DNA from: Paracoccaceae bacterium
GTDB lineage: Bacteria > Pseudomonadota > Alphaproteobacteria > Rhodobacterales > Rhodobacteraceae
Direction: 5' to 3'
Assembly: GCA_020425085.1 (NCBI GenBank)
Contig: JAGQRW010000004.1
Location: 372,001-436,000, forward strand
DNA: 64,000 bases
Shown: piece after piece, positions 1 to 64,000 of the stretch
Layout of the letters: each line of letters opens with the position of its first letter
How positions within the stretch are numbered: the stretch's first letter is position 1
The notes under the pieces: generated by a model
Databases searched by the model: none
Seen by the model: the letters and a program-made list of their open reading frames with translations, nothing else
What the model was told of the DNA's origin: nothing
Program-made: the position numbers and the translations under genes

Positions 1-216
1 GTTACGCTGAACGAAACACCAACTGCCCTCGCATTGGGCAATATCCACCTGTTCACCGGCATGTAGTGTATCGACCTTGGCGTAACTGGTGCCGGGTCCG
101 GTTCGCACATTGACCGCAGATATTGCCGTGGCCTCGACCGCAAGCACCGATTGGGCCGTCAGCGCCAGCGAGATGCCGGCGGCAATGGCCATGTTGTAAA
201 ATCTGTTGGTTTTCAT
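1..216 (-). CDS. SH3b-domain secreted protein (partial)
   Basis: Only the first 72 residues are present; the gene runs off the left edge. Translation from the ATG at 216, preceded by GGAGG, gives a Lys-rich start, a hydrophobic segment (about residues 9-26, ending A-L-A-like at SVLA) that reads as a signal peptide, then NVRTGPGTSY and a following CEGSWCFV stretch. These are the hallmarks of a bacterial SH3 (SH3_3/YgiM-like) domain, which usually binds cell-wall peptides. It is read leftward with nothing else of its operon visible, so the function beyond a periplasmic SH3b domain is unknown. Confidence 0.75.
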   Translation of the reverse strand, partial: MKTNRFYNMAIAAGISLALTAQSVLAVEATAISAVNVRTGPGTSYAKVDTLHAGEQVDIAQCEGSWCFVQRN

Positions 217-509
217 TCCGGAACCTCCCAGGGCAGAAATGTCACCGCGTCCGTTGCCTGAAACCAAAAGGCATTCATTCAAGGCGCAGTCGTCAATTCC
301 AGGCTTCAGGCCGGGCTGGATCGGGGAATGCTAAATGCCAACCGGCCTGCAATTCGCGAACGGGTTGTCCGATAGGAAATTTGCAATCAGGTGCCTGACG
401 GGTTTCCCGGCCTCTGGCACAACCCGGCGCTGTAGCAATGATAGTTCATTTTTGCCGTTTCGGGAAACGTTTTTGACGGCTGCGCCGACATGCCACGCAC
501 CCAAAGGCT

Positions 510-1208
510 TCAGGCAGATGTCCTGACCCCGGCTTCGGTCAGGATGACATCAAGGCCAATATCGTGCGGTTGTGGAAAGATGGTGGCAAGGTGCGCCGCC
601 TCAAAACCAATACCGATGCTGAAGGGGCGCGGTGAAAGTGCCGCCAGCGTCCGGTCGAAATAGCCACCACCATAACCCAGGCGATACCCCTCCTTGTCCC
701 ATCCGACCACGGGTGCCAGGGTGATATCCGGCAAGACCGCTTCGGCTTCGGGTGGTGGCACCGGGATATTCCAGTCGCCGCGTACCATATGCGTTTCTGG
801 GGTCCAGCGGCGAAATACCAGCGGTGATGCCTTTTGTTCCACCAGCGGCAGCGCGACCTTGACACCCCTTGCATGCAAATCGGCCATCAATGGCCTGAGG
901 TCAGGTTCGCCCTTGATCGGCCAATAGGCCGAAAACACCCGCCCGGCAAGATCGCCGAAATGCGCGGTCAGAAAATTGCCCAGATGGTGGCTCAATCGTT
1001 CGCTGATTACCCGGCGCTCGTCCACACTCAGCTTCATGCGCGCATCGCGCAGGCGTGTGCGCTCGGCCTTGCGCCACCTTGCAACATCCCGCGCCTGTTC
1101 GGGGTCGACACCGAGCGGGTCGAAATAGGTCGGATCCACCTCATGTGCCATGCAGGGGGATGAGGCGTATTGCCGGCCCGGTGCCTGACTGGAATTATTG
1201 TCGCTCAT
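510..1208 (-). CDS. 5-formyltetrahydrofolate cyclo-ligase
   Basis: Converts 5-formyl-THF to 5,10-methenyl-THF with ATP in cytosolic one-carbon metabolism. The C-terminal half carries the family signature: a basic N-terminal helix (RWRKAERTRLRDARM), the YWPIKGEPDLRPL segment and the glycine-rich GYRLGYGGGYFDRTLA loop that binds ATP/substrate. The open frame extends further upstream, but the ATG at 1208 overlaps the stop of the DUF488 gene as ATGA, giving about 232 residues, somewhat long for the family because of an N-terminal extension of about 50 residues. It is last in a leftward run of overlapping genes with the DUF488 and AhpD-like genes. Confidence 0.9.
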   Translation of the reverse strand: MSDNNSSQAPGRQYASSPCMAHEVDPTYFDPLGVDPEQARDVARWRKAERTRLRDARMKLSVDERRVISERLSHHLGNFLTAHFGDLAGRVFSAYWPIKGEPDLRPLMADLHARGVKVALPLVEQKASPLVFRRWTPETHMVRGDWNIPVPPPEAEAVLPDITLAPVVGWDKEGYRLGYGGGYFDRTLAALSPRPFSIGIGFEAAHLATIFPQPHDIGLDVILTEAGVRTSA

Positions 1209-1585
1209 GCGTCTTTTTCCCCAAGCCGTTTTCGCAGATAATCGCAAAGCACCACCGCCTGATTGCGATCGGGATCCTTTGCCGCGTATAATAGCGTGAC
1301 CGGACCACGGTCGCACCAGTCAAGACAGCGTTTTACCGCATCCGGGTTCTGGTCAAGTTCGGCGCGATAGCGGTTGGCGAATTCATCCCAGCGTTCCGGC
1401 AGATGGCCAAACCATTTGCGCAACTGGTTACTTGGCGCCACCTCACGGATCCAGTCGTCATGGGCAAGATCGGCCTTGCGGATACCGCGCGGCCAAAGTC
1501 GGTCCACCAGCAGGCGGGCGCGACCGGCCTCGACAGTATCCGCATCATAGACGCGCGCAATGGTTATATCAGCCCCGGCATTCAC
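1205..1585 (-). CDS. DUF488 family protein
   Basis: A 126-residue protein whose LLVDRLWPRGIRKADL motif, followed by WFGHLPERWDEFANRY and LLYAAKDPDRNQAVVL, is characteristic of the DUF488 (YeaO-like) family of unknown function. The start is a GTG at 1585 that overlaps the stop of the upstream AhpD-like gene as GTGA, and its own stop overlaps the next ATG, so all three genes look translationally coupled. The family has no established activity; a link to redox or stress functions is only contextual. Confidence 0.85.
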   Translation of the reverse strand: MNAGADITIARVYDADTVEAGRARLLVDRLWPRGIRKADLAHDDWIREVAPSNQLRKWFGHLPERWDEFANRYRAELDQNPDAVKRCLDWCDRGPVTLLYAAKDPDRNQAVVLCDYLRKRLGEKDA

Positions 1586-1920
1586 GTTTTTTTGGATTCC
1601 TCCAGCAATTCAATCGTTTTGATGGAATGCGCATAGCTTGCCCCGGCACGCATTTCGGCGGCGACCCAGATCGCCTCCATGATCGCTTCGGGGCTGGCAC
1701 CTTCGCGGCGCGCGGCCTTGACATGACCTTCGATGCACCAGGGGCATTGCGTGACATGCGCCACCGCCACCGCGATCAGTTGCTTGGTGCGGGTGTCAAG
1801 CGCGCCCTCGGCGAACACGGCTTTTGAAAAGGCGCGAAAGGCGTCTTCGGCTGCGGGCGCAAGGGCGTGCCGATGCTCGGCCATCTCGCGCGTGGGTTTT
1901 GGAAATCTCAGATCGGTCAT
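1582..1920 (-). CDS. AhpD-like carboxymuconolactone decarboxylase family protein
   Basis: A 112-residue AhpD/CMD-fold protein. The core motif AHVTQCPWCIEGHVKAA contains the redox CxxC and downstream His seen in alkylhydroperoxidase AhpD-type proteins, followed by the usual EAIWVAAEMRAGASYAHS helix. Such proteins reduce peroxides or act as general thiol oxidoreductases; the substrate is not known here. The ATG at 1920 has an AAGGAG ribosome site. It heads the leftward three-gene set and lies 29 bp after the truncated haemoglobin gene on the same strand, so it may belong to the same nitrosative/oxidative stress transcript. Confidence 0.85.
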   Translation of the reverse strand: MTDLRFPKPTREMAEHRHALAPAAEDAFRAFSKAVFAEGALDTRTKQLIAVAVAHVTQCPWCIEGHVKAARREGASPEAIMEAIWVAAEMRAGASYAHSIKTIELLEESKKT

Positions 1921-1949
1921 GGCATATCACTCCTTTTCACAAAAGGCAT

Positions 1950-2405
1950 TTACAAGGCGGCACGTCGCCCATTCAGCGTTTGCGCCCCTTCAATCGCAGC
2001 AAACAGCGAACGGGCGATACGTTCCGCCCGCTCGACAACATGGGCCGCGCCCTGCGGCGGGCAGACTTCGGCGGCGGTCTGACGAAACAGCGAAAGCCAG
2101 CGTTCGAAATGCGACCAGCCAACCGGCAGGCTTGCATGTGCCGGAACCGGCGCGCCGTGATATCGCCCGCTCATCAATGCCACCGACGACCAGAAGGCGA
2201 CCATGCGTTGCAGATGTGGTCCCCAATCCTTGATACGGGCATCAAAGATCGGCCCCAGCACCGCATCACCGCGCACCTTGTCGTAAAACCGGTGAACCAG
2301 TTCGGTCAGTAACTGTTCATCCAGCCCGGTTTCCGCCATTAGCGCCATGGTCATTTCCGGCCTGGCAGAAGTGATTTTGGGCAGGTCCGATTGCGCCTTG
2401 GCCAT
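1950..2405 (-). CDS. Group III truncated haemoglobin
   Basis: A 151-residue globin-fold protein with features of the group III truncated haemoglobins: ELVHRFYDKVRGDAVLGPIFDARI near residues 35-58, then WGPHLQRMVAFWSSVALMSGRYHG, HASLP and HFERWLSLF. Family members bind O2 and NO, and several are induced by nitrosative stress. The start ATG has a GGAGG site. It is divergent from an NsrR-like regulator with only 85 bp between them, and that gap contains a perfect palindrome (2456-2470). NO detoxification under control of that regulator is therefore a reasonable inference. Confidence 0.88.
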   Translation of the reverse strand: MAKAQSDLPKITSARPEMTMALMAETGLDEQLLTELVHRFYDKVRGDAVLGPIFDARIKDWGPHLQRMVAFWSSVALMSGRYHGAPVPAHASLPVGWSHFERWLSLFRQTAAEVCPPQGAAHVVERAERIARSLFAAIEGAQTLNGRRAAL

Positions 2406-2455
2406 GACGGCCTCCTGATGGAATTGACTTGCATATCAGTTTAAACCTGTTAATA

Positions 2456-2470
2456 GGTATTGTAAATACC
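2456..2470. promoter_or_regulatory. Palindrome between haemoglobin and Rrf2 regulator genes
   Basis: GGTATT-GTA-AATACC is a perfect 6-3-6 inverted repeat in the 85-bp divergent intergenic region, 20 bp upstream of the regulator start. Its position suits an operator for the adjacent Rrf2 protein acting on both promoters. The assignment is inferred from symmetry and position only. Confidence 0.5.
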
Positions 2471-2490
2471 AATTCAACGCAAGGCTGTCG

Positions 2491-2904
2491 ATGCGCCTGA
2501 CTTCTTTCACCGATTACGGACTTCGCATGCTGATGCGCATGGCCAGCGCGCCGGAGCGGGCGTTTACGACGGCAGAACTGGCCAATGAGTTCGGCCTGTC
2601 GCGCAACCATCTGACCAAGATCATGCAACGCCTCGCCGGGGCCGGTATCGTCCAGACCCGTCGTGGCAGCGGTGGTGGTGCGGTGCTGGCGCAGGCGGCC
2701 GAAGACATTCGTCTGGGCCAGGTGGTGCGCCTGCTGGAACAGGGGCAACCGCTGGTCGAATGCTTTAAAACCGATGGCAGCGATTGTACCCTTGAAGGAC
2801 ATTGCCGCCTGAAATCCCGTCTGCGCAATGCCGAATCCGCATTTCTTGCCGATCTTGACCAATCAACCCTTGCCGATGTCGCTTTGATGCCGATACCTGC
2901 CTGA
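2491..2904 (+). CDS. Rrf2 family regulator, NsrR-like
   Basis: A 137-residue winged-helix regulator beginning MRLTSFTDYGLRMLM, the standard Rrf2 N-terminus. It has the recognition segment LSRNHLTKIMQRLAGAGIV and a wing RRGSGGGAVLA. Three cysteines (ECF, DCT, HCR) form C-X7-C-X5-C, the arrangement I associate with the Fe-S cluster of alphaproteobacterial NsrR; such clusters are destroyed by NO. It is divergent from the truncated haemoglobin and 41 bp upstream of the HTHP gene, probably in one transcript with it. It resembles the second Rrf2 gene at 8408 in cysteine spacing. Which one is the NO sensor proper cannot be decided here. Confidence 0.85.
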   Translation: MRLTSFTDYGLRMLMRMASAPERAFTTAELANEFGLSRNHLTKIMQRLAGAGIVQTRRGSGGGAVLAQAAEDIRLGQVVRLLEQGQPLVECFKTDGSDCTLEGHCRLKSRLRNAESAFLADLDQSTLADVALMPIPA

Positions 2905-2945
2905 CAACCCGACCCACCAACCAACCACCAACCGAGGAGAAGAAA

Positions 2946-3176
2946 ATGTCCGACAACTGGCTGCCAAGCCTGATCACCGATACCCCTGCCGAAGGCTATG
3001 AACTGGCGGTGAAACTGTCGCGCGTCGCCATCAAGCTGATCCAGCCCGATGCCGCCAAGCGCGAACAGATGCGCCCGGAATACGCTGAGGATGCGAACGC
3101 ACTGATCGCCTCCAGCCATATCGTGGCAACGCATTTTGCCACCGTGGCCGCCGCCAACAACTACTGGAAAGGCTGA
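2946..3176 (+). CDS. Hexameric tyrosine-coordinated haem protein (HTHP)
   Basis: A 76-residue protein matching what I recall of HTHP, first described from the roseobacter Silicibacter pomeroyi: a small haem protein with peroxidase and weak catalase activity whose haem iron is bound by Tyr45. Visible hallmarks are the N-terminal WLPSLITDTPAEGYELAVKL, IKLIQPDA, the MRPEYAED segment with Tyr46 counting Met1 (45 after Met removal), and a C-terminal VATHFATVAAANNYW. A GAGGAG site precedes the ATG. It sits directly behind an NsrR-like regulator and opposite a truncated haemoglobin, so a role in nitrosative or peroxide stress is inferred. Confidence 0.85.
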   Translation: MSDNWLPSLITDTPAEGYELAVKLSRVAIKLIQPDAAKREQMRPEYAEDANALIASSHIVATHFATVAAANNYWKG

Positions 3177-3179
3177 TCC

Positions 3180-3449
3180 ATGCCATCGGTCGAACGATCC
3201 GCCGACGGTTTCGTCATCGACGCCGCCCTGATCGGCGAAGCCTTTGACCTTGCGCCGGACGAGGTCCAGGCATTGATGCGCCAGGGCGCCATCACATCGG
3301 TCTGTGAAACCGGACAGGATGAGGATGAAGGCCGCTGGCGCATGACCTTCCACTACGGTGGGCGGACCTGCCGCTATATCTTTGATGCATCCGGCACGAT
3401 CCTGAAAAGCGCCAGCTTCAGCGGCCGGGCGCGTAGCCAGGGAATATGA
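3180..3449 (+). CDS. Small DUF6522-like protein
   Basis: An 89-residue protein starting 3 bp after the HTHP stop, so clearly in the same transcript. The pattern FVIDAALIGEAFDLAPDEVQALMRQGAITSVCETG, then RWRMTFHYGGRTCRYIFD, fits the DUF6522 family as I remember it, a short protein often found near NO and denitrification genes. It has two cysteines (about residues 41 and 63) and no signal peptide or membrane segment. Biochemical function unknown. Confidence 0.7.
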   Translation: MPSVERSADGFVIDAALIGEAFDLAPDEVQALMRQGAITSVCETGQDEDEGRWRMTFHYGGRTCRYIFDASGTILKSASFSGRARSQGI

Positions 3450-3507
3450 ACCGGCAAACCGATCTGATGCTGGCCATCGGAAAACCTTGCGGCTATAGGC
3501 GTGGGTT

Positions 3508-3849
3508 ATGACTGAAACCCTGCCCCCATGTCCCGAATGTTCGTCTGCCCTCACCTATCAGATGGATGCGTTGCTTGTCTGCCCGGAATGTGGCCATGAA
3601 TGGACAACGGGGGTGCAGACTGACGATGTTGCCCAGGTACGCGATAGTGTGGGCAATGTTCTGTCGGACGGCGATGCTGTGACGGTGATCAAGGACCTGA
3701 AGGTCAAGGGATCATCGCTGGTGGTCAAGGTCGGCACCAAGGTTCGCGGTATCCGGCTGGTTGATGGCGATCACGATATCGACTGCAAAATTCCCGGTAT
3801 TGGGCAGATCAGCCTGAAATCCGAGTTTGTAAAGAAAGTTTCGCAATAG
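3508..3849 (+). CDS. YjdM/PhnA-type zinc-ribbon protein
   Basis: A 113-residue cytosolic protein with an N-terminal zinc ribbon (CPEC near residues 8-11 and CPECGHEW near 25-32), followed by the conserved DSVGNVLSDGDAVTVIKDLKVKGSS and VKVGTKVRGIRLVDGDHDIDCKIPGIG blocks of the PhnA/YjdM family. Despite the old name, the family is not an established phosphonate enzyme. Length and motifs are normal. It lies 58 bp after the DUF6522-like gene and may be read from the same promoter. Confidence 0.9.
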   Translation: MTETLPPCPECSSALTYQMDALLVCPECGHEWTTGVQTDDVAQVRDSVGNVLSDGDAVTVIKDLKVKGSSLVVKVGTKVRGIRLVDGDHDIDCKIPGIGQISLKSEFVKKVSQ

Positions 3850-4330
3850 GCGTTCCAAGGCAACTTGGCGGTGGGTTTGGGCCGCATTGCGTTGCCGGGG
3901 ATCGAATAGGTTCTGCTCAATCGCCTGATAGATGAACTTGCAGGACCAGCGGAACAGGAAATTGCGGCCCAGCCCAATGTGATGGCCCGTCCGGTAATCC
4001 GTGATGGCGACAAGTAATATCCGGGCTGGGATGAGGCGGCAGGAATCGCATTGCTTCAGGACTTAGGGCGGTGGGCAAGGAACGGCTGCTGCCCACCATA
4101 TTTGCATTTTCCGGAAGTAGTTTGAATCGGGCCACACCTTTGGATATACCCATTTGCCGATCAGCGGCATAAAGCCCAAAATGGATAACTTGCCTCTGTA
4201 AACCACCAAGCCTCAAAAAGCCAAGAACCCTTTATGCCGACAATGCCGCATCTCCAGGGGACAGTCAGGCTGACCCAAATCAAAAAGGGCCCGTCAGATT
4301 TGACGGACCCTTTTGCATTCTGAAAACGGC
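3850..4330. other. Gene-poor interval
   Basis: No convincing gene. A plus-strand stretch at about 3913-4017 reads as an uninterrupted protein-like segment (NRLIDELAGPAEQEIAAQ and onward) but has no start and ends quickly, so it may be a gene remnant. A candidate minus-strand frame at 3917-4216 has poor composition. The right end holds a strong terminator (4283-4314). Confidence 0.4.
4283..4314 (-). terminator. Rho-independent terminator
   Basis: Arms AAAAGGGCCCGTCA (4283-4296) and TGACGGACCCTTTT (4301-4314) pair with one mismatch around a GATT loop. Read leftward the stem ends in a five-T run. It lies 16 bp after the stop of the VPLPA-CTERM gene, which it most likely terminates. Confidence 0.8.
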
Positions 4331-5086
4331 TTAGCCCCGGCGGCGACGCGCCACTGCGAGTCCGCCAAGCGCAGTCAATAGCAGCAAGCCACCTGCGGGA
4401 AGCGGAACCGGCGCAACCGCAGGTTCGAAGGTGTATACTTCGAGAGAGTTCACAACGATGTGACGGAGGTCAAAACCGGAATCGCCACTGCCGGATCCGC
4501 TATCGCCGGCTATGGAAATCTGGCCCTGCGCTTGATCGTAGCTGTGGGATTGTGTGTATCCATCGCAAATTGCGGACAGACCCCCATTGCAAGTGCCAAG
4601 CACACCGTAGCCTGCGAAAATGTCATGGCCGCCACCGAAGGTCGCGAAATAGTTCGGAGCGCGGTTGATGGAATAAATGCCGCTGTAATGCTGCGTGAAC
4701 TGCGCCTCACCCGTCGTCAGGTTGAAGATGAATGCAGTCGCATCGGATTGATATCCCGTGACGCCCCCCCAATCCAACGCGGTATAGCCACCGATTTTCA
4801 CGGATGGGCCATTGCCGCTGTCCAATGTCACGTCATAGATTGAAAAGGTAGGGCCAACACCATCCACAGCCGAGTGGAAGGCTGTCGCGGTCGCCACGCC
4901 GGCGTTTCCCGCGAAGATGTTGGTGAAGTCCTGATCACCTACGCCCAGCCAGGCCTCCAACTGGTTTGCCCCGGCCCCGTCCAGCAGCGTGCCGCCTGTT
5001 ATGGTGCCAGCGACCGCACCGGTCGCAGCACCAAACGCGGTTCCAAGTGATAACGCAGCAGCCAGAATTGTCGATTTTGAAGACAT
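4331..5086 (-). CDS. VPLPA-CTERM sorted protein with TLDc-like pattern
   Basis: A 251-residue exported protein. Residues 1-27 form a signal peptide (SSKSTILAAALSLGTAFGAA). The C-terminus carries VPLPAGG, a hydrophobic helix LLLLTALGGLAVA and a basic RRRRG tail: a VPLPA-type PEP-CTERM sorting tag processed by exosortase/rhombosortase-like systems. Between them lie LEAWLGVGDQDF, DATAFIFNLTTGEAQ and YFATFGGGHDIFAGYGV, which resemble the TLDc fold pattern (fold match inferred). Start chosen at 5086 because GGAG lies 9 nt upstream; an alternative TTG-type start lies five codons earlier. No exosortase is in view. Function unknown, probably surface or matrix associated. Confidence 0.8.
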   Translation of the reverse strand: MSSKSTILAAALSLGTAFGAATGAVAGTITGGTLLDGAGANQLEAWLGVGDQDFTNIFAGNAGVATATAFHSAVDGVGPTFSIYDVTLDSGNGPSVKIGGYTALDWGGVTGYQSDATAFIFNLTTGEAQFTQHYSGIYSINRAPNYFATFGGGHDIFAGYGVLGTCNGGLSAICDGYTQSHSYDQAQGQISIAGDSGSGSGDSGFDLRHIVVNSLEVYTFEPAVAPVPLPAGGLLLLTALGGLAVARRRRG

Positions 5087-5502
5087 GATAATCTGCTCCA
5101 AGTTTGGTAATATGGAAATTGCTATTGGCGGACAGTAACATAATACGGGCCAAAATCAAAGCGGTCTTGAAGGTTCATGCGGACAACAAGGTTTATTATG
5201 CGAAATTTCGGGGCAATGTCCCTTAATCAAATCTATTGTTTCCAATTCGGCCACTGTTGGGGGCGGCAATCTGGTTTTCCATGTAATTTGGCAAAAGGTT
5301 TCTTTCTGAAACCTAGTATCGGCAAGACCGCTTTGCCCCGCATAGCCGACACCAAACATTCGTCAAACCTCTCCACAAACCCGCGTCCTGCCGGCCGACT
5401 TTCAACGCCACTGGCAATCTAAACCTTCGCATTCACCGCAACACCAACGGCAAAGGGCGGCGCCTGTCCGGTGCCGCCCCTCTGTCATCATAAGCCCGGT
5501 TA
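5087..5502. other. Intergenic region
   Basis: AT-richer upstream sequence of the VPLPA-CTERM gene (about 5087-5260) presumably contains its promoter. Otherwise I see no gene; small frames here lack ribosome sites and family features. The right end holds the terminator of the DUF2249 operon (5455-5480). Confidence 0.4.
5455..5480 (-). terminator. Terminator-like hairpin of the DUF2249 operon
   Basis: GGGCGGCGCC (5455-5464) can pair with GGTGCCGCCC (5470-5479) around a TGTCC-type loop, with G-T pairs. Read leftward it is followed by a short TTT. It lies 23 bp beyond the stop of the last gene of the leftward operon. Confidence 0.6.
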
Positions 5503-5739
5503 TCAGGCGGCTACCTTGCCGACGCGCACGCGCCATACTTCGGGGCCGGATTCCTGGTAATCCCAGGTGAATTCGCCCGCATGTTCCGCATCAAACTGAT
5601 AGTAAAGCGGTTTGGGGTCGTGATCGTTCACCAGAACAAAGCCGGTTCCGGGTTCCAGATCGTGCCATGTCTGGAAAATGGTGCGGTGACGTTCTGCCGG
5701 GATCAGTTGGCGTACATCGAGGTTTTCATTGTCTTTCAT
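5503..5739 (-). CDS. DUF2249 domain protein
   Basis: A 78-residue single-domain DUF2249 protein: LDVRQLIPAERHRTIFQTWHDLEPGTGFVLVNDHDPKPLYYQFDAE is the typical TusA-like pattern, ending in WEVRV-like VWRVRVGK. DUF2249 proteins commonly lie near denitrification and NO genes; their activity is not settled. It overlaps the upstream small gene by 14 bp and is last in the leftward operon that starts at 8236. Confidence 0.88.
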   Translation of the reverse strand: MKDNENLDVRQLIPAERHRTIFQTWHDLEPGTGFVLVNDHDPKPLYYQFDAEHAGEFTWDYQESGPEVWRVRVGKVAA

Positions 5740-5956
5740 TGGTCTCTCTCCTTTGGTTTCCGATTGGATCGGGTTTGGTAAATGCGTGCATCACGCCGTT
5801 CAGGCGTTGTGCCTCTCGGGGCCAGTCGTGCCGTAGCAGCGACCAGGCTTCGGCCGCCAGCCGGCAGGCCGCATCGCTGTCACCCGCATCGTTTATCCGC
5901 CTGAGGGCGCGGATGAAGATCTTGTTGAGCGGGGCAAGGGATGGATCAGTGTTCAT
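5726..5956 (-). CDS. Small conserved-context protein of unknown function
   Basis: A 76-residue basic, soluble protein (LNKIFIRALRRINDAGDSDAACRLAAEAWSLLRHDWPREAQRLNGVMHAF) that I do not assign to a family. Its helix-rich composition with conserved-looking Trp and Arg residues, its 7-bp distance from the Fe-S assembly gene and its overlap with the DUF2249 gene argue that it is real and co-translated. No cysteines or membrane segments other than one Cys near residue 31. Confidence 0.7.
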   Translation of the reverse strand: MNTDPSLAPLNKIFIRALRRINDAGDSDAACRLAAEAWSLLRHDWPREAQRLNGVMHAFTKPDPIGNQRRETNERQ

Positions 5957-5963
5957 GGTATCC

Positions 5964-6272
5964 TCAGGCGTTGACGCCGAAATGCTCCTTGGCGTCAGGG
6001 CTCATCATTTCCGGGCCCCATGCGGGTTCCCAGACCAGATTGACTGTGACGCTTCTGATGCCTTCCATCATGGCAAGGCATTCGCTGACACCGCCCTGGA
6101 TCATTTCGGATGCCGGACAGCCGGGGGTGGTCAGGGTCATGGTGACCACCACGTTGCCGTCGATAATCTCGACATCGTAGATCATACCGAGATCGACGAT
6201 GTTGTAGCCGAGTTCGGGGTCGATCACGCCTTTCAGCGCCTCGCGCATTTCATCATTTGACGGCATGGTCAT
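5964..6272 (-). CDS. MIP18/DUF59 family metal-sulfur cluster assembly factor
   Basis: A 102-residue DUF59 (PaaD/SufT-like) protein. VIDPELGYNIVDLGMIYDVEI and MTLTTPGCPASEMIQGGV contain the conserved DPE and the reactive Cys of the TPGCP motif. The family helps mature Fe-S proteins. The ATG at 6272 overlaps the stop of the preceding gene as ATGA; a second Met lies two codons later. Its place in an NO-linked operon suggests repair or assembly of Fe-S clusters damaged by NO, which is inference. Confidence 0.9.
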   Translation of the reverse strand: MTMPSNDEMREALKGVIDPELGYNIVDLGMIYDVEIIDGNVVVTMTLTTPGCPASEMIQGGVSECLAMMEGIRSVTVNLVWEPAWGPEMMSPDAKEHFGVNA

Positions 6273-6859
6273 GCGGCGGTTCCTTTTGCAGAACCCTTGC
6301 GGATCAACACGCGATAGCCGCCCTTGTCGCTGGCTTCGCTATGGGCAAGGTGGCCACGTTCAGCCAGTTCGGGATACAGGAACAAAGGGTCGCGATCGTT
6401 GTGGATCTCAAGCACCTCGCCCTCGGCCAGACCCTCGATCGCTTCGAGCGTGCGCACCATCGGGTCGGGCGGCATCAGTCCGCGGTTGTCAAGTACCAGC
6501 GCCGGGGCGGGCCAGCCTTTTGCGTCGGCCTTGCCGTCTGCCTTTGCGGCCTCTGCAATACCTTGCGGCGCCGGCGGGGTCGCAGGCGGGCTGGAGGGCA
6601 GGCTGTCCGCACTTGGTGCCTTGGCACCTTCGGCAGGGATAAAGTCGATCTGCCAATCACCATTGCCAATTTCCTTTTCCTCGTGGCTGAAGCCCTGCTT
6701 GCCCAGAACACTGAACAGCGGCACCGGCTTGAAGGTGGAAAGCAGGCGCAGGCCCTGCCCGTCGGCAAGACTGCCAACGGCCTGCATGATGGCCACAAAC
6801 GGTTCCTCGCCTTTTTGCAGGATCGGGCGGACATCAAGCAGTTTCATCGTATCGGTCAT
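6269..6859 (-). CDS. Two-domain DUF2249 protein
   Basis: A 196-residue protein with two DUF2249-like units joined by a Pro/Ala-rich linker (about residues 75-120). Unit 1: LLDVRPILQKGEEPFVAIMQAVGSLADGQGLRLLSTFKPVPLFSVLGKQGF. Unit 2: LVLDNRGLMPPDPMVRTLEAIEGLAEGEVLEIHNDRDPLFLYPELAERGH. The linker looks disordered. It starts 3 bp after the stop of the membrane-protein gene and overlaps the Fe-S assembly gene, so it is the second gene of the leftward operon. Function unknown; NO-related by context. Confidence 0.85.
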   Translation of the reverse strand: MTDTMKLLDVRPILQKGEEPFVAIMQAVGSLADGQGLRLLSTFKPVPLFSVLGKQGFSHEEKEIGNGDWQIDFIPAEGAKAPSADSLPSSPPATPPAPQGIAEAAKADGKADAKGWPAPALVLDNRGLMPPDPMVRTLEAIEGLAEGEVLEIHNDRDPLFLYPELAERGHLAHSEASDKGGYRVLIRKGSAKGTAA

Positions 6860-6862
6860 GGT

Positions 6863-8236
6863 TTATCCTCCATGTTTGGGCTGTTTGGGTGGGGTAGCGG
6901 GGGTAACAAATGGTTTGAACGCGCCTGGCACAATCGGTTTGGGGGCCGCGTTCGGGTCCGGTCGGTGGGAAATCCACAACTCGACCGCGATGGCCAGCGT
7001 GGCAAGAAACTGCGCCGATGTTGCCAGCGTCATCACCAGAGAGTTTTCGCTAAGCAGGGCGGCAACGACACCAAGTACCGCCAGAAAATAGATCACGAAC
7101 CAGGGCGCGGCACGGCGTTCGTTCACCAGATCCTGAACCCGAGGCACTGGCCCCTTGCCCAGCTTCCTGCCGAATACCTCAAGCCAGGTCATGAACGGCA
7201 CGATCTTGTAAAGCTGGCTGAGGCCAAGGCCCGACAACCAGCCGAACACGAACAGATAACCAAGTTCAGGCGCATAGCTTTCAAGCTGGCCAAAGGCAGC
7301 GGCGATGGCTGCGGCAATCAGAAAGGCCGCAAAAAATGTCAGCGCCACCGCGGCAGTGATGCTGTTGAGTTCAAGCTGGCGGCGGGCACGGGTACGGTAA
7401 AGACGCAGAATGTCATAAAGATATACCGCCGCACCGATCAGCGCCGCAGCCGCACCAAGCCACGAAAACATCGGTGACAGGGTTGGCAGAACGGTGCCAA
7501 ACAGACCGGCAACGACAAATACCAACAAACCGCCCGCCGTCAGATACAGCGCCATGTGGCTGCTGAGGCGGGGCTCGTCCGGTGCCAGCATGAACATCGA
7601 CAACAACCGATAACTGACCCCCATTGCCGTCAGCGTCACCCAGCCGCCTAACCCGCCAAGGACATGAACCGCCAACCCCCGCCCGACAAGATCGGTCAAC
7701 CATTGCGGCGGATGCGGCAGGCCAAAGGCAAGCGTGAAGCCAAGGCCGACCAGTGCGGTGATCAGCAGGAACCCCAGACCGGCGGCAACAAACCGCGCCG
7801 GCAGCGCCAGCGGTCTTGAAAGCCAGAGCGTGGCCGCGACATTATAGACGCCAAGCGCAAAGCCGATCACCACCAGGCCACCACCGACCGGCAGCAAGGT
7901 CAGCAGTGCCACAGCCTGCCCGCCCAGTGCCACAAACCCGGCGATCATTGCCAACAGGCCCAGAACGATCGCGCCATATGCCACGATCGGCAGGCGCTGA
8001 CTGTAAAGGCGGGTGTTGGTGATCACCGGCACGAACTGGTAAAGCGCGCCCATCATCATCAGGCTAAGCCAGCCGATGGTGACAAGATGGACCATGATCA
8101 GGGTTGCGGGGGCACTGAATCCGTTGATCAGGTCGGCATAGCCGGTCGCCAGCAAGATACCGGCCAGAAGCAAGGCGATGACGGCGCTGCCCAGATGCAG
8201 CATCGTCCAGCGCGAAACTCCGGCTCCGATCATCAT
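6863..8236 (-). CDS. NnrS-like / haem-copper-oxidase-like multi-pass membrane protein
   Basis: A 457-residue inner-membrane protein with about 12 hydrophobic segments. His residues sit in helices at positions resembling haem-copper oxidase subunit I or NnrS: LIMVHLVTIGWLSLMMMGALYQFVP, GRGLAVHVLGGLGGWVTLTAMGVSY and a later LSQLYKIVPFMTW. NnrS-type proteins protect against NO stress; whether this one binds haem or copper is unproved. It is the first gene of the leftward operon with the DUF2249 proteins and is divergent from the second NsrR-like gene across a 171-bp gap holding a candidate NsrR operator. Confidence 0.75.
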   Translation of the reverse strand: MMIGAGVSRWTMLHLGSAVIALLLAGILLATGYADLINGFSAPATLIMVHLVTIGWLSLMMMGALYQFVPVITNTRLYSQRLPIVAYGAIVLGLLAMIAGFVALGGQAVALLTLLPVGGGLVVIGFALGVYNVAATLWLSRPLALPARFVAAGLGFLLITALVGLGFTLAFGLPHPPQWLTDLVGRGLAVHVLGGLGGWVTLTAMGVSYRLLSMFMLAPDEPRLSSHMALYLTAGGLLVFVVAGLFGTVLPTLSPMFSWLGAAAALIGAAVYLYDILRLYRTRARRQLELNSITAAVALTFFAAFLIAAAIAAAFGQLESYAPELGYLFVFGWLSGLGLSQLYKIVPFMTWLEVFGRKLGKGPVPRVQDLVNERRAAPWFVIYFLAVLGVVAALLSENSLVMTLATSAQFLATLAIAVELWISHRPDPNAAPKPIVPGAFKPFVTPATPPKQPKHGG

Positions 8237-8264
8237 GCAGTTTCACTCCCCAGATTCGATTTAT

Positions 8265-8288
8265 AAAGAGTATTTCATTTACTTCTTT
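8265..8288. promoter_or_regulatory. Candidate NsrR-type operator
   Basis: An AT-rich imperfect inverted repeat, AAAGAGTATTT (8265-8275) against ATTTACTTCTTT (8277-8288), lies 29 bp upstream of the NnrS-like gene. Its AAGA...TTCTT ends and length of about 23 resemble the NsrR consensus of enterobacteria. The match is by eye and approximate. Confidence 0.45.
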
Positions 8289-8407
8289 AATCCACACCGC
8301 TATTCAAAGCAATATCAAAAATGCTACTTATAGCCGAGGAATGGCCGCAACCGACCGCCTCTGCCAGGGCCGGGGCCCGAAAGCAGCCAGAATATGAGGT
8401 CGAATTC

Positions 8408-8845
8408 ATGCGCCTGACAACTTTTACCGACTATTGCCTGAGGGTGCTTACCTATGTCGGCACCAAGGATGAAGGCGCCGTCACCATCGGTGAAATCGCC
8501 AAACATTATTCCATCTCGCGCAATCATGTGATGAAGGTGGTATTCCGCCTTGGTCAGTGCGGCTATCTGACCACTACGCGCGGCAAGGGCGGCGGCATGC
8601 GTCTGGCAATGGCCCCGTCCGAGATCAACATCGGCACCCTGGTACGACAGATGGAAACCGATATCGACCTGGTGGAATGTTTTGAAACCGGCAACAACGC
8701 CTGTCAGATCATGCCCGCCTGTGTGCTGCGAGGGGCGCTTCATCAGGCGCTTGGCGCCTTTCTTGCGGTTCTCGACAAATACACGCTTGCCGACCTTCTG
8801 CGGCCCAAGGCGGAACTGTCGCGGCTTTTGACCCCTTCGGCCTGA
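8408..8845 (+). CDS. nsrR: Rrf2 family NO-responsive regulator (NsrR-like)
   Basis: A 145-residue Rrf2 regulator starting MRLTTFTDYCLRVLTYVG at the ATG at 8408, with GAGG 8-11 nt upstream; the frame extends 29 codons further but that part is unlike the family. YSISRNHVMKVVFRLGQCGYLTTTRGKGGGMRLA is a typical NsrR recognition helix and wing. ECF...ACQ...ACV gives C-X7-C-X5-C for an Fe-S cluster. Its neighbours, sNOR downstream and the NnrS/DUF2249 operon divergent, are textbook NsrR-type targets, so repression relieved by NO is inferred. Confidence 0.85.
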   Translation: MRLTTFTDYCLRVLTYVGTKDEGAVTIGEIAKHYSISRNHVMKVVFRLGQCGYLTTTRGKGGGMRLAMAPSEINIGTLVRQMETDIDLVECFETGNNACQIMPACVLRGALHQALGAFLAVLDKYTLADLLRPKAELSRLLTPSA

Positions 8846-9202
8846 GTTTTGCGCCTGCTGACCGCAAATTTCAGAAAAATGCGCATTGCAAGCGGTGAAT
8901 TGTCGCAGCTATCGGAGTCTGCAGCAAGAACAGCTATCAGTTTTGCGGCGCCAGCCGTGTCGAACCATCAGTTTTCATTCCATTCCTTTGCAGCCACAAA
9001 ATCTATTTTTTAAGCAGCAGTTGAATAGGAATCTGTCGGAATTCACCACCAACGACCGGCCTGCGGCACCCGGCCATAGCCAGCCATTCCATCACGACCG
9101 CCCCGAAACGGTGGCGGTGAAAGATCACCGCCAAGTCGCGTTTGACATGCCCCGACACGAGGACTAGCGTCGAATCATTCACATATTCCGGAAGGCTTTC
9201 AG
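8846..9202 (+). promoter_or_regulatory. Leader/promoter region of the sNOR operon
   Basis: No gene is visible in these 357 bp. A perfect 8-bp hairpin, GGCGGTGA (9113-9120), loop AAGA, TCACCGCC (9125-9132), lies about 70 bp before norS without a T-run, so it is more likely a leader structure or operator than a terminator. GGAAGG just before 9203 serves as ribosome site. I found no clear TTGAT-N4-ATCAA (FNR/NnrR) box. Confidence 0.45.
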
Positions 9203-9739
9203 ATGAATGTCCAATCTGTCACTGCGCTGGTGACGACGCTCGTCGTTCTGGTGATCGTAGTCGTTTTCATCAACATCCGTCGTCATGCACACGAGGCGCG
9301 CGAATATGCACCGGTGCAAGGAACCGCGTATCGTTATCGCGCCATCCTGTTCTGGGTAATGATCGTGGTCGGCCTGCCGATTACCGTTTATCTGCTGCGC
9401 GACTTGCCCTACGCAACTGCGGCAACAGCGCCTGAGGTAGTAAACGCCACCGGTTCACAATGGAACTGGGATCTCGACAAGGAAGAATTCACCACGGGCC
9501 AGATCGTCGAATTCAACGTCACCAGCACCGACGTCAATCACGGTTTCGGCCTTTATGACCAGAACGGCACGCTTCTGGCGCAGACACAGGCAATGCCGGG
9601 TTACATCAACCGGCTGACCTACCAGTTCACCACCCCCGGAACCTACAAGGTGATGTGCCTTGAATATTGCGGGTTGGTGCATCACGACATGATTCTGGAT
9701 CTGACCGTGGCAGACGGCAATGGAGGCAGCAATGAATAG
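9203..9739 (+). CDS. norS: sNOR subunit II, CuA-containing (NorS)
   Basis: A 178-residue cytochrome-oxidase-subunit-II-like protein with two N-terminal membrane helices (about 5-24 and 47-66) and a periplasmic cupredoxin domain. All CuA ligands are present: His113 (VNHGFG), then Cys152, Glu154, Cys156, His160 and Met163 in MCLEYCGLVHHDM. It would take electrons from a cytochrome c and pass them to the catalytic subunit. It overlaps norY by 8 bp. The order subunit II, subunit I, SenC and a membrane ORF is that of norSY-senC-orf1 described in ammonia oxidisers, which is why the sNOR assignment is preferred over an O2 reductase. Confidence 0.8.
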   Translation: MNVQSVTALVTTLVVLVIVVVFINIRRHAHEAREYAPVQGTAYRYRAILFWVMIVVGLPITVYLLRDLPYATAATAPEVVNATGSQWNWDLDKEEFTTGQIVEFNVTSTDVNHGFGLYDQNGTLLAQTQAMPGYINRLTYQFTTPGTYKVMCLEYCGLVHHDMILDLTVADGNGGSNE

Positions 9740-11198
9740 CGCAATCACCGATACCGAAGCCCAAGGCCAGGACATAACCGCACAGAGCGGGCGTTTCTGG
9801 GTGGTCACCTATCTGGCCATTACCGGGCTGGTTCTGTTGCTGATGATGGTTTTCGGGCTGTTGATGCGGCTGGCACAGGCCGGCTGGCTGGCGATTGACC
9901 CGTCGCTGTTTTACGAGATCATGACGGTGCATGGCGTCGGCATGGTAGGCATCGCATCACTGGGCGGTGTAGCGGTGATGTGGCATTTTCTGGCGCGTTA
10001 CGTTTCGCTGCGCGCTGGCGTTCTGGCCATCAATCTGGTGTTGTTTCTGGTCGGCGTGGTGGCAATGCTTGCCGCCGATTTCATTGGCGGCTTTGCGGCT
10101 GCCTGGACCTTTCTCTATCCGCTGCCGGCGGTTTCGGGGTCGGTTTGGCCGGCCTGGTCGGCGGAACTGCATCTGTTCGGTCTGCTGCTGGTCGGCGTCG
10201 GCTTTCTGCTGATCTGTCTTGAGGTCGGCCGCGCACTGATCGCCGAATATGGCGGGCTGGGCCGGGCGCTTGGCTGGCACAAGCTGTTCTTCAACAGCGA
10301 CGACAACGTGCCGCCACCGGCAGCCGTAGCGGCGGCTATGGTGGTGATCGTCGACACTCCGGCCCTGATTGCGGGCGCTGCGGTGATCGTCATGAGCCTT
10401 GTCAACCTGTTCGCACCGACCATCGCGATCAATCCTTTGCTGGCGAAAAACCTGATCTATTTCTTTGGCCATGTGATCATCAACGCCACCATCTACATGG
10501 CGGTGATCGCGGTTTACGAACTGTTGCCGCGCATTACCGGCAGAAAGTGGAAAACCACCCGCGTCTTTCTGGCCGCCTGGACCCTGTCCACCACCATGGT
10601 GCTGGTGATCTACCCGCACCACCTGTTGATGGATTTCGTCATGCCGACATGGGCGATGATGCTGGGACAGGTGTTGTCCTATATCAACAGTTTTCCGGTG
10701 CTGGTCGTGACCGGTCTGGGCGCACTGGCAATCCTGCATCGTTCCGGCATTCGCTGGGATCTGGTTTCGACGCTGCTGTTCATCTCGATTTTCGGCTGGA
10801 TGGCCGGGGTGGTGCCGGCGGTGATCGACGCAACCGTGGTGGTCAATTCGGTGATGCACAATACCTTGTGGGTACCGGGGCATTTTCACTTTTATCTGCT
10901 GTTGGGCCTGTTGCCGATGATCTTTGCAGTAATGATCCATCTGGCCCGCAACGAGGATGTGACACCGCGAGGCGGCGACCTGACGGCGATCCTTTATCTT
11001 CTGTTCGGGCTGATCTTTGTCATCATGTTTCTGGCCGGTGGCTGGGCCAGCGTACCGCGCCGGTGGGCGGTGCATCTGGAGCAATGGCAGATATGGGACA
11101 AGGTCGCGTCGGTCATGGCAGCCGGCGTGATCGTGATTGCGACGATTTTCGTCGTGATGTTTCTGGCGCGGATTCCGGGGATGCTGCGGCAGAAATAA
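9732..11198 (+). CDS. norY: sNOR catalytic subunit (NorY), haem-copper superfamily
   Basis: A 488-residue, 12-helix haem-copper protein. All six metal His are visible: His67 (MTVHGVGM, low-spin haem), His247 (FFGHVIINATIY, CuB), His296-His297 (YPHHLL, CuB), His384 and His386 (PGHFHFY, active-site and low-spin haems). Four residues after His247, where oxidases have the cross-linked Tyr, there is Asn251. Loss of that Tyr argues against O2 reduction, and Asn there is, as I recall, a mark of sNOR nitric oxide reductases. NO would be reduced to N2O at the membrane. Start at 9732 is chosen for its GGAGG; an ATG lies four codons upstream. Confidence 0.78.
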   Translation: MNSAITDTEAQGQDITAQSGRFWVVTYLAITGLVLLLMMVFGLLMRLAQAGWLAIDPSLFYEIMTVHGVGMVGIASLGGVAVMWHFLARYVSLRAGVLAINLVLFLVGVVAMLAADFIGGFAAAWTFLYPLPAVSGSVWPAWSAELHLFGLLLVGVGFLLICLEVGRALIAEYGGLGRALGWHKLFFNSDDNVPPPAAVAAAMVVIVDTPALIAGAAVIVMSLVNLFAPTIAINPLLAKNLIYFFGHVIINATIYMAVIAVYELLPRITGRKWKTTRVFLAAWTLSTTMVLVIYPHHLLMDFVMPTWAMMLGQVLSYINSFPVLVVTGLGALAILHRSGIRWDLVSTLLFISIFGWMAGVVPAVIDATVVVNSVMHNTLWVPGHFHFYLLLGLLPMIFAVMIHLARNEDVTPRGGDLTAILYLLFGLIFVIMFLAGGWASVPRRWAVHLEQWQIWDKVASVMAAGVIVIATIFVVMFLARIPGMLRQK

Positions 11199-11199
11199 C

Positions 11200-11790
11200 A
11201 TGATCCGCACGTTGTCGGCCCTGATCCTGGTGGCACTGGCCGGCGGTGGCGCGATCTGGTGGGGCACCGGTGGCGGCCTTGCCTTTACCTCTGAAACCCA
11301 GCGCCGTATCGAAATTGCGGCGCATCCCCGCAGCTTGCCGGCGGTGGCACTGACCGACAGCACCGGCGCAAGGCTGGTGCTGTCGGATTACCAGGGCGCG
11401 CCGTTGCTGATGGAGTTCATCTATACCACCTGCCCTGACATCTGCGTCACGCTTGGCAGCGCATTCGAGCAGATCGACAAGGCCGCCGCCGCCAATCTGC
11501 GGTTGCTGAGCATCAGTTTCGACCCCCGTGACCAGGCCGAACAACTGGGCTGGTTCGCCGACCGGCACGGCGCCGAGGCGCCGCGCTGGCGGGTGGTGCG
11601 CGTACCCGATCCGGCCAACTTGAAGACATTGCTGCAACAGGCCGGGGTGGTGGTGGTGCCCGATGCGCAGGGGGGGTTCGTCCACAATGCCGGGCTTTAT
11701 CTTGTCGATGGCAACGGGCGGCTGATCCAGGTGTTCGATCCCGATGATACCGATGGCGCACTGAAGGCGCTGAACGCTCTTGGGGATTGA
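11200..11790 (+). CDS. senC: SCO1/SenC copper chaperone
   Basis: A 196-residue membrane-anchored thioredoxin-fold protein. An N-terminal helix (about 5-22) precedes the SCO domain with the copper-binding TTCPDICVTLG (Cys78, Cys82) and His162 (FVHNAG). SCO proteins load or reduce the CuA site, fitting the CuA subunit encoded by norS. It begins 1 bp after the norY stop. This is the senC position in norSY-senC-orf1. Confidence 0.9.
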   Translation: MIRTLSALILVALAGGGAIWWGTGGGLAFTSETQRRIEIAAHPRSLPAVALTDSTGARLVLSDYQGAPLLMEFIYTTCPDICVTLGSAFEQIDKAAAANLRLLSISFDPRDQAEQLGWFADRHGAEAPRWRVVRVPDPANLKTLLQQAGVVVVPDAQGGFVHNAGLYLVDGNGRLIQVFDPDDTDGALKALNALGD

Positions 11791-12388
11791 CCGGCAGGTG
11801 GCCATCGCTGCGAGCCTGATTGCGCTTGCGTTGATTCCGCCGGTTGCGGCATGGCTTGAAAGCGGGCTGGTTTCACATCTGTTTGGACAATATCCGTTGC
11901 TTCTTGGGGGCGGTGCGCTGATCGGTTCGGCGGCCGCCAGGCGACATCCCTGCGGCTGGAGCGCCGCACCAGCGCTGTTGGCAGGTTTGCTGGCGCTTGC
12001 CTTCTGGCTGATTCCGCGCTGGATAGATGCGGCCCTTGCCGATACCGCCGCCAATACCGCCAAGGTGATCTCGCTGGTGTTGCTGGCCGGGTTGCCGCTG
12101 GGATGGGGGTGGCAGCAGGCCGGTGGCGTTTTGCGCGGGTTTGTCTGGGCAAATGTCGCTTCGATGCTGGCGGTAATGGGCTGGCTGCAACTTTCCGTCC
12201 CGTCGCGCCTGTGCAACAGCTACCTGCAAAGCGAACAGGCCGTTTATGGCCGTCTGCTTGTGGCGGCGGCGCTTCTGATGGTGGTGGGTGCCGGAGCCAT
12301 GGCATTGCTTGGATTCCGCATGGGGCAGAAACCAAAGGACGGCCAGGGGCCAGCCCCGCCCAAACACCGTTTAGACCGACAAGGTTAA
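11780..12388 (+). CDS. Membrane protein of the sNOR operon (orf1-like)
   Basis: A protein of about 200 residues with five or six hydrophobic segments (for example IAASLIALALIPPVAAWL, ALLAGLLALAFWLIP, VISLVLLAGLPLGWGW, LLVAAALLMVVGAGAMALLGF) and a Pro/Lys-rich cytosolic tail. The start is unclear: a TTG at 11780 overlaps the senC stop, and a GTG lies at 11798. No family is recognised. It occupies the place of orf1 in norSY-senC-orf1 and has a Cys pair (about residues 57 and 144). A role in assembling the NO reductase is inferred from context. Confidence 0.65.
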   Translation: MGIDRQVAIAASLIALALIPPVAAWLESGLVSHLFGQYPLLLGGGALIGSAAARRHPCGWSAAPALLAGLLALAFWLIPRWIDAALADTAANTAKVISLVLLAGLPLGWGWQQAGGVLRGFVWANVASMLAVMGWLQLSVPSRLCNSYLQSEQAVYGRLLVAAALLMVVGAGAMALLGFRMGQKPKDGQGPAPPKHRLDRQG

Positions 12389-13041
12389 CGCCCGGCCTGA
12401 ACCTGCAAGTCACGGCCATCCTTGATATGCGAAATCATGGTTTCGGCGGCGGTCGAACCATCGCCGGTTTCAATCGCATCGACCAGCGCCATGTGGTCAC
12501 CCAGCGATTTCACCAATTCGCCACTTTTTATTGATGCAAACATGGTGAAAGACGATCCGCGGTTCCAGATGTTGTCAAACAGTTCCAGCAAAAATCGATT
12601 GTTGGCTTCCTTAACAAAGGCGCGATGCACCGCCATGTTGGCCTGGAAATAGGCCTCGACCGTGTTGTCGGACAAATCCTCGGCATCCGTGATCGCCTGA
12701 CGCAGCCTCTGGTTGGTGGCGGCATCGTTGGTTTCGGCCAGCAACCGCGCGGCATAGCCTTCGATGGCACATCGCGCGCCGTACATTTCCGAGACTTCCT
12801 TCATGTCCAGTTGCCGTATCCGAAAACTGCCGCGCCCGGTCACGGTCAGGATGCCCTCTTGCTCCATGCGAAACAGCGCCTCGCGCACCGGTGTGCGGCT
12901 GATTTCAAACTGATCGGCCAGCTTTTCCTGCACGATTGGCTGATCGCTGGTGATCGAGCCATCGCGAATCGCCTGCATGATCTGGGCATAGACCTGATCA
13001 GCAAGACGTTGGCGGGGCTGGGAAAGAGATTTGAAGGGCAT
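12385..13041 (-). CDS. GntR-type regulator with FCD domain
   Basis: A 218-residue FadR-subfamily regulator. The winged helix spans about residues 5-75 (QVYAQIMQAIRDGSI, LADQFEISRTPVREALFRMEQEGIL), followed by an all-helical FCD ligand domain with metal/ligand-type residues (EVSEMYGARCAIEGYAA, VHRAFVKEANN, HMALVDAIETGD). Start at 13041 follows from MPFKSLSQPRQR; the open frame further upstream is intergenic. It faces away from the amine operon, and two GTATAC-type palindromes lie between, so it probably represses that operon and itself. The effector, perhaps an amine or gamma-glutamyl intermediate, is unknown. Confidence 0.88.
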   Translation of the reverse strand: MPFKSLSQPRQRLADQVYAQIMQAIRDGSITSDQPIVQEKLADQFEISRTPVREALFRMEQEGILTVTGRGSFRIRQLDMKEVSEMYGARCAIEGYAARLLAETNDAATNQRLRQAITDAEDLSDNTVEAYFQANMAVHRAFVKEANNRFLLELFDNIWNRGSSFTMFASIKSGELVKSLGDHMALVDAIETGDGSTAAETMISHIKDGRDLQVQAGR

Positions 13042-13061
13042 GTGGATTTTCCATGTTTTCT

Positions 13062-13075
13062 GGATACAGTATACA
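13062..13075. promoter_or_regulatory. GntR operator half-site or second operator
   Basis: GGATACAGTATACA shares the GTATAC core with the perfect palindrome at 13137-13150 and lies 21 bp upstream of the regulator start. The pair suggests autoregulation and cooperative binding. Confidence 0.5.
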
Positions 13076-13136
13076 TCAATGGAGTGCCGATGGAAGCATT
13101 TGGTTGCATCCGTCATTGCGCTTGACGAATTCAGGA

Positions 13137-13150
13137 TACTGTATACAGTA
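13137..13150. promoter_or_regulatory. Palindromic operator TACTGTATACAGTA
   Basis: A perfect 14-bp palindrome, TACTGTATACAGTA, 27 bp upstream of the glxB start, in the gap between the GntR regulator and the operon it faces. Symmetry and position strongly suggest the operator for that regulator. Confidence 0.7.
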
Positions 13151-13177
13151 CTTCTGAACCCAAAGGCGAGAATCACC

Positions 13178-14125
13178 ATGTGTGGAATTGCAGGAAGAAT
13201 ACTGAACGCCCCTGGCAACATCGGTCATGATCTGGTCGAGTTGATGGCGGCTCAGGAACATCGCGGTGCTGATTCAACCGGCTTCGCAGTTTACGGAATC
13301 CCGCGCGACACCGGATATGTCGTTCGCGCGATGGGCTTTGATCGTGACCGGCTTTCCAGCGACCTGGAAGAATTCCGCGCGGTTCTCAAGGAACATGGCG
13401 GCGATCTTCTGGAAGAACCCACCTGGGACAACGGTGAAACCGCACATTATTCGGCCCGTATGGTGATCAGCGACCCGAAAGACATGGCGCGCTGGACCCA
13501 TGATGCCGATGAATTCTGCGCCAGGCTGGAAATCCAGTCGGTCGGCCGTTCGCTTGAAATCATCAAGGATACCGGTGGCGCCCATGCGGTTGCCGACAAA
13601 CACGGTGTGCGCGACATGGTTGGAACGCACGGGCTGGGCCATGCCCGCCTTGCCACGGAATCCGACGTTCGCCCGAATGCCAGCCACCCGTTCTGGGCGC
13701 GCCCCTTTCCGGATGTGGCGATCGTTCACAACGGCCAGATCACCGACTATTATTCCTGGCGCAAGCGGCTGGAACTGAAGGGGTACCGGTTCCTGACCTA
13801 TAACGACAGCGAACTGATCGCCGTCTGGGTTTCGGACCGCATGAAAGAGGGGCTTTCGCTGGAGGCCGCGCTGACCCGCTCGATCGACGAGATCGACGGT
13901 GTGTTCACCTACATGATCGCGCGTTCCGATACCATCGGCTGGGCCAAGGACCGTTTCGCCATGAAACCCTTGGTGGTGGTGAACCAAAACGGCGAAGTCG
14001 CCGCCGCAACCGAAGAACAGGCTGTGCGACGGATTTTCAAGGAGGACGACGTGAGCATCACCAATTTTGACGGCCCGTCGATGCACGGCATCTGGGGCGT
14101 CGGAAACCGGAGGGCAGCGGCATGA
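13178..14125 (+). CDS. glxB: Class II glutamine amidotransferase, GlxB/MgsA-like
   Basis: A 315-residue Ntn-type amidotransferase. The catalytic Cys2 follows Met1 (MCGIAGRI), with EHRGADSTGFAVYG, GHARLATESDVRPNASHPF and VHNGQITDYYSWR as conserved blocks. It supplies ammonia from glutamine. Together with the next two genes it makes a three-part split of glutamate synthase, as in glxBCD of rhizobia or mgsABC (N-methylglutamate synthase). The ATG at 13178 is fixed by the requirement for Cys at position 2. The stop overlaps glxC as ATGA. Confidence 0.88.
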   Translation: MCGIAGRILNAPGNIGHDLVELMAAQEHRGADSTGFAVYGIPRDTGYVVRAMGFDRDRLSSDLEEFRAVLKEHGGDLLEEPTWDNGETAHYSARMVISDPKDMARWTHDADEFCARLEIQSVGRSLEIIKDTGGAHAVADKHGVRDMVGTHGLGHARLATESDVRPNASHPFWARPFPDVAIVHNGQITDYYSWRKRLELKGYRFLTYNDSELIAVWVSDRMKEGLSLEAALTRSIDEIDGVFTYMIARSDTIGWAKDRFAMKPLVVVNQNGEVAAATEEQAVRRIFKEDDVSITNFDGPSMHGIWGVGNRRAAA

Positions 14126-14814
14126 GCGAGGTAGTGATCGACGTCAGCGACCGCCCGATCAGGGATGTACATATGGACATCCAAAAGGCAGCGGCGGCGG
14201 GTGGCAACATTGTCGTGATCAATACCTGTTCACGCCATAACCTGGCGGTGGGATTGCCGTCAGGCTGCCATATCCGCTTTGAAGGCTCGGTCGGCTATTA
14301 TTGCGGTGGCCTGAACACCGGCGCCACGATCGAAATCGAACGCAATGCCGGCTGGGGCTGCGGCGAAGCGATGAGCAAGGGGCACATCACCATCGGCGGC
14401 TATGCCGGCATGTCGGTGGGGGCGGCGATGCTGGGTGGCACCATCCACGTCAAGGGCGATTGCGGCCCGCGCGCCGGCGTCGCCATGAAAGGCGGCAACA
14501 TCGTGGTCGAGGGCAAGATCGGCTATCAGTCCGGTTTCATGGCCCATGGCGGCAAGCTGATCGCGCTTGGTGGTGCTGGCAGCAGTTGCGCCGACGCCCT
14601 TTGGGCGGGCGAGGTCTGGGTCACCGGCGATATCGCAGATCTCGGGGTTGATGCGGTGGTGACAGAACCCACCGCCGAACAGGTGGCCGAGGTGGATGCA
14701 ATTCTTGATCCGCTCGGCCTGAAAGACACATCGCGCGACTGGCGTCGCATCGTGGCGGGACAACGCCTTTGGTACTTTGAAAGCAGGGACGCAAAAGCAT
14801 GGCTGATGATATAA
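14122..14814 (+). CDS. glxC: GXGXG-domain protein, GlxC/MgsB-like
   Basis: A 230-residue right-handed beta-helix protein equivalent to the C-terminal GXGXG domain of glutamate synthase. Repeats of G-x-x-x-G are visible (GYYCGGLNTGATIEIERNAGWGCGEAMSKG, GYAGMSVGAAMLGG, GDCGPRAGVAMKGG, GKIGYQSGFMAHGG). It probably acts as a structural bridge between amidotransferase and FMN subunits. It overlaps both neighbours (4 bp and 16 bp), so the three subunits are made together. Confidence 0.88.
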   Translation: MSEVVIDVSDRPIRDVHMDIQKAAAAGGNIVVINTCSRHNLAVGLPSGCHIRFEGSVGYYCGGLNTGATIEIERNAGWGCGEAMSKGHITIGGYAGMSVGAAMLGGTIHVKGDCGPRAGVAMKGGNIVVEGKIGYQSGFMAHGGKLIALGGAGSSCADALWAGEVWVTGDIADLGVDAVVTEPTAEQVAEVDAILDPLGLKDTSRDWRRIVAGQRLWYFESRDAKAWLMI

Positions 14815-16238
14815 AGGCCCCGTACGTTTACCCGTTCGAGGAAGCAAGCGAAGAACTGGTCGCCTTTGGCGATGGTGCCATCGAAGGCCGCCCTGCCGGG
14901 GTTCCTTCGTCTTATGATCGGGGCGGATCGGCCCGCTGGACGCCCGAGGCGATCTCAGAAGCGCATGCGCTGGCGCAACTCGGTCGCTATCAGGTTCGCG
15001 GCTATAACAGTTTCAACAAGCGTCTGCCAACCTTTGACGATCTGACATTCGTGCCGGCAACAATGACCCGCCTGCCCCTGGAAGGTTACCGCGAAAAATG
15101 CGAAACCAAGACGGTTCTGGGCGGAGGTCGCGGTCTGGTGGAAACACCGATTGAACTGGATATCCCGATCTACATCGCCTCGATGTCGTTTGGTGCGCTT
15201 TCCGCCAATGCCAAGGAATCGCTTGGGCATGGGGCGTCAAAGGTCGGCACCATGACCTGCACCGGCGAAGGCGGCATGCTGGAAGAAGAACGCGCCGCCT
15301 CAAGAACGCTGGTCTATCAGATGTCACCGGCCCGATACGGCCTTGATCTTGATCACCTGCGCCGCGCCAACGGCCTGGAACTGGTGGTGGGGCAAGGGGC
15401 AAAACCCGGAACCGGCGGCCTGTTGCTGGGCATGAAGGTGTCCAAGCGGATTTCCGAAATGCGCACCCTGCCCGAAGGTGTCGATCAGCGATCAACCATC
15501 CGTCACCCCGACTGGCTGGGGGCCGACGATCTGGCGGTGAAGATCGAGGAATTGCGCATCGCCACCAACTACAAGGTGCCGATCTTCATCAAGATGGGCG
15601 CAACCCGCCCGCGCTATGACGTGGCGGTCGCGGCCAAGGCCGGCGCCGATGTGGTCGTGGTGGACGGGGCCGAAGGCGGCACCGGCGCATCACCCGAAAT
15701 GCTGATGAACCACACCGGTATTCCCTGCATGGCAGCCATTCCCGCAGCGCGCGAGGCGCTGGACGATTGCGGCATGTCAGGCAAGGTCTCGCTGGTGGTG
15801 GCGGGCGGCATCCGCACCGGCACCGATGTCGCCAAGGCGCTGGCTCTTGGCGCCGACGCGGTGATGATCGGCAACGGCGCAATGATGGCGCTTGGCTGCA
15901 ACTCGCCGCGTTATCTTGAGGACTACCAGAAACTCGGCACCAGTCCGGGTGCCTGCCATCACTGCCACACCGGCCTTTGCCCGGTCGGCATCGCCACCCA
16001 GGATCCAGAGCTTGAAAAACGCATGATCGTGGCCGCAGGGGCGGAACGCGTGGCCAGGATGCTGACCGCAATGACCATGGAAATCACCGCGCTGGCCAAG
16101 GCTTGCGGCAAGTCTTCGGTCCACAACCTGGAAACCGAAGATCTGCGCGCCCTGTCGTTCGAGGCATCCGCCTTTACCGGTGTCAAGATGGCGGGTATCG
16201 ACCGACCGTTCGACTGGCCGACCGCACGCAAAGGCTAA
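14799..16238 (+). CDS. glxD: FMN-binding glutamate-synthase-like subunit, GlxD/MgsC-like
   Basis: A 479-residue protein equivalent to the central and FMN barrel domains of glutamate synthase. The glycine-rich barrel has IYIASMSFGALSANAKESLGHGA, KPGTGG, VVVDGAEGGTGASP and VAGGIRTGTDVAKALALGAD. A cysteine motif CHHCHTGLCPVGIATQ resembles the 3Fe-4S site of GltS. The substrate may be 2-oxoglutarate or a related 2-oxo acid; with MgsABC the product is N-methylglutamate. No mgdABCD (N-methylglutamate dehydrogenase) genes follow, so simple use of the NMG pathway is not supported within this window. Confidence 0.85.
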   Translation: MADDIKAPYVYPFEEASEELVAFGDGAIEGRPAGVPSSYDRGGSARWTPEAISEAHALAQLGRYQVRGYNSFNKRLPTFDDLTFVPATMTRLPLEGYREKCETKTVLGGGRGLVETPIELDIPIYIASMSFGALSANAKESLGHGASKVGTMTCTGEGGMLEEERAASRTLVYQMSPARYGLDLDHLRRANGLELVVGQGAKPGTGGLLLGMKVSKRISEMRTLPEGVDQRSTIRHPDWLGADDLAVKIEELRIATNYKVPIFIKMGATRPRYDVAVAAKAGADVVVVDGAEGGTGASPEMLMNHTGIPCMAAIPAAREALDDCGMSGKVSLVVAGGIRTGTDVAKALALGADAVMIGNGAMMALGCNSPRYLEDYQKLGTSPGACHHCHTGLCPVGIATQDPELEKRMIVAAGAERVARMLTAMTMEITALAKACGKSSVHNLETEDLRALSFEASAFTGVKMAGIDRPFDWPTARKG

Positions 16239-16394
16239 AGGCGTAAGAGATCGAAAAGGCGGACAGGGCCGGGCGCAAACACAGACACAGACCGGGGCGA
16301 TTTGCCCCATCAAAGGAACAGGACGAAAAACCATCCCGGCGCTAACTTGTACGGCATCCAGACCGGGCATAACAAACGTAACAGGGAGAATACA

Positions 16395-17687
16395 ATGGAC
16401 GGAGATTTCAGCCTTCCGCCGGGCACACACACGGTCGCAATGGGGATGGGCGACATGAATGGCATCATGCGCGGCAAACGCATCCCTGCCAGCCACTGGG
16501 AAACCACCTGCAAAAGCGGCAATGCGCTGACGGTGGCCCTGCTGACGATCGACATGACCTCGGACATCTGGGATACACCTTACGTCAATTTCGACAGCGG
16601 CTATCCCGACATGCATATGTTTCCGCTGACCAAACCCGTCGCCTCACCCTGGGAGGAAGGGGTTGCCATCTGCATGGCCTATGGTCTTGGCACCGACCAC
16701 AAACCGGTGCCGATTGATCCGCGCGGAACGCTGGTTGCACAGGTCGAGCGCGCTGCAAAGATGGGCTTTGAGGTTCTGACCGGCACCGAGCTTGAATTCT
16801 TCCTGCTTGATCCCGAAACCCTCAAGCCCAAGGAAAAAGGCATTCAGGTTTATTCCATGGAACGCGCCGCTGAGCTGGAACATGTGCTTGGCCCGATCCG
16901 ACGGCAGATCAATGAGGCCGGAATTCCCATCGAGCAATCAAACCCCGAATACGGCGCCGGTCAGGTCGAGGTGAACATCCGCTATGGTGAAGCCCTTAAA
17001 TCTGCCGATCAGGTGGTGATGTTCCGTTCATTGGTGAAAACCCTTGCGCATAAACATGGCTATCTTGCAACCTTCATGGGCAAGCCTTTTATCGACCAGT
17101 CGGGCAGCGGTTTTCATACCCATTACTCGCTATGGAAAGACGGCAAGAACGTGTTTGCAGACAAAGGCAAGATCAGCCAGATCGGGCTTAGCTTCCTGGC
17201 CGGAATACAACGCCACATGCCCGAAATTACCCTGGCCGGATCAAACACGCCAAACGCCTTCCGCCGCCGCCAACCCTATACCTTCTGCCCGACCAACGCC
17301 TCCTGGGGGTATGACAATCGCACCGTCGGACTGCGCGTGATCGAAGGGGAAGACAGCGCCGTTCGCGTGGAAAAACGCGACGCATCGGCCGAATGTAACC
17401 CCTATTACCTTCTGGCCTGCGATATAGCCGCCGGTCTTGACGGTATTGAGCAGGGGTTGGAGCCGGGTGACCCCTGCATGGGCAATGCCTATGCACTGGA
17501 GGATGTGGCACCCCTGCCCGGTGATCTTGGCACCGCAGTAGCGTTGGCACAGGATTCCGAATTGATGAAACGCGTGCTTGGCGATGACCGGCTGACCATC
17601 ATGATCCAGCAAGCCGAACGCGAAATCGAATTTGTCGCCAACCAGATCACGCAGGTCGAGATCGACCGCTACATGGGCAATTTCTGA
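16395..17687 (+). CDS. Glutamine-synthetase-family gamma-glutamylamine synthetase (PuuA-like)
   Basis: A 430-residue member of the glutamine synthetase superfamily. Active-site blocks are visible: MGDMNGIMRGKRIP near the N-terminus (typical of PuuA-like enzymes), TGTELEFFLLDPE, EYGAGQVEVNIRYGEAL, GSGFHTHYSLW and the RVEKRDASAECNPYY region. These enzymes join an amine such as putrescine, ethanolamine or methylamine to glutamate with ATP. GGGAG precedes the ATG at 16395. The presence of aldehyde dehydrogenase and FAD oxidase genes downstream suggests a Puu-type pathway; the amine cannot be named from the sequence. The glxBCD-glnT order of rhizobia is a close parallel. Confidence 0.85.
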   Translation: MDGDFSLPPGTHTVAMGMGDMNGIMRGKRIPASHWETTCKSGNALTVALLTIDMTSDIWDTPYVNFDSGYPDMHMFPLTKPVASPWEEGVAICMAYGLGTDHKPVPIDPRGTLVAQVERAAKMGFEVLTGTELEFFLLDPETLKPKEKGIQVYSMERAAELEHVLGPIRRQINEAGIPIEQSNPEYGAGQVEVNIRYGEALKSADQVVMFRSLVKTLAHKHGYLATFMGKPFIDQSGSGFHTHYSLWKDGKNVFADKGKISQIGLSFLAGIQRHMPEITLAGSNTPNAFRRRQPYTFCPTNASWGYDNRTVGLRVIEGEDSAVRVEKRDASAECNPYYLLACDIAAGLDGIEQGLEPGDPCMGNAYALEDVAPLPGDLGTAVALAQDSELMKRVLGDDRLTIMIQQAEREIEFVANQITQVEIDRYMGNF

Positions 17688-17721
17688 GGCGGGGGCGCAT
17701 CACCAAGCAAAGGATTTCAAC

Positions 17722-18132
17722 ATGACCATCAAGACCATTTCCGGCGGCGGACGGTTCGAAAAGGCCGGCTCATACGCGCGGGTGAAACGCATCGGCCCGT
17801 TTGTCTTTGTCGCGGGCCTTACCGCCATGCAATCAACCGGCAAGGTCTATGCACCTTACGACATGTACGAACAGACCCGGTTCATCTTTGACAAGATCGA
17901 GGATTTGCTGAACGAAGCCGGTGCCAAGATGCGCCACATCGTCAGAACCCGCGCCTTTCTTTCCGACATGCGCGAAGCTGCCGGTTTCATCCGCTGTCAC
18001 GGCGAGATCTTCAAAGGGATCGAGCCGGTTTTGACCGGGGTCGAGGCCGGGCTGACCACCCCCGGCATGCTGGTTGAAATCGAAGTCGATGCCATCATCC
18101 ACGACAAAAAGGGCCGGATCTCGCTTAAATGA
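17722..18132 (+). CDS. RidA family protein
   Basis: A 136-residue RidA/YjgF-fold protein: GPFVFVAGLTAMQSTGKVYAPYDMYEQTRFIFDKIEDLLNEAGA, then the key Arg in IVRTRAFLSDM and the C-terminal VEIEVDAII. RidA enzymes hydrolyse reactive enamines/imines to oxo compounds and ammonia, which suits the products of an amine oxidase in this operon. Start at 17722 with AAAGGA upstream. Confidence 0.9.
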   Translation: MTIKTISGGGRFEKAGSYARVKRIGPFVFVAGLTAMQSTGKVYAPYDMYEQTRFIFDKIEDLLNEAGAKMRHIVRTRAFLSDMREAAGFIRCHGEIFKGIEPVLTGVEAGLTTPGMLVEIEVDAIIHDKKGRISLK

Positions 18133-18180
18133 AGTCACGGGGCAACCGGCCCGATCCAGTTCCAACCCAGGGAGGAAACC

Positions 18181-19590
18181 ATGTTTCAGAAAATGCTTAT
18201 TGGCGGCAAACTTGTCGGCAAGGATGAAAAAGGCAAACGCATCAAGGTGATCAATCCGGCCACGGAAAAGACCTATGCGCATGTGCCCAAAGGCAAGGTA
18301 AAACACATCAACAAGGCAGTGGCTGCCGCTAAAAAGGCATTCCCGAAATGGGCCGCCACTTCGCAGGCCAAGCGACAGGAAGTCGTATCGAAAATCGCCG
18401 ACGTGATCTCTAACAACGCCGAAATGCTGGCTCGTATCATGGTCAAGGAACAAGGCAAACCGATGCCCGAGGCACTTGGCGAAATGGCCTGGACCGAAGG
18501 CTATCTGCGCCACTACGCCACCCTTTCGGTGGAAGGGCGCACCATTCAGGACGATGAAACTTTCAAGATCGAGATGCGGCGTGTACCGCTTGGTGTTGTC
18601 GCCGGAATCTGCCCATGGAACTTTCCGGTGCTGGTACCGTTCTGGAAAATCGGCCCGGCGCTGATTGCCGGCAACACCGTTGTCATGAAACCCTCACCGA
18701 CCACACCGGTGACGCTGATGAAGATTCTGGAGCTGTGCAACGATTTCGTACCAGCGGGCGTTCTGAACATCGTCAGCGACGAAAACGATCTGGGCGAGGT
18801 TTTGACCAGCCATCCCGATGTTGCCAAGGTCAGCTTTACCGGCTCGACCGAAACCGGTCGCAAGATCATGGCCTCGGCTGCAGGCACCAACAAGCGTCTG
18901 ACGCTGGAAATGGGCGGCAACGATCCTGCCATCGTCATGGCGGATGTCGATGTCAAGGAAACCGCCGCCAAGATCTATGCCGGTGCCTTCATGAATGCCG
19001 GTCAGGTCTGCATGGCGATCAAGCGGGTGTATGTGCATGAGAAGATCTATGACGAGATGTGCGATGAACTGACGAAACTGGCAGAAGCAGCGGTTGTCGG
19101 CGATGGCTTGCAACAGGGTTCAACTATCGGTCCGATCCAGAACAAGGCGCAATATGAAAAGGTCAAGGCATTGATCAAAAGCGCCGATACCGACGGCAAG
19201 ATCCTGTGCGGTGGCGTGGTCAAGGGCAAGAAGGGCTATTTCATCAAGCCGGTGATCGTGCGTGACGTCAAGGACGGCGATGATATCGTTGACAAGGAAC
19301 AGTTTGGCCCGATCCTGCCGATCATCAAGTTCAAGGACGTGAAAAAGGTCGGCCTGCTGGCCAATGCCTCGGATTACGGGCTGGGGGCTTCGGTCTGGTC
19401 GGCCGATGAAAAGGCGGCAACCAAACTGGCCGCAACCATCGAAAGCGGCACGGTCTGGGTCAACCAATCGACCAATATCGGCCCGCATATTCCCATGGCC
19501 GGTTTCAAGGCATCGGGCATCGGGGTTGAACAATCGGCCGAAGGGCTGGAGGAGTACACCCAGATTCAGGTGCTGAATATCGCCCATTGA
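18181..19590 (+). CDS. NAD(P)-dependent aldehyde dehydrogenase
   Basis: A 469-residue aldehyde dehydrogenase of normal length with all catalytic features: Asn147 (CPWNFP), Lys in VVMKPSP, the cofactor loop FTGSTETGRKIM, Glu243 (LEMGG) and the nucleophile Cys277 (NAGQVCMAIKR). In the operon it would oxidise the aldehyde produced from the gamma-glutamylated amine (PuuC-like step). A GGGAGG site lies just before the ATG. The exact substrate is unknown. Confidence 0.88.
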   Translation: MFQKMLIGGKLVGKDEKGKRIKVINPATEKTYAHVPKGKVKHINKAVAAAKKAFPKWAATSQAKRQEVVSKIADVISNNAEMLARIMVKEQGKPMPEALGEMAWTEGYLRHYATLSVEGRTIQDDETFKIEMRRVPLGVVAGICPWNFPVLVPFWKIGPALIAGNTVVMKPSPTTPVTLMKILELCNDFVPAGVLNIVSDENDLGEVLTSHPDVAKVSFTGSTETGRKIMASAAGTNKRLTLEMGGNDPAIVMADVDVKETAAKIYAGAFMNAGQVCMAIKRVYVHEKIYDEMCDELTKLAEAAVVGDGLQQGSTIGPIQNKAQYEKVKALIKSADTDGKILCGGVVKGKKGYFIKPVIVRDVKDGDDIVDKEQFGPILPIIKFKDVKKVGLLANASDYGLGASVWSADEKAATKLAATIESGTVWVNQSTNIGPHIPMAGFKASGIGVEQSAEGLEEYTQIQVLNIAH

Positions 19591-19630
19591 TGCCAAGACC
19601 GCCGCCTATGGCGGCGATTGACGAAACGAC

Positions 19631-21013
19631 ATGGGGCGACATCAGGCTCGCCCCGTGTTTCACCAACAAGGTCTCGCCCAGGCCAGAGGTTTGGGCCACG
19701 GAAAGGTCACCCACTTGCCATCGCCAAAATCAACGCCCTATTGGTGGGAAGATTGCCCCGCCTTTGATGGTCAGGAACCGGGCCTGCCCGAAACTGCGGA
19801 TGTGGTGGTGGTGGGCGCGGGCCTGACCGGGTGTTCGGCGGCCCTGACGCTGGCGAAATCCGGCGCCAGTGTTCTGGTACTGGATGCCGAAAGGCCGGGT
19901 TACGGCGCCAGCACCCGCAACGGCGGCATGATCGGTGGTGGTTACCGGCTGACCTATCAGGAAATGATCCAGAAATACGGACAAGAAACGGCCCTGCGCC
20001 TGCTGACCGAAAGTCATGTGGATTCGCTTGAATTCGCCGCCAGCCGCATCCGGGACGAGGCGATTGATTGCGATTACCACACCTATGGCCGTTTTCGTGG
20101 TCAGTGGAACAAGGCGGAATACGACGCCACTGCGCGCGGGCTGGATGACCTCAGGAAACTGGTGGATGTCAATATCGACATGGTACCGAAATCCCAACAG
20201 CGCCGGGAAATCGGCAGCGATCTTTACCATGGTGGCATGATGTTGCATGACCACGGCGGGCTGCATCCGGGCAAATATCTGAATGGCCTTCTGAACGCCG
20301 CCGCCAAGGCGGGTGCGAAAGTGTTGGGGGAAACGCCGGTTACCAAGGTCAGCAGGCAGGGCGATGGTTTTCTGGTGGAAACCACAAGGGGCGTGGTGAA
20401 GGCAACACAGGTTCTGATGGCAACCAACGGCTATACCTCGCCCGACTTTCCCCATTTGAAACGCCGCATGATCCCGGTTTCCAGCTTTCTGATCGCCAGT
20501 GAGGAATTATCGCCTGAACTGGTTGACGACATCATGCCGGGGCGGCGGATGTATGTGGAAACCCGCCACCGGCACTGCTATTTCCGGCTGTCACCCGACG
20601 GCAAACGCATTGTTCTGGGCGGCAGAGCCGGCATGTCAAAGATACCGCAAAGCCACGCCACCAGGGTGCTGAGCGGGCTGATGCGCCAGATTTTTCCGCA
20701 GCTTTCCGCGACCAAAATCACCCATAGCTGGACCGGGCATACCGGGTTCACCTTTTCGTTTTTGCCGCATATCGGGCAGTTTGATGGTATCTGGCACGCG
20801 ATGGGGTATTCCGGCAGCGGCAACGCCATGGCCTCGTATCTGGGACACAAGGCGGCGCTGAACATGCTGGGGGACAAAGCCGGGGATACAGCGTTCACCA
20901 AAACACCGCTTGAAACCCGGTTCTGGTATCGAAAACGCGCCTGGTTCCTGCCGTTTGCACATCAGATGTACCGGTTGAGCGACCTCAGGGAAAACCTCAG
21001 CCGGGACAGGTAA
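19631..21013 (+). CDS. DadA/PuuB-type FAD-dependent oxidoreductase
   Basis: A protein of 430-460 residues with an N-terminal dinucleotide fold (VVVVGAGLTGCSAALTLAKSGASVLVLDAERPGYGASTRNGGMI) and the late SWTGHTGFTFSFLPHIG...GYSGSGNAMASYLG motif of DAO-type oxidases. It matches gamma-glutamylputrescine oxidase-like enzymes that oxidise secondary or primary amines. The ATG at 19631 gives an N-terminus not typical of the family; a TTG at 19715 after GGAAAGG (starting LPSPKSTPYWWEDCP) looks more likely. Last gene of the amine operon. Confidence 0.85.
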   Translation: MGRHQARPVFHQQGLAQARGLGHGKVTHLPSPKSTPYWWEDCPAFDGQEPGLPETADVVVVGAGLTGCSAALTLAKSGASVLVLDAERPGYGASTRNGGMIGGGYRLTYQEMIQKYGQETALRLLTESHVDSLEFAASRIRDEAIDCDYHTYGRFRGQWNKAEYDATARGLDDLRKLVDVNIDMVPKSQQRREIGSDLYHGGMMLHDHGGLHPGKYLNGLLNAAAKAGAKVLGETPVTKVSRQGDGFLVETTRGVVKATQVLMATNGYTSPDFPHLKRRMIPVSSFLIASEELSPELVDDIMPGRRMYVETRHRHCYFRLSPDGKRIVLGGRAGMSKIPQSHATRVLSGLMRQIFPQLSATKITHSWTGHTGFTFSFLPHIGQFDGIWHAMGYSGSGNAMASYLGHKAALNMLGDKAGDTAFTKTPLETRFWYRKRAWFLPFAHQMYRLSDLRENLSRDR

Positions 21014-21028
21014 CGCCGCCAAACGTTG

Positions 21029-21514
21029 CTATTCGGCCTCATCCATCGGCGATGCGTTCAGCAGCGCATAACCCTCGGCACCCAGTCGTTCAAACAGCTC
21101 GATCTGCGTTTCCAGAAAGTCGATATGCCCCTCTTCATCGGCCAGCAGTGTTTCAAACAGCTTCATTGAAACGTAGTCGCCAACCTTGTTGCAATGCGCC
21201 CGGGCCTCCTTGTAGAGCGCGCAGGCCTCCTGTTCCGCCGCCATGTCGCAGTCAAGCGTTTCGCGCGGTGTCTGGCCGATCCGCAACGGGTCCAGCTTTT
21301 GCAGGTTGGGATGGCCCCCCAGAAAAATCACACGGGCGATCAGTTGGTCGGCGTGGTGCATCTCTTCGATGCTTTCTTCGCGACTTTTCCTGGCCATGCG
21401 GCCAAGGCCCCAATCCTCCTGAAGTCGGTAATGCAGCCAATATTGGCTGACCGCCGTCAATTCGGAACGAATCGCCTTGTTGAGATAGTCAATAACCGTT
21501 GCGTCGCCCTTCAT
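21029..21514 (-). CDS. bfr: Bacterioferritin
   Basis: A 161-residue haem-containing ferritin that stores iron as a 24-mer. The dinuclear iron ligands fit: Glu18 (RSELTA), Glu51 and His54 (EEMHH), with Met52 as the haem ligand, then the [15 protein letters not shown] and [11 protein letters not shown] helices supplying the second set. The ATG at 21514 is chosen to place these residues at the standard positions; the open frame extends upstream through bfd. It overlaps the bfd stop by 26 bp, and the two are one transcript. Confidence 0.95.
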
Positions 21515-21761
21515 GTCGGACCTCCCTGGTTGCGTCATGGCTCCGGCGCAGATGCTGAAGCTCGGCCGGAACCTCCAGATTGACATTCTGGCGGATGGTG
21601 TCAAGGAACAGCGGCATGCAGCCGCCGCAATCCGAGGATTTGCCAAGCGCGCGATAAATCTTTCCCGGCGTGATCAGCGCACTGCCATCGGCGGCTCGCA
21701 TCCAGTCGATGGCGGCATGGATTTCCTTGTCGGAAATACGCTGACATTGGCATACGATCAT
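21489..21761 (-). CDS. bfd: Bacterioferritin-associated ferredoxin
   Basis: A 90-residue [2Fe-2S] Bfd-type protein: [14 protein letters not shown] has the first Cys pair (CxC, Cys4 and Cys6) and [11 protein letters not shown] the second (CxxC). Bfd reduces the bacterioferritin core to release iron. The C-terminal tail of about 25 residues after the second motif is longer than usual, because the frame runs into bfr. It lies 70 bp after hemP on the same strand. Confidence 0.92.
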
Positions 21762-21831
21762 GGTTTACCCTCAAATTTCATCGACTTGCTCCGACATGGC
21801 ACAACTGATCACCGGACTTTCGGCAGATAAA

Positions 21832-22005
21832 TCATTTGGTCAGGATCAGCTTTCGGCCCCGGGTGATCCGCAGGGTATATTGCTGATCGTCCAGCGTGAT
21901 CGTCGCCGTTGCCCCGCCTTCGGTCAGCGTTCGGGCATCAATACTGGGAATATCAGCCTGCCCTTTGGACATATCGGTCAGGTTGCTGGTTTCAGTACGG
22001 TTCAT
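21832..22005 (-). CDS. hemP: Hemin uptake protein HemP
   Basis: A 57-residue protein, too short for most gene calls, with the HemP hallmark: SIDARTLTEGG followed by ITLDDQQYTLRITRGRKLILTK at the very C-terminus. In alphaproteobacteria HemP is needed for haem uptake and is controlled by iron. It starts the leftward hemP-bfd-bfr set and is divergent from the imelysin-FTR1 operon. Confidence 0.9.
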   Translation of the reverse strand: MNRTETSNLTDMSKGQADIPSIDARTLTEGGATATITLDDQQYTLRITRGRKLILTK

Positions 22006-22042
22006 ATTTGGCCTTGCTGGCAGGTCTGGCGATAACCATACC

Positions 22043-22057
22043 TGACAGGATTAATCA
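22043..22057. promoter_or_regulatory. TGA-N9-TCA box (RirA/IRO-like)
   Basis: TGA (22043-22045), nine bases, TCA (22055-22057) fits the iron-responsive IRO pattern of RirA in rhizobia. It sits in the 279-bp gap between hemP and the imelysin gene, where iron control is expected. The motif is short and could occur by chance. Confidence 0.4.
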
Positions 22058-22071
22058 TGTTTGTCAATTCA

Positions 22072-22084
22072 GACTATTTTAGTC
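22072..22084. promoter_or_regulatory. Inverted repeat GACTA-TTT-TAGTC
   Basis: A perfect 5-3-5 inverted repeat in an AT-rich part of the divergent hemP/imelysin promoter region. It may be the operator of an iron regulator (Fur/Irr/Rrf2 class); the protein cannot be named. Confidence 0.4.
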
Positions 22085-22284
22085 GTCTATATTTTTTCAC
22101 CAGAAAATCAGCAAGACGGCATTTCCTATTGAATTAGTCAGGATTGACAAAAGCACGATGGGTCTGCTATTTAGCCGCCACTCGGAAATCAATGCGCCAA
22201 GCCTGACGCCAAGCACAAAATTTCCTTGGACCCCGCCCCGAAGCGACCGCTTTGAGGAGCAGATCAAATCGAAAGGGCTTAAAG

Positions 22285-23340
22285 ATGAATCGCTTAACCC
22301 ACGTCCTGCTTGGTGCCGCTGTAATTGGCAGCCTTTCCGCGACAGAGCTGCTTGCCGATAGCAGCGCCGAAATTCAGGGGCTGGAAGATGTCAAGAATTT
22401 CACCCTCGAACACAATGCGGAACTGGTGACAAATGCCGACCTGATGCTGGGCGCGGTCAGAACCTATGCCGGAATCATCACCGCCCATGATGGCGATTAC
22501 GCCGCCGCATGGAAGGCCGATGGCCCGGCACTTGCCAAGGCAATCGAGGATATCCGCGGGCTGTGGCTGAAAACCTCCAACCAGTATGAAACCATGGAAG
22601 GGATCGTCGCGGGCATTCCCGCAACCGTCAAATACGACATGATCCTTGATGCCGGCAACCCCGGCACCGAATCCGAAGACGTGGCCGAATACGACCTGAC
22701 CCTGCCCGACGGCACCGTACTGAAACGCCCCGGCAGCCTGTTTCACCATATCACCGAACCGCTGTTCTGGGGCATGGACCCGGTAAACGTCATCATGACG
22801 GCAGATCTGAATGGCGATGGCAATATCGGGCGCGGCGAAATGCTGTTTGACGCCAATCTGGCACTTGGCGCGGCCGAGGCGCTCAGCTATTGGGCCAAGG
22901 CGCTGAAAACCGAACTGACAGAATGGAAACCGAACCGCGACGACGCCTTTACCGCCGTCGTCACCATGACCCCGACAGTGGGCGACTATTTCGGTGAGTG
23001 GAAGGAATCGCAGTTCATCACCGGCGATATCGGCGCCTTTGTGGCGCAAAGCCGGCTGGTGGATGTACAGGGCATCATGGGTGGCTGCAAAAAGATGTAT
23101 TTCAGCGCCATTTCCCCGGTGGTCAAGGCCACTGACCCCAATCTGGATCAGTCAATCCGCGCTGGTTTCGAGGAATTGCTGGCCCTGGTCAAGGAAACCT
23201 ATGAGCGTGAATATGCAGGCGAAAAATTCGGCACCGAAGAAGCCGACGCAATCGGCAATGAGGCACAGGATATCGCCGACCGCATCGTCGCCATGGTGTT
23301 GCAAGCCGCCGCCAAGAATGGCGTGACCCTCAAGATGTAA
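22285..23340 (+). CDS. Imelysin-family iron-uptake protein with EF-hand loop
   Basis: A 351-residue exported protein (signal peptide about 1-24) of the imelysin/M75 (IrpA, EfeO-like) group: helical repeats with SLFHHITEPLFWG (His154, His155, Glu158) as the metal-binding H-x-x-E type motif, and IVAMVLQAA at the end. Such proteins bind iron in the periplasm. An unusual feature is DLNGDGNIGRGE at residues 174-185, a complete 12-residue EF-hand calcium loop just after the metal motif. The ATG at 22285 gives the signal peptide. It heads a four-gene operon ending with the FTR1 permease. Confidence 0.82.
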   Translation: MNRLTHVLLGAAVIGSLSATELLADSSAEIQGLEDVKNFTLEHNAELVTNADLMLGAVRTYAGIITAHDGDYAAAWKADGPALAKAIEDIRGLWLKTSNQYETMEGIVAGIPATVKYDMILDAGNPGTESEDVAEYDLTLPDGTVLKRPGSLFHHITEPLFWGMDPVNVIMTADLNGDGNIGRGEMLFDANLALGAAEALSYWAKALKTELTEWKPNRDDAFTAVVTMTPTVGDYFGEWKESQFITGDIGAFVAQSRLVDVQGIMGGCKKMYFSAISPVVKATDPNLDQSIRAGFEELLALVKETYEREYAGEKFGTEEADAIGNEAQDIADRIVAMVLQAAAKNGVTLKM

Positions 23341-23397
23341 TAGAGGCGCGGGGGCCATCCCCGTTTCACCAAAATCCGACCATCAAAGGCCGTGCCA

Positions 23398-23910
23398 ATG
23401 GACATCACTTCGACCAGCCCAGCGACTTCGGCCCTGTCCTGCCATCTGGCGGCGGCCCACAAAAAGACCCGAACCTGGCGATCATCGGCGTTGACCTTCG
23501 GGTTTTCGGCACTGCTGGTGTCCGGCCTTTATCTGGAATTCTTTGCACAGGACAACTGGAACGCCGGGGCACTGGTGCTGATCACGCATCTGCTGGTCGG
23601 ACTTGCATTCGTGGCGCTGCTGCTGTTCTGGATCATCGGCCATGTTCGCCGCGGTCTCGTGTTAAGCGAACGGCGCAGCTTTACCTGGCTCAGCTGGGGC
23701 TTGCTGACGAAGTATCTGCTGGTGATCGGCACCGGTCTGTTGATGGCGGTGCCGCCGGGTTTGTACCTTTTTGGCAAGATCTGGTTCTGGAGCTTTGAGG
23801 CAACCTATGTGCTGACCTTCATCCACCTGTGGGTCGGAATTGCCGCCGCTCTTGGGATGGTGGTGCATCTGGGCATGCGGCACTGGCGCTGGACCGGAAG
23901 GGAAAGATGA
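23398..23910 (+). CDS. Four-helix membrane protein, cytochrome b561-like
   Basis: A 170-residue membrane protein with four hydrophobic segments and His residues placed within or next to them (LITHLLVGLAFVALLLFWIIGHVRR, LTFIHLWVGIAAALGMVVHLGMRHWRW), the layout of a di-haem cytochrome b of the b561/NarI-like type. It could pass electrons between the quinone pool and the pentahaem cytochrome encoded next. Starts at ATG 23398 (AAAGG upstream; a GTG lies two codons earlier) and overlaps the next gene as ATGA. Confidence 0.7.
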   Translation: MDITSTSPATSALSCHLAAAHKKTRTWRSSALTFGFSALLVSGLYLEFFAQDNWNAGALVLITHLLVGLAFVALLLFWIIGHVRRGLVLSERRSFTWLSWGLLTKYLLVIGTGLLMAVPPGLYLFGKIWFWSFEATYVLTFIHLWVGIAAALGMVVHLGMRHWRWTGRER

Positions 23911-25463
23911 AAATGAAGATACAGTTTCGTCATCACCTGCGCTGGATAGCGGCGGGTGTCGTTCTGGCCGGCACTGCCCTCGCGTTGTTGCTGATCAAGG
24001 TCGAGGCACCGACCGAGGAAGGTGTCAAAATGACCGACATCCCCTATTATCAACTGCCATTCGGCCTGGATGAAAACGGCAACGAGCGCCCGTTCTGGCC
24101 GTCGCGCATGACCACCGCCAATGGGCGCATGTCCGATCCCGTGCGCATCCCCTCGGCCCTGGAATGTGCTGAATGCCACCAGCAGGAATTTGACGAATGG
24201 GCACCTTCGCTGCATGCGGTTGCCGGAATCGATGCGATCTATGATAAGACCGAAGAGGTCAATGCCGGCCTGTTGCGCCATGGTACCGAACAGGGGCGGT
24301 TCTGCGAAGGTTGCCACGCCCCCGGCGAATTGCTTAGCGGGCGAACCAACCGTTTCGTCTCGGTCGCGCCATCGGATGCACTGATGGAAGGGGTCAGTTG
24401 CATCGCCTGCCATACCGCAGTGCATGCCGACCCAGTGGCCGGAAACGGCGCGCTGACGCTGGCGATCAACAGCGGCATCGACAAGCTGTCGCCGGCCCTG
24501 ATCCTGGCCGCCCCGCGCGACCACGCCCGCGCCTTTGGGGCGGTGGAAACCAACGACCTGATCGCCAAGCCGGAATTCTGTGGTGCGTGTCATACCGAAA
24601 CCTATGACCGTTCGATGTCACGCGCTGAAGGGGATCAGACGGTACAGGCCACCTTTGAGGAATGGAAAGACAGCTGGTACGCCAAGAACGATGTCACCTG
24701 CCAGGATTGCCATATGGCACCGGATCCTGCGGATTATGTGATGCAGTTGCGCAAGGGCAAGGTCGCCAAACCGGAACGTTTTTCGCACCGTTTCGTGGGC
24801 GCAAACTATCTGATGTTCGACACTTCGCTTGGCAGCAACCTGACCTTTCTTCGCGGTGGGCTGATACGGGGTCTTGACCGCGAACGTCAGAACAAGCTGA
24901 TCGCGGCCCAGGGCGAGGCGACGAAACGCCTGCTGCGTACCGCAGCCCGGCTGGAACTGCGCGGCCAGTCGAAGATCGACAAGGGAATGCACCTTGATAT
25001 CGCGGTGCAGAACCTTGGGGCCGGGCACAACCTGCCGACCGGCGTGACCGACCAGAAACATATGTGGCTTGAGGTAGTGGTGAAGAACGCCAAGGGCGAG
25101 ACGGTGTTTCATTCCGGTGGCTATGACGCCCTGTTAGGCGCAACCGACCCCGATGCCGTGGCCTGGATCGAAGAGTTTCTGGACGAAGACGGCAACCGTA
25201 TCCTTGACCACCTGACATTTGTCACCGCCGCTGTCACCTGGCAACGCGTAACCATTCCGCCAAGGGGCGAGGATGTGGTCGGCTATGACATCCCCCTGCC
25301 CGAAGGCGAAACCGGCCCCTTTACCCTGGAGGCGCGGCTTTGGTATCGCGTCGCCCTTCAGGAGATGGTTTTCAACAACCTCAAGATCGACATGCCGATT
25401 CCACCATTTGAACTGACCTCGCTGACCAGCGATCTGTCGGGAACTGAGGGGCTGGTTCAATGA
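23907..25463 (+). CDS. Membrane-anchored pentahaem cytochrome c
   Basis: A 518-residue protein with an N-terminal membrane helix (about 12-30) and five CxxCH haem sites at residues 87-91, 133-137, 165-169, 225-229 and 265-269. The remaining 250 residues are haem-free and beta-rich (LDIAVQNLGAGHNLPTGVTDQKHMWLEVVVKN). The GHNLPTG block is common in multihaem cytochromes of the c554/NapC-associated kind. It sits between a cytochrome b-like protein and an iron permease, so transfer of electrons to or from iron at the cell surface is the natural guess. Confidence 0.85.
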   Translation: MKMKIQFRHHLRWIAAGVVLAGTALALLLIKVEAPTEEGVKMTDIPYYQLPFGLDENGNERPFWPSRMTTANGRMSDPVRIPSALECAECHQQEFDEWAPSLHAVAGIDAIYDKTEEVNAGLLRHGTEQGRFCEGCHAPGELLSGRTNRFVSVAPSDALMEGVSCIACHTAVHADPVAGNGALTLAINSGIDKLSPALILAAPRDHARAFGAVETNDLIAKPEFCGACHTETYDRSMSRAEGDQTVQATFEEWKDSWYAKNDVTCQDCHMAPDPADYVMQLRKGKVAKPERFSHRFVGANYLMFDTSLGSNLTFLRGGLIRGLDRERQNKLIAAQGEATKRLLRTAARLELRGQSKIDKGMHLDIAVQNLGAGHNLPTGVTDQKHMWLEVVVKNAKGETVFHSGGYDALLGATDPDAVAWIEEFLDEDGNRILDHLTFVTAAVTWQRVTIPPRGEDVVGYDIPLPEGETGPFTLEARLWYRVALQEMVFNNLKIDMPIPPFELTSLTSDLSGTEGLVQ

Positions 25464-27718
25464 ATACCGGACATTGCATTTTCCATCGGCTTGCCGTTGT
25501 CTTCATCGGGTTTTTTCTTGTGGTGGGTACGGCGCTGGCCGATGTTCCCTGGCAAAACGCCGAAACCATTCGCGCCGAAACCGCGCGTGTCACGCGCTTG
25601 CTGTACCGCCCGGTTTCCACCGCCCGTGATGCCGATCTTGCGGCAGTTCTTGCAACCATCCGCAGTGCCTGGAACGACGGGCTGGCAGATGCCTATGGGC
25701 CGGATGCATCCTTGGTCGGTTCTGAAATTGACGCTCTTGGCGATGCAATCGCCACCAATGACGGCGAGGCTGCTGCGCGGGCGCGATCACTGATCTGGAC
25801 CGGCCTGCTCAAGGGCGCGATGGACCACACGCTTGCGGCGCTCGATGCGGGCGATGCAACGGTGGCGGCGGAATGGCTGAGCATCCGCGAATACGCCCGC
25901 GCCTCGGGCGAAACCGCGACCGGGCTGGCGATGGACGGCCTGAAGGCCGGCAATCTTGACGCGGCCGAGGCAAGGCGGATTGCCGAGGCGGAACTTCTGG
26001 GCATCTATGCCGCCGAACTCCGGCTTTCGCTGTCGCGCGCTGCCGACGATCTGGCCAATGGGCGCAAGGTGCAGCTGGCCGGTGAACTCGGTCGTGCCAA
26101 AGGCCTGTTTCTGATCCTCGCTGACAATATCTCGGCCCGCATGGGGCCTGAGGTAGCAAAGGACGTTGCTGTGCGGCTGGACCGGCTGAACGCCGGCGGC
26201 GATACCTCGGCCCTGGCCGGAGTGCAGGCGGCATTGGCCAGCTACGCACCGGTAGCCCTTAGCCCTGACGAGCGCGACCGCCGCGCCCGGCTGCTGCGGC
26301 GTTTTCTGGGTACGGTCGAGGTGGAATATACCAAGGGCATGCGCGACGGTGAAATCGTCATTCCGATGGAATATCACGAATCCGTGCTGTTTCGCGATCG
26401 TGCTGCCATGATCTTTGGCGATCTGCGCCCGGAAATGACCGAAACCGCCCCTGAGGCAGCCGAACGGATGGCCGTGATCCTGAAGGAGTTGGCCGGCGCA
26501 ATCAACCAGCTGGCCGATCCGCAACAGGTCAGCGCCCTTACCAACGAGGCGCTGACGATCATCGACAAAACCTATGCCGATGCCATGGCCACCAGCGGCT
26601 ATGAAGAAGCGGTCGAGGCTCTGCCCGCCAGTCTTGATGAACTTGTGCTGATCGCCCGCTCCGGCGATTGGGCTGGCGCCGAACTGAAGCGGCTGGAGGC
26701 CTATTCATGGTATGATCCGGATTTCGAAGGGCGACTGCGGCCGCGCGAACCGGCAATGGCACTAAGATTGGAGGCGCGATTCTGGGAAGGCTCGGCCAAC
26801 GATCCGGGGCTGGGCGCATTGCTGGCGGCCAAGGCTCCGATTACGGAAATCGCGGCCGAGGTCGAGACCATTAAGACCGAACTTCTGGCCGCCCGCGCCA
26901 TCATCGAAACACCGCTTTCGCCAACCGGTACCGTGGTGCAATCCGTCACCATCCTGCTGCGCGAGGGGCTGGAGGCGGTGTTGATCCTTGCCGCCCTGAC
27001 CGGTGCCATTGCCGCCGAAGGCATCGCCTCGCGCCGCTGGCGCCGCCCGGTTCTGGCTGGTGTGGGGATGGCGCTGCTGGCAAGTTTCGCGCTCTGGTAT
27101 GCAGCGGGGCATCTGTTCGCCATCAGCACGCTACAGCGCGAACTGCTGGAAGGCACCACTGCGCTGCTGGCAGCCGCAGTGTTGATCTACATGACTCACA
27201 CCATCTTTTCGCACCGGGGCGGCGGCCACATGACGCGCATGCGGGAATCGCTGAAAGGCGGTGTTTCGACCACTGGCATCTTTGCATTGGCATTTTTCGT
27301 GGTGTTCCGTGAAGGCTTTGAAACCGTGCTGTTTTATGAGGCCATGCTGGCCGATGCCAACGCCAGTTATGTGCTGATCGGCCTGTTGATTGGCACCGTG
27401 ATCTGTGCGGCGGTTGCCTGGATGATCTTTGGCATGGGCGCGCGACTGCCGATCAAACTGTTCTTTCGCATCACCGGAGTGCTGCTGGCGGTTTTGTCGG
27501 TGGTGCTGGTCGGCACCGGCATCCGCGGCCTGCAAACCGCGGCAGTCATTTCCGCAACGCCGGTATCGTGGTTTCCCGATGTTGACTGGCTACAGATTTA
27601 CCTTGGCCTCTACCCGGTGGCCGAAGCCCTGATTGCCCAGGCTCTGGTCGCGGCGTTCTTTATCGGCGGCTGGCTGTTGCCCTATTTGGTGCATCAACGG
27701 AACCCGCAGAAAAGCTGA
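25460..27718 (+). CDS. FTR1 family iron permease with large periplasmic domain
   Basis: A 752-residue protein: signal peptide (about 1-27), a long helical periplasmic region (28-485) and a seven-helix FTR1 permease domain. The two iron-binding motifs are REGLE at 501-505 and REGFE at 617-621. FTR1/EfeU proteins take up ferric iron generated by a partner oxidase. It overlaps the cytochrome gene by 4 bp. The fused N-terminal region replaces what is a separate protein in EfeUOB. Confidence 0.9.
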   Translation: MNTGHCIFHRLAVVFIGFFLVVGTALADVPWQNAETIRAETARVTRLLYRPVSTARDADLAAVLATIRSAWNDGLADAYGPDASLVGSEIDALGDAIATNDGEAAARARSLIWTGLLKGAMDHTLAALDAGDATVAAEWLSIREYARASGETATGLAMDGLKAGNLDAAEARRIAEAELLGIYAAELRLSLSRAADDLANGRKVQLAGELGRAKGLFLILADNISARMGPEVAKDVAVRLDRLNAGGDTSALAGVQAALASYAPVALSPDERDRRARLLRRFLGTVEVEYTKGMRDGEIVIPMEYHESVLFRDRAAMIFGDLRPEMTETAPEAAERMAVILKELAGAINQLADPQQVSALTNEALTIIDKTYADAMATSGYEEAVEALPASLDELVLIARSGDWAGAELKRLEAYSWYDPDFEGRLRPREPAMALRLEARFWEGSANDPGLGALLAAKAPITEIAAEVETIKTELLAARAIIETPLSPTGTVVQSVTILLREGLEAVLILAALTGAIAAEGIASRRWRRPVLAGVGMALLASFALWYAAGHLFAISTLQRELLEGTTALLAAAVLIYMTHTIFSHRGGGHMTRMRESLKGGVSTTGIFALAFFVVFREGFETVLFYEAMLADANASYVLIGLLIGTVICAAVAWMIFGMGARLPIKLFFRITGVLLAVLSVVLVGTGIRGLQTAAVISATPVSWFPDVDWLQIYLGLYPVAEALIAQALVAAFFIGGWLLPYLVHQRNPQKS

Positions 27719-27788
27719 ACCGCGTCAACACCATTTCGCAAATGCCGTCAATCTGGTATGCTTCCTGCCGCAAAATAGGGGGAATATC

Positions 27789-28472
27789 ATGCCAGCCATG
27801 AAATCAGCCTACCGAATAGTTGCGTCAACATTCCTTACAGCCACCCTCGCCTGGCCGATGCTTTGTCGGGCGGATGACTTCAACATCATTTCACCCGGCA
27901 AGGACTCGCTGCGGATAAATGCCGGTGAGATGCAAGTTCATCTCAATCGGGACGGTTGCGAGGCCGGGTTTGAAATCGCCTGCTCGACCGTGCTTCAGCG
28001 CAGCGAGTATGTTTCCACCAGATCGCATTCGCACGGCGACAGCATAGCCTATGGCTGGGAAATCAGGGTGCCGGAAGATTTCAGGTACAATGCCTCGGGC
28101 GGTTATCTTCGGGCGGTGCGGTTCATTAATGCCAAGGGCGAGTCAGTACTCAGCTTTCTGATCGACACACAGAACGGTTATAATGTCAGCCGCAAGACCT
28201 GTTTCAGCCCCAAGGGATTTGGTTCATGGCACAGGATCGAAGTGTTTGTCACATGGGATTCAACCAAGAAAAAAGGGTTGAAAGACAAGACACCCGGCGA
28301 ACTACAGGTAATCTGCGATGGTACCGAGATTCTTAATCGCCTTGGCCGTCCCAATATCGGGGCCGAAGAACAGGTCTGGATGGCCGTCGGTCTGGCGGGA
28401 TCGTTGAAACTGGCCGATGGCGACAATGCCGCGGTGACTTATCGCAACATCAGCATCGAACCACGTCAGTAG
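27789..28472 (+). CDS. Secreted polysaccharide-lyase-like protein
   Basis: A 227-residue exported protein (signal peptide about 1-28 ending CRADD). The body contains STVLQRSEYVSTRS, SIAYGWEIRVPEDF, GSWHRIEVFVTWD, GELQVICDG and WMAVGLAGS, which follow the jelly-roll pattern of heparin-lyase-like (polysaccharide lyase) or concanavalin-like proteins. The match is by pattern only and catalytic residues are not proven. It is monocistronic, 70 bp after the FTR1 gene. Confidence 0.6.
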   Translation: MPAMKSAYRIVASTFLTATLAWPMLCRADDFNIISPGKDSLRINAGEMQVHLNRDGCEAGFEIACSTVLQRSEYVSTRSHSHGDSIAYGWEIRVPEDFRYNASGGYLRAVRFINAKGESVLSFLIDTQNGYNVSRKTCFSPKGFGSWHRIEVFVTWDSTKKKGLKDKTPGELQVICDGTEILNRLGRPNIGAEEQVWMAVGLAGSLKLADGDNAAVTYRNISIEPRQ

Positions 28473-28539
28473 TCCAAACTCGATACACGCATCGCGGCGA
28501 TGCCGAACCCATCACCATTGTCGCTAAAACAGGGGAATT

Positions 28540-28615
<76 letters not shown>

Positions 28616-28707
28616 TTATATGGGCGAACCGTCCGGCTCGCCCGTGGGTATGTAGGCAAGCCTTCCGGCCAAATCAAGCGCAAAATGGCGGCGCCTGATC
28701 CGGGCGG

Positions 28708-29055
28708 TCAGTTGTCGTCGTCATCCCCCGCGACGTCGGCGATATCGTCCAGCGACACGTCGTCGTCATCGTCGTCGTCCAGCAGATCGTCATCGAGATC
28801 ATCGTCCAGATCATCGGCGATTTCATCATCGTCATCCAGATCCACGACATCGGTATCTTCATCGCTTTTGGCCACCGGCGTGATCGCCTTGGCGGTCTTT
28901 TCAGACGCGACCGAACGGGTTTTCTGTTGCACAAGACTGGCAACATCAAAGCTGGCACCACAGGACGGGCAGGTCATTGGGTCTTTTTGCAGGTCATAAA
29001 ACCGCACGCTGCATTTCGGGCAGGCACGTTTCACGCCCCATTCATCTTTTGGCAT
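28708..29055 (-). CDS. FYDLN acid family protein (TIGR02300-like)
   Basis: A 115-residue protein with a zinc-ribbon N-terminus (KRACPKCSVRFYDLQKDPMTCPSCGASFD) and an extremely acidic C-terminal half made almost only of Asp/Leu/Ile runs. This FYDLN-acid layout is a small alphaproteobacterial family of unknown function. The ATG at 29055 is the family start. The low-complexity GTC/ATC repeats on the plus strand here are simply Asp codons. Confidence 0.92.
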   Translation of the reverse strand: MPKDEWGVKRACPKCSVRFYDLQKDPMTCPSCGASFDVASLVQQKTRSVASEKTAKAITPVAKSDEDTDVVDLDDDDEIADDLDDDLDDDLLDDDDDDDVSLDDIADVAGDDDDN

Positions 29056-29225
29056 CTGGGAAACCTCACTCGGCTCGGTTCGGACATTTGTTGCCAACTG
29101 CCACAACCCTGCGACCTTTGTCAAAGGCTTTAAGTCAGGGCGGGCGGGCTGACTGAAAATTGCCAATGGGTGTGGGCAGAAACTCTGCGGTTTACCGCTG
29201 GATCCGGCTGCAATAAGCTGGCGAT

Positions 29226-29912
29226 ATGGACAAGACCATCGCCCTTGGCAGCCCGCCAATCGAAATTCTGCTCTGCCGCTCGGCAAGGGCACGGCGCTAT
29301 TCGCTGCGGGTTTCCAACAGCGATGGCCGGGTCAGGCTGACGCTGCCGAAAGGGGCAACTGAAACGGCGGCGCTGGATTTCGCTGTGCGACAGGAAGGCT
29401 GGATTCGCAAAGCACTGGCCAGACAGCCGTTGCGCAGCACGCCAGGTCTTGCCACCCCGGTGCTTTTTCAGGGCGAAAACGTTACCATCGTCGCCGGCAA
29501 GGGCCGCAGCGTCGCGCTGAAAGCCGGCGCGATCGAGATTCCCGGCCCGCCCGAGGCCATACCGGCCAAACTTCGCGCCTTTCTCAAGGTCGAGGCACGC
29601 ACGCAACTGGCCGCGGCGGCGGATCGTTACGCCGGCCTGCTGGGTCGCCGCATCGCGCGTATCAGCCTGCGCGACACTAAAAGCCGCTGGGGTTCCTGTA
29701 CGCCTGAAGGCAATCTGATGTTCTCCTGGCGGCTGATCATGGCACCGCCCGAAGTGCTGCAATACGTCGCCGCACATGAGGTGGCACATCTGGTCGAGAT
29801 GAATCACTCTGCCGCCTTCTGGGCGGTGGTGGCACGTCTGAAACCGGGATTCGAGGCCGACCGTCGCTGGCTGAAAAAGCATGGTGCCGAGTTGCATCGC
29901 CTGCAATTCTGA
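29226..29912 (+). CDS. YgjP-like zinc metallopeptidase
   Basis: A 228-residue protein of the YgjP/DUF45 group. The zinc site is HEVAHLVEMNHS (HExxH plus a third His), preceded by the family marker SRWGSCTPEGNLMFSWRLIMAP. Substrate unknown. Divergent from the FYDLN gene with 170 bp between. Confidence 0.92.
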   Translation: MDKTIALGSPPIEILLCRSARARRYSLRVSNSDGRVRLTLPKGATETAALDFAVRQEGWIRKALARQPLRSTPGLATPVLFQGENVTIVAGKGRSVALKAGAIEIPGPPEAIPAKLRAFLKVEARTQLAAAADRYAGLLGRRIARISLRDTKSRWGSCTPEGNLMFSWRLIMAPPEVLQYVAAHEVAHLVEMNHSAAFWAVVARLKPGFEADRRWLKKHGAELHRLQF

Positions 29913-29967
29913 AAACAATGGATCAACAAGGCTTGACGGCAGGACGATTTGTGATCACGATTTCCGC

Positions 29968-30615
29968 ATGACAAATCCAGCCAAGACCCCCGAAACCGCC
30001 CCCGCGCATGAGCGGGTATATCGCGTGCTGCGCCACCGGATCATGCATGGCGAACTGCCGCCCGGCAATGCCCTGACGTTACGCGGCATCGGCACGGTTT
30101 TCGGTGTTTCCATGACCCCGGCCCGCGAGGCCGTTAGGCGGCTGGTGGCCGAAGGTGCCTTGACACTGTCCGCCTCGGGTCGGGTTTCAACCCCCGAGAT
30201 CGGCAATGAACGGATCGAGGAACTGGCGGCGATCCGCGCCCTGCTGGAACCCGAACTGGCCAGCCGCGCCCTGCCGCGCGCCTATCCGGCGCTGATCGAC
30301 CGGCTCGGGTCGATCAATTCCAGCGTCGATCAGATGGTGGTGAAACAGGACGCCAGCGGCTATATCCGCGCCAATCTGGAATTTCACCGAACACTTTATC
30401 TGCGCGCGCAGGCGCCGGCCATGCTGGCGATGATTGAAACCGTGTGGCTGCAACTCGGCCCGACCATGCGCCAGCTTTACAGTCGGATGCAGAACAGCGG
30501 TCGTCTGGGTCATCACCGGGCAATTCTGGCGGCGTTGAAGACCGGAGATGAGGCGGCGCTGGTGCTGGCGGTACGGCAGGATGTGACGCAAGGCCTGCGG
30601 ATGCTCGCGGCCTGA
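29968..30615 (+). CDS. GntR family regulator (FCD type)
   Basis: A 215-residue GntR regulator. The helix-turn-helix region is HERVYRVLRHRIMHGELPPGNALTLRGIGTVFGVSMTPAREAVRRLVAEGAL; the C-terminal FCD domain has RALLEPELASRAL and LEFHRTLYLRAQ. The ATG at 29968 removes an unlikely upstream extension. No operon partner is adjacent, and it converges with lpdA. Target genes unknown. Confidence 0.9.
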   Translation: MTNPAKTPETAPAHERVYRVLRHRIMHGELPPGNALTLRGIGTVFGVSMTPAREAVRRLVAEGALTLSASGRVSTPEIGNERIEELAAIRALLEPELASRALPRAYPALIDRLGSINSSVDQMVVKQDASGYIRANLEFHRTLYLRAQAPAMLAMIETVWLQLGPTMRQLYSRMQNSGRLGHHRAILAALKTGDEAALVLAVRQDVTQGLRMLAA

Positions 30616-30629
30616 GCCCCCCGCCCTGC

Positions 30630-32015
30630 TCAGGCGTGGATCGCCCCCAGGCCGCAGGCAAGCGCCGCCTCGCGCACCGCCTCGGAAAAGGTCGGATGTG
30701 CGTGGCAGGTTCGGGCGATATCTTCGGCGGCGGCGCCAAATTCCATGGCGACGCAGATCTCGTGGATCAACTCACCGGCGCTCGGCCCCATCAGGTGACA
30801 GCCAAGGATGCGGTCGGTCTTGGCATCGGCCAGAATTTTCACGAACCCTTCGCCTTGAAACACCGCCTTGGCACGGGCATTGCCCATGAAGCTGAACTTG
30901 CCGACCTTGTAGGCGCGGCCCTGTTCCTTCAACTGTTCCTCGGTCATGCCGACGCTGGCGATTTCGGGTGTGGTGTAGATGACGCCGGGGATGATGCCGT
31001 AATTCACATGCCCCTTTTGGCCGGCGATACATTCGGCCACCGCCACGCCTTCATCCTCGGCCTTGTGGGCCAGCATCGGGCCCTGGATCACATCGCCAAT
31101 CGCCCAGATGCCTTCGACGCTGGTCTTCCAGCCGTCGGTTTCGATCTGACCGCGTGCATTTCGTTTGACACCGATTTCATCCAGCCCAAGGCCATCGGTG
31201 AACGGCACGCGACCGGTGGCAACCAGCACCACGTCGGCATCAAGCTGGGTTTCCTCGCCGGACTTGCGGTTCTGATAGGTCACGATCGCCTTGGTCTTGC
31301 GAGTTTCGACCTTTTGCACCGCAGCACCCAGGATAAAGCTGAACCCCTGCTTTTTCAGGCTGCGCTGAAAGGTCTTGCAGATTTCGCCGTCCATGCCCGG
31401 GGTGATCTGGTCGAGATATTCGATCACCGTCACCTCAGACCCCAAACGGCGATAGACCGAGCCCATTTCCAGCCCGATCACCCCGGCGCCGATCACCACC
31501 AGCGTTTTCGGCACCTTTGGCAAAGCCAGGGCGCCGGTCGAGCTCACGACAATCTTTTCATCAACCTCGACGCCCTTCAGGCTGGCGGGGGTTGAACCGG
31601 TGGCGATGACGATATTGGCGGCTTGCAGCACCTTGTCGCCGACCGTCACCTCGCCTTTGCCGGTGATCCTGGCCCAGCCCTTGATGCGGTCCACCTTGTT
31701 TTTCTTGAACAGGAAATCAATGCCCTTGGTGTTTTGTTCCACCACACCGGATTTATATTCCTGCATCTTGGTGAAATCGACCGAGGGGGTTTTACCGACC
31801 AGACCCATTGCGGCAAAGTTATGCTCGGCCTCGTGATACATGTGGCTGGCATGGAGCAGCGCCTTGGACGGAATGCAGCCGACATTTAGGCAGGTGCCGC
31901 CAAGGGTTTCACGCCCTTCGATGCAGGCCACCTTGAGGCCAAGCTGCGCGGCGCGGATGGCCAATACATAGCCGCCGGGGCCGGCACCGATGATGATCAC
32001 GTCATAGCTGGGCAT
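30630..32015 (-). CDS. lpdA: Dihydrolipoyl dehydrogenase (E3)
   Basis: A 461-residue E3 flavoenzyme that reoxidises dihydrolipoamide in 2-oxo-acid dehydrogenase complexes. FAD fold at the N-terminus ([14 protein letters not shown]), redox disulfide Cys42-Cys47 ([15 protein letters not shown]), NAD fold ([20 protein letters not shown]) and the C-terminal His-Glu pair ([16 protein letters not shown]). Last gene of the leftward TCA block, and normally the partner of sucA and sucB. Confidence 0.96.
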
Positions 32016-32097
32016 GGGGATTCTCCTTCAGGGCGCGGTTGGTGTGGTGGTATCAAGAACCGCAAGCCTCTCTTAACAGATTGGTCGGGTGTGGGAA

Positions 32098-32152
32098 GGG
32101 GCGCTGCCCCCGGCCTTCGGCCTCCCCCGGAGTATTTTTTGAACAATGATGG
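32098..32152 (-). repeat. Dispersed 55-bp intergenic repeat, copy 1
   Basis: Identical at 54 of 55 positions to the inverse complement of 57724-57778. It contains nested GC-rich arms (GGCCTTCGGCC and CCCCCGG / GGGGGC blocks) next to a conserved ATTTTTTGAACAATGATGG stretch. Its AT end abuts the MAPEG stop codon, so in gene orientation it is a 3-prime element. I recall similar repeats in Rhodobacteraceae genomes. Confidence 0.85.
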
Positions 32153-32548
32153 TCAAACCAGGGCCGCCAGAAGCATGCACAAGGTGGCGACAAAGCCGAC
32201 GGACCAGATGAGAGAGCGCCATGGCCTGAGGCCAAAGGCATAGGCCGGGACGTAGAGGACGCGGGCGGCCAGATAGGTCCAGGTGCAGGCGGCGGTGAAG
32301 GGCGTTGACTGGTTTGTAAGGGCGATCACGCAGGCGGCGATGGTGAACAGGATCAGCCCTTCGAAATGGTTGTTCATGGCGCGTTGCAGGCGGGCCGTTC
32401 GTATGGACAGCTGCCGTGACAGCAACCGGTCGCGGGGTGACATGGTGTAGCCGGGGCCGAGCTCGAGATTTGCGGGAACGGCGAACAGCACGAATTGCAC
32501 CATTTGCAGCAGGGCGGCGAGGGTGAGGACGGTGAGTTCGGGGGTCAT
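32153..32548 (-). CDS. MAPEG family membrane protein
   Basis: A 131-residue, four-helix membrane protein of the MAPEG group: GPGYTMSPRDRLLSRQLSIRTARLQRAMNNHFEGLILFTIAA contains the R-x-x-R-A-x-x-N-x-x-E core, followed by AARVLYVPAYAFGL. Bacterial members are mostly uncharacterised glutathione-linked or lipid-related enzymes. It abuts the upstream 133-residue gene and separates lpdA from sucB. Confidence 0.9.
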   Translation of the reverse strand: MTPELTVLTLAALLQMVQFVLFAVPANLELGPGYTMSPRDRLLSRQLSIRTARLQRAMNNHFEGLILFTIAACVIALTNQSTPFTAACTWTYLAARVLYVPAYAFGLRPWRSLIWSVGFVATLCMLLAALV

Positions 32549-32950
32549 TTAGGAGCCTATGGATTTTGTAAATCCGCCGAGTAAGCTTCCCAAAAAATCA
32601 CCAAATTGGGAGTAGGATGCTGGCTCTCTACTTACACTTTTAACTGTTTCTGAGAGCATTTCGCTTTCACCAGTAATATTTACCTCACGTCGCAACACGC
32701 TTTGGCCAAAAGAAGTGATGTGAACGTTTTGAACGTTGCCTTTAGCAGCTCCGCCCAAATAACGATTGTAGCCTTGAACTCTAATAAATCCTTCACTCTC
32801 TAGCCATTCAAGGCATGGGAAAAAGAAATCTTCAAAATCCTCGCCGAGTTCCAATTCGCCAAAACTGAGCATCCATTCCTGGATACCCATTTCCATGGCT
32901 TTTTCAAGAATACGTGCCATAACCAGTTGGCTTTTTTCTGCGTTTGTCAT
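32549..32950 (-). CDS. Low-GC protein of unknown function
   Basis: A 133-residue soluble protein (AEKSQLVMARILEKAMEMGIQEWMLSFGELELGEDFEDFFFPCLEWLESEGFIRVQGYNRYLGG) that I do not recognise. The first half looks like a helical, winged-helix-like unit; the last 25 residues are Ser/Gly-rich. Base composition is clearly AT-richer than the flanking genes, which suggests recent transfer. It starts 10 bp after the sucB stop. Confidence 0.7.
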   Translation of the reverse strand: MTNAEKSQLVMARILEKAMEMGIQEWMLSFGELELGEDFEDFFFPCLEWLESEGFIRVQGYNRYLGGAAKGNVQNVHITSFGQSVLRREVNITGESEMLSETVKSVSREPASYSQFGDFLGSLLGGFTKSIGS

Positions 32951-32960
32951 TTCAACAATC

Positions 32961-34577
32961 CTAAAGATCCATCAACAACCGGCGCGGATCTTCCAGCGCC
33001 TCTTTCACCCGCACGAGGAAGGTCACAGCGCCCTTGCCGTCGACAATCCGGTGGTCATAGGACAGGGCCAGATACATCATCGGGCGGATCACGATCTCGC
33101 CCTTTACCACCACCGGACGATCCTCGATCTTGTGCATGCCGAGGATGCCGGATTGCGGCGGGTTCAGGATCGGCGCCGACATCAGGCTGCCATAGACACC
33201 GCCGTTGGAGATGGTAAAGGTGCCGCCCTGCATGTCGTTCATGCTGAGCTTGCCATCGCGGGCCAGCAGGCCAAGTTCGGCAATCTTTTTCTCGATATTG
33301 GCAAAGCTCATCTGATCGGCGTTTCGCACCACCGGCACCACCAGCCCCGAAGGGGTTCCGACAGCAACCCCCATATGGACGAAGTTCTTGTAGACGACAT
33401 CGGTGCCGTCAACCTCGGCATTGACGTCGGGTACCTCGTTCAGGGCGTGACAGCAGGCTTTGACGAAAAACGACATGAAGCCGAGTTTCACGCCGTGTTT
33501 CTTATAGAACAGGTCCTTGTATTCGTTGCGCAAATCCATCACCGCGCTCATGTCGACCTCATTATAGGTGGTCAGCATGGCGGCGGTGTTCTGGCTGTCT
33601 TTCAGGCGGCGCGCGATGGTCTGGCGCAGGCGGGTCATCCTGACGCGTTCTTCACGCGGTGCGTCTTCGACGGCGACCGGCGCGCGAGGGGTGGTTGCCT
33701 GCGGGGCTGGCGCGGCAGGTGCCGGGGTGGACGCCTGAACGGCAGGTTTCAGGGTGTCATTGCCTTGTTCGGCCAATGCCTTTTCCACATCTTCCTTCAT
33801 GATGCGCCCGTCGCGCCCGGTGCCGGCAACCTGATCACGCGCAAGATCGTTTTCGGCCATAAGTTTTTTAGCCGATGGCGCGTCTTCGCCAATCTGGCTG
33901 CTGGCGGCTGTGGCGGGCTGCGCCGTGGCGGTGGTAGCGGCCGGTTCGGTATCACTGCCCATTGCGCCGGACGGGGCAATCATCGCCAGTTTTGCCGAAT
34001 TGCTGACGGTGGTGCCTTCAGCGGCAAGGATTTCCGTCAGCACGCCGGCAACGGGGGCGGGAACCTCGACCGATACCTTGTCGGTTTCAAGTTCGCACAG
34101 CATTTCATCGACGGCAACGGCGTCACCGACCGCCTTGAACCAGGTGGAAACAGTTGCCTCGGTCACGCTTTCGCCGAGCGCCGGCACCATGACGGCGGCC
34201 GGGTCGCCCGAATCTTTGGCGGCGCTTTTCACGGCGGTTGCAGGTGCGGATTTTTCCGGTGCAGTGGGTTTGACGGGTTCAGGTTCTATTGCCTTTGCGG
34301 CGGGCGTCGCGTCCGGCTTGGCCGGTGTTTCGGCAACTGCACCTTCGTTGATCGTCGCCAACAGGGCGTCAACGCCAACGGTGCTGCCTTCGGCGGCCAC
34401 GATCTCGGCCAGGGTTCCGGCCACCGGTGCGGGCACTTCGACGGTTACCTTGTCGGTTTCCATTTCACACAACATTTCATCCACTGCCACGCTGTCGCCG
34501 GGTTTCTTGAACCAGGTTGCAATGGTGGCCTCGGTGACGCTTTCGCCCAAGGTCGGCACACGGACTTCTACCGGCAT
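32961..34577 (-). CDS. sucB: 2-oxoglutarate dehydrogenase E2, dihydrolipoyl succinyltransferase
   Basis: A 538-residue E2 with two N-terminal lipoyl domains (Lys43 in METDKVTV and Lys167 in LETDKVSV), joined by Ala/Pro-rich linkers, then a peripheral subunit-binding domain ([32 protein letters not shown]) and the acetyltransferase core ending in [18 protein letters not shown]. Two lipoyl domains are more than in E. coli SucB. The ATG at 34577 lies 4 bp after sucA. Confidence 0.95.
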
Positions 34578-34581
34578 CTGA

Positions 34582-37536
34582 TCATTCCCCTTCAATTCCA
34601 AGCGCATCGTTCACAAGCGCCTGCTGCTGTAGTTTGTGTTGTGAGGCAAGACCGGTCGCGGGCGATGCGGCAGCGGCCCGACCGGTATAGACCGGGCGGT
34701 GACTGACGGCGCCGATACGACCGAGGATCCATTCGATGTTCGGCTCGACAAAGCTCCAGCCACCCTGGTTTTTCGGTTCTTCCTGACACCAGATCACTTC
34801 GGCTTCCCTGAAGCGGGTCAGTTCCTTGGACATCGACATGGCCGGGAACGGATAGAACTGTTCCAGCCTGAGCAGATAGACATCATCCAGCCCCGCCTCA
34901 TCACGCTTGGCCAACAGATCGTAATAGACCTTGCCTGAACAGATCACCACGCGGCGGATCTGGTCGTCGGGTTTCAGCGTCAGTTCGGAATTGCCGTATT
35001 GCGCATCGTCCCACAGCACCCGGTGAAAGGATGATCCGGTGGTCAATTCTTCTACCCGGCTGACGGCCATCTTGTGACGCAACAGCGATTTCGGAGTCAT
35101 CATGATCAGCGGTTTGCGGAACGAACGGTGTAACTGCCGCCTGAGGATGTGGAAATAGTTGGCGGGGGTGGTGCAGTTGGCGACAATCCAGTTGTCTTCG
35201 GCGGAAGACTGCAAAAACCGTTCCAGCCGGGCCGAGGAATGTTCCGGCCCCTGCCCCTCATAGCCATGCGGCAACAGCATCACCAGCCCCGACATCCTGA
35301 GCCATTTGCGTTCGCCGGAACTGATGAACTGGTCGATCATGATCTGCGCGCCATTGGCGAAATCGCCGAATTGCGCCTCCCAGAGCGTCAGGGCGTTGGG
35401 TTCGGCCAGGCTATAGCCGTATTCAAACCCCAGCACCGCATATTCCGACAGCATCGAATCGATCACTTCATAGCTGGCCTGACCGTCTCGGATGTGGTTT
35501 AGCGGCAGAAATCGTTGCTCGGTCTCCTGGTCGATCAGGGCGGAATGGCGCTGGCTGAAGGTACCGCGGCTGCTGTCCTGACCGGACAGGCGAACCGGGA
35601 AACCTTCCAGCAGCAACGAGCCAAAAGCCAGCGCCTCGGCGGTGGCCCAGTCGATGCCTTGACCACTTTCCAGCATCTCTTGCTTGGCTTCCAGCAGGCG
35701 CAGCACCGTCTTGTGGGCGTTGAAACCTTCGGGTACCCGCGTCAGGGCCGCGCCAACCTCGCGCAGCACCTTTGGTTCAATCGAGGTTTGGCCGCGCTGA
35801 TATTCGCCGGCCTTGTGATCCAGATGCGACCAGCGCCCATCCAGCCAGTCTGCCTTGTTGGGGCGGTATTCCTTGCCGGCCTCGAATTCTTCGTTCAGTT
35901 TCGCCTGAAAAGCCGCTTTCATGTCCTCGATCTCGCCCTCGGGGATCAGACCGTCGGCAACCAGCCGCTCGGTATAAAGTTGCAGCGTCGTCTTCTGCTT
36001 TTTGATCTTCTTGTACATCAACGGGTTGGTGAACATCGGTTCATCCCCCTCGTTGTGACCAAACCTGCGATAACAGAAGATATCGACCACTACATCCTTG
36101 TGGAACATCTGGCGGAACTCGGTCGCCACCTTGGCGGCATGCACCACCGCCTCGGGGTCGTCACCGTTGACGTGAAAGATCGGTGCCTCGACCATCAGCG
36201 CGATATCGGTCGGATAGGGGCTGGAGCGGCTGAAATGCGGTGCCGTGGTGAACCCGATCTGGTTGTTTACGACGATATGCATGGTGCCACCGGTGCGATG
36301 GCCCGACAGGCCCGACAGGCCGAAACATTCCGCCACCACACCCTGACCGGCAAAAGCCGCATCGCCGTGCAGCAACACCGGCAGCACCCGCGAACGGTCG
36401 CGATCGTTCAACTGTGACTGCTTGGCGCGGGCCTTGCCGATCACCACCGGGTTTACCGCCTCCAGATGGCTGGGATTGGCGGTCAGCGACAGGTGCACCT
36501 TGTTGTCGTCGAATTCACGGTCGGACGAGGCACCGAGGTGATATTTCACATCGCCCGAACCTTCGACATCGGTAGGCTTGAAACTGCCGCCCTGAAATTC
36601 GTTGAAAATGGCGCGGTAGGGCTTGGCCAAGACATTCGCCAACACGCTGAGGCGACCGCGATGCGGCATGCCGATAATGATTTCCTCGATCCCGAGCGCG
36701 CCGCCGCGCTTGATGATCTGTTCCATCGCCGGGATCAGGCTTTCGCCGCCGTCAAGGCCGAACCGTTTGGTGCCCATGTATTTGACATGCAGAAACTTTT
36801 CAAAGCCCTCGGCCTCGACCAGCTTGTTCAGGATTGCCTTGCGGCCATTCTTGGTGAACTGGATTTCCTTGCCGTAACCTTCGATCCGCTCCTTCAGCCA
36901 GGCGGCCTCTTTGGCGTTGGAGATGTGCATGTATTGCAACGCAAAGGTGCCGCAATAGGTGCGTTTCACGATCGCCACGATCTCACGCATGGTGGCAACT
37001 TCCAGCCCCAGCACGTTGTCGATAAAGATCGGCCGGTCCATGTCGCCTTCGTCAAAGCCATAGGTCGCGGGTTCCAGCTCGGGATGGCTAACGGGTTCGG
37101 TCATGTGGATCGGATCAAGATCGGCAGCCAGATGGCCCCTGATGCGGTAGGCGCGGATCAGCATCAGCGCGCGCAGGCTGTCCAGAACCGCCTGCTGCAC
37201 CTCAGAATCGCTGAGGCTCCTGCCCTTTTCCTCGGCCTTGGCCCTGATCTTGTCCTTGGCCTTTTCCGGCTCGACCGGCCATTGACCGTCAAGCGCCGCC
37301 GTCAACTCATCGCTGGGTTGCGGTGGCCAGTCGGTGCGCTGCCATGCCGGGCCTTTGGCCTCATGGCGAACATCGGCTTCGGCATCACCCAGCCCTTTGA
37401 ACCAGGCGCGCCAGCTTTCATCGACCGCGTTCGGATCATTGGCGTAACGGGCATAAAGCTGCTCGACATAGGCGGCGTTATGCCCTTGCAGAAAGGACGA
37501 GGCGCGGAACTGGTCGTTGGGGGATTGTTCGGTCAT
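34582..37536 (-). CDS. sucA: 2-oxoglutarate dehydrogenase E1
   Basis: A 984-residue thiamine-diphosphate enzyme, of normal length. Recognisable blocks: [21 protein letters not shown] at the N-terminus, [29 protein letters not shown] (ThDP-binding) and [24 protein letters not shown]. Decarboxylates 2-oxoglutarate and succinylates the lipoyl group of SucB. The ATG at 37536 follows GGAAAGG; a TTG lies two codons upstream. Confidence 0.97.
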
Positions 37537-37629
37537 CTTCAAACCTTTCCGGAATTTGTTCGGTCGGAATTAATGGGTCTCATCGCTGTTTTCACCCCAT
37601 GCTCAGGTTTTTGTCCGGCAACCCCGGCC

Positions 37630-38511
37630 TTAGCCGATTGCCTTCAGCACCGCTTCGCCCAGTCTGGCCGGGCTGTCGGCAACCACGATTCCGGCGGCTT
37701 TCATCGCCTCGATCTTGCTTTCAGCGTCTCCCTTGCCGCCGGCGACGATGGCACCGGCATGGCCCATGCGCCTGCCCGGCGGGGCGGTGCGCCCGGCGAT
37801 GAAACCGGCGGTGGGTTTCTTGCGGCCCTTCTTCGCCTCATCAATCAGGAACTGCGCGGCTTCTTCTTCAGCCGAGCCGCCGATTTCACCAATCATGATG
37901 ATCGAATGCGTATCGGGATCGCCCAGGAACCATTCCAGAACGTCGATATGTTCGGTGCCCTTGATCGGATCACCACCGATGCCGATGCAGGTGGATTGAC
38001 CCAGACCGATGGCGGTGGTCTGGCCAACCGCTTCATAGGTCAAGGTGCCGGAACGTGATACTACACCTACAGAACCGGGTTTATGGATATGTCCGGGCAT
38101 GATGCCGATCTTGCATTCACCCGGCGTGATCACACCGGGGCAGTTCGGGCCGATCAGCCGCGATTTGGAACCGTCAAGTGCGCGTTTGACTTTCATCATG
38201 TCCAACACCGGAATACCTTCGGTGATGCAAACGATCAGTTCCATCTCGGCGTCAATCGCCTCAAGGATCGCGTCGGCGGCGAAGGGTGGCGGCACATAGA
38301 TTGCGCTGGCATTGGCACCGGTTTTCTCCCGCGCCTCAGCCACGGTGTTGAAGATCGGCAGGCCGATATGGCTGCCGCCGCCCTTGCCGGGGGTCACGCC
38401 ACCAACCATCCTGGTGCCGTATTCTATCGCCTGCTGGCTGTGAAATGTGCCTTGCGAGCCGGTCAGACCCTGGCAGATGACTTTGGTGTTCTTGTCGACA
38501 AGTACGGCCAT
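37630..38511 (-). CDS. sucD: Succinyl-CoA synthetase alpha subunit
   Basis: A 293-residue subunit: CoA-binding N-terminus ([35 protein letters not shown]), then [14 protein letters not shown] and the phosphohistidine loop [16 protein letters not shown]. Forms succinyl-CoA synthetase with SucC. Gene order sucC, hypothetical, methyltransferase, sucD, sucA. Confidence 0.97.
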
Positions 38512-38644
38512 TGATTTACTTCCTTGTTGCCTTTGGGCGGTGTTGATTGGATTGGCTCAGTGCCGGGCACCGAGGGGTGAATACAGATATTGAGGCATGC
38601 AATTTGCCCGCGTTTTCGTGGCGGCGCGTGCTGGAACAATCTGG

Positions 38645-39505
38645 TCATGTCGGCACCATGGTGTCATGTGTCAGCAGCGCATTGATATTGTCGTCAAACG
38701 GCAGCCTGACCGGTGTCAGCAACCTGACCCTCAGCCCGGCTTTGGCGGCGATGGTCCTGAGGTCGGCGACCGTGAAATAATTCACATGATCCGGCCAGCG
38801 AAAACCGCACCAGTTGCGACCGACCAGCCGCCGGTTGATCGAACCGTAATTCGGCACCCGCACATAGATCGCGCCATCCGGCTTCAAGGCCCGCGCCGCG
38901 CCCAGCAACACCTTCAGCGGCTGTTCTTCATGTTCCAGATAGCTGCTCATGACAATGCCATCGAACATCGCTTCGGGAAACTGCCAGATGGCACTGGCAC
39001 CGGGTCCAAAGATGCAATAGCCGCCCTTGGCGCGCATCAGTTGATCTGCCTCTTCGGCCAGTTCCTTTGAGATTTCAATGCCGTAAGGCGTGAACCCCTC
39101 AAACCAGTCCTTTGAATTGGCACAACCGATATCCAGAATCTTGCCACTGCCGAACCAGTCGCGGTATTTCTGCGCCGTGGTGCGCCGAAACCAAGTGTGG
39201 CGAAACCGCGTTGCAACATCCAGACGATACGCAACCGGGTTTTCCTGCAACCGGCGTTCATGTTCGCTGGCATAGGTCTTTTGCCAGGCGAAATCCTGTT
39301 CGAGCGCGCTGTATCCAGGTGGATTTTTCAGATAAACATGTCCGCAACCCGGGCATTGTTCCACCGACCAGTGATTGCGCGAATATGCCTCCAGCCGGTC
39401 GGAATCCGCCCGATCACAGATCGGACAGGCCCGCGACTGAACCGAAGGCGAAACCGGTAGGTCCGGAGCCTTTGCGACAGTGCCATCTTTGGCGGGTGCG
39501 GTCAT
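38645..39505 (-). CDS. SAM-dependent methyltransferase with N-terminal zinc ribbon
   Basis: A 286-residue class I methyltransferase. Residues about 25-60 hold two Cys pairs (CPICDRADS and CPGCGHVYL), as in methyltransferases acting on sugar nucleotides or surface glycans. The SAM motif is ILDIGCANSKDWFEGFTPYGIEIS, followed by DGIVMSSYLEHEEQP and HVNYFTVADLRTIAAKAGLRV. It sits between sucD and sucC, an unrelated passenger of the TCA block; substrate unknown. Confidence 0.85.
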   Translation of the reverse strand: MTAPAKDGTVAKAPDLPVSPSVQSRACPICDRADSDRLEAYSRNHWSVEQCPGCGHVYLKNPPGYSALEQDFAWQKTYASEHERRLQENPVAYRLDVATRFRHTWFRRTTAQKYRDWFGSGKILDIGCANSKDWFEGFTPYGIEISKELAEEADQLMRAKGGYCIFGPGASAIWQFPEAMFDGIVMSSYLEHEEQPLKVLLGAARALKPDGAIYVRVPNYGSINRRLVGRNWCGFRWPDHVNYFTVADLRTIAAKAGLRVRLLTPVRLPFDDNINALLTHDTMVPT

Positions 39506-39535
39506 GTTCAAATCACTCCAACAGCAGCAATGGGG

Positions 39536-40027
39536 CTAATTCAGCCGCTGAAAATAGATGAAGGCGGCATAGATGCTGTGTACACTGCGGATGCTGCCGC
39601 CGATTTCCACGGCGATACCGTCTTTGACGAACGCAGGAATACGCTTGCCATTGGTGGCGACGACAGCGGTTTCGTCGTAGCCTCGTTCACGGGTCGCCTG
39701 CGCTGCGAAATGTATCAGGGTTGCCCCGTCACTGCGCGAGATGATCCCGAAATCTGCCGAACAGCCAAATCCTGCGTTGCTTTTGCGCGGATCAACCAAG
39801 ATCACCGGTTTAAAACCGCCAATCTCACTGGCGTTATAGGATTTCTTGAACTTGCGCCCTTGCTGATTAAATCCTGCTTCTAACAACTCATTACCTGGCT
39901 GGCCTGTTTCGACATAGCCAAGGCAGAAACGGGCGATATTCTGCATATCCTTCCCGATACCCGCCGCAGTTGCCGACCCCGCAGCCAAGGCAATCACCGC
40001 GGTTAAAATGAGGCGGTGGATCTGCAT
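39536..40027 (-). CDS. Exported protein of unknown function
   Basis: A 163-residue protein with a clear signal peptide ([22 protein letters not shown]). The mature part has two cysteines (ARFCLGYV and GFGCSADF) that may form a disulfide, and no recognised domain. It starts 3 bp after the sucC stop, so it is probably co-transcribed. Its composition is slightly AT-richer than its neighbours. Confidence 0.75.
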
Positions 40028-40030
40028 CCG

Positions 40031-41224
40031 TTACCCCTTGACCGCCTTCACGATTTTCGCTGCCGCGTCGCCAAGGTCGTCCGCCGCGATCACGTCCAGG
40101 CCGGAATTGTTGATGATCTCCTTGCCCTTCTCGACATTGGTGCCTTCCAGACGCACCACCAACGGCACCTTCAGCCCCACCTCTTTCACCGCCGCAACCA
40201 CGCCCTCGGCGATGACATCACAGCGCATGATGCCGCCGAAGATGTTGACCAGAATACCCTTCACCTGCGGGTCCGAGGTGATGATCTTGAACGCCTCCGT
40301 CACCTTTTCCTTGGTGGCGCCGCCGCCGACATCCAGAAAATTCGCCGGCTCGGAACCATAGAGCTTGATGATATCCATGGTCGCCATCGCCAGACCGGCG
40401 CCGTTCACCATGCAGCCGATTTCACCATCCAGTGCGATATAGTTCAGGTCGTGTTTGGAGGCGGCAAGTTCCTTGGGGTCTTCCTCGGTCTCATCGCGCA
40501 GCGCCAGGATATCGGGCTGGCGGTACATGGCGTTGGAATCAAAACCCATCTTGGCGTCAAGGCATTTCAGATCACCCTTGTCCGTGACAATCAGCGGGTT
40601 GATTTCCAGCATCTCCATGTCGCGTTCCAGAAACATGGCGTAGAGTGTGCGGATCAGTTTCACGCATTGCTTGATCTGCGCACCCTTCAGCCCCAGGGCA
40701 AAGGCGACGCGGCGGCCATGAAAATCCGACAGGCCCGAGGCCGGGTCGATGGAAAACGACAGGATTCTTTCCGGGGTGCTGGCAGCGACTTCTTCGATAT
40801 CCATGCCACCTTCGGTGGAACAGACAAAGGCGATGCGCGAGGTTTGCCGATCCACCAGCAACGCCAGGTAAAGTTCGGTTTCAATGCCTGATCCGTCTTC
40901 GATGTAAACCCGGTTGACCTGCTTGCCCGCTGGGCCGGTCTGATGCGTGATTAGGGTGCGACCCAGCATCTTTTCCGCCTCCGCCGCCGCTTCGGTCACC
41001 GATCTGGTCAGGCGCACGCCGCCCTTTTCGCCCGCTTCGGGTTCCTTGAAATGACCCTTGCCACGGCCGCCCGCGTGGATCTGCGCCTTGACCACCCAAA
41101 GCGGGCCGTCAAGTTCGCCCGCCATGGTCTTGGCCTCGTCCGATTTCAGGACGATGCGACCGTCCGAGACAGGTGCGCCATAGTCGCGCAGCAGGCGCTT
41201 GGCCTGGTATTCGTGGATGTTCAT
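40031..41224 (-). CDS. sucC: Succinyl-CoA synthetase beta subunit (ADP/GDP-forming)
   Basis: A 397-residue ATP-grasp protein: [44 protein letters not shown] and [24 protein letters not shown] are the standard blocks. Start at 41224. First enzyme gene after the 188-bp gap from mdh, which contains two operator-like palindromes. Confidence 0.97.
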
Positions 41225-41330
41225 GAAACTTTCCCGTTTTCGCCGTAACTCGTGCCACGCTGCCATATCAGCAAGCCGGACAAAAGGTAAATATCAGGAA
41301 AATCGAGGATTTTGGGGATTATTAGGGGTT

Positions 41331-41363
41331 TTGTGATCACACCATTGTCAGGTGTGATCACAA
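41331..41363. promoter_or_regulatory. Paired TGTGATCACA palindromes upstream of sucC
   Basis: TGTGATCACA occurs at 41332-41341 and again at 41353-41362. Each is a perfect palindrome, and their centres are 21 bp apart, two turns of the helix, with extended TTGTGATCACACC / GGTGTGATCACAA symmetry around 41347. There is a T-run only on the plus strand, where no gene ends, so an operator for a dimer-of-dimers regulator is more likely than a terminator. It lies about 110 bp before sucC. Confidence 0.6.
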
Positions 41364-41378
41364 ATTTTTTCTACGGTA

Positions 41379-41403
41379 TTCCCCGGTATACAACTGCGGG
41401 GAA
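41379..41403 (-). other. Hairpin after mdh
   Basis: TTCCCCG (41379-41385) and CGGGGAA (41397-41403) pair perfectly, 10 bp beyond the mdh stop. No T-run follows leftward, so it may stabilise or attenuate the mdh-suc transcript rather than terminate it. Confidence 0.45.
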
Positions 41404-41412
41404 TCACCCGGT

Positions 41413-43294
<1,882 letters not shown>

Positions 43295-43310
43295 TCCAGT
43301 GCCATTTGCA

Positions 43311-43625
43311 TCAGGCGTCGTTGCCGGGTGCTGCGGCCCGTTCGGCCAGATGTTCCCAGCTTTCGCCCGAGGCGACCAGGCAGGAAATACCGTCAGGCAG
43401 CGTCACGATGATCGTCCAGGTGCCGGTCGAATCCGACGCCCAGGTTTCGACGATGGCATTGTTCTGACCCAGTCCAATGCTCTGGCGGGTTTCGCCATAG
43501 GCATGCTCCAGCCGCTCCACCACCATCGCGCGTTCGGCACATTTGGCGTTTTGCGCGTCGGCAATGCCGGGGGCCAGCACGACGCCGCCAAGACCAAGCG
43601 ACAAGGCAAAAATACAGTTTTTCAT
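43311..43625 (-). CDS. Small exported protein of unknown function
   Basis: A 104-residue protein with a signal peptide (KNCIFALSLGLGGVVLAPGIADA) and a mature domain with two Cys (NAKCAERA and GISCLVAS) and TGTWTIIVTLPDG. This pattern is common in roseobacter periplasmic proteins of unknown role. The ATG at 43625 is preferred to an upstream GTG. Convergent with the TauE gene. Confidence 0.75.
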   Translation of the reverse strand: MKNCIFALSLGLGGVVLAPGIADAQNAKCAERAMVVERLEHAYGETRQSIGLGQNNAIVETWASDSTGTWTIIVTLPDGISCLVASGESWEHLAERAAAPGNDA

Positions 43626-43949
43626 GTCAGTCACACCTTTTCCTCAGGTATGCAGCGTCAGTTCAGCCAGATCGGATTTTCCGAATTCCCCACGCCACCC
43701 ACGGGTTTCAACAAGCCAAAGCCGGTTTTTCTGACCCCGGCGGCCTGCCACAGGGATCACCCAATATCCTTGCGGCATGGGCAAAGACTGCGCCGCAAAT
43801 ACCAAAACCGGGTAAATGCAGCGCCCGGCAATGGGCAAATCTGGCAACGATTTTAAGAAAAGACGCAACGATTGCCGATCCAGCCAACGCTTGCATCCGT
43901 ACCTTTCTTGTGGTCCAAAGCGGCGAAAACCTGCCAGTTTCGAGGAACC
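43626..43949. other. Intergenic region with a possible small minus-strand ORF
   Basis: Contains the divergent promoters. A minus-strand frame 43644-43778 would encode 44 residues from an ATG (PQGYWVIPVAGRRGQKNRLWLV) or more from a TTG at 43868. Its composition is plausible and it ends 18 bp before the small exported gene, but it has no ribosome site or recognised family. GAGGA at 43942-43946 is the ribosome site of the following gene. Confidence 0.3.
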
Positions 43950-44834
43950 ATGGACCCGCTGAACAAACCCTTCCGCTCGCTGCTATATATTCCCGGCTCC
44001 AAGGAACGCGCACTGGAAAAGGCCACCACCCTTGCGGCTGACGGCATCATATTTGATCTGGAAGACGCGGTAGCGCCGGACGAAAAGGCCAATGCGCGCG
44101 AACTGGTGGCCGCGACACTGCGAACGCGTGACTACGGCCAGCGCAGCCTGATGGTGCGTATCAACGGCTTTGACACCGACTGGGCCATGGATGACCTTGA
44201 GGTGATCCTGAATACCGGCCCTCAGGCGATCCTGCTGCCAAAAGTCGGTTCTGCCGCTGACATCCAGCGCCTGGCGGCGATTCTGGATCATCACGCCAAC
44301 TGCGCCGATACCGCCATCTGGGCGATGATGGAAAGCCCGCTTGGCATCCTCAACGCCAAGGAAATCGCCGCCGCCTCGCCCCGGATTCGCGGTATGGTTC
44401 TGGGCACCAATGATCTGGTCAAGGATCTCGGGGCGCGCCAAACCGATGACCGTCTGGCGGTGACGACCAGCCTTGGCCTATGCCTGTTGGCGGCGCGGGC
44501 CTATGGGCTGGTCTGTGTCGATGGCGTCTATAACAAATACCAGGATACCGAAATGTTGCGGCAGATGTGCGAACAGGGCCGCGATATGGGATTTGACGGC
44601 AAGACGCTGATCCACCCGGCACAAATTGCGATTGCCAACCAGGTTTTCGCCCCTTCCGCCGCTGATCTTGACCTTGCGGCGCGCCAGATCGAAGCCTTTG
44701 CCGCCGCCAAGGCCAAGGGACTCGGCATTGCGGTTCTGGACGGCAATATCGTCGAGAACCTGCATGTCGAAAGCGCCCGCCGCCTGTTGGCGCGGCAGGA
44801 TGCGATTGCGGTGATCGAGGCTGGTGCCAACTGA
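43950..44834 (+). CDS. mcl2: CitE-like malyl-CoA thioesterase/lyase
   Basis: A 294-residue HpcH/CitE-family protein: RSLLYIPGSKERALEKATTLAADGIIFDLEDAVAPDEK, LMVRINGFDT, ILLPKV, the Glu of MMESPLGILNAKEIA and KTLIHPAQIAIANQVF. It is close to (3S)-malyl-CoA thioesterase (Mcl2) of Rhodobacter, whose gene, as I recall, is also near mdh. It hydrolyses malyl-CoA to malate and CoA, completing an apparent malate synthase reaction with Mcl1. A lyase activity cannot be excluded. Confidence 0.75.
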   Translation: MDPLNKPFRSLLYIPGSKERALEKATTLAADGIIFDLEDAVAPDEKANARELVAATLRTRDYGQRSLMVRINGFDTDWAMDDLEVILNTGPQAILLPKVGSAADIQRLAAILDHHANCADTAIWAMMESPLGILNAKEIAAASPRIRGMVLGTNDLVKDLGARQTDDRLAVTTSLGLCLLAARAYGLVCVDGVYNKYQDTEMLRQMCEQGRDMGFDGKTLIHPAQIAIANQVFAPSAADLDLAARQIEAFAAAKAKGLGIAVLDGNIVENLHVESARRLLARQDAIAVIEAGAN

Positions 44835-44843
44835 AACGGCGCG

Positions 44844-45857
44844 CTACGGTTTCGCTGGTGTCCACCCGCCGTTCAGGGTTTCCGCACAACTGACAAACCA
44901 GTCCGCCATTGGCCGGCTCAACGGATCGCGCATGGCCCATTCCGCACCATGCCGGCACAGCCGCCGGATCAGGTCGCCGTCAACGCCAATCCGGTCATAT
45001 CGCATGGCCCTTTCGGGATCGGCCCAGCCCGACTTGTCAAACCGCGCGCGGATGATCCCCAGCCGCTGCACGATGTGAAAGGTGATGAACAAGCCTAGAT
45101 AGCGGACATCGCTGGCGCGGCGATGCTGGGGCAACAGCCCTTCCAGCAAATCAACCACCTGATCCGGGCCAAGCGGCCAGAACTCATCGCCAGCCAGCCA
45201 GGCGAAATCCTCCATCCCCTGACGTTTACCGGAATGTTCCCAGTCAAACCAGTAAACCCGCCCGTCCCTGCCGATCGAGGCATTGCCGGGCCGCGCATCC
45301 CATTTCAGGAAGGTTTCCCTTGGAACATGCAGGGCCGCCGTCAGTGCCGGCGTATCCAGTACCGGCGGCGGGATGTTCAACCGTAGCGACACCTGGGCGA
45401 CATTGCCGATCATGCCGCGAAGCCAATTTGCCTCGGACCCCAGTGCCGGCACGATATCGGTCAGCCCGGCCGCCTGTCCAACCTCGTGAATATTGCCAAG
45501 GCTCGCCATCGCCCGACCGGCAATTTCCAGCCGGGCCTTGCCGCCAAGCGTTGCCAGTTCGCCGCTCAGCCGTCGCCCGCCGACATCCTGCTGAAAGAAA
45601 ACCCCTTCGGCCTCGCCCAGATAGCGCGGAACCGCCGCCCCGCCTTCGCTCAGGCGGCGCAATATCTCGGCCTCCATCTGCATCCTGCCCGGATATTTCC
45701 GCTCGGTCGCGATGATGGTGCGTTCAGCGAAATGCACCCGCATGCTGTCACGCCCACTGCCGCCGGGGGCCGTCACCTTTTCCACCTTTTGGCTGAAATG
45801 CGCCTCGCACAGGCGGGCGATCATTTCCGGCGTTTTCTTGTCGCGCTTGTTCGCCAT
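44844..45857 (-). CDS. APH-fold phosphotransferase family protein
   Basis: A 337-residue protein with the kinase-like APH fold: PGGSGRDSMRVHF (glycine-rich loop region), FLKWDARPGNASIGRDGRVYWFDWEHSG, which contains the catalytic D-x-R-x-x-N and the metal-binding D of DWE. Substrates of such chromosomal homologues are small metabolites such as choline or sugars; drug resistance is not implied. Convergent with mcl2. Confidence 0.82.
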   Translation of the reverse strand: MANKRDKKTPEMIARLCEAHFSQKVEKVTAPGGSGRDSMRVHFAERTIIATERKYPGRMQMEAEILRRLSEGGAAVPRYLGEAEGVFFQQDVGGRRLSGELATLGGKARLEIAGRAMASLGNIHEVGQAAGLTDIVPALGSEANWLRGMIGNVAQVSLRLNIPPPVLDTPALTAALHVPRETFLKWDARPGNASIGRDGRVYWFDWEHSGKRQGMEDFAWLAGDEFWPLGPDQVVDLLEGLLPQHRRASDVRYLGLFITFHIVQRLGIIRARFDKSGWADPERAMRYDRIGVDGDLIRRLCRHGAEWAMRDPLSRPMADWFVSCAETLNGGWTPAKP

Positions 45858-46000
45858 TCCTCCCCCGCTCTTAGGTTTTTGCAGCCTAGCTGTGCAGCAT
45901 GAAACGCACCATGGCTTTTCGTTGCGGAATTCTTGACCCCTTGGTCAAGGCGTGCAACGCTGATGCTTCGAACCCCTGCCAACACTCAAGGATCTGCGGC

Positions 46001-47017
46001 TTGTCCACCCGTACCAGAACCGATGCCAGTACTGCCGAAACCACTCCGGCCGGTCTGCCGCAACTGCACCAGCAGCGCAATCCCGGCATGGCGCTTGATC
46101 TTGACTGGGTGCGCAATGTCGCCGCCAACACCAGCGCGATTGAACGCCGCTGCGCCAGCCTGCCGGGGCGTCGCAGCGTCAAAAAGGAATGGCAGGCGGC
46201 GTGGTTGTTAAAGGCGATCAGCCTGATCGACCTCACCACGCTTGCCGGTGACGATACCGAACGCCGCGTTAACCGGCTTTGCAAAAAGGCAATGCAACCG
46301 GTTCGCCCTGATCTTCTGGCGGCACTTGGCATGACGGACAGGCACCTGACAACCGGTGCGGTCTGCGTTTACCACGAAATGGTGCCTACTGCGGTCAAGG
46401 CGCTTGAGGGGTCCGGCATTCCGGTTGCGGCGGTTTCCACCGGCTTTCCCGCCGGTCTGTCGCCGTTTCGCCTGCGGCTGCTGGAAATCACCGAATCGGT
46501 CGCTGCCGGGGCGCGTGAAATCGACATCGTGATTTCCCGCCGCCATGTGCTGACGCAAAACTGGCAGGCACTGTATGATGAGATTAGCGCCTTTCGCGCC
46601 GCATCGGGCAACGCCCATATGAAATCCATCCTGGCCACTGGCGAACTTGGCACATTGCGCAACGTTGCACGCGCCTCACTGGTGGCGATGATGGCCGGTT
46701 CCGACTTTATCAAGACCTCGACCGGCAAGGAAAGTGTCAACGCCACCCTGCCGGTCAGCCTGACGATGATCCGCCAGATCCGCGACTATCATGATCGCAC
46801 CGGCATCAGGATCGGCTATAAACCCGCCGGTGGCATTTCCAAGGCCAAGGACGCGCTGACCTACCTTGCCCTGATGAAAGAGGAACTTGGCAATCGCTGG
46901 CTGGAACCCGATCTGTTCCGCTATGGCGCCTCCAGCCTTCTGGGCGATATCGAGCGGCAGTTGGAACACAACCTGACCGGGCGCTATTCCGCCGCTTACA
47001 GACATGCAATCGGGTGA
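46001..47017 (+). CDS. deoC: Deoxyribose-phosphate aldolase
   Basis: A 338-residue class I aldolase splitting 2-deoxyribose-5-phosphate to glyceraldehyde-3-phosphate and acetaldehyde. Active-site lysines: DFIKTSTGK (Schiff base) and GYKPAGGI. Core starts MALDLDWVRNVAANTSAIERRCASLPGRRSVKKEW. The open frame begins at 45899, but a TTG at 46001 with AAGGAT upstream gives an N-terminus like relatives I recall; an ATG also occurs at 46088. The acetaldehyde product fits the neighbouring aldehyde dehydrogenase. Confidence 0.9.
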   Translation: MSTRTRTDASTAETTPAGLPQLHQQRNPGMALDLDWVRNVAANTSAIERRCASLPGRRSVKKEWQAAWLLKAISLIDLTTLAGDDTERRVNRLCKKAMQPVRPDLLAALGMTDRHLTTGAVCVYHEMVPTAVKALEGSGIPVAAVSTGFPAGLSPFRLRLLEITESVAAGAREIDIVISRRHVLTQNWQALYDEISAFRAASGNAHMKSILATGELGTLRNVARASLVAMMAGSDFIKTSTGKESVNATLPVSLTMIRQIRDYHDRTGIRIGYKPAGGISKAKDALTYLALMKEELGNRWLEPDLFRYGASSLLGDIERQLEHNLTGRYSAAYRHAIG

Positions 47018-47021
47018 TTTG

Positions 47022-49382
47022 ATGAACATTCCGGATATTTTCGACACCATGGAATACGGCCCTGCCCCCGAAAGCGCGGCTGAGGCACTGGCATGGCTGG
47101 ATAGCCACAACCGCCGCTTTGACCTGTTCATCGGCGGCAAATTTCGCACCGCCACCAGCGATGAATACTTCAAGACCAGCAACCCGGCTGATGGTCAGCA
47201 TCTGGCGGAAATTTCGCAGGCTAACGCAGCTGATATAGACGCAGCAGTTGCGGCGGCACGCAAGGCGCAACCGAAATGGGCCGCACTGGGTGGTCATGGC
47301 CGGGCGCGGCACCTTTATGCACTGGCGCGGCTGATGCAAAAACATTCGCGCCTGTTTTCGGTACTTGAAACACTGGATAACGGCAAACCGATCCGCGAAA
47401 GCCGTGATATCGACATCCCACTGGTGGCGCGGCATTTCTATTATCACGCTGGTGCGGCACAACTGATGGCGGCGGAAATGCCGGATCAGGTGCCGCTTGG
47501 CGTTGCCGGTCAGATCATCCCCTGGAACTTTCCGCTGTTGATGCTGGCATGGAAAATCGCCCCCGCGATTGCCATGGGCAATACCGTGGTGCTGAAACCT
47601 GCCGAATATACCTCGCTTACCGCATTGCTGTTCGCAGAAATCTGCATCGAGGCGGGCCTGCCCGCCGGTGTCGTCAACATCGTCACGGGCGACGGGCGCT
47701 CCGGTGAGCTGATCGTCAACCACCCCGGCATCGACAAGATCGCCTTTACCGGCTCCACCAGCGTCGGGCGGCGCATCCGCGAGGCGACCGCCGGAACCGG
47801 CAAATCACTGACGCTGGAGCTGGGCGGCAAGTCGCCCTACATCGTTTTTGACGACGCCGATCTTGACAGCGCGATCGAGGGGCTGGTGGACGCGATCTGG
47901 TTCAATCAGGGGCAGGTTTGCTGCGCTGGTTCACGGCTTTTGGTACAAGAAGCAGTTGCAGATTCGTTTTATGCAAAGCTGACTGCGCGAATGGACAAGT
48001 TGCGCATTGGCGATCCGCTTGATAAGGCAATCGACATCGGGGCCATCGTCGATCCGAAACAACTGGCCATCATCACCGAACTGGTGGAAAGCGGCCTTGC
48101 CGACGGCGGGCAAATCCATCGTGCCAACACGCCCATGCCGAATATCGGCTGCTATTATCCGCCGACCCTGATCACCGGGCTGGAAACCAGTTCATACCTG
48201 ATGCAGGAGGAAATCTTCGGCCCGGTTCTGGTCGCCACCACCTTTCGCACCCCGGCCGAGGCGGTGGCGCTGGCCAATAACAGCCGCTACGGGCTGTCCG
48301 CCTCAATCTGGACGGAAAACATCAATCTCGGGCTTGATATTGCCCCGAAACTGGAATGTGGCGTGGTGTGGATCAACACCACCAACCAGTTCGACGCCGC
48401 TGCCGGTTTCGGTGGCCGCCGCGAAAGCGGTTTTGGCCGTGAAGGCGGGCGCGAGGGGTTGTTTGCCTATACCAAACCCATAGCTGCGGCAAAACCGCTG
48501 AAACCCGTAATCGCCCATCAGGGCAAGCCGGGTGCAGCGGGCAACACGGTTGACCGGACCGCCAAGAACTATGTCGCGGGCAAACAGGCAAGGCCCGATG
48601 GCGGTTACGTCCGCCCCATCTACGGCCCCAAGGGCGATTTTCTGGGCCATGTGGGGATCGGCAACCGCAAGGACATCAGAAACGCGGTCGAGGCGGCAAG
48701 GAATGCACAGGGCTGGACAAAGACCACCGGCCATCTCAGGGCGCAGATCCTTTATTACATTGCTGAAAACCTGTCGGTACGCAGTGCGGAATTCGCCAAC
48801 CGCCTTGGCAACCTTACCGGCAGCACTGCCAAGGCAGCAACACATGAGGTTGACGCCGCAATATCCCGCCTGTTCAGCTATGCCGCCTGGGCCGACAAAT
48901 ACGATGGCCGCATTCACAATGTCCCGATCCGGGGTGTTGCACTGGCGATGAATGAACCGGTCGGGGTGATCGGCATGATCGCAGCAGATGAATCACCACT
49001 GCTGGGCCTGATTTCCGCCATCGCACCCGCTATTGCCATGGGCAACACCTGTGTTGCGGTGCCGTCAGATGCCTATCCGCTGCTGGCAACTGATTTCTAT
49101 CAGGTGCTGGAAACCTCGGACCTGCCGGGCGGGGTGGTGAATATCGTCACCGGCAAACATGCCGATCTGGCCAGGACGCTGGCGGAACATGCCGATGTCG
49201 ATGCCATCTGGTATTTCGGTTCCGCTGACCTGTCGGCGATGGTGGAAAAGGCCGCCGCCGACAACCTGAAACGCAGTTGGGTCAATTACGGCAAGGCACG
49301 CGACTGGGCCACCGCCGAGGGCGAGGAATTCCTGCGCCACGCCACCGATGTCAAGAATATCTGGATTCCCTACGGCGAATAG
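47022..49382 (+). CDS. Tandem aldehyde dehydrogenase (active plus degenerate half)
   Basis: A 786-residue fusion. Residues about 30-480 form a full aldehyde dehydrogenase (Asn169 in IPWNFP, Glu266 in LELGGK, nucleophile in FNQGQVCCAGSR at 300/301). Residues about 500-786 repeat the ALDH fold (DFLGHVGIGNRKDIRNAVEAARNAQGW, GVIGMIAADESPLLGLISAIAPAIAMGNT) but stop before any GQxC nucleophile and lack the catalytic Asn-Phe-Pro. The second half is probably structural or regulatory. It starts 4 bp after the deoC stop and would oxidise acetaldehyde from DeoC. Confidence 0.88.
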   Translation: MNIPDIFDTMEYGPAPESAAEALAWLDSHNRRFDLFIGGKFRTATSDEYFKTSNPADGQHLAEISQANAADIDAAVAAARKAQPKWAALGGHGRARHLYALARLMQKHSRLFSVLETLDNGKPIRESRDIDIPLVARHFYYHAGAAQLMAAEMPDQVPLGVAGQIIPWNFPLLMLAWKIAPAIAMGNTVVLKPAEYTSLTALLFAEICIEAGLPAGVVNIVTGDGRSGELIVNHPGIDKIAFTGSTSVGRRIREATAGTGKSLTLELGGKSPYIVFDDADLDSAIEGLVDAIWFNQGQVCCAGSRLLVQEAVADSFYAKLTARMDKLRIGDPLDKAIDIGAIVDPKQLAIITELVESGLADGGQIHRANTPMPNIGCYYPPTLITGLETSSYLMQEEIFGPVLVATTFRTPAEAVALANNSRYGLSASIWTENINLGLDIAPKLECGVVWINTTNQFDAAAGFGGRRESGFGREGGREGLFAYTKPIAAAKPLKPVIAHQGKPGAAGNTVDRTAKNYVAGKQARPDGGYVRPIYGPKGDFLGHVGIGNRKDIRNAVEAARNAQGWTKTTGHLRAQILYYIAENLSVRSAEFANRLGNLTGSTAKAATHEVDAAISRLFSYAAWADKYDGRIHNVPIRGVALAMNEPVGVIGMIAADESPLLGLISAIAPAIAMGNTCVAVPSDAYPLLATDFYQVLETSDLPGGVVNIVTGKHADLARTLAEHADVDAIWYFGSADLSAMVEKAAADNLKRSWVNYGKARDWATAEGEEFLRHATDVKNIWIPYGE

Positions 49383-49413
49383 CTGACCGCCAGTGCAAGC
49401 ACCGTTATGGCAG

Positions 49414-50061
49414 TCATTTGCGCCTGCCGATCAGCCGCCCCCAGAATCCGCTGGCACGCTTACCCGCCGCATCGGCATGATCCTCGACCCGATCCCAGGC
49501 CTGGTTCATGTCGTCCAGCATGGGATCAATACGACGTTCCCGGAACCGCTGCACCATGCGATAAAGCCTTAGCAGGATCAGCGCCAACAGCACCAGAACG
49601 ATAATGTTGAACCAGGGGATCATGGTCACATCCGGCCCGGCCACCGGCCAGACCGCCACGGCATTCGGATAGATCGACAGGAACTCGTTTCGCCAGCCGT
49701 AGTGGCGCACCGCCACCCATTGCGGTGCCTCTTTGGTGGATTTCAGATCCGCCGCTTCGGCCTGAAGGTTCGAGGTATCGAACTTGAAATAGGGCGGCCA
49801 GCCCCAGCCGGTATCCTCGTTGCGGTAAACCATCGGGCGGCCATTGGTCTGTATCGCCTGAATAAAGAAGACATCGCGGTTGACCCCGGCGGCATTGCCG
49901 GAATCTACCGACCCCCAGAACCAGGTGTTTTCACCGGGATCGACGCGCTTTTCATAGGTGTCGGCGATCCTGACGATGTCCTTTTGCGGCAAGTTGTAAT
50001 TCAGAAAGGCAAATGCCGACAGGGCGACCAGAAAGATCAGGGTCCATTTCACATAACGCAT
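49414..50061 (-). CDS. DUF1523 family membrane protein
   Basis: A 215-residue protein with an N-terminal membrane helix (VKWTLIFLVALSAFAFLNY) and a second one near 148-168 (MIPWFNIIVLVLLALILLRLYRMV). The periplasmic loop between them carries KDIVRIADTYEKRV, GVNRDVFFIQAIQ, YRNEDTGWGWPPYFKFDTSNLQAEAADL, typical of DUF1523. The cytosolic tail is basic. Last gene of the leftward block that includes the AAA+ ATPase; function unknown. Confidence 0.82.
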   Translation of the reverse strand: MRYVKWTLIFLVALSAFAFLNYNLPQKDIVRIADTYEKRVDPGENTWFWGSVDSGNAAGVNRDVFFIQAIQTNGRPMVYRNEDTGWGWPPYFKFDTSNLQAEAADLKSTKEAPQWVAVRHYGWRNEFLSIYPNAVAVWPVAGPDVTMIPWFNIIVLVLLALILLRLYRMVQRFRERRIDPMLDDMNQAWDRVEDHADAAGKRASGFWGRLIGRRK

Positions 50062-50070
50062 TGCATTTCC

Positions 50071-50337
50071 TTACATATAATTCATCACATAGATCAGCGT
50101 TGCCACCACCAGCAGCGGCACGACATAGACCCCGAGGATCAGTTTGCGCCTGAGCGAACTTTGATATTCGCGCATGCCTTCTTCTATATAGGTATCGCGG
50201 TCACCTTCGACACCGCCTGCATCGAATTCCGCCTCAAGCTCATTCCTGGCCTGCCATCGCTGGCGGATCGAAAGATAGACATAGATGACGCTGAGAACCA
50301 CAAAGGCGATGACGAACAGTCGAATACCGGCGATCAT
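50071..50337 (-). CDS. Small two-helix membrane protein
   Basis: An 88-residue protein with two membrane helices (IRLFVIAFVVLSVIYVYLSI and LILGVYVVPLLVVATLIYVM) separated by an acidic loop (ARNELEAEFDAGGVEGDRDTYIEEGMREYQ). Its ATG overlaps the stop of the preceding gene as ATGA, and it precedes the DUF1523 gene by 9 bp. Probably anchors or assembles the block's products; function unknown. Confidence 0.82.
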   Translation of the reverse strand: MIAGIRLFVIAFVVLSVIYVYLSIRQRWQARNELEAEFDAGGVEGDRDTYIEEGMREYQSSLRRKLILGVYVVPLLVVATLIYVMNYM

Positions 50338-51701
50338 CTCTCCCTCCTTACTGCGCCCCAGGGGCCGACCCGGCGGATCATATCCTCGGCCGGTTCCGGC
50401 GGTTGTGTGGCTGCGGGAGCCGCTTCCTCCATGCCGGGTTCGGGGCCGAATAGTTCGGCCCGCGCCCCCGCCTTGTCCAGCGTATATTCCTGGCTCAGGA
50501 AATTCACCACAAAGCTGCGTTTGGCATCATTCCACGTCTGATAGGCGCGATAAAACGCCTGTTTGTGGCAGATGAACAACTGGCGCACATCCATCGGCGA
50601 CAGTTCGGCCAGCAGCATGTTCACCAGATCCCGATCCTTGGTTTGTGCAGCGCGAAGCGTATAGAAATAGGCCGGGTGTTCGGATGATATCTTTGGCCAG
50701 TCGCTGCCATCCTCGACCCAGCGCAAAAGGTCTGCCAGCGCGTGAAACTCTGGCGGCAACTCAGCCAGATGCTGCCGGGCGACGCGCCGCAACTCCGATC
50801 GATTCATGCCGCTCAAATCCTCACCATAAGCCGAGGCGGTATCGACCAGGATGAAATCCAGCCGCTGTCGCAACAGCGCCGATGTGTTGAGGTTGCGCGC
50901 CGAAACGATGCTTTCCACCAGCCGGTTCTGTTCCAGAAAGCGCGCGATGCCGTTGCGATCACCAAACCCGTAAACGTTTTCGATTGGCAGCGGCAGCATC
51001 GCGTCGGGCGGTTCCACCGTGATCGCTGCGGGCTGTTCAACGTCGCGGAATATATAGATACCGCCGAAATGCGAGGTATAGAAATTGTCTTGCCGGTAAG
51101 TGGTAATTTTCAGGCTGACCGGGTTCCTGACGATGTCGCCGGAATTCTTGGCGAGTTCGATCATTTCCGCGATCAGCACGTCATCCCACCAAGCATCGGG
51201 TTCGATTTGAAATCGCTCGATCCGCTTGAGCAATGCCTTGGCGTCCTGAACGTGGTTTTCGGTGGTGTCGGCTTCGATTTCCACCTGACGGATCTGGAAC
51301 AGTTTGGCAGGATCAGCCACCGAATAGACCGAGTTCACCAACTCGCCCGCCACCGCATCGCGGGCGGTCAGCGCGAACAGTTCGGATTCGTTTTCAATGA
51401 TGAACCGTTTCAGGATTTCCCGCGAGGTCGAGAATTTGGCGTTCAGCAGGGGCGCGGTTTTCTGCGCCGTCGAAAGGATGATGAACTGCCGGTTGCAGCC
51501 ATTCGGGTTGAGGTAGAGCGGATCGTTTAGCTCATCACCGATTTCTGGTGCAAAGCCGGAAATATCGACGTGAAACGATGTCAGTTTCGTCTCTTTACCA
51601 GTCAGGTGTTTCAGCGCACGGTTATAGCGTTCCACCAGCGCGGTCGAGTTGACCTCGAACAGGTTGCCATAGATCAGCCCGGCCTTGATCAGACGCATCA
51701 T
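50334..51701 (-). CDS. Unknown protein of the AAA+ block (DUF6638-like)
   Basis: A 455-residue soluble protein starting MMRLIKAGLIYGNLFEVNSTALVERYNRALKHLTGK, with ribosome site GGAGGGG. I recall relatives annotated DUF6638 in Rhodobacteraceae, but the match is from memory. It has no recognised catalytic motif; features include the helix-rich SFHVDISGFAPEIGDEL, YLNPNGCNRQFIILS and a Pro/Ala-rich tail. It is encoded with the AAA+ ATPase and overlaps the small membrane protein gene. Confidence 0.72.
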   Translation of the reverse strand: MMRLIKAGLIYGNLFEVNSTALVERYNRALKHLTGKETKLTSFHVDISGFAPEIGDELNDPLYLNPNGCNRQFIILSTAQKTAPLLNAKFSTSREILKRFIIENESELFALTARDAVAGELVNSVYSVADPAKLFQIRQVEIEADTTENHVQDAKALLKRIERFQIEPDAWWDDVLIAEMIELAKNSGDIVRNPVSLKITTYRQDNFYTSHFGGIYIFRDVEQPAAITVEPPDAMLPLPIENVYGFGDRNGIARFLEQNRLVESIVSARNLNTSALLRQRLDFILVDTASAYGEDLSGMNRSELRRVARQHLAELPPEFHALADLLRWVEDGSDWPKISSEHPAYFYTLRAAQTKDRDLVNMLLAELSPMDVRQLFICHKQAFYRAYQTWNDAKRSFVVNFLSQEYTLDKAGARAELFGPEPGMEEAAPAATQPPEPAEDMIRRVGPWGAVRRER

Positions 51702-51878
51702 CGAACGCCCCTCCGACCCCGGAACCGGGGACCCGATGTTTCGCGTGCGAAACAAATTTCCGCTAGGCCCTTGATTTCCGGTTGGTTAATAAAAGGTGTA
51801 CGTTTACAATGTATTACCATATCACCACCAACCTTGTTAATGGCGATTTTGAACGGCCGGTTGCAAGACGGGATCATG

Positions 51879-52016
51879 TCAAAACCTCATCCAGCCGCCG
51901 GAACCATAGGGCTGCGCACAAACCTTGAAACGGGCGCAAAGCGCCTTTGCCATGAGGGTGTTCCGAGCACAGGCGGGGCCACAGGTCGGTCGCGGAATCG
52001 CTGGTCGGTTGTTCAT
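51879..52016 (-). CDS. Possible 45-residue Cys-rich protein
   Basis: An ATG overlapping the stop of the AAA+ gene as ATGA opens a 45-codon frame, MNNRPAIPRPTCGPACARNT and onward, with four cysteines (about residues 12, 16, 27, 33) in C-X3-C and C-X5-C spacing. The perfect coupling overlap favours translation, but no family is known and the frame may be chance. The rest of the gap to 51701 looks like promoter sequence for the next gene. Confidence 0.35.
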   Translation of the reverse strand: MNNRPAIPRPTCGPACARNTLMAKALCARFKVCAQPYGSGGWMRF

Positions 52017-53956
52017 CCCCGCCCCTCCAGATACCGCCGCTTTGCCTCTTCCATCCGCTGCATATCGCGCACCGCGTTGTCGATGGCGATCTCGTCGGAT
52101 TTGTCGGCATAACGGAATTCGCTGTCGGCGTAGCGGTTGATTTCCTGAATCAGCATTTCGATGGTGATCGGCTGCATCATGTCCTGCAACATCGCCATTT
52201 TCCGGTCGTATTCCTGAAACAGAAACAGGTCGGGATTTTCCATCCATTCATCCGGCAGTTCGATATCCATCGCCCGGACCTTGACCGCGTCGGTAATGTT
52301 CTTGATGGCGCGACCGGTAAAGCGCGGGTCGGCCTGCTGTATCCCTTTGAGATAGGTGCCGAGTTTGGCGATGGTATCCAGCTTGCCGATTTCGGCATGG
52401 ACCCGTTCAAACACCCTGATCAGCCCATCCTCATGCGGGCGCGAATGCGACTGGAACGAGGCGGCGACAGTTTTCTTGATCTCCTGTGCGGCGAACAATT
52501 CATGTTCGCCCAGCGGGATCGTGTGGTTCTTGCCCATCAGAAGGTGCAGGATGTCGATGTAATCCTCGCGGGTTTGCGGCCCGTCCACCAGAAAACGTGC
52601 GCCGGCCCGCTGGCGCAGGGCATCATCGACGTTTTCAGGATAGTTCGAGAACATGCCGAAGGTGCAGTTGCCGCGCACCACAGTATTGGCACCGGCAAAA
52701 CTTTCCATCAGCACGGCGGTAATTTCCAACTGCCCGGCGCTGGATTGCCGGTCACCGCGCTTGCCCGCCAACTGGTCGATATCGTCGATGGTGCCAAAGC
52801 CGATCACGCCGGGATCTATCACGTTGTTGATGAACGCCTTGGCGTTCTGCGCCGATTTGCCCTGATAACTGTCGATGCTTTCGGTCGAAAGGTTCTGAAA
52901 CCGGAACGGATAGCCCGCAACCTTGCAATATTCGCTGATCAACCCGGCCATCATCTGGATAAGCGTGGTTTTGCCGGTGCCGGGCATGCCATCGCCCATG
53001 AAGGTGAAAATGAACCCACCGAGTTCGGCAAACGGGTTGAGCTTGCGTTCAAAATCATAGGCCATCAGCATTTTGCTGAGCTTCATCGCCTGATATTTGG
53101 CGATATGGTTGCCGACCACCTCATTCGGTTTCTTGAAGGTCATTTGCAGCCTGGTCGAGCGCGCCTTCAGTGCCGGTTTGAAACCGTCCACCTCAAAATC
53201 GTCGGCCTCTACCCGGTAGGCAACCGATTGGAACGCCTCCAGACGCGGTGCGGTGCTTGCCCTGAGGCTGATCTTTTCCATCAGTTTTTCAGAAAAGGCC
53301 GAAATTACCGCCACCAGTTTCCCCTCGGAATCGGCAAAGCTGGCGATATCCTGATCCAACTCCCACAATGCGCCGTGGAGGGCGTCGATGCGGTTGTCGG
53401 TCAGGATTTCCTCAACCTCGCCGATCTCGACCCCGTGTTCCATTTCCGGCGCATGGGCCGACAGCAGAAACCGCGTCATGTTGGCGAAAACGTAAAGCGA
53501 GATCAGCGAACTGGCGGTCAGCAGTTCGGAAAACTCCGACGATTTGCCGCTGGCCAGACGGCCCGCCAGATTGTCACGCTTGAGGTCGGCAAGCCCGGTC
53601 TGTTCCTCGAAAAGATCGCTGACGGTATGGGCCACCGCCAATGCGCGGCGCAGGCTTTGCAATATCGTGGCGCGGGCGGGCGAGGTCAGGGGATCATCGC
53701 CGTTGGCCGAAACACTGGCGATCAGATTGACCCCCTCGGGCCGGGCACTGCGTTGCGTCACCAGCCCCGGCGTGGTGGATCGAAACTGCGAACGCCGCGA
53801 TGTGATCCCCGGCGACCGCTCAACCGCCGTGACCGGCGACTTCGCTTTGGCGATGCGCGGTGTGTGGTCGAACCCGTCCAGCATTGCCAGCGCGCTGGCG
53901 TAATGTGCGCGGATCTGATCTTCGGTCAGTTCCATCAGGTTTTGCGATTTGTTCAT
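52013..53956 (-). CDS. AAA+ ATPase
   Basis: A 647-residue ATPase. The N-terminal 330 residues are helical and of unknown fold; the AAA+ module follows with Walker A GDGMPGTGKTTL, a Walker B-like GFGTIDDIDQL, a sensor-like NCTFGMFSNYPENVDDALRQR and the GRAIKNITDAV second-half helix. The Walker B region has Asp-Asp rather than the usual Asp-Glu at its end, which may affect hydrolysis. The C-terminus is coiled (YADSEFRYADKSDEIAIDNAVRDMQRMEEAKRRYLEGRG). Central enzyme of the block; substrate unknown. Confidence 0.85.
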   Translation of the reverse strand: MNKSQNLMELTEDQIRAHYASALAMLDGFDHTPRIAKAKSPVTAVERSPGITSRRSQFRSTTPGLVTQRSARPEGVNLIASVSANGDDPLTSPARATILQSLRRALAVAHTVSDLFEEQTGLADLKRDNLAGRLASGKSSEFSELLTASSLISLYVFANMTRFLLSAHAPEMEHGVEIGEVEEILTDNRIDALHGALWELDQDIASFADSEGKLVAVISAFSEKLMEKISLRASTAPRLEAFQSVAYRVEADDFEVDGFKPALKARSTRLQMTFKKPNEVVGNHIAKYQAMKLSKMLMAYDFERKLNPFAELGGFIFTFMGDGMPGTGKTTLIQMMAGLISEYCKVAGYPFRFQNLSTESIDSYQGKSAQNAKAFINNVIDPGVIGFGTIDDIDQLAGKRGDRQSSAGQLEITAVLMESFAGANTVVRGNCTFGMFSNYPENVDDALRQRAGARFLVDGPQTREDYIDILHLLMGKNHTIPLGEHELFAAQEIKKTVAASFQSHSRPHEDGLIRVFERVHAEIGKLDTIAKLGTYLKGIQQADPRFTGRAIKNITDAVKVRAMDIELPDEWMENPDLFLFQEYDRKMAMLQDMMQPITIEMLIQEINRYADSEFRYADKSDEIAIDNAVRDMQRMEEAKRRYLEGRG

Positions 53957-53997
53957 CTAGCCGTCCGTCTGTCTGTTGCGCCGGGCCTGTCCGCCGG

Positions 53998-55137
53998 TCA
54001 TCTGTAACTCAATATCTGCCCGCTATCGCTGACCACGTATTTCCGGACCCCGCGAAACCCCGGAGGATCGCGTTCCTCCAGCACCTGATAGGGACGTTGC
54101 GGCAGGATCAGGGCGCGGCGCACGTCGCTGGCGCCGGTTTCCGCCTCGGTGCCGCCGAAATGGTCCAGCTTGAAAATCTGGCGCTCGACCTTGCCAAAGA
54201 AACCCTTTTTTTTCGTCTCGACCCGTTCGGACGTCAGGGTTTCCACCGTCCAGGCCAGCGCCCAGTCATTGCCGGCCCCACCATGCGCATCGGCAAGGAT
54301 ACCTTCAAGCGGGCCGTTCTGACGGGTAAAATTGTGCGAATACATCGGCCCCACCAGAATACGCCGGAACAGTTTCGGGTGGATATCGTCAAAATCCCGG
54401 TCAAATCCCTGTGCTATCGTCACCATTTTCAGCGCCAGCAGCGATTGCGCCATCAGATGGCTTTGCACCTCGGGCCAGCGTTTTTCGTCGCGCGGCAATG
54501 CGGTGCGGCCGGTATCGTCCACCAGCATCAGATAGATCGTCGGGATATTCACCTGGCTGTCATAGCTGGCCCAGTGAATGGCGTAGCTGCGCCGTTCCCG
54601 CCCGCTGACGGTCTTGTTTCCAAGCCAGATGATCTCGGGGTGGTTTTGCGCCCAGAACAGGTTGCGCGCCGCCAGACGCTCATAATAAAGCCGCTGCGAC
54701 ATGGCGAATTGCAGCTTCAGCGGCACCTCAAGCTCGTTCAGGATGTGCCGGATCATGTCTTTCTTGAGCTCGGCGGTTGTGGCAAGGCTGCGCATATGCT
54801 GATCGACCTGAAGCGCGTCATTGGCCATTTGCAACAGTTCGGCATAGACCGGAAAGCCGCTGTCGGTGATGTCGATATCCATCGCCTTTGGCAACAGCGA
54901 CGACACCCGCCCCGACATCAGATATTTCAGCGACAGTGCTTCGAAGGTGGCGGAAAGCGCCTGCAAATAATGCCGCAGCACATCCAGTTCCACCGCTTCC
55001 AGCCGATCCCGACCGGCCACCAGTTCCGCCACCTTGTCGAGATGGCCAAGAATACGGCCGAACTTGGCGAAATAGCGCCTGGCCGCGATTGCATCGTCCA
55101 GCGTGCGGTGATCGAGTGTCAGGTCGGTTGCGGGCAT
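53998..55137 (-). CDS. Unknown protein of the AAA+ block
   Basis: A 379-residue soluble protein without recognised domains. It begins with a helical region (RRYFAKFGRILGHLDKVAELVAGRDRLEAVELDVLRHYLQAL) and continues with QFAMSQRLYYERLAARNLFWAQNHPEIIWLGNKTVSGRERRSYAIHWASYDSQVN, possibly mixed alpha/beta. It starts 1 bp after the coiled-coil gene and lies 41 bp before the AAA+ gene, so the three are one unit. Confidence 0.78.
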   Translation of the reverse strand: MPATDLTLDHRTLDDAIAARRYFAKFGRILGHLDKVAELVAGRDRLEAVELDVLRHYLQALSATFEALSLKYLMSGRVSSLLPKAMDIDITDSGFPVYAELLQMANDALQVDQHMRSLATTAELKKDMIRHILNELEVPLKLQFAMSQRLYYERLAARNLFWAQNHPEIIWLGNKTVSGRERRSYAIHWASYDSQVNIPTIYLMLVDDTGRTALPRDEKRWPEVQSHLMAQSLLALKMVTIAQGFDRDFDDIHPKLFRRILVGPMYSHNFTRQNGPLEGILADAHGGAGNDWALAWTVETLTSERVETKKKGFFGKVERQIFKLDHFGGTEAETGASDVRRALILPQRPYQVLEERDPPGFRGVRKYVVSDSGQILSYR

Positions 55138-56214
55138 CTAGGCCCCATAAAGGTTCTTGTCGTGCTTTTCGACGATCTTCTGGAACCGCCGCATGAACCT
55201 TTCGTCGGATTTCGCCTTTTCCTCCAGAACCTTGCGGGCAAACACCATGTGATCTTCGTGCTTTTCCATCATATCGGCCATGCGCTGGTTGGTGGCGGAT
55301 CCGATCGCCGCCATGGCGGTCTGTGCCTCTTGATCGGTCTGAACGCCAATCTCGTTGATCCGGTGGGCCACGTCCTGCTGTTGCGCGGTTTTCAGCGATT
55401 TGGTCAGGGCATCGTAAAGCACCACGCGCTGTTTCGTATCGGTCTGCAACTTGTTGATCAGAACCATCTGTGTCGCCGCCTGGTTCTGCAAACTGTCAAC
55501 CCAGGTCTTGCCTTTTTCGATATAACGTTCCAGCGTCTGGGACTTTGCCAGTTTTACCTGCTCGTCCTGCACCATCTGGTTGTAGCGACTGTTCAGCGCC
55601 GCCAGTTCGCTTTCCAGCTTGGTGCGCGCCGCCGCATCCTGTTCGACGGCAATACGGTTTTCCAACTCTATAATCTTGGGATCCATCGCCAGAATTTCCG
55701 CCCGCAGGCTTTCCAATGCACTCACCGTCGCCTCACGCTCATCCAGCGTGCTGGTAAGGTTGGTTTCCACCTTGGCCTTGTGCTCGTTCAGAACTGCAAG
55801 CTGGCCTTCCAGCAGCGCCACGATGGTATCGGATTTGGCAATCAGATCCTGCAACTTGTCGTCAATGCTGGCGGTACGCATCCGCTCATGCCTGAGGCTT
55901 TCGGATCTGGCCGCGCTGAAGATACCGACAAAGCTTTCCCAGCCGGTCTTATCGCGCATCTCGCTGAAATCCTTGCTGAAACCGGCGGTCACGTCATCCA
56001 GCCCCATGATCAGTTCAGCGATATTGGCGTTCATCAACTCGGTATGGGCATGCACATCGTCCAGCGTCGCGTTTTCGATATCGACCGAAATATCGGCCCC
56101 GGTATCCATCTTGGAATGCGCCACCTCGATGGCGCTGGACAGTTTCGCGATCTTGGCCTCTGCCGCAGCCACTTCTTTCCTTGATCTTTCAATCTGCGCC
56201 CCGAAATCGGCCAT
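55138..56214 (-). CDS. Long coiled-coil protein of the AAA+ block
   Basis: A 358-residue protein made almost entirely of heptad-like helices (IERSRKEVAAAEAKIAKLSSAIEVAHSK; ESLRAEILAMDPKIIELENRIAVEQDAAARTKLESELAALNSRYNQMV), rich in Glu, Lys, Gln and lacking Cys, signal peptide and membrane segments. The architecture is like scaffold or TelA-type proteins, but I do not assign a family. First gene of the leftward block, with a 208-bp upstream gap shared with the divergent deacylase gene. Confidence 0.82.
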   Translation of the reverse strand: MADFGAQIERSRKEVAAAEAKIAKLSSAIEVAHSKMDTGADISVDIENATLDDVHAHTELMNANIAELIMGLDDVTAGFSKDFSEMRDKTGWESFVGIFSAARSESLRHERMRTASIDDKLQDLIAKSDTIVALLEGQLAVLNEHKAKVETNLTSTLDEREATVSALESLRAEILAMDPKIIELENRIAVEQDAAARTKLESELAALNSRYNQMVQDEQVKLAKSQTLERYIEKGKTWVDSLQNQAATQMVLINKLQTDTKQRVVLYDALTKSLKTAQQQDVAHRINEIGVQTDQEAQTAMAAIGSATNQRMADMMEKHEDHMVFARKVLEEKAKSDERFMRRFQKIVEKHDKNLYGA

Positions 56215-56422
56215 TCTTCCCCCGCCAAAGTAAATACGATTAACATTGATCTGGGTGCAGTCTAGCGGGTTTTAAAGAAGGGGGGGAGCAGTTTTTCAAG
56301 GCAAGGCCGCAAACCCCTGCCAATCATTGTTCCGGAAATACTCATCTTTGACACGCCCAGACACGCTTGCCCTTGCCCATTCCATCGCTTTCAGCCAAGA
56401 TTCGCACAATCCAGGGAAAATC

Positions 56423-57715
56423 GTGACCAATCCAGAACAGAAACTTCTTGCCGCAATCAAAACCCGCCGGGATGACCTGGTGGCGCTTTGTCAGGATCTG
56501 ATCCGCATCCCCACCCTCAATCCCCCCGGCAGGCATTACCTCGATATCTGCGAATACCTCGGCCAGCGACTGAAACGGCAGGGCTTTGCCATCGAACTGA
56601 TCCGCGCCCATGGCACCCCCGGTGACAGCGACAAATACCCCAGATGGAACATGATCGCCCGCCATCAGGGCAGCGGCGGCGGCGGCGAATGCGTGCATTT
56701 CAATTCACATCACGACGTGGTCGAGGTCGGCAATGGCTGGAATTTCGACCCTTTCGCCGCAACCCTGAAAGACGGGCGCATCTATGGCCGCGGTGCCTGT
56801 GACATGAAAGGCGGCCTCGCCGCCTCGGTCATCGCCGCCGAAGCGTTCATCGAAACCTTTCCCGAATACCACGGCAGGGTCGAGATTTCCGCCACGGCGG
56901 ATGAGGAAACCGGCGGCTTTGGCGGTGTCGCCTATCTTGCCGAACAGGGCCATTTCCACCCCGACAGGGTACAACATGTGATCATCCCGGAACCGCTCAA
57001 CAAGGATCGTATCTGCCTTGGCCATCGCGGTGTCTGGTGGGCCGAGATCGAAACCAAGGGCCGCATTGCCCACGGTTCGATGCCATTCCTCGGCGATTGC
57101 GCCATCCGGCATATGGGGGCGTTGATTGCGGAAATGGAAAGCTCGCTGTTTCCACTCCTTGCCGCCAAGCGCACCAAAATGCCGGTGGTGCCGGAGGGCG
57201 CAAAACAATCCACGCTCAACATCAACTCGATCCACGGTGGCGAGGCTGAACCTGAATCCGGCTATACCGGCCTGCCCGCACCTTGCGTTCCCGACCGCTG
57301 CCGCATGATCATCGACCGGCGATACCTGATCGAAGAAGACCCGCATGAGGTCAAGGCCGAGGTGATCGCCATGCTAGACCACCTCAGGAACACCCGGCCG
57401 GATTTCGATTATGAGATCCGTGACCTGCATCAGGTGATCCCGTCGATGACCCGACAGGATGCACCTGTGGTTGCCACCGTCGCCCGCGCCATCACCAAGG
57501 TGCTGGGTCGCGGCCCGGAATACGTCGTCTCACCCGGTACTTATGATCAGAAACACATTGATCGCATCGGCCGGCTGAAAAACTGCATCGCCTACGGCCC
57601 CGGCATTCTTGATCTTGCGCATCAGCCTGACGAATGGGTCGGGGTTGATGACATGCTCGACAGCGCCAGGGTGATGGCACTTGCACTTCAGGAGCTTTTG
57701 ACCAGGCCGGCTTAG
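56423..57715 (+). CDS. M20 family deacylase (ArgE/DapE-like)
   Basis: A 430-residue M20 metallopeptidase. Metal and catalytic motifs: FNSHHDVVEVGNGW (the usual GHxDV with a Ser/His variant), GRGACDMKGGLAA, ADEETGGFGG and the late YGPG. Such enzymes cleave N-acyl amino acids or dipeptides. A GTG at 56423 with AGGGAAA upstream is preferred to the upstream TTG/ATG options. Followed by repeat copy 2 and a solute-binding protein gene, consistent with import and hydrolysis of an amide or peptide. Confidence 0.85.
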   Translation: MTNPEQKLLAAIKTRRDDLVALCQDLIRIPTLNPPGRHYLDICEYLGQRLKRQGFAIELIRAHGTPGDSDKYPRWNMIARHQGSGGGGECVHFNSHHDVVEVGNGWNFDPFAATLKDGRIYGRGACDMKGGLAASVIAAEAFIETFPEYHGRVEISATADEETGGFGGVAYLAEQGHFHPDRVQHVIIPEPLNKDRICLGHRGVWWAEIETKGRIAHGSMPFLGDCAIRHMGALIAEMESSLFPLLAAKRTKMPVVPEGAKQSTLNINSIHGGEAEPESGYTGLPAPCVPDRCRMIIDRRYLIEEDPHEVKAEVIAMLDHLRNTRPDFDYEIRDLHQVIPSMTRQDAPVVATVARAITKVLGRGPEYVVSPGTYDQKHIDRIGRLKNCIAYGPGILDLAHQPDEWVGVDDMLDSARVMALALQELLTRPA

Positions 57716-57723
57716 ACCTCTTG

Positions 57724-57778
57724 CCATCATTGTTCAAAAAATACTCCGGGGGAGGCCGCAGGCCGGGGGCAGCGCCCC
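57724..57778 (+). repeat. Dispersed 55-bp intergenic repeat, copy 2
   Basis: The inverse complement of copy 1 at 32098-32152, with one difference (GGCCGCAGGCC against GGCCGAAGGCC in gene orientation). It begins 9 bp beyond the stop of the deacylase gene, the same gene-relative orientation as copy 1. Confidence 0.85.
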
Positions 57779-57878
57779 GTTATTGGTCAATGCGGCATCC
57801 CCCCTTGGCGCTGCCGCTTCGGGCAACTAAGCTGGCTGTTGAAAAGCAGCGACTCAGCCCGCAACAGGAGGAAGACAC

Positions 57879-59363
57879 ATGCACCACTGGTTCAGAACCA
57901 CCATGCTAACCGGCGCCATCGCGCTGGCAACCAGCTTCGCAGCCGAAGCGGCCAAGACCGACATCACCATCGGCATGCAACTTGAACCGCCAAATCTCGA
58001 TCCGACCGGTGGTGCCGCCGCCGCGATTGACGAAGTGGTCTATGCCAACCTGTTCGAAGGGCTGACACGTTACCGCCCGGACGGCTCGATCGCTCCGGCG
58101 CTGGCAAAATCATGGGAGATTTCAGACGATGGGCTGACCTATACCTTCCACCTGCACGATGGCGTCAAGTTCCATGACGGCACCGACATGAACGCCGATG
58201 ACGTGAAATTTTCGCTGGACCGAGCGCGTGCCGCCGACAGTACCAATGCGCAAAAGGCGCTGTTCGCCGGCATCGCTTCGGTTGATGTGGTTGATCCGAC
58301 GACGGTGAAAATCACCCTCAGCCAGCCGAATGGCGGTTTCATCACCAACCTCGCCTGGGGCGACGCGGTGATCGTTGCCCCTGAAAGCATCGCAAACGAT
58401 GCCACGGACCCGATCGGCACCGGCCCTTTCAAGTTCTCGAACTGGGTCAAGGGCGACCGCATCGAACTGGTGAAAAACCCGGATTACTGGGGCACGCCGG
58501 TGGCGCTGACCAAGGCCACCTTCAAGTTCATATCCGACCCGTCCGCCGCCTTTGCCGCCATGATGGCGGGTGATCTTGATGCCTTTCCGGGCTATCCGTC
58601 ACCGGAAACCCTGCCGCAGTTCGAGGCCGACCCCCGCTTCAGCGTCATCGTCGGCAATACCGAGGGTGAAACCATCCTTTCGACCAACAACAAGGATGAG
58701 CATTTCAAGAACAAGCTGGTGCGCGAGGCGTTGGCCCATGCCATCAACCGCCAGGAAATCATCGACGGCGCGATGTTCGGTTACGGCACGCCGATCGGCA
58801 CACATTTTGCACCGCACAACCCGGATTACGTCGATCTGACCGGTCTGTCGAACTATGACCCGGCGCTGTCCAGGAAACTGCTGGCCGAAGCGGGCTATCC
58901 GAATGGATTCAAGACCACGTTGAAACTGCCGCCGCCATCCTATGCCCGGCGCGGCGGCGAAATCGTGGCGGCACAGTTGCGCGCCGTCGGCATTGACGCC
59001 GAGATCAGCAATCTGGAATGGGCCCAATGGCTGGAACAGGTGTTCAAGGGCAAGGATTACGGCCTGACCATCGTCAGCCATACCGAGCCGATGGATATCG
59101 GTATCTATGCGCGGCCGGATTACTATTTCCAGTATGACAACCCGGCATTTCAGCAACTGATGAAGGATCTGGATGCCACCTCTGATCCGGCCAAACGCAG
59201 CGAGATCCTGAAAAAGGCGCAAACCATGATCGCCGAGGATTACGTCAACGGCTATCTGTTTCAGCTGGCGCGAACCTCGGTCATCAACGCCAAGATCAAA
59301 GGCATGTGGGAAAACTCGCCAACCCAGGCCAATGACCTGACCGGCGTCAGCTGGGCCGACTGA
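57879..59363 (+). CDS. Extracellular solute-binding protein, family 5
   Basis: A 494-residue DppA/OppA-type periplasmic protein: signal peptide (about 1-24, ATSFAAEAA), then the family pattern EPPNLDPTGGAAAAIDEVVYANLFEGLTRYRPDGSIAPALAKSWEISDDGLTYTFHLHDGVKFHDGT and IGTGPFKFSNWVKGDRIELVKNPDYWG. Binds peptides or amino-acid amides for an ABC importer, but no permease or ATPase gene follows; a terminator closes the gene. Confidence 0.92.
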   Translation: MHHWFRTTMLTGAIALATSFAAEAAKTDITIGMQLEPPNLDPTGGAAAAIDEVVYANLFEGLTRYRPDGSIAPALAKSWEISDDGLTYTFHLHDGVKFHDGTDMNADDVKFSLDRARAADSTNAQKALFAGIASVDVVDPTTVKITLSQPNGGFITNLAWGDAVIVAPESIANDATDPIGTGPFKFSNWVKGDRIELVKNPDYWGTPVALTKATFKFISDPSAAFAAMMAGDLDAFPGYPSPETLPQFEADPRFSVIVGNTEGETILSTNNKDEHFKNKLVREALAHAINRQEIIDGAMFGYGTPIGTHFAPHNPDYVDLTGLSNYDPALSRKLLAEAGYPNGFKTTLKLPPPSYARRGGEIVAAQLRAVGIDAEISNLEWAQWLEQVFKGKDYGLTIVSHTEPMDIGIYARPDYYFQYDNPAFQQLMKDLDATSDPAKRSEILKKAQTMIAEDYVNGYLFQLARTSVINAKIKGMWENSPTQANDLTGVSWAD

Positions 59364-59386
59364 CAGGTTTGGCCCCCCGGAACAGG

Positions 59387-59412
59387 AAAACCCCGGTTTC
59401 AGCCGGGGTTTT
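59387..59412 (+). terminator. Rho-independent terminator
   Basis: AAAACCCCGG (59387-59396), loop TTTCAG, CCGGGGTTTT (59403-59412): a perfect 10-bp stem. It ends the solute-binding protein gene, 24 bp after its stop, and can also serve the convergent creatinase gene. Confidence 0.9.
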
Positions 59413-59438
59413 CGCTTGCAATGGTTACTGCCGGTGCT

Positions 59439-60659
59439 CTAGCCGATGACGTTATGTTCCGGCCCATAGGGAAAGGCGGTGATGTTTTCAGCGCCATCTT
59501 CGGTCACGATCAGAATGTCGTGTTCGCGGTAACCGCCCGCCCCCGGCATGCCCTCGGGCAGGGTCAGCATCGGTTCCATCGACACCACCATGCCGGGTTC
59601 CAGCACGGTGTCGATATCCTCGCGCAGTTCCAGCCCGGCCTCGCGGCCATAGTAGTGCGACAGAACGCCGAAGGAATGGCCATAGCCGAATGACCGGTAT
59701 TGCAACAGGTCACGCTCGGCAAAAAAATCGTTGATCGCATGGGTGATGCCGGAACAGGTGGCGCCGGGGCGAATCAGCGACAGGCCAAGTTCATGCGCGC
59801 CGACATTGGCCTGCCATATCTTCAGCGACGCCGCATCGACATCCCTCAGAAACAGCGTGCGTTCCAGCGCGGTGTAATAGCCCGAGATCATCGGAAAGGT
59901 GTTCAGGCTGAGGATATCGCCATGCCGCAATGCCCGGCTGGTCACCGGATTATGCGCACCATCGGTATTCAGGCCCGACTGGAACCAGACCCAGCTATCG
60001 CGCAGTTCGCTGTCTGGAAAGGATCGCGCAATTTCCAGTTCCATCGCGTCGCGCCCGGCCATCGCCACGTCAATTTCCCGCGTTCCGGCGCGGATCGCAT
60101 CACGCACCGCAAAACCGCCATGATCCGCGATTCGCGCCCCTTCACGGATCAGGGCAATTTCGGCGGGCGATTTCGCCATTCGCTGCTTCATGGTGGCAGC
60201 GGCGATATCCACCGTTCTGGCCGGGGCAAGAAAGCCGTTCAGCTTTTCAAACCCTTGCAGGTTCAGATGATCACCCTCAAAACCGATCACCCGCCCCTTG
60301 CCGGTGACGGAACAAACGGCGCGCCAGTAATTATCACGTTTCCAGTCGGTATAAACCAGATTGTCACAGGCCGAGCGCCGCCACGGCTGACCGGCATCAA
60401 TACCGGCGGAAATCGTCACCGCCTTGTCCGCCGTCACCACACAGGCATAGGGCCGCCCGAACGAGCAATAGAGAAAGCCGGAGTAGTAGGCGACATTGTG
60501 CATCGAGGTCAGTACCGCCGCATCGACGCCGGCCTTGGCCATCAGGCGGCGCAGCCCGGCAAGGCGGGCGTCATATTCGGATCCGGCGAATGGCAGGTTC
60601 GCCTTGTCACCATTGTGAAAGGTATTGAATTCGGGGCGTTCGGTCGTTTGGGTGTTCAT
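59439..60659 (-). CDS. Creatinase (creatine amidinohydrolase)
   Basis: A 406-residue pita-bread (M24) enzyme converting creatine to sarcosine and urea. It closely matches Pseudomonas creatinase from memory: FLYCSFGRPYACVVT, GQPWRRSACDNLVYTDWKRDNYW, WFQSGLNTDGAHNPVTSRALRHGDILSLN (with the catalytic His in GAHNP) and a C-terminal YGREAGLELREDIDTVLEPGMVVSMEPM. Length is normal. The ATG at 60659 follows GGAGG. A structured leader lies upstream. Sarcosine-using genes are not in view. Confidence 0.9.
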   Translation of the reverse strand: MNTQTTERPEFNTFHNGDKANLPFAGSEYDARLAGLRRLMAKAGVDAAVLTSMHNVAYYSGFLYCSFGRPYACVVTADKAVTISAGIDAGQPWRRSACDNLVYTDWKRDNYWRAVCSVTGKGRVIGFEGDHLNLQGFEKLNGFLAPARTVDIAAATMKQRMAKSPAEIALIREGARIADHGGFAVRDAIRAGTREIDVAMAGRDAMELEIARSFPDSELRDSWVWFQSGLNTDGAHNPVTSRALRHGDILSLNTFPMISGYYTALERTLFLRDVDAASLKIWQANVGAHELGLSLIRPGATCSGITHAINDFFAERDLLQYRSFGYGHSFGVLSHYYGREAGLELREDIDTVLEPGMVVSMEPMLTLPEGMPGAGGYREHDILIVTEDGAENITAFPYGPEHNVIG

Positions 60660-60701
60660 GGATCAACCTCCGGTCTGCTGCGCCGGGAGAGGTTTTCGCA
60701 T

Positions 60702-60811
60702 GCACATCCCGGCAACCAATCCGGGCGTGCAGGACAAATGCGGATCAGAGCCGCAGGCTGGCGGAGAACCCTCCGCCTGACGACGCCATCGTCAGTGCCT
60801 TTGCGGCATTT
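60702..60811 (-). promoter_or_regulatory. Multi-hairpin leader of the creatinase gene
   Basis: Within the gene-free interval 60660-60996, five perfect or near-perfect hairpins follow each other: arms at 60702-60712/60721-60730, 60739-60743/60751-60755, 60760-60766/60771-60777, 60777-60783/60789-60795 and 60796-60799/60805-60808. AAATGC (60736-60741) can also pair with GCATTT (60806-60811), forming an enclosing stem that competes with the small hairpins. In creatinase orientation this is the 5-prime leader, so a riboswitch-like element or structured operator is possible. I recognise no known class. Confidence 0.55.
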
Positions 60812-60996
60812 ACACCGGTTCCCGAGAATCGCAAACAATTTTTTGATCCTTTGCCGGCAGATCAACTGTTCAGCGAAAACCATAGCCCAATAGCTGGGGA
60901 TGGATAAAGGCGTGACAACAATCGGCAAATCGTGGAAAATGAGCCACCCCTAGATGCCACCCGGGCCACAGCCGAAAGCGAAAGGATACCCGTCAA

Positions 60997-61320
60997 ATGA
61001 GCAAAAATACCAACCCCGACCGGGTATTTGCCGAGGATCCGGAGATGATCCCCCTGAAGCATGAACGTGAGGTTCTTCTAACCCGTCTGCGCGCATTGAT
61101 CGGACCAGAGCTGAGCGCATCATCAATGCCGTCCGAGGCCCCGCCCCACTGGCCACAGGAAGCGGCGGCGCCGTTTGCGCGATATCTGATCGTCACAGAT
61201 GAACTTTCCCGACTGAACTCACGGCATACAAGCAGGCAACTTACCCGATTCCTCAGCGCCGATACTGAAGGGGTGGAACAGACCAGAGCGATGCGGCAAT
61301 GGTGGTGGGATCGTTATTGA
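60997..61320 (+). CDS. Small protein of unknown function
   Basis: A 107-residue soluble protein (NTNPDRVFAEDPEMIPLKHEREVLLTRLRALIGPEL, then RYLIVTDELSRLNSRHTSRQLTRFLSADTEGVEQTRAMRQWWWDRY) with a GAAAGGA ribosome site. Helical and charged with a Trp-rich end; no family recognised. It lies between the creatinase leader and a solute-binding protein gene, with 218 bp before the latter. Confidence 0.55.
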   Translation: MSKNTNPDRVFAEDPEMIPLKHEREVLLTRLRALIGPELSASSMPSEAPPHWPQEAAAPFARYLIVTDELSRLNSRHTSRQLTRFLSADTEGVEQTRAMRQWWWDRY

Positions 61321-61538
61321 TCGGGCACATCAACCATTGACACCATGTCTGGTTCCAATTCAGGGCGGCGGCCGCCAATTTCCCGTCCGGGGCGGGTCTG
61401 GGTGCCCGCTGCCTGCCGATTAACGTTGCTTTCCCAAACGTCAATCTGGAAAAGTATCTGGCAAGCAGTTGCAAAGCCTGATTAACTGCGAACATTCAAC
61501 TGAGGGCGAAACAACCCTCAAACTTGGGAGAATCTGAT

Positions 61539-63128
61539 ATGAATATCAAAACCAACATCAGCGGACTGGCGTTTGCGCTGGCCTTTGCCGCATCGGCGGC
61601 ATCGGCGCAGACGCTGGTCTATTGTTCGGAAGGCTCACCCGAAGGGTTCGATCCGGCGCTGTATACCTCTGGCACCACCTTTGATGCCTCCAGCCATCCG
61701 ATCTACAACCAGTTGGCACAGTTCAAGGTCGGCACCACTGAAGTGGTCCCTGGACTGGCCGAAAGCTGGGAAATATCGGCAGACGGCAAAGAAGTGACCT
61801 TTCACCTTCGCAAGGGGGTCAAGTTTCACTCGAACGCCAAATTTACCCCCAGCCGCGATTTCAACGCCGACGACGTGATCTTTTCGTTCAACCGGCAGGG
61901 CAACGCCGACAATCCATATAACAAGGTATCCGGCGGCACCTGGGAATACTATGCCGGCATGTCGATGCCTGATCTGCTGAAAAGTATCGAAAAGGTCGAT
62001 GACTATACCGTGATCTTTCACCTGAACCACCCCGAGGCACCGTTCATCGCCGACATGGCTATGGATTTCGCCTCGATCATGTCGGCGGAATATGCCGACA
62101 AGATGTTGAAGGCCGGAACGCCCGAGATGCTGAACCAGGCACCGATCGGCACCGGCCCGTTCATTTTTCAGGCCTATCAGAAAGATGCGGTGATCCGTTA
62201 TCTGCGCAATGATGCCTATTGGGGACCGAAGGCCAAGGTCGATTCGCTGGTCTTTGCCATCACGCCGGATGCCAGCGTGCGCTATCAGAAGGTACAGGCG
62301 GGCGAGTGCCATGTCATGGCCTATCCCAACCCGGCCGACGTACAGGCGATGAAGGACGACCCCAACACCGTCGTCATGGAACAAGAGGGGCTGAACGTCG
62401 GATATCTGGCCTATAACACCAAGGTTGCACCCTTCGATAACCCGAAGGTTCGCAAGGCGCTCAACATGGCTATCGACAAGCAGGCGATCATCGACGTGGT
62501 GTTCCAGGGTTCCGGCCAGATCGCCAAGAACCCGATTCCGCCGACCATGTGGTCCTATAACAACGCCGTGGTTGATGACCCCTATGACCCTGCCGCCGCC
62601 AAGGAGGCGCTGGCCAACGAAGGCGTCAAGGATCTGAAGATGAAGATCTGGGCCATGCCGGTGCAACGCCCCTATAACCCGAATGCGCGGCGCATGGCCG
62701 AGCTGATGCAGGCGGATTTCGCCAAGGTTGGCGTCGAGGTCGAGGTGGTTTCCTATGAATGGGGCGAATACCTGTCGCGTTCCAAGGAACTTGACCGCGA
62801 TGGCGCGGTTCTGCTGGGCTGGACCGGGGACAATGGTGATCCCGACAACTTCCTGGCGGTCCTGCTGGGCTGTGACGGCGTAGGTGCATCAAACCGGGCG
62901 CAATGGTGCTACAAGCCGTTTGACGACCTGCTGAAGGAAGCCAAGGTTCTGCCGACCCAGGCCGAACGTACACCACTTTACGAACAGGCACAGGTGATCT
63001 TCAAGCAACAGGCACCCTGGGCCACCATCGCGCATTCGGTCGTATTCATGACCATGCGCCCCGAAGTTGAAGGTTATGTCGTGCATCCGCTGGGTGGGCA
63101 TATCTTTGATCAGGTTGGCCTTAAATAG
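61539..63128 (+). CDS. Extracellular solute-binding protein, family 5 (DppA-like)
   Basis: A 529-residue periplasmic protein: signal peptide (about 1-24, ASAASAQT), LVYCSEGSPEGFDPALYTSGTTFDASSHPIYNQL, GLAESWEISADGKEVTFHLRKGVKFHS and APIGTGPFIFQAYQKDAVIRYLRNDAYWG, ending in DPDNFLAVLLGCDG and the WCYKPFDDLL segment, all DppA-like. Likely binds di- or oligopeptides. ATG at 61539 after GGGAG. The permease genes are not present between it and the next gene. Confidence 0.93.
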   Translation: MNIKTNISGLAFALAFAASAASAQTLVYCSEGSPEGFDPALYTSGTTFDASSHPIYNQLAQFKVGTTEVVPGLAESWEISADGKEVTFHLRKGVKFHSNAKFTPSRDFNADDVIFSFNRQGNADNPYNKVSGGTWEYYAGMSMPDLLKSIEKVDDYTVIFHLNHPEAPFIADMAMDFASIMSAEYADKMLKAGTPEMLNQAPIGTGPFIFQAYQKDAVIRYLRNDAYWGPKAKVDSLVFAITPDASVRYQKVQAGECHVMAYPNPADVQAMKDDPNTVVMEQEGLNVGYLAYNTKVAPFDNPKVRKALNMAIDKQAIIDVVFQGSGQIAKNPIPPTMWSYNNAVVDDPYDPAAAKEALANEGVKDLKMKIWAMPVQRPYNPNARRMAELMQADFAKVGVEVEVVSYEWGEYLSRSKELDRDGAVLLGWTGDNGDPDNFLAVLLGCDGVGASNRAQWCYKPFDDLLKEAKVLPTQAERTPLYEQAQVIFKQQAPWATIAHSVVFMTMRPEVEGYVVHPLGGHIFDQVGLK

Positions 63129-63209
63129 CCAGTTCAGGACCAATTTCGGGGCGGCCGACACAACGCCGCCCCGAATTCGTTTTACCCATATGTTCAAAGG
63201 CACTTGATC

Positions 63210-64000
63210 GTGACCCAAACACTTGCCGCAAGGCTTGCCGAATATGCCGGTATCGCGGCTGACCTTGGTGTCGGGGCGGTGGCACTGGTGCCGGGTGCCA
63301 ATTTCACCCGCGCTCTTGGCCAAGCCTTTGCCAGCCATGAACGGCCGTTCCTGCTGGTGATAACGGCAGATGGCCGGACGGCGGCGCTGGTACCTAATCT
63401 GGAGCTGCAAAGCTGGAATTTGCTGGGATTTGCCGGGCAGGTTTTTGATTGGCGCGATCAGGATGGATATGACACGGCTTTTGCCGGGCTGATCGCGCAT
63501 CTTGGTATCAGGTCGCTGGCGGTCGAGGGGCAGGTGATGCGCGTTTTCGTGCATCACGCGTTGAGAAAGGCGCAGCCAGGGCTTGAGATCATCGACGGCG
63601 AAGCGGCGATTTCTGGCCTGAGGGTCATCAAGACGCCAGATGAGATCGCCGCCATGAAAGCCGCCATCGGCATATCTGAACGCGCATTGGAACGTGTGCT
63701 GGCGGGTGTCAGGCTGGGCCAGACGGAAAAAGACATCGAACAATCGCTGATCCTGGCCCTGTTTGCCGAAGGCAGCGAGGCGCACGCCTTTGCGCCGATC
63801 GTGGCGGCAGGCGACAATTCCGCCCTGCCCCACGCCAAGGCGCGCGCCGACTACCACGTCAAGGCGGGCGATGCCCTTCTGCTGGATTTCGGGGCGACAA
63901 AACACGGCTTTGCCGCCGACATCACCCGCACGGTTTTCCTTGGCCATGCCAGCGATGAGGGCCGCAGGGTTTACGACACGGTTCTCAGGGCCAACCGCAA
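63210..64000 (+). CDS. M24 aminopeptidase P-type protein (partial)
   Basis: A GTG at 63210 (AAAGG upstream) opens a frame that runs off the right edge; 263 codons are visible. The N-terminal half is the creatinase-like domain (VALVPGANFTRALGQAFASHERPFLLVITADG), the second half begins the pita-bread domain (GVRLGQTEKDIEQSLILALF, HAFAPIVAAGDNSALPHAKA, LLLDFGATKHGFAADITRTVFLG), which shows the two metal-ligand Asp of DFG and DIT. Probably an Xaa-Pro peptidase acting on peptides bound by the preceding solute-binding protein. Confidence 0.85.
   Translation, partial: MTQTLAARLAEYAGIAADLGVGAVALVPGANFTRALGQAFASHERPFLLVITADGRTAALVPNLELQSWNLLGFAGQVFDWRDQDGYDTAFAGLIAHLGIRSLAVEGQVMRVFVHHALRKAQPGLEIIDGEAAISGLRVIKTPDEIAAMKAAIGISERALERVLAGVRLGQTEKDIEQSLILALFAEGSEAHAFAPIVAAGDNSALPHAKARADYHVKAGDALLLDFGATKHGFAADITRTVFLGHASDEGRRVYDTVLRANR

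Follow-up and report, generated by a model that had tools for sequence, protein, structure and literature searches.

A conserved six-gene AAA+ operon with two variable gene slots: a candidate conflict system in Rhodobacteraceae, rhizobia and some vibrios

Introduction

What might be the role of six adjacent minus-strand genes whose products, the AAA+ domain of one of them excepted, match nothing characterised? The genes lie in the window, i.e. the whole 64,000-nucleotide stretch of Paracoccaceae bacterium DNA that was analysed, and the original prediction was that their coiled-coil, ATPase and membrane components make up a membrane-linked remodelling or stress complex. The features of the block, in the direction of transcription, are as follows.

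Gene A, 55138-56214, minus strand: 358 residues; soluble coiled-coil protein; no family
Slot 1, the A-B junction, 55137/55138, minus strand: 0 nt, i.e. empty at the window's locus
Gene B, 53998-55137, minus strand: 379 residues; soluble; no family; model pLDDT 85.7
Gene C, 52013-53956, minus strand: 647 residues; classical AAA+ ATPase
Slot 2, the C-D junction, 51702-52012, minus strand: 311 nt with no recognisable gene at the window's locus
Gene D, 50334-51701, minus strand: 455 residues; DUF6638 protein; model pLDDT 83.5
Gene E, 50071-50337, minus strand: 88 residues; two membrane segments; 4-nt overlap with D
Gene F, 49414-50061, minus strand: 215 residues; DUF1523 protein; two membrane segments

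Results

All six predicted reading frames were confirmed, in position and strand, and the earlier count of six genes, or seven with the small ORF, is right as to six real genes, a total that includes the small one. The description of the genes as separated by overlaps or short gaps does not extend to C-D, where the 311 nt of slot 2 intervene. A 45-codon frame (51879-52016) overlaps the C stop as ATGA in slot 2, and may be a leftover or a product of chance. A consensus promoter scan gave 0 sites, compared with 3.7 in shuffles, and terminator-like sites numbered 10, compared with 7.7, neither count being informative. Transmembrane windows are absent from A-D, with two each being present in E and F.

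The Pfam AAA domain (PF00004) is matched by C above its cut-off (4.6e-12), placing it with the classical AAA ATPases. Walker A comprises residues 323-330, and Walker B ends, as predicted, in Asp391-Asp392, the motifs being intact; over 12 sequences, including a Vibrio relative at 40% identity, Walker A except M324, D391, D392, N438, R448, R450 and R454 are invariant. We take N438 to be the sensor-1 Asn and R448, R450 and R454 to be arginine fingers in the second region of homology. Walker B has Asp as its second acid rather than the usual Glu. The best PADLOC match of C is TRIP13 (ATPase domain only, 3.4e-6), with weak matches of the ATPase domain to fidgetin (7e-5) and VPS4 (0.008); BchI-ChlI, at 0.032, is far below its cut-off, and no MoxR family was found by profile search. 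C is probably ring-forming.

The assignment of F to DUF1523 stands (PF07509, 2.3e-70, 176/176 positions), and D, earlier listed as a 455-residue unknown, belongs to DUF6638 (PF20343, 1e-210, 439/439 positions). No Pfam family was found above its cut-off for A, B or E, and the models of B and D gave no solved-fold (PDB) match at E<=0.001; a thermosome-like match of D (E 0.022) gained no support from its predicted model. Identification of A as PspA/IM30 (PF04012) found no support at the profile level, with no Pfam hit and an hhalign probability of 8.7% over 53 columns, nor did its identification as TelA (PF05816), for which the probability was 0.8% with a TelA alignment of 5 rows; TelA was not among the Pfam matches listed for A, which in one of two scans were the best 25 of 37 families. 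Coiled-coil matches of A in PDB and Pfam were taken as composition, TelA matches in 2/31 B relatives (E 0.11) as noise, and a PspA profile match at 1/99 loci (L120), behind a divergent TetR-like gene, as chance.

The sample of loci comprised the best 80 among at least 579 sequences related to C, plus 12 from other searches; because it is drawn from the closest relatives of C, the sample leans to near relatives, and one duplicate (L103, the same as L062) was counted once to give distinct loci. Of the distinct loci, 79 extend for at least 4 kb before and at least 6 kb after C, and 77 of these have A-B-C-D in the same order and on the same strand (67 as A-B-C-D-E-F, eight as A-B-C-D-F and two as A-B-C-D), so the genes are not scattered in relatives. 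In one of the two exceptions (L064) B was matched in a sequence search but missed as a reading frame; in the other (L067) A was not found and B was partly matched. Across 398 genomes, the DUF6638 gene (D) was found solely where the coiled-coil gene (A) was. The six genes are thus real and belong together more than chance would have it, and the prediction of one conserved unit that combines a coiled coil with a pair of membrane proteins is upheld. The operon occurs in Rhodobacteraceae, rhizobia and some vibrios. The idea of a mobile element was rejected, no relatives of C having been found on phage records, nor of A and C on viral contigs.

Gaps of more than 300 nt occur at A-B (23/86) and C-D (62/86), seldom at B-C (4/87), and at neither D-E (0/73) nor E-F (0/72); the A-B gap exceeds 200 nt in 44 of 86 relatives. 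An ORF of at least 90 residues starts beside the C stop (-12 to +30 nt) in 52 of the 62 long C-D gaps, compared with a mean of 6.4 and a maximum of 9 in 30 shuffles; in 45 one ends about 30 nt or less from the D start (shuffles, mean 5.1, maximum 10), and a single ORF is joined at both ends in 25 (mean 0.8, maximum 3). A second count agreed, and in it the operon strand carries the longest ORF for 55/63 C-D gaps, one locus being counted twice. At A-B, where gaps of more than 200 nt and ORFs of at least 60 residues were considered, coupling was found for 40/44 starts and 39/44 ends, the shuffles giving means of 9.7 and 8.4 and maxima of 14 and 16, respectively. The slots are empty in the window and in six Roseibium/Labrenzia loci and, at C-D, in three Vibrio loci; the cargo is therefore not obligatory.

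Exchange of the slot genes is best seen in 17 Ruegeria-type loci, where median identities of A, B, C and D are 97, 96, 95 and 90%, and where the downstream neighbour, at 92%, is less conserved than A-C. Cargo is common to only 10/136 pairs of these loci at C-D and 11/136 at A-B, and sequence between C and D matches at all in 17/136, even though C over its last 300 nt and D over its first 300 nt are 94.5% and 93.0% identical; GC3 is 0.49 in the cargo versus 0.77 (p 1e-12). E and F fall into three types, agreeing with one another in 16/17 loci, and their divergences correlate (r 0.90) while not tracking C (C-E, r 0.10). Slot genes and E-F alleles are thus exchanged fast, against a nearly constant core, and as judged from these sequences the E-F pair constitutes, besides the two slots, a third module, one that varies by allele. 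The variable middle of D (residues 200-320) does not track E-F identity; residues 320-360 do so in part (r 0.52 for E and 0.42 for F). In L115 and Sinorhizobium meliloti (S. meliloti, L136), a DUF2333 protein with a hydrophobic N terminus follows D instead of E-F. In one clade, 14 distinct loci have C-D cargo of one and the same family of small membrane proteins, so exchange is not fast everywhere.

Most cargo genes are unnamed, and 51/78 C-D cargo proteins have at least two membrane windows. Above Pfam cut-offs are AbiJ_NTD4 (L058, L102), Mrr (L068), DUF559 (L116, L117, L136) and DUF2971 (L026), domains that we take to be linked to defence; these make up just 7/77 scanned cargo proteins, of which that of L136 was added because its annotation was already endonuclease. 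PADLOC names the cargo of L068 (5e-33) and L026 (1e-23), and at E<=1e-8 it recognises 3/77 cargo versus 0/77 flanking control proteins, numbers too small for enrichment to be demonstrated; at E<=0.01 control proteins match 25 families versus 22, cargo and flanks not being separable. A six-member cargo family (L014/L023), presumably resembling a putative phage abortive infection family, found no confirmation in library scans and so was left out of the defence-like count.

Discussion

The reading that we prefer, tentatively and with a probability of about 0.4, is that the block is a conflict operon, most likely acting against phages, in which an AAA+ core is combined with exchangeable partners; with the same reserve, the window's block would be its empty-slot form. 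The specificity of the slots, their coupling to the core at the codon level, cargo exchange, defence-like cargo and the E-F alleles are consistent with this proposal, while the small number of defence domains, the absence of the core from PADLOC, its AAA+ domain excepted, the lack of relatives on phage records (C) and viral contigs (A and C), the empty slots and the clade with one C-D family argue against it. Most defence genes are less conserved, and the conservation of A-C is atypical for defence. Mechanistically, C, as an AAA+ ring, would act on or through the coiled-coil protein A, with B and D serving as adaptors of the C/A machine and E and F anchoring the core to the membrane. The one or few partner genes inserted by relatives at A-B and C-D, translated beside the core, would encode effectors or guards (small membrane, nuclease-like and Abi-like proteins) that the core restrains or fires. 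We infer a complex of the core proteins, control by the core over what the slots encode, and phages as the target.

The main rival is that an unrelated membrane operon contains a hot spot, with A-F being a housekeeping membrane-associated AAA+ complex and the A-B and C-D junctions landing sites where cargo borrows expression. Genes of the AbiJ, Mrr and DUF2971 types usually function by themselves, so the recognised cargo fits a hot spot equally well, and the low GC3 of the cargo, suggestive of foreign origin, the frequently empty slots and the highly conserved core at one fixed place in 16/17 Ruegeria-type loci, where the downstream genes are shared, all favour it. A landing site does not, however, readily explain why the cargo lies on the operon strand closely joined to core genes, why nearly all long gaps are at two of five junctions, why so much of the C-D cargo has multiple membrane windows rather than comprising known stand-alone defence genes, or why E-F alleles are exchanged as well; on balance we regard it as somewhat unlikely.

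Less probable again is a complex for envelope stress or membrane remodelling, in which A would be the scaffold and C the remodeller, the membrane proteins of the slots being the clients. The two core membrane proteins, the many slot proteins with membrane windows and the replacement of E-F by a DUF2333 protein agree with it, but A has no detectable relation to PspA or TelA, restriction-type and Abi cargo make little sense as membrane clients, and such exchange is unexpected of a stress complex. Of the original prediction, the conserved unit with its ATPase, coiled coil and membrane proteins survives; remodelling finds no support in the profile comparisons of A, and the slots, being variable in relatives, are better explained by a conflict system than by a general stress complex. 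Kin or competitor recognition, in which slots and E-F alleles would specify polymorphic membrane proteins of the toxin/immunity kind as labels of self, is very improbable. The E-F types co-segregate and both hypervariable slots abound in small membrane proteins, but Pfam revealed no family for secretion or delivery in the six proteins, and the nuclease and Abi cargo is more in keeping with defence.

The block shares elements with several known systems. Like PspA/ESCRT-III with its VPS4-like ATPase, it pairs a coiled coil with a classical AAA protein, but A differs in the lack of a detectable PspA relation, and the window's genome gave no PspA match. Like TelA, A is a soluble helical protein of comparable size, but hhalign detected no relation between the two, and TelA is encoded elsewhere in the same genome. 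BREX and type I restriction loci carry embedded accessory genes such as PrrC. The conserved core with embedded genes, described for BREX in a published account (PMC12839542), is a likeness, but Pfam and PADLOC gave neither kind of protein among the block's six, with no match to PglZ, BrxC/PglY or the methylase. MoxR-vWA ternary conflict systems, as outlined by Kaur et al. 2020 (PMC7159879), likewise combine an AAA+ core and further conserved components with a changing effector; by contrast, no vWA or MoxR family was found in the six proteins, C being of the PF00004 type, and A, B, D, E and F are different partners. Neither of the placements named in the original prediction as alternatives, MoxR/VWA or TelA, is thus indicated by a family hit. 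Kaur et al. also mention TRIP13-HORMA CBASS, which C resembles in its top PADLOC match, but the B and D models lack a solved-fold match, HORMA included, and profile searches found no cyclase among the six proteins. Literature searches (DUF6638, DUF1523, DUF2333, variable AAA+ defence operon) returned no title describing the operon, and no paper on DUF6638.

As proposed here, the conflict operon may represent a defence system, hitherto unreported, whose weapons can be swapped. A broader version, which we consider distinctly unlikely, is of a general immune chassis, with a six-gene ATP-driven core, two sockets for unrelated effectors and co-inherited E-F alleles at the membrane setting its inputs; if this is true, one conserved regulator would arm whichever weapon is plugged in. 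The core holds three soluble proteins (A, B and D) with no characterised relative. Because the sockets collect defence-like and unknown genes, the locus would serve both as a candidate system and as a marker for finding new effectors, especially between C and D.

Results

The genes A to F, all running leftward, are one unit.

55138-56214, minus strand: A, 358-aa coiled-coil protein
53998-55137, minus strand: B, 379-aa protein
52013-53956, minus strand: C, 647-aa AAA+ protein
50334-51701, minus strand: D, 455-aa DUF6638 protein, 311 nt from C
50071-50337, minus strand: E, 88-aa protein with two membrane segments
49414-50061, minus strand: F, 215-aa DUF1523 protein with two membrane segments

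A species-genome scan gave at least 579 relatives of C, of which the best 80 were taken; 12 loci were added to these, and C could be read in 91 loci of the set (90 without the duplicate L103). The order A-B-C-D-E-F is present in 67 of the 79 distinct loci with enough flank, A-B-C-D-F in eight and A-B-C-D in two; in the remaining two, B was matched without its frame being picked up (L064) or A was not found (L067). The core order A-B-C-D is kept in 77 of these 79 loci, in agreement with the original view of these genes as one block.

A search of 385 genomes from the class to which the window belongs placed C (strong match) and D (above the Pfam cut-off) in the identical seven, with one extra weak match each, in different genomes. 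Across 398 genomes of the phylum, all 26 with D (E ≤ 1e-5) lie within the 29 with A (E ≤ 1e-3), and within the family of the window A is present in 14 of the 27 genomes. The three A-bearing genomes lacking D (L121, L122 and L118) have only a distant A, and no B, C or D was found in L121 or L122. In locus L115 and S. meliloti L136, A-B-C-D is followed by DUF2333 in place of E-F; at L121:8372-11550 the distant A adjoins a DUF2333 gene, with B, C and D absent nearby, as if these had been lost, and a thymidine-kinase-like gene precedes A in both L121 and L136. For L118, the genome search gave a distant A (E 2e-25), although tblastn of A in the fetched stretch matched nothing. Three Vibrio records (L135, L157 and L158, ~0.9 Mb) have a four-gene row ahead of mfd, in the first of them A (33% identity), B (28%), C (40%) and D (27%). 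All three have the same arrangement of two genes of no known kind, of 279 and 90 aa, before A, and D is followed by mfd. C had no match on phage records, nor A or C on viral contigs.

C has a Walker A motif, a Walker B ending in Asp-Asp, a sensor Asn and three arginines, roles which we presume; except for one Walker A residue, these are invariant in 12 sequences, the most distant being a Vibrio protein of 40% identity. Hydropathy predicts A-D to be soluble. For A, B and E, Pfam, NCBIfam, PHROGs and PADLOC gave weak matches only and no explanatory family model, and the AlphaFold models of B and D (pLDDT 85.7 and 83.5) had no PDB match by Foldseek at E ≤ 0.001. Profile comparison relates A to neither TelA (0.8%) nor PspA (8.7%). 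The window genome has a TelA gene (1.5e-102; L125, ~82 kb from the block) between two same-strand genes, the first presumably XpaC-like; it is unrelated to A by profile comparison. A PspA gene was met downstream of F at L120:2905-3615, beyond a divergent TetR-like gene; this neighbour is present in one of 99 loci only and is taken as chance.

The C/D gap is mostly much longer in relatives than in the window. Gaps above 300 nt occur at C/D in 62 of 86 loci and at A/B in 23 of 86, at B/C in only four of 87 (L014, L031, L043 and L049), and at neither D/E (0/73) nor E/F (0/72). Genes in the long gaps lie on the operon strand and are closely packed with their neighbours. Among the 62 long C/D gaps, an ORF of 90 aa or more begins within the range from 12 nt before to 30 nt after the C stop in 52 (30 dinucleotide shuffles: mean 6.4, maximum 9), one ends within ~30 nt of the D start in 45 (mean 5.1, maximum 10), and a single ORF is coupled at both in 25 (mean 0.8, maximum 3); counts that include the duplicate locus agree. 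Because the overlap letters (NTGA at the C end, ATGA at the D start) derive partly from the core genes, the shuffles keep them. The A/B gaps are similar: of 44 above 200 nt, 40 and 39 are coupled at start and end by an ORF of at least 60 aa, versus shuffle means of 9.7 and 8.4. The empty state is seen in L119, L120 and six loci of Roseibium/Labrenzia, where C and D share a direct 4-nt overlap. The window has the empty form: A abuts B, and its 311-nt C/D gap contains nothing but a 45-codon frame, and has no significant similarity to the corresponding gap (983 nt) in L003, the nearest relative.

Exchange of these inserted genes (cargo) is evident in 17 close loci, comprising 14 named Ruegeria and three under other names (L028, L039 and L054) that are alike in core and flank; 16 share downstream genes, which we take to be flagellar, and L060 differs. 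Median identities are 97% (A), 96% (B), 95% (C) and 90% (D), yet only 10 of 136 pairs have homologous cargo at C/D and 11 of 136 at A/B. The borders are sharp: nucleotide identity is 94.5% in the last 300 nt of C and 93.0% in the first 300 nt of D, and the intervening sequence matches at all in 17 of 136 pairs, over 200 nt or more in nine. Third-position GC is 0.77 in the core (68 genes) versus 0.49 in C/D cargo (23 ORFs). E and F vary as a separate module, in three types that agree between E and F in 16 of 17 loci and are uncorrelated with C. In a Yoonia/Loktanella-like group, 14 distinct loci share one C/D membrane protein (three or four predicted helices), so that exchange is not equally fast everywhere.

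Among 78 distinct C/D cargo ORFs (90 aa or longer), membrane windows number at least two in 51 and are absent from 21. Library scans covered 77 C/D cargo proteins, including that of L136, added by choice on account of its annotation; seven have a Pfam domain above cut-off of a kind that we assign to defence, namely the AbiJ N-terminal domain (loci L058 and L102), Mrr (L068), DUF559 (L116, L117 and L136) and DUF2971 (L026). The L104 cargo is DUF3825, and that of L082 matches a histidine-kinase-type ATPase weakly and DrmA at 8e-9. PADLOC at ≤ 1e-8 matched three of 77 cargo proteins versus none of 77 flanking controls, numbers too small for proof of enrichment; with looser E-values the controls match as many families as the cargo. 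The C/D slot of L136 (11106-12851, pSymB) holds an IS4-like element as well as its DUF559 gene, and the A/B slot of an Amylibacter contig (L005:1294-1653) a protein that, we presume, resembles Phd/YefM antitoxin.

Discussion

That the slots are a hot spot within an otherwise unrelated operon is somewhat less probable than the reading given below, and the stress or remodelling complex originally proposed appears improbable.

Restriction and BREX loci carry embedded genes and are close in logic to the block. The closest published logic is that of MoxR-vWA ternary systems (PMC7159879). The proteins of all three differ from those of A-F, none of which was placed in these systems by family tests.

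In conflict biology, inhibitor pressure drives change of effectors. A conserved ATPase core with long insertions at two places, nearly all of them coupled, fast-changing partner genes, looks like such biology, and A-F are tentatively read (probability about 0.4) as a conflict operon in which the core would control its cargo.
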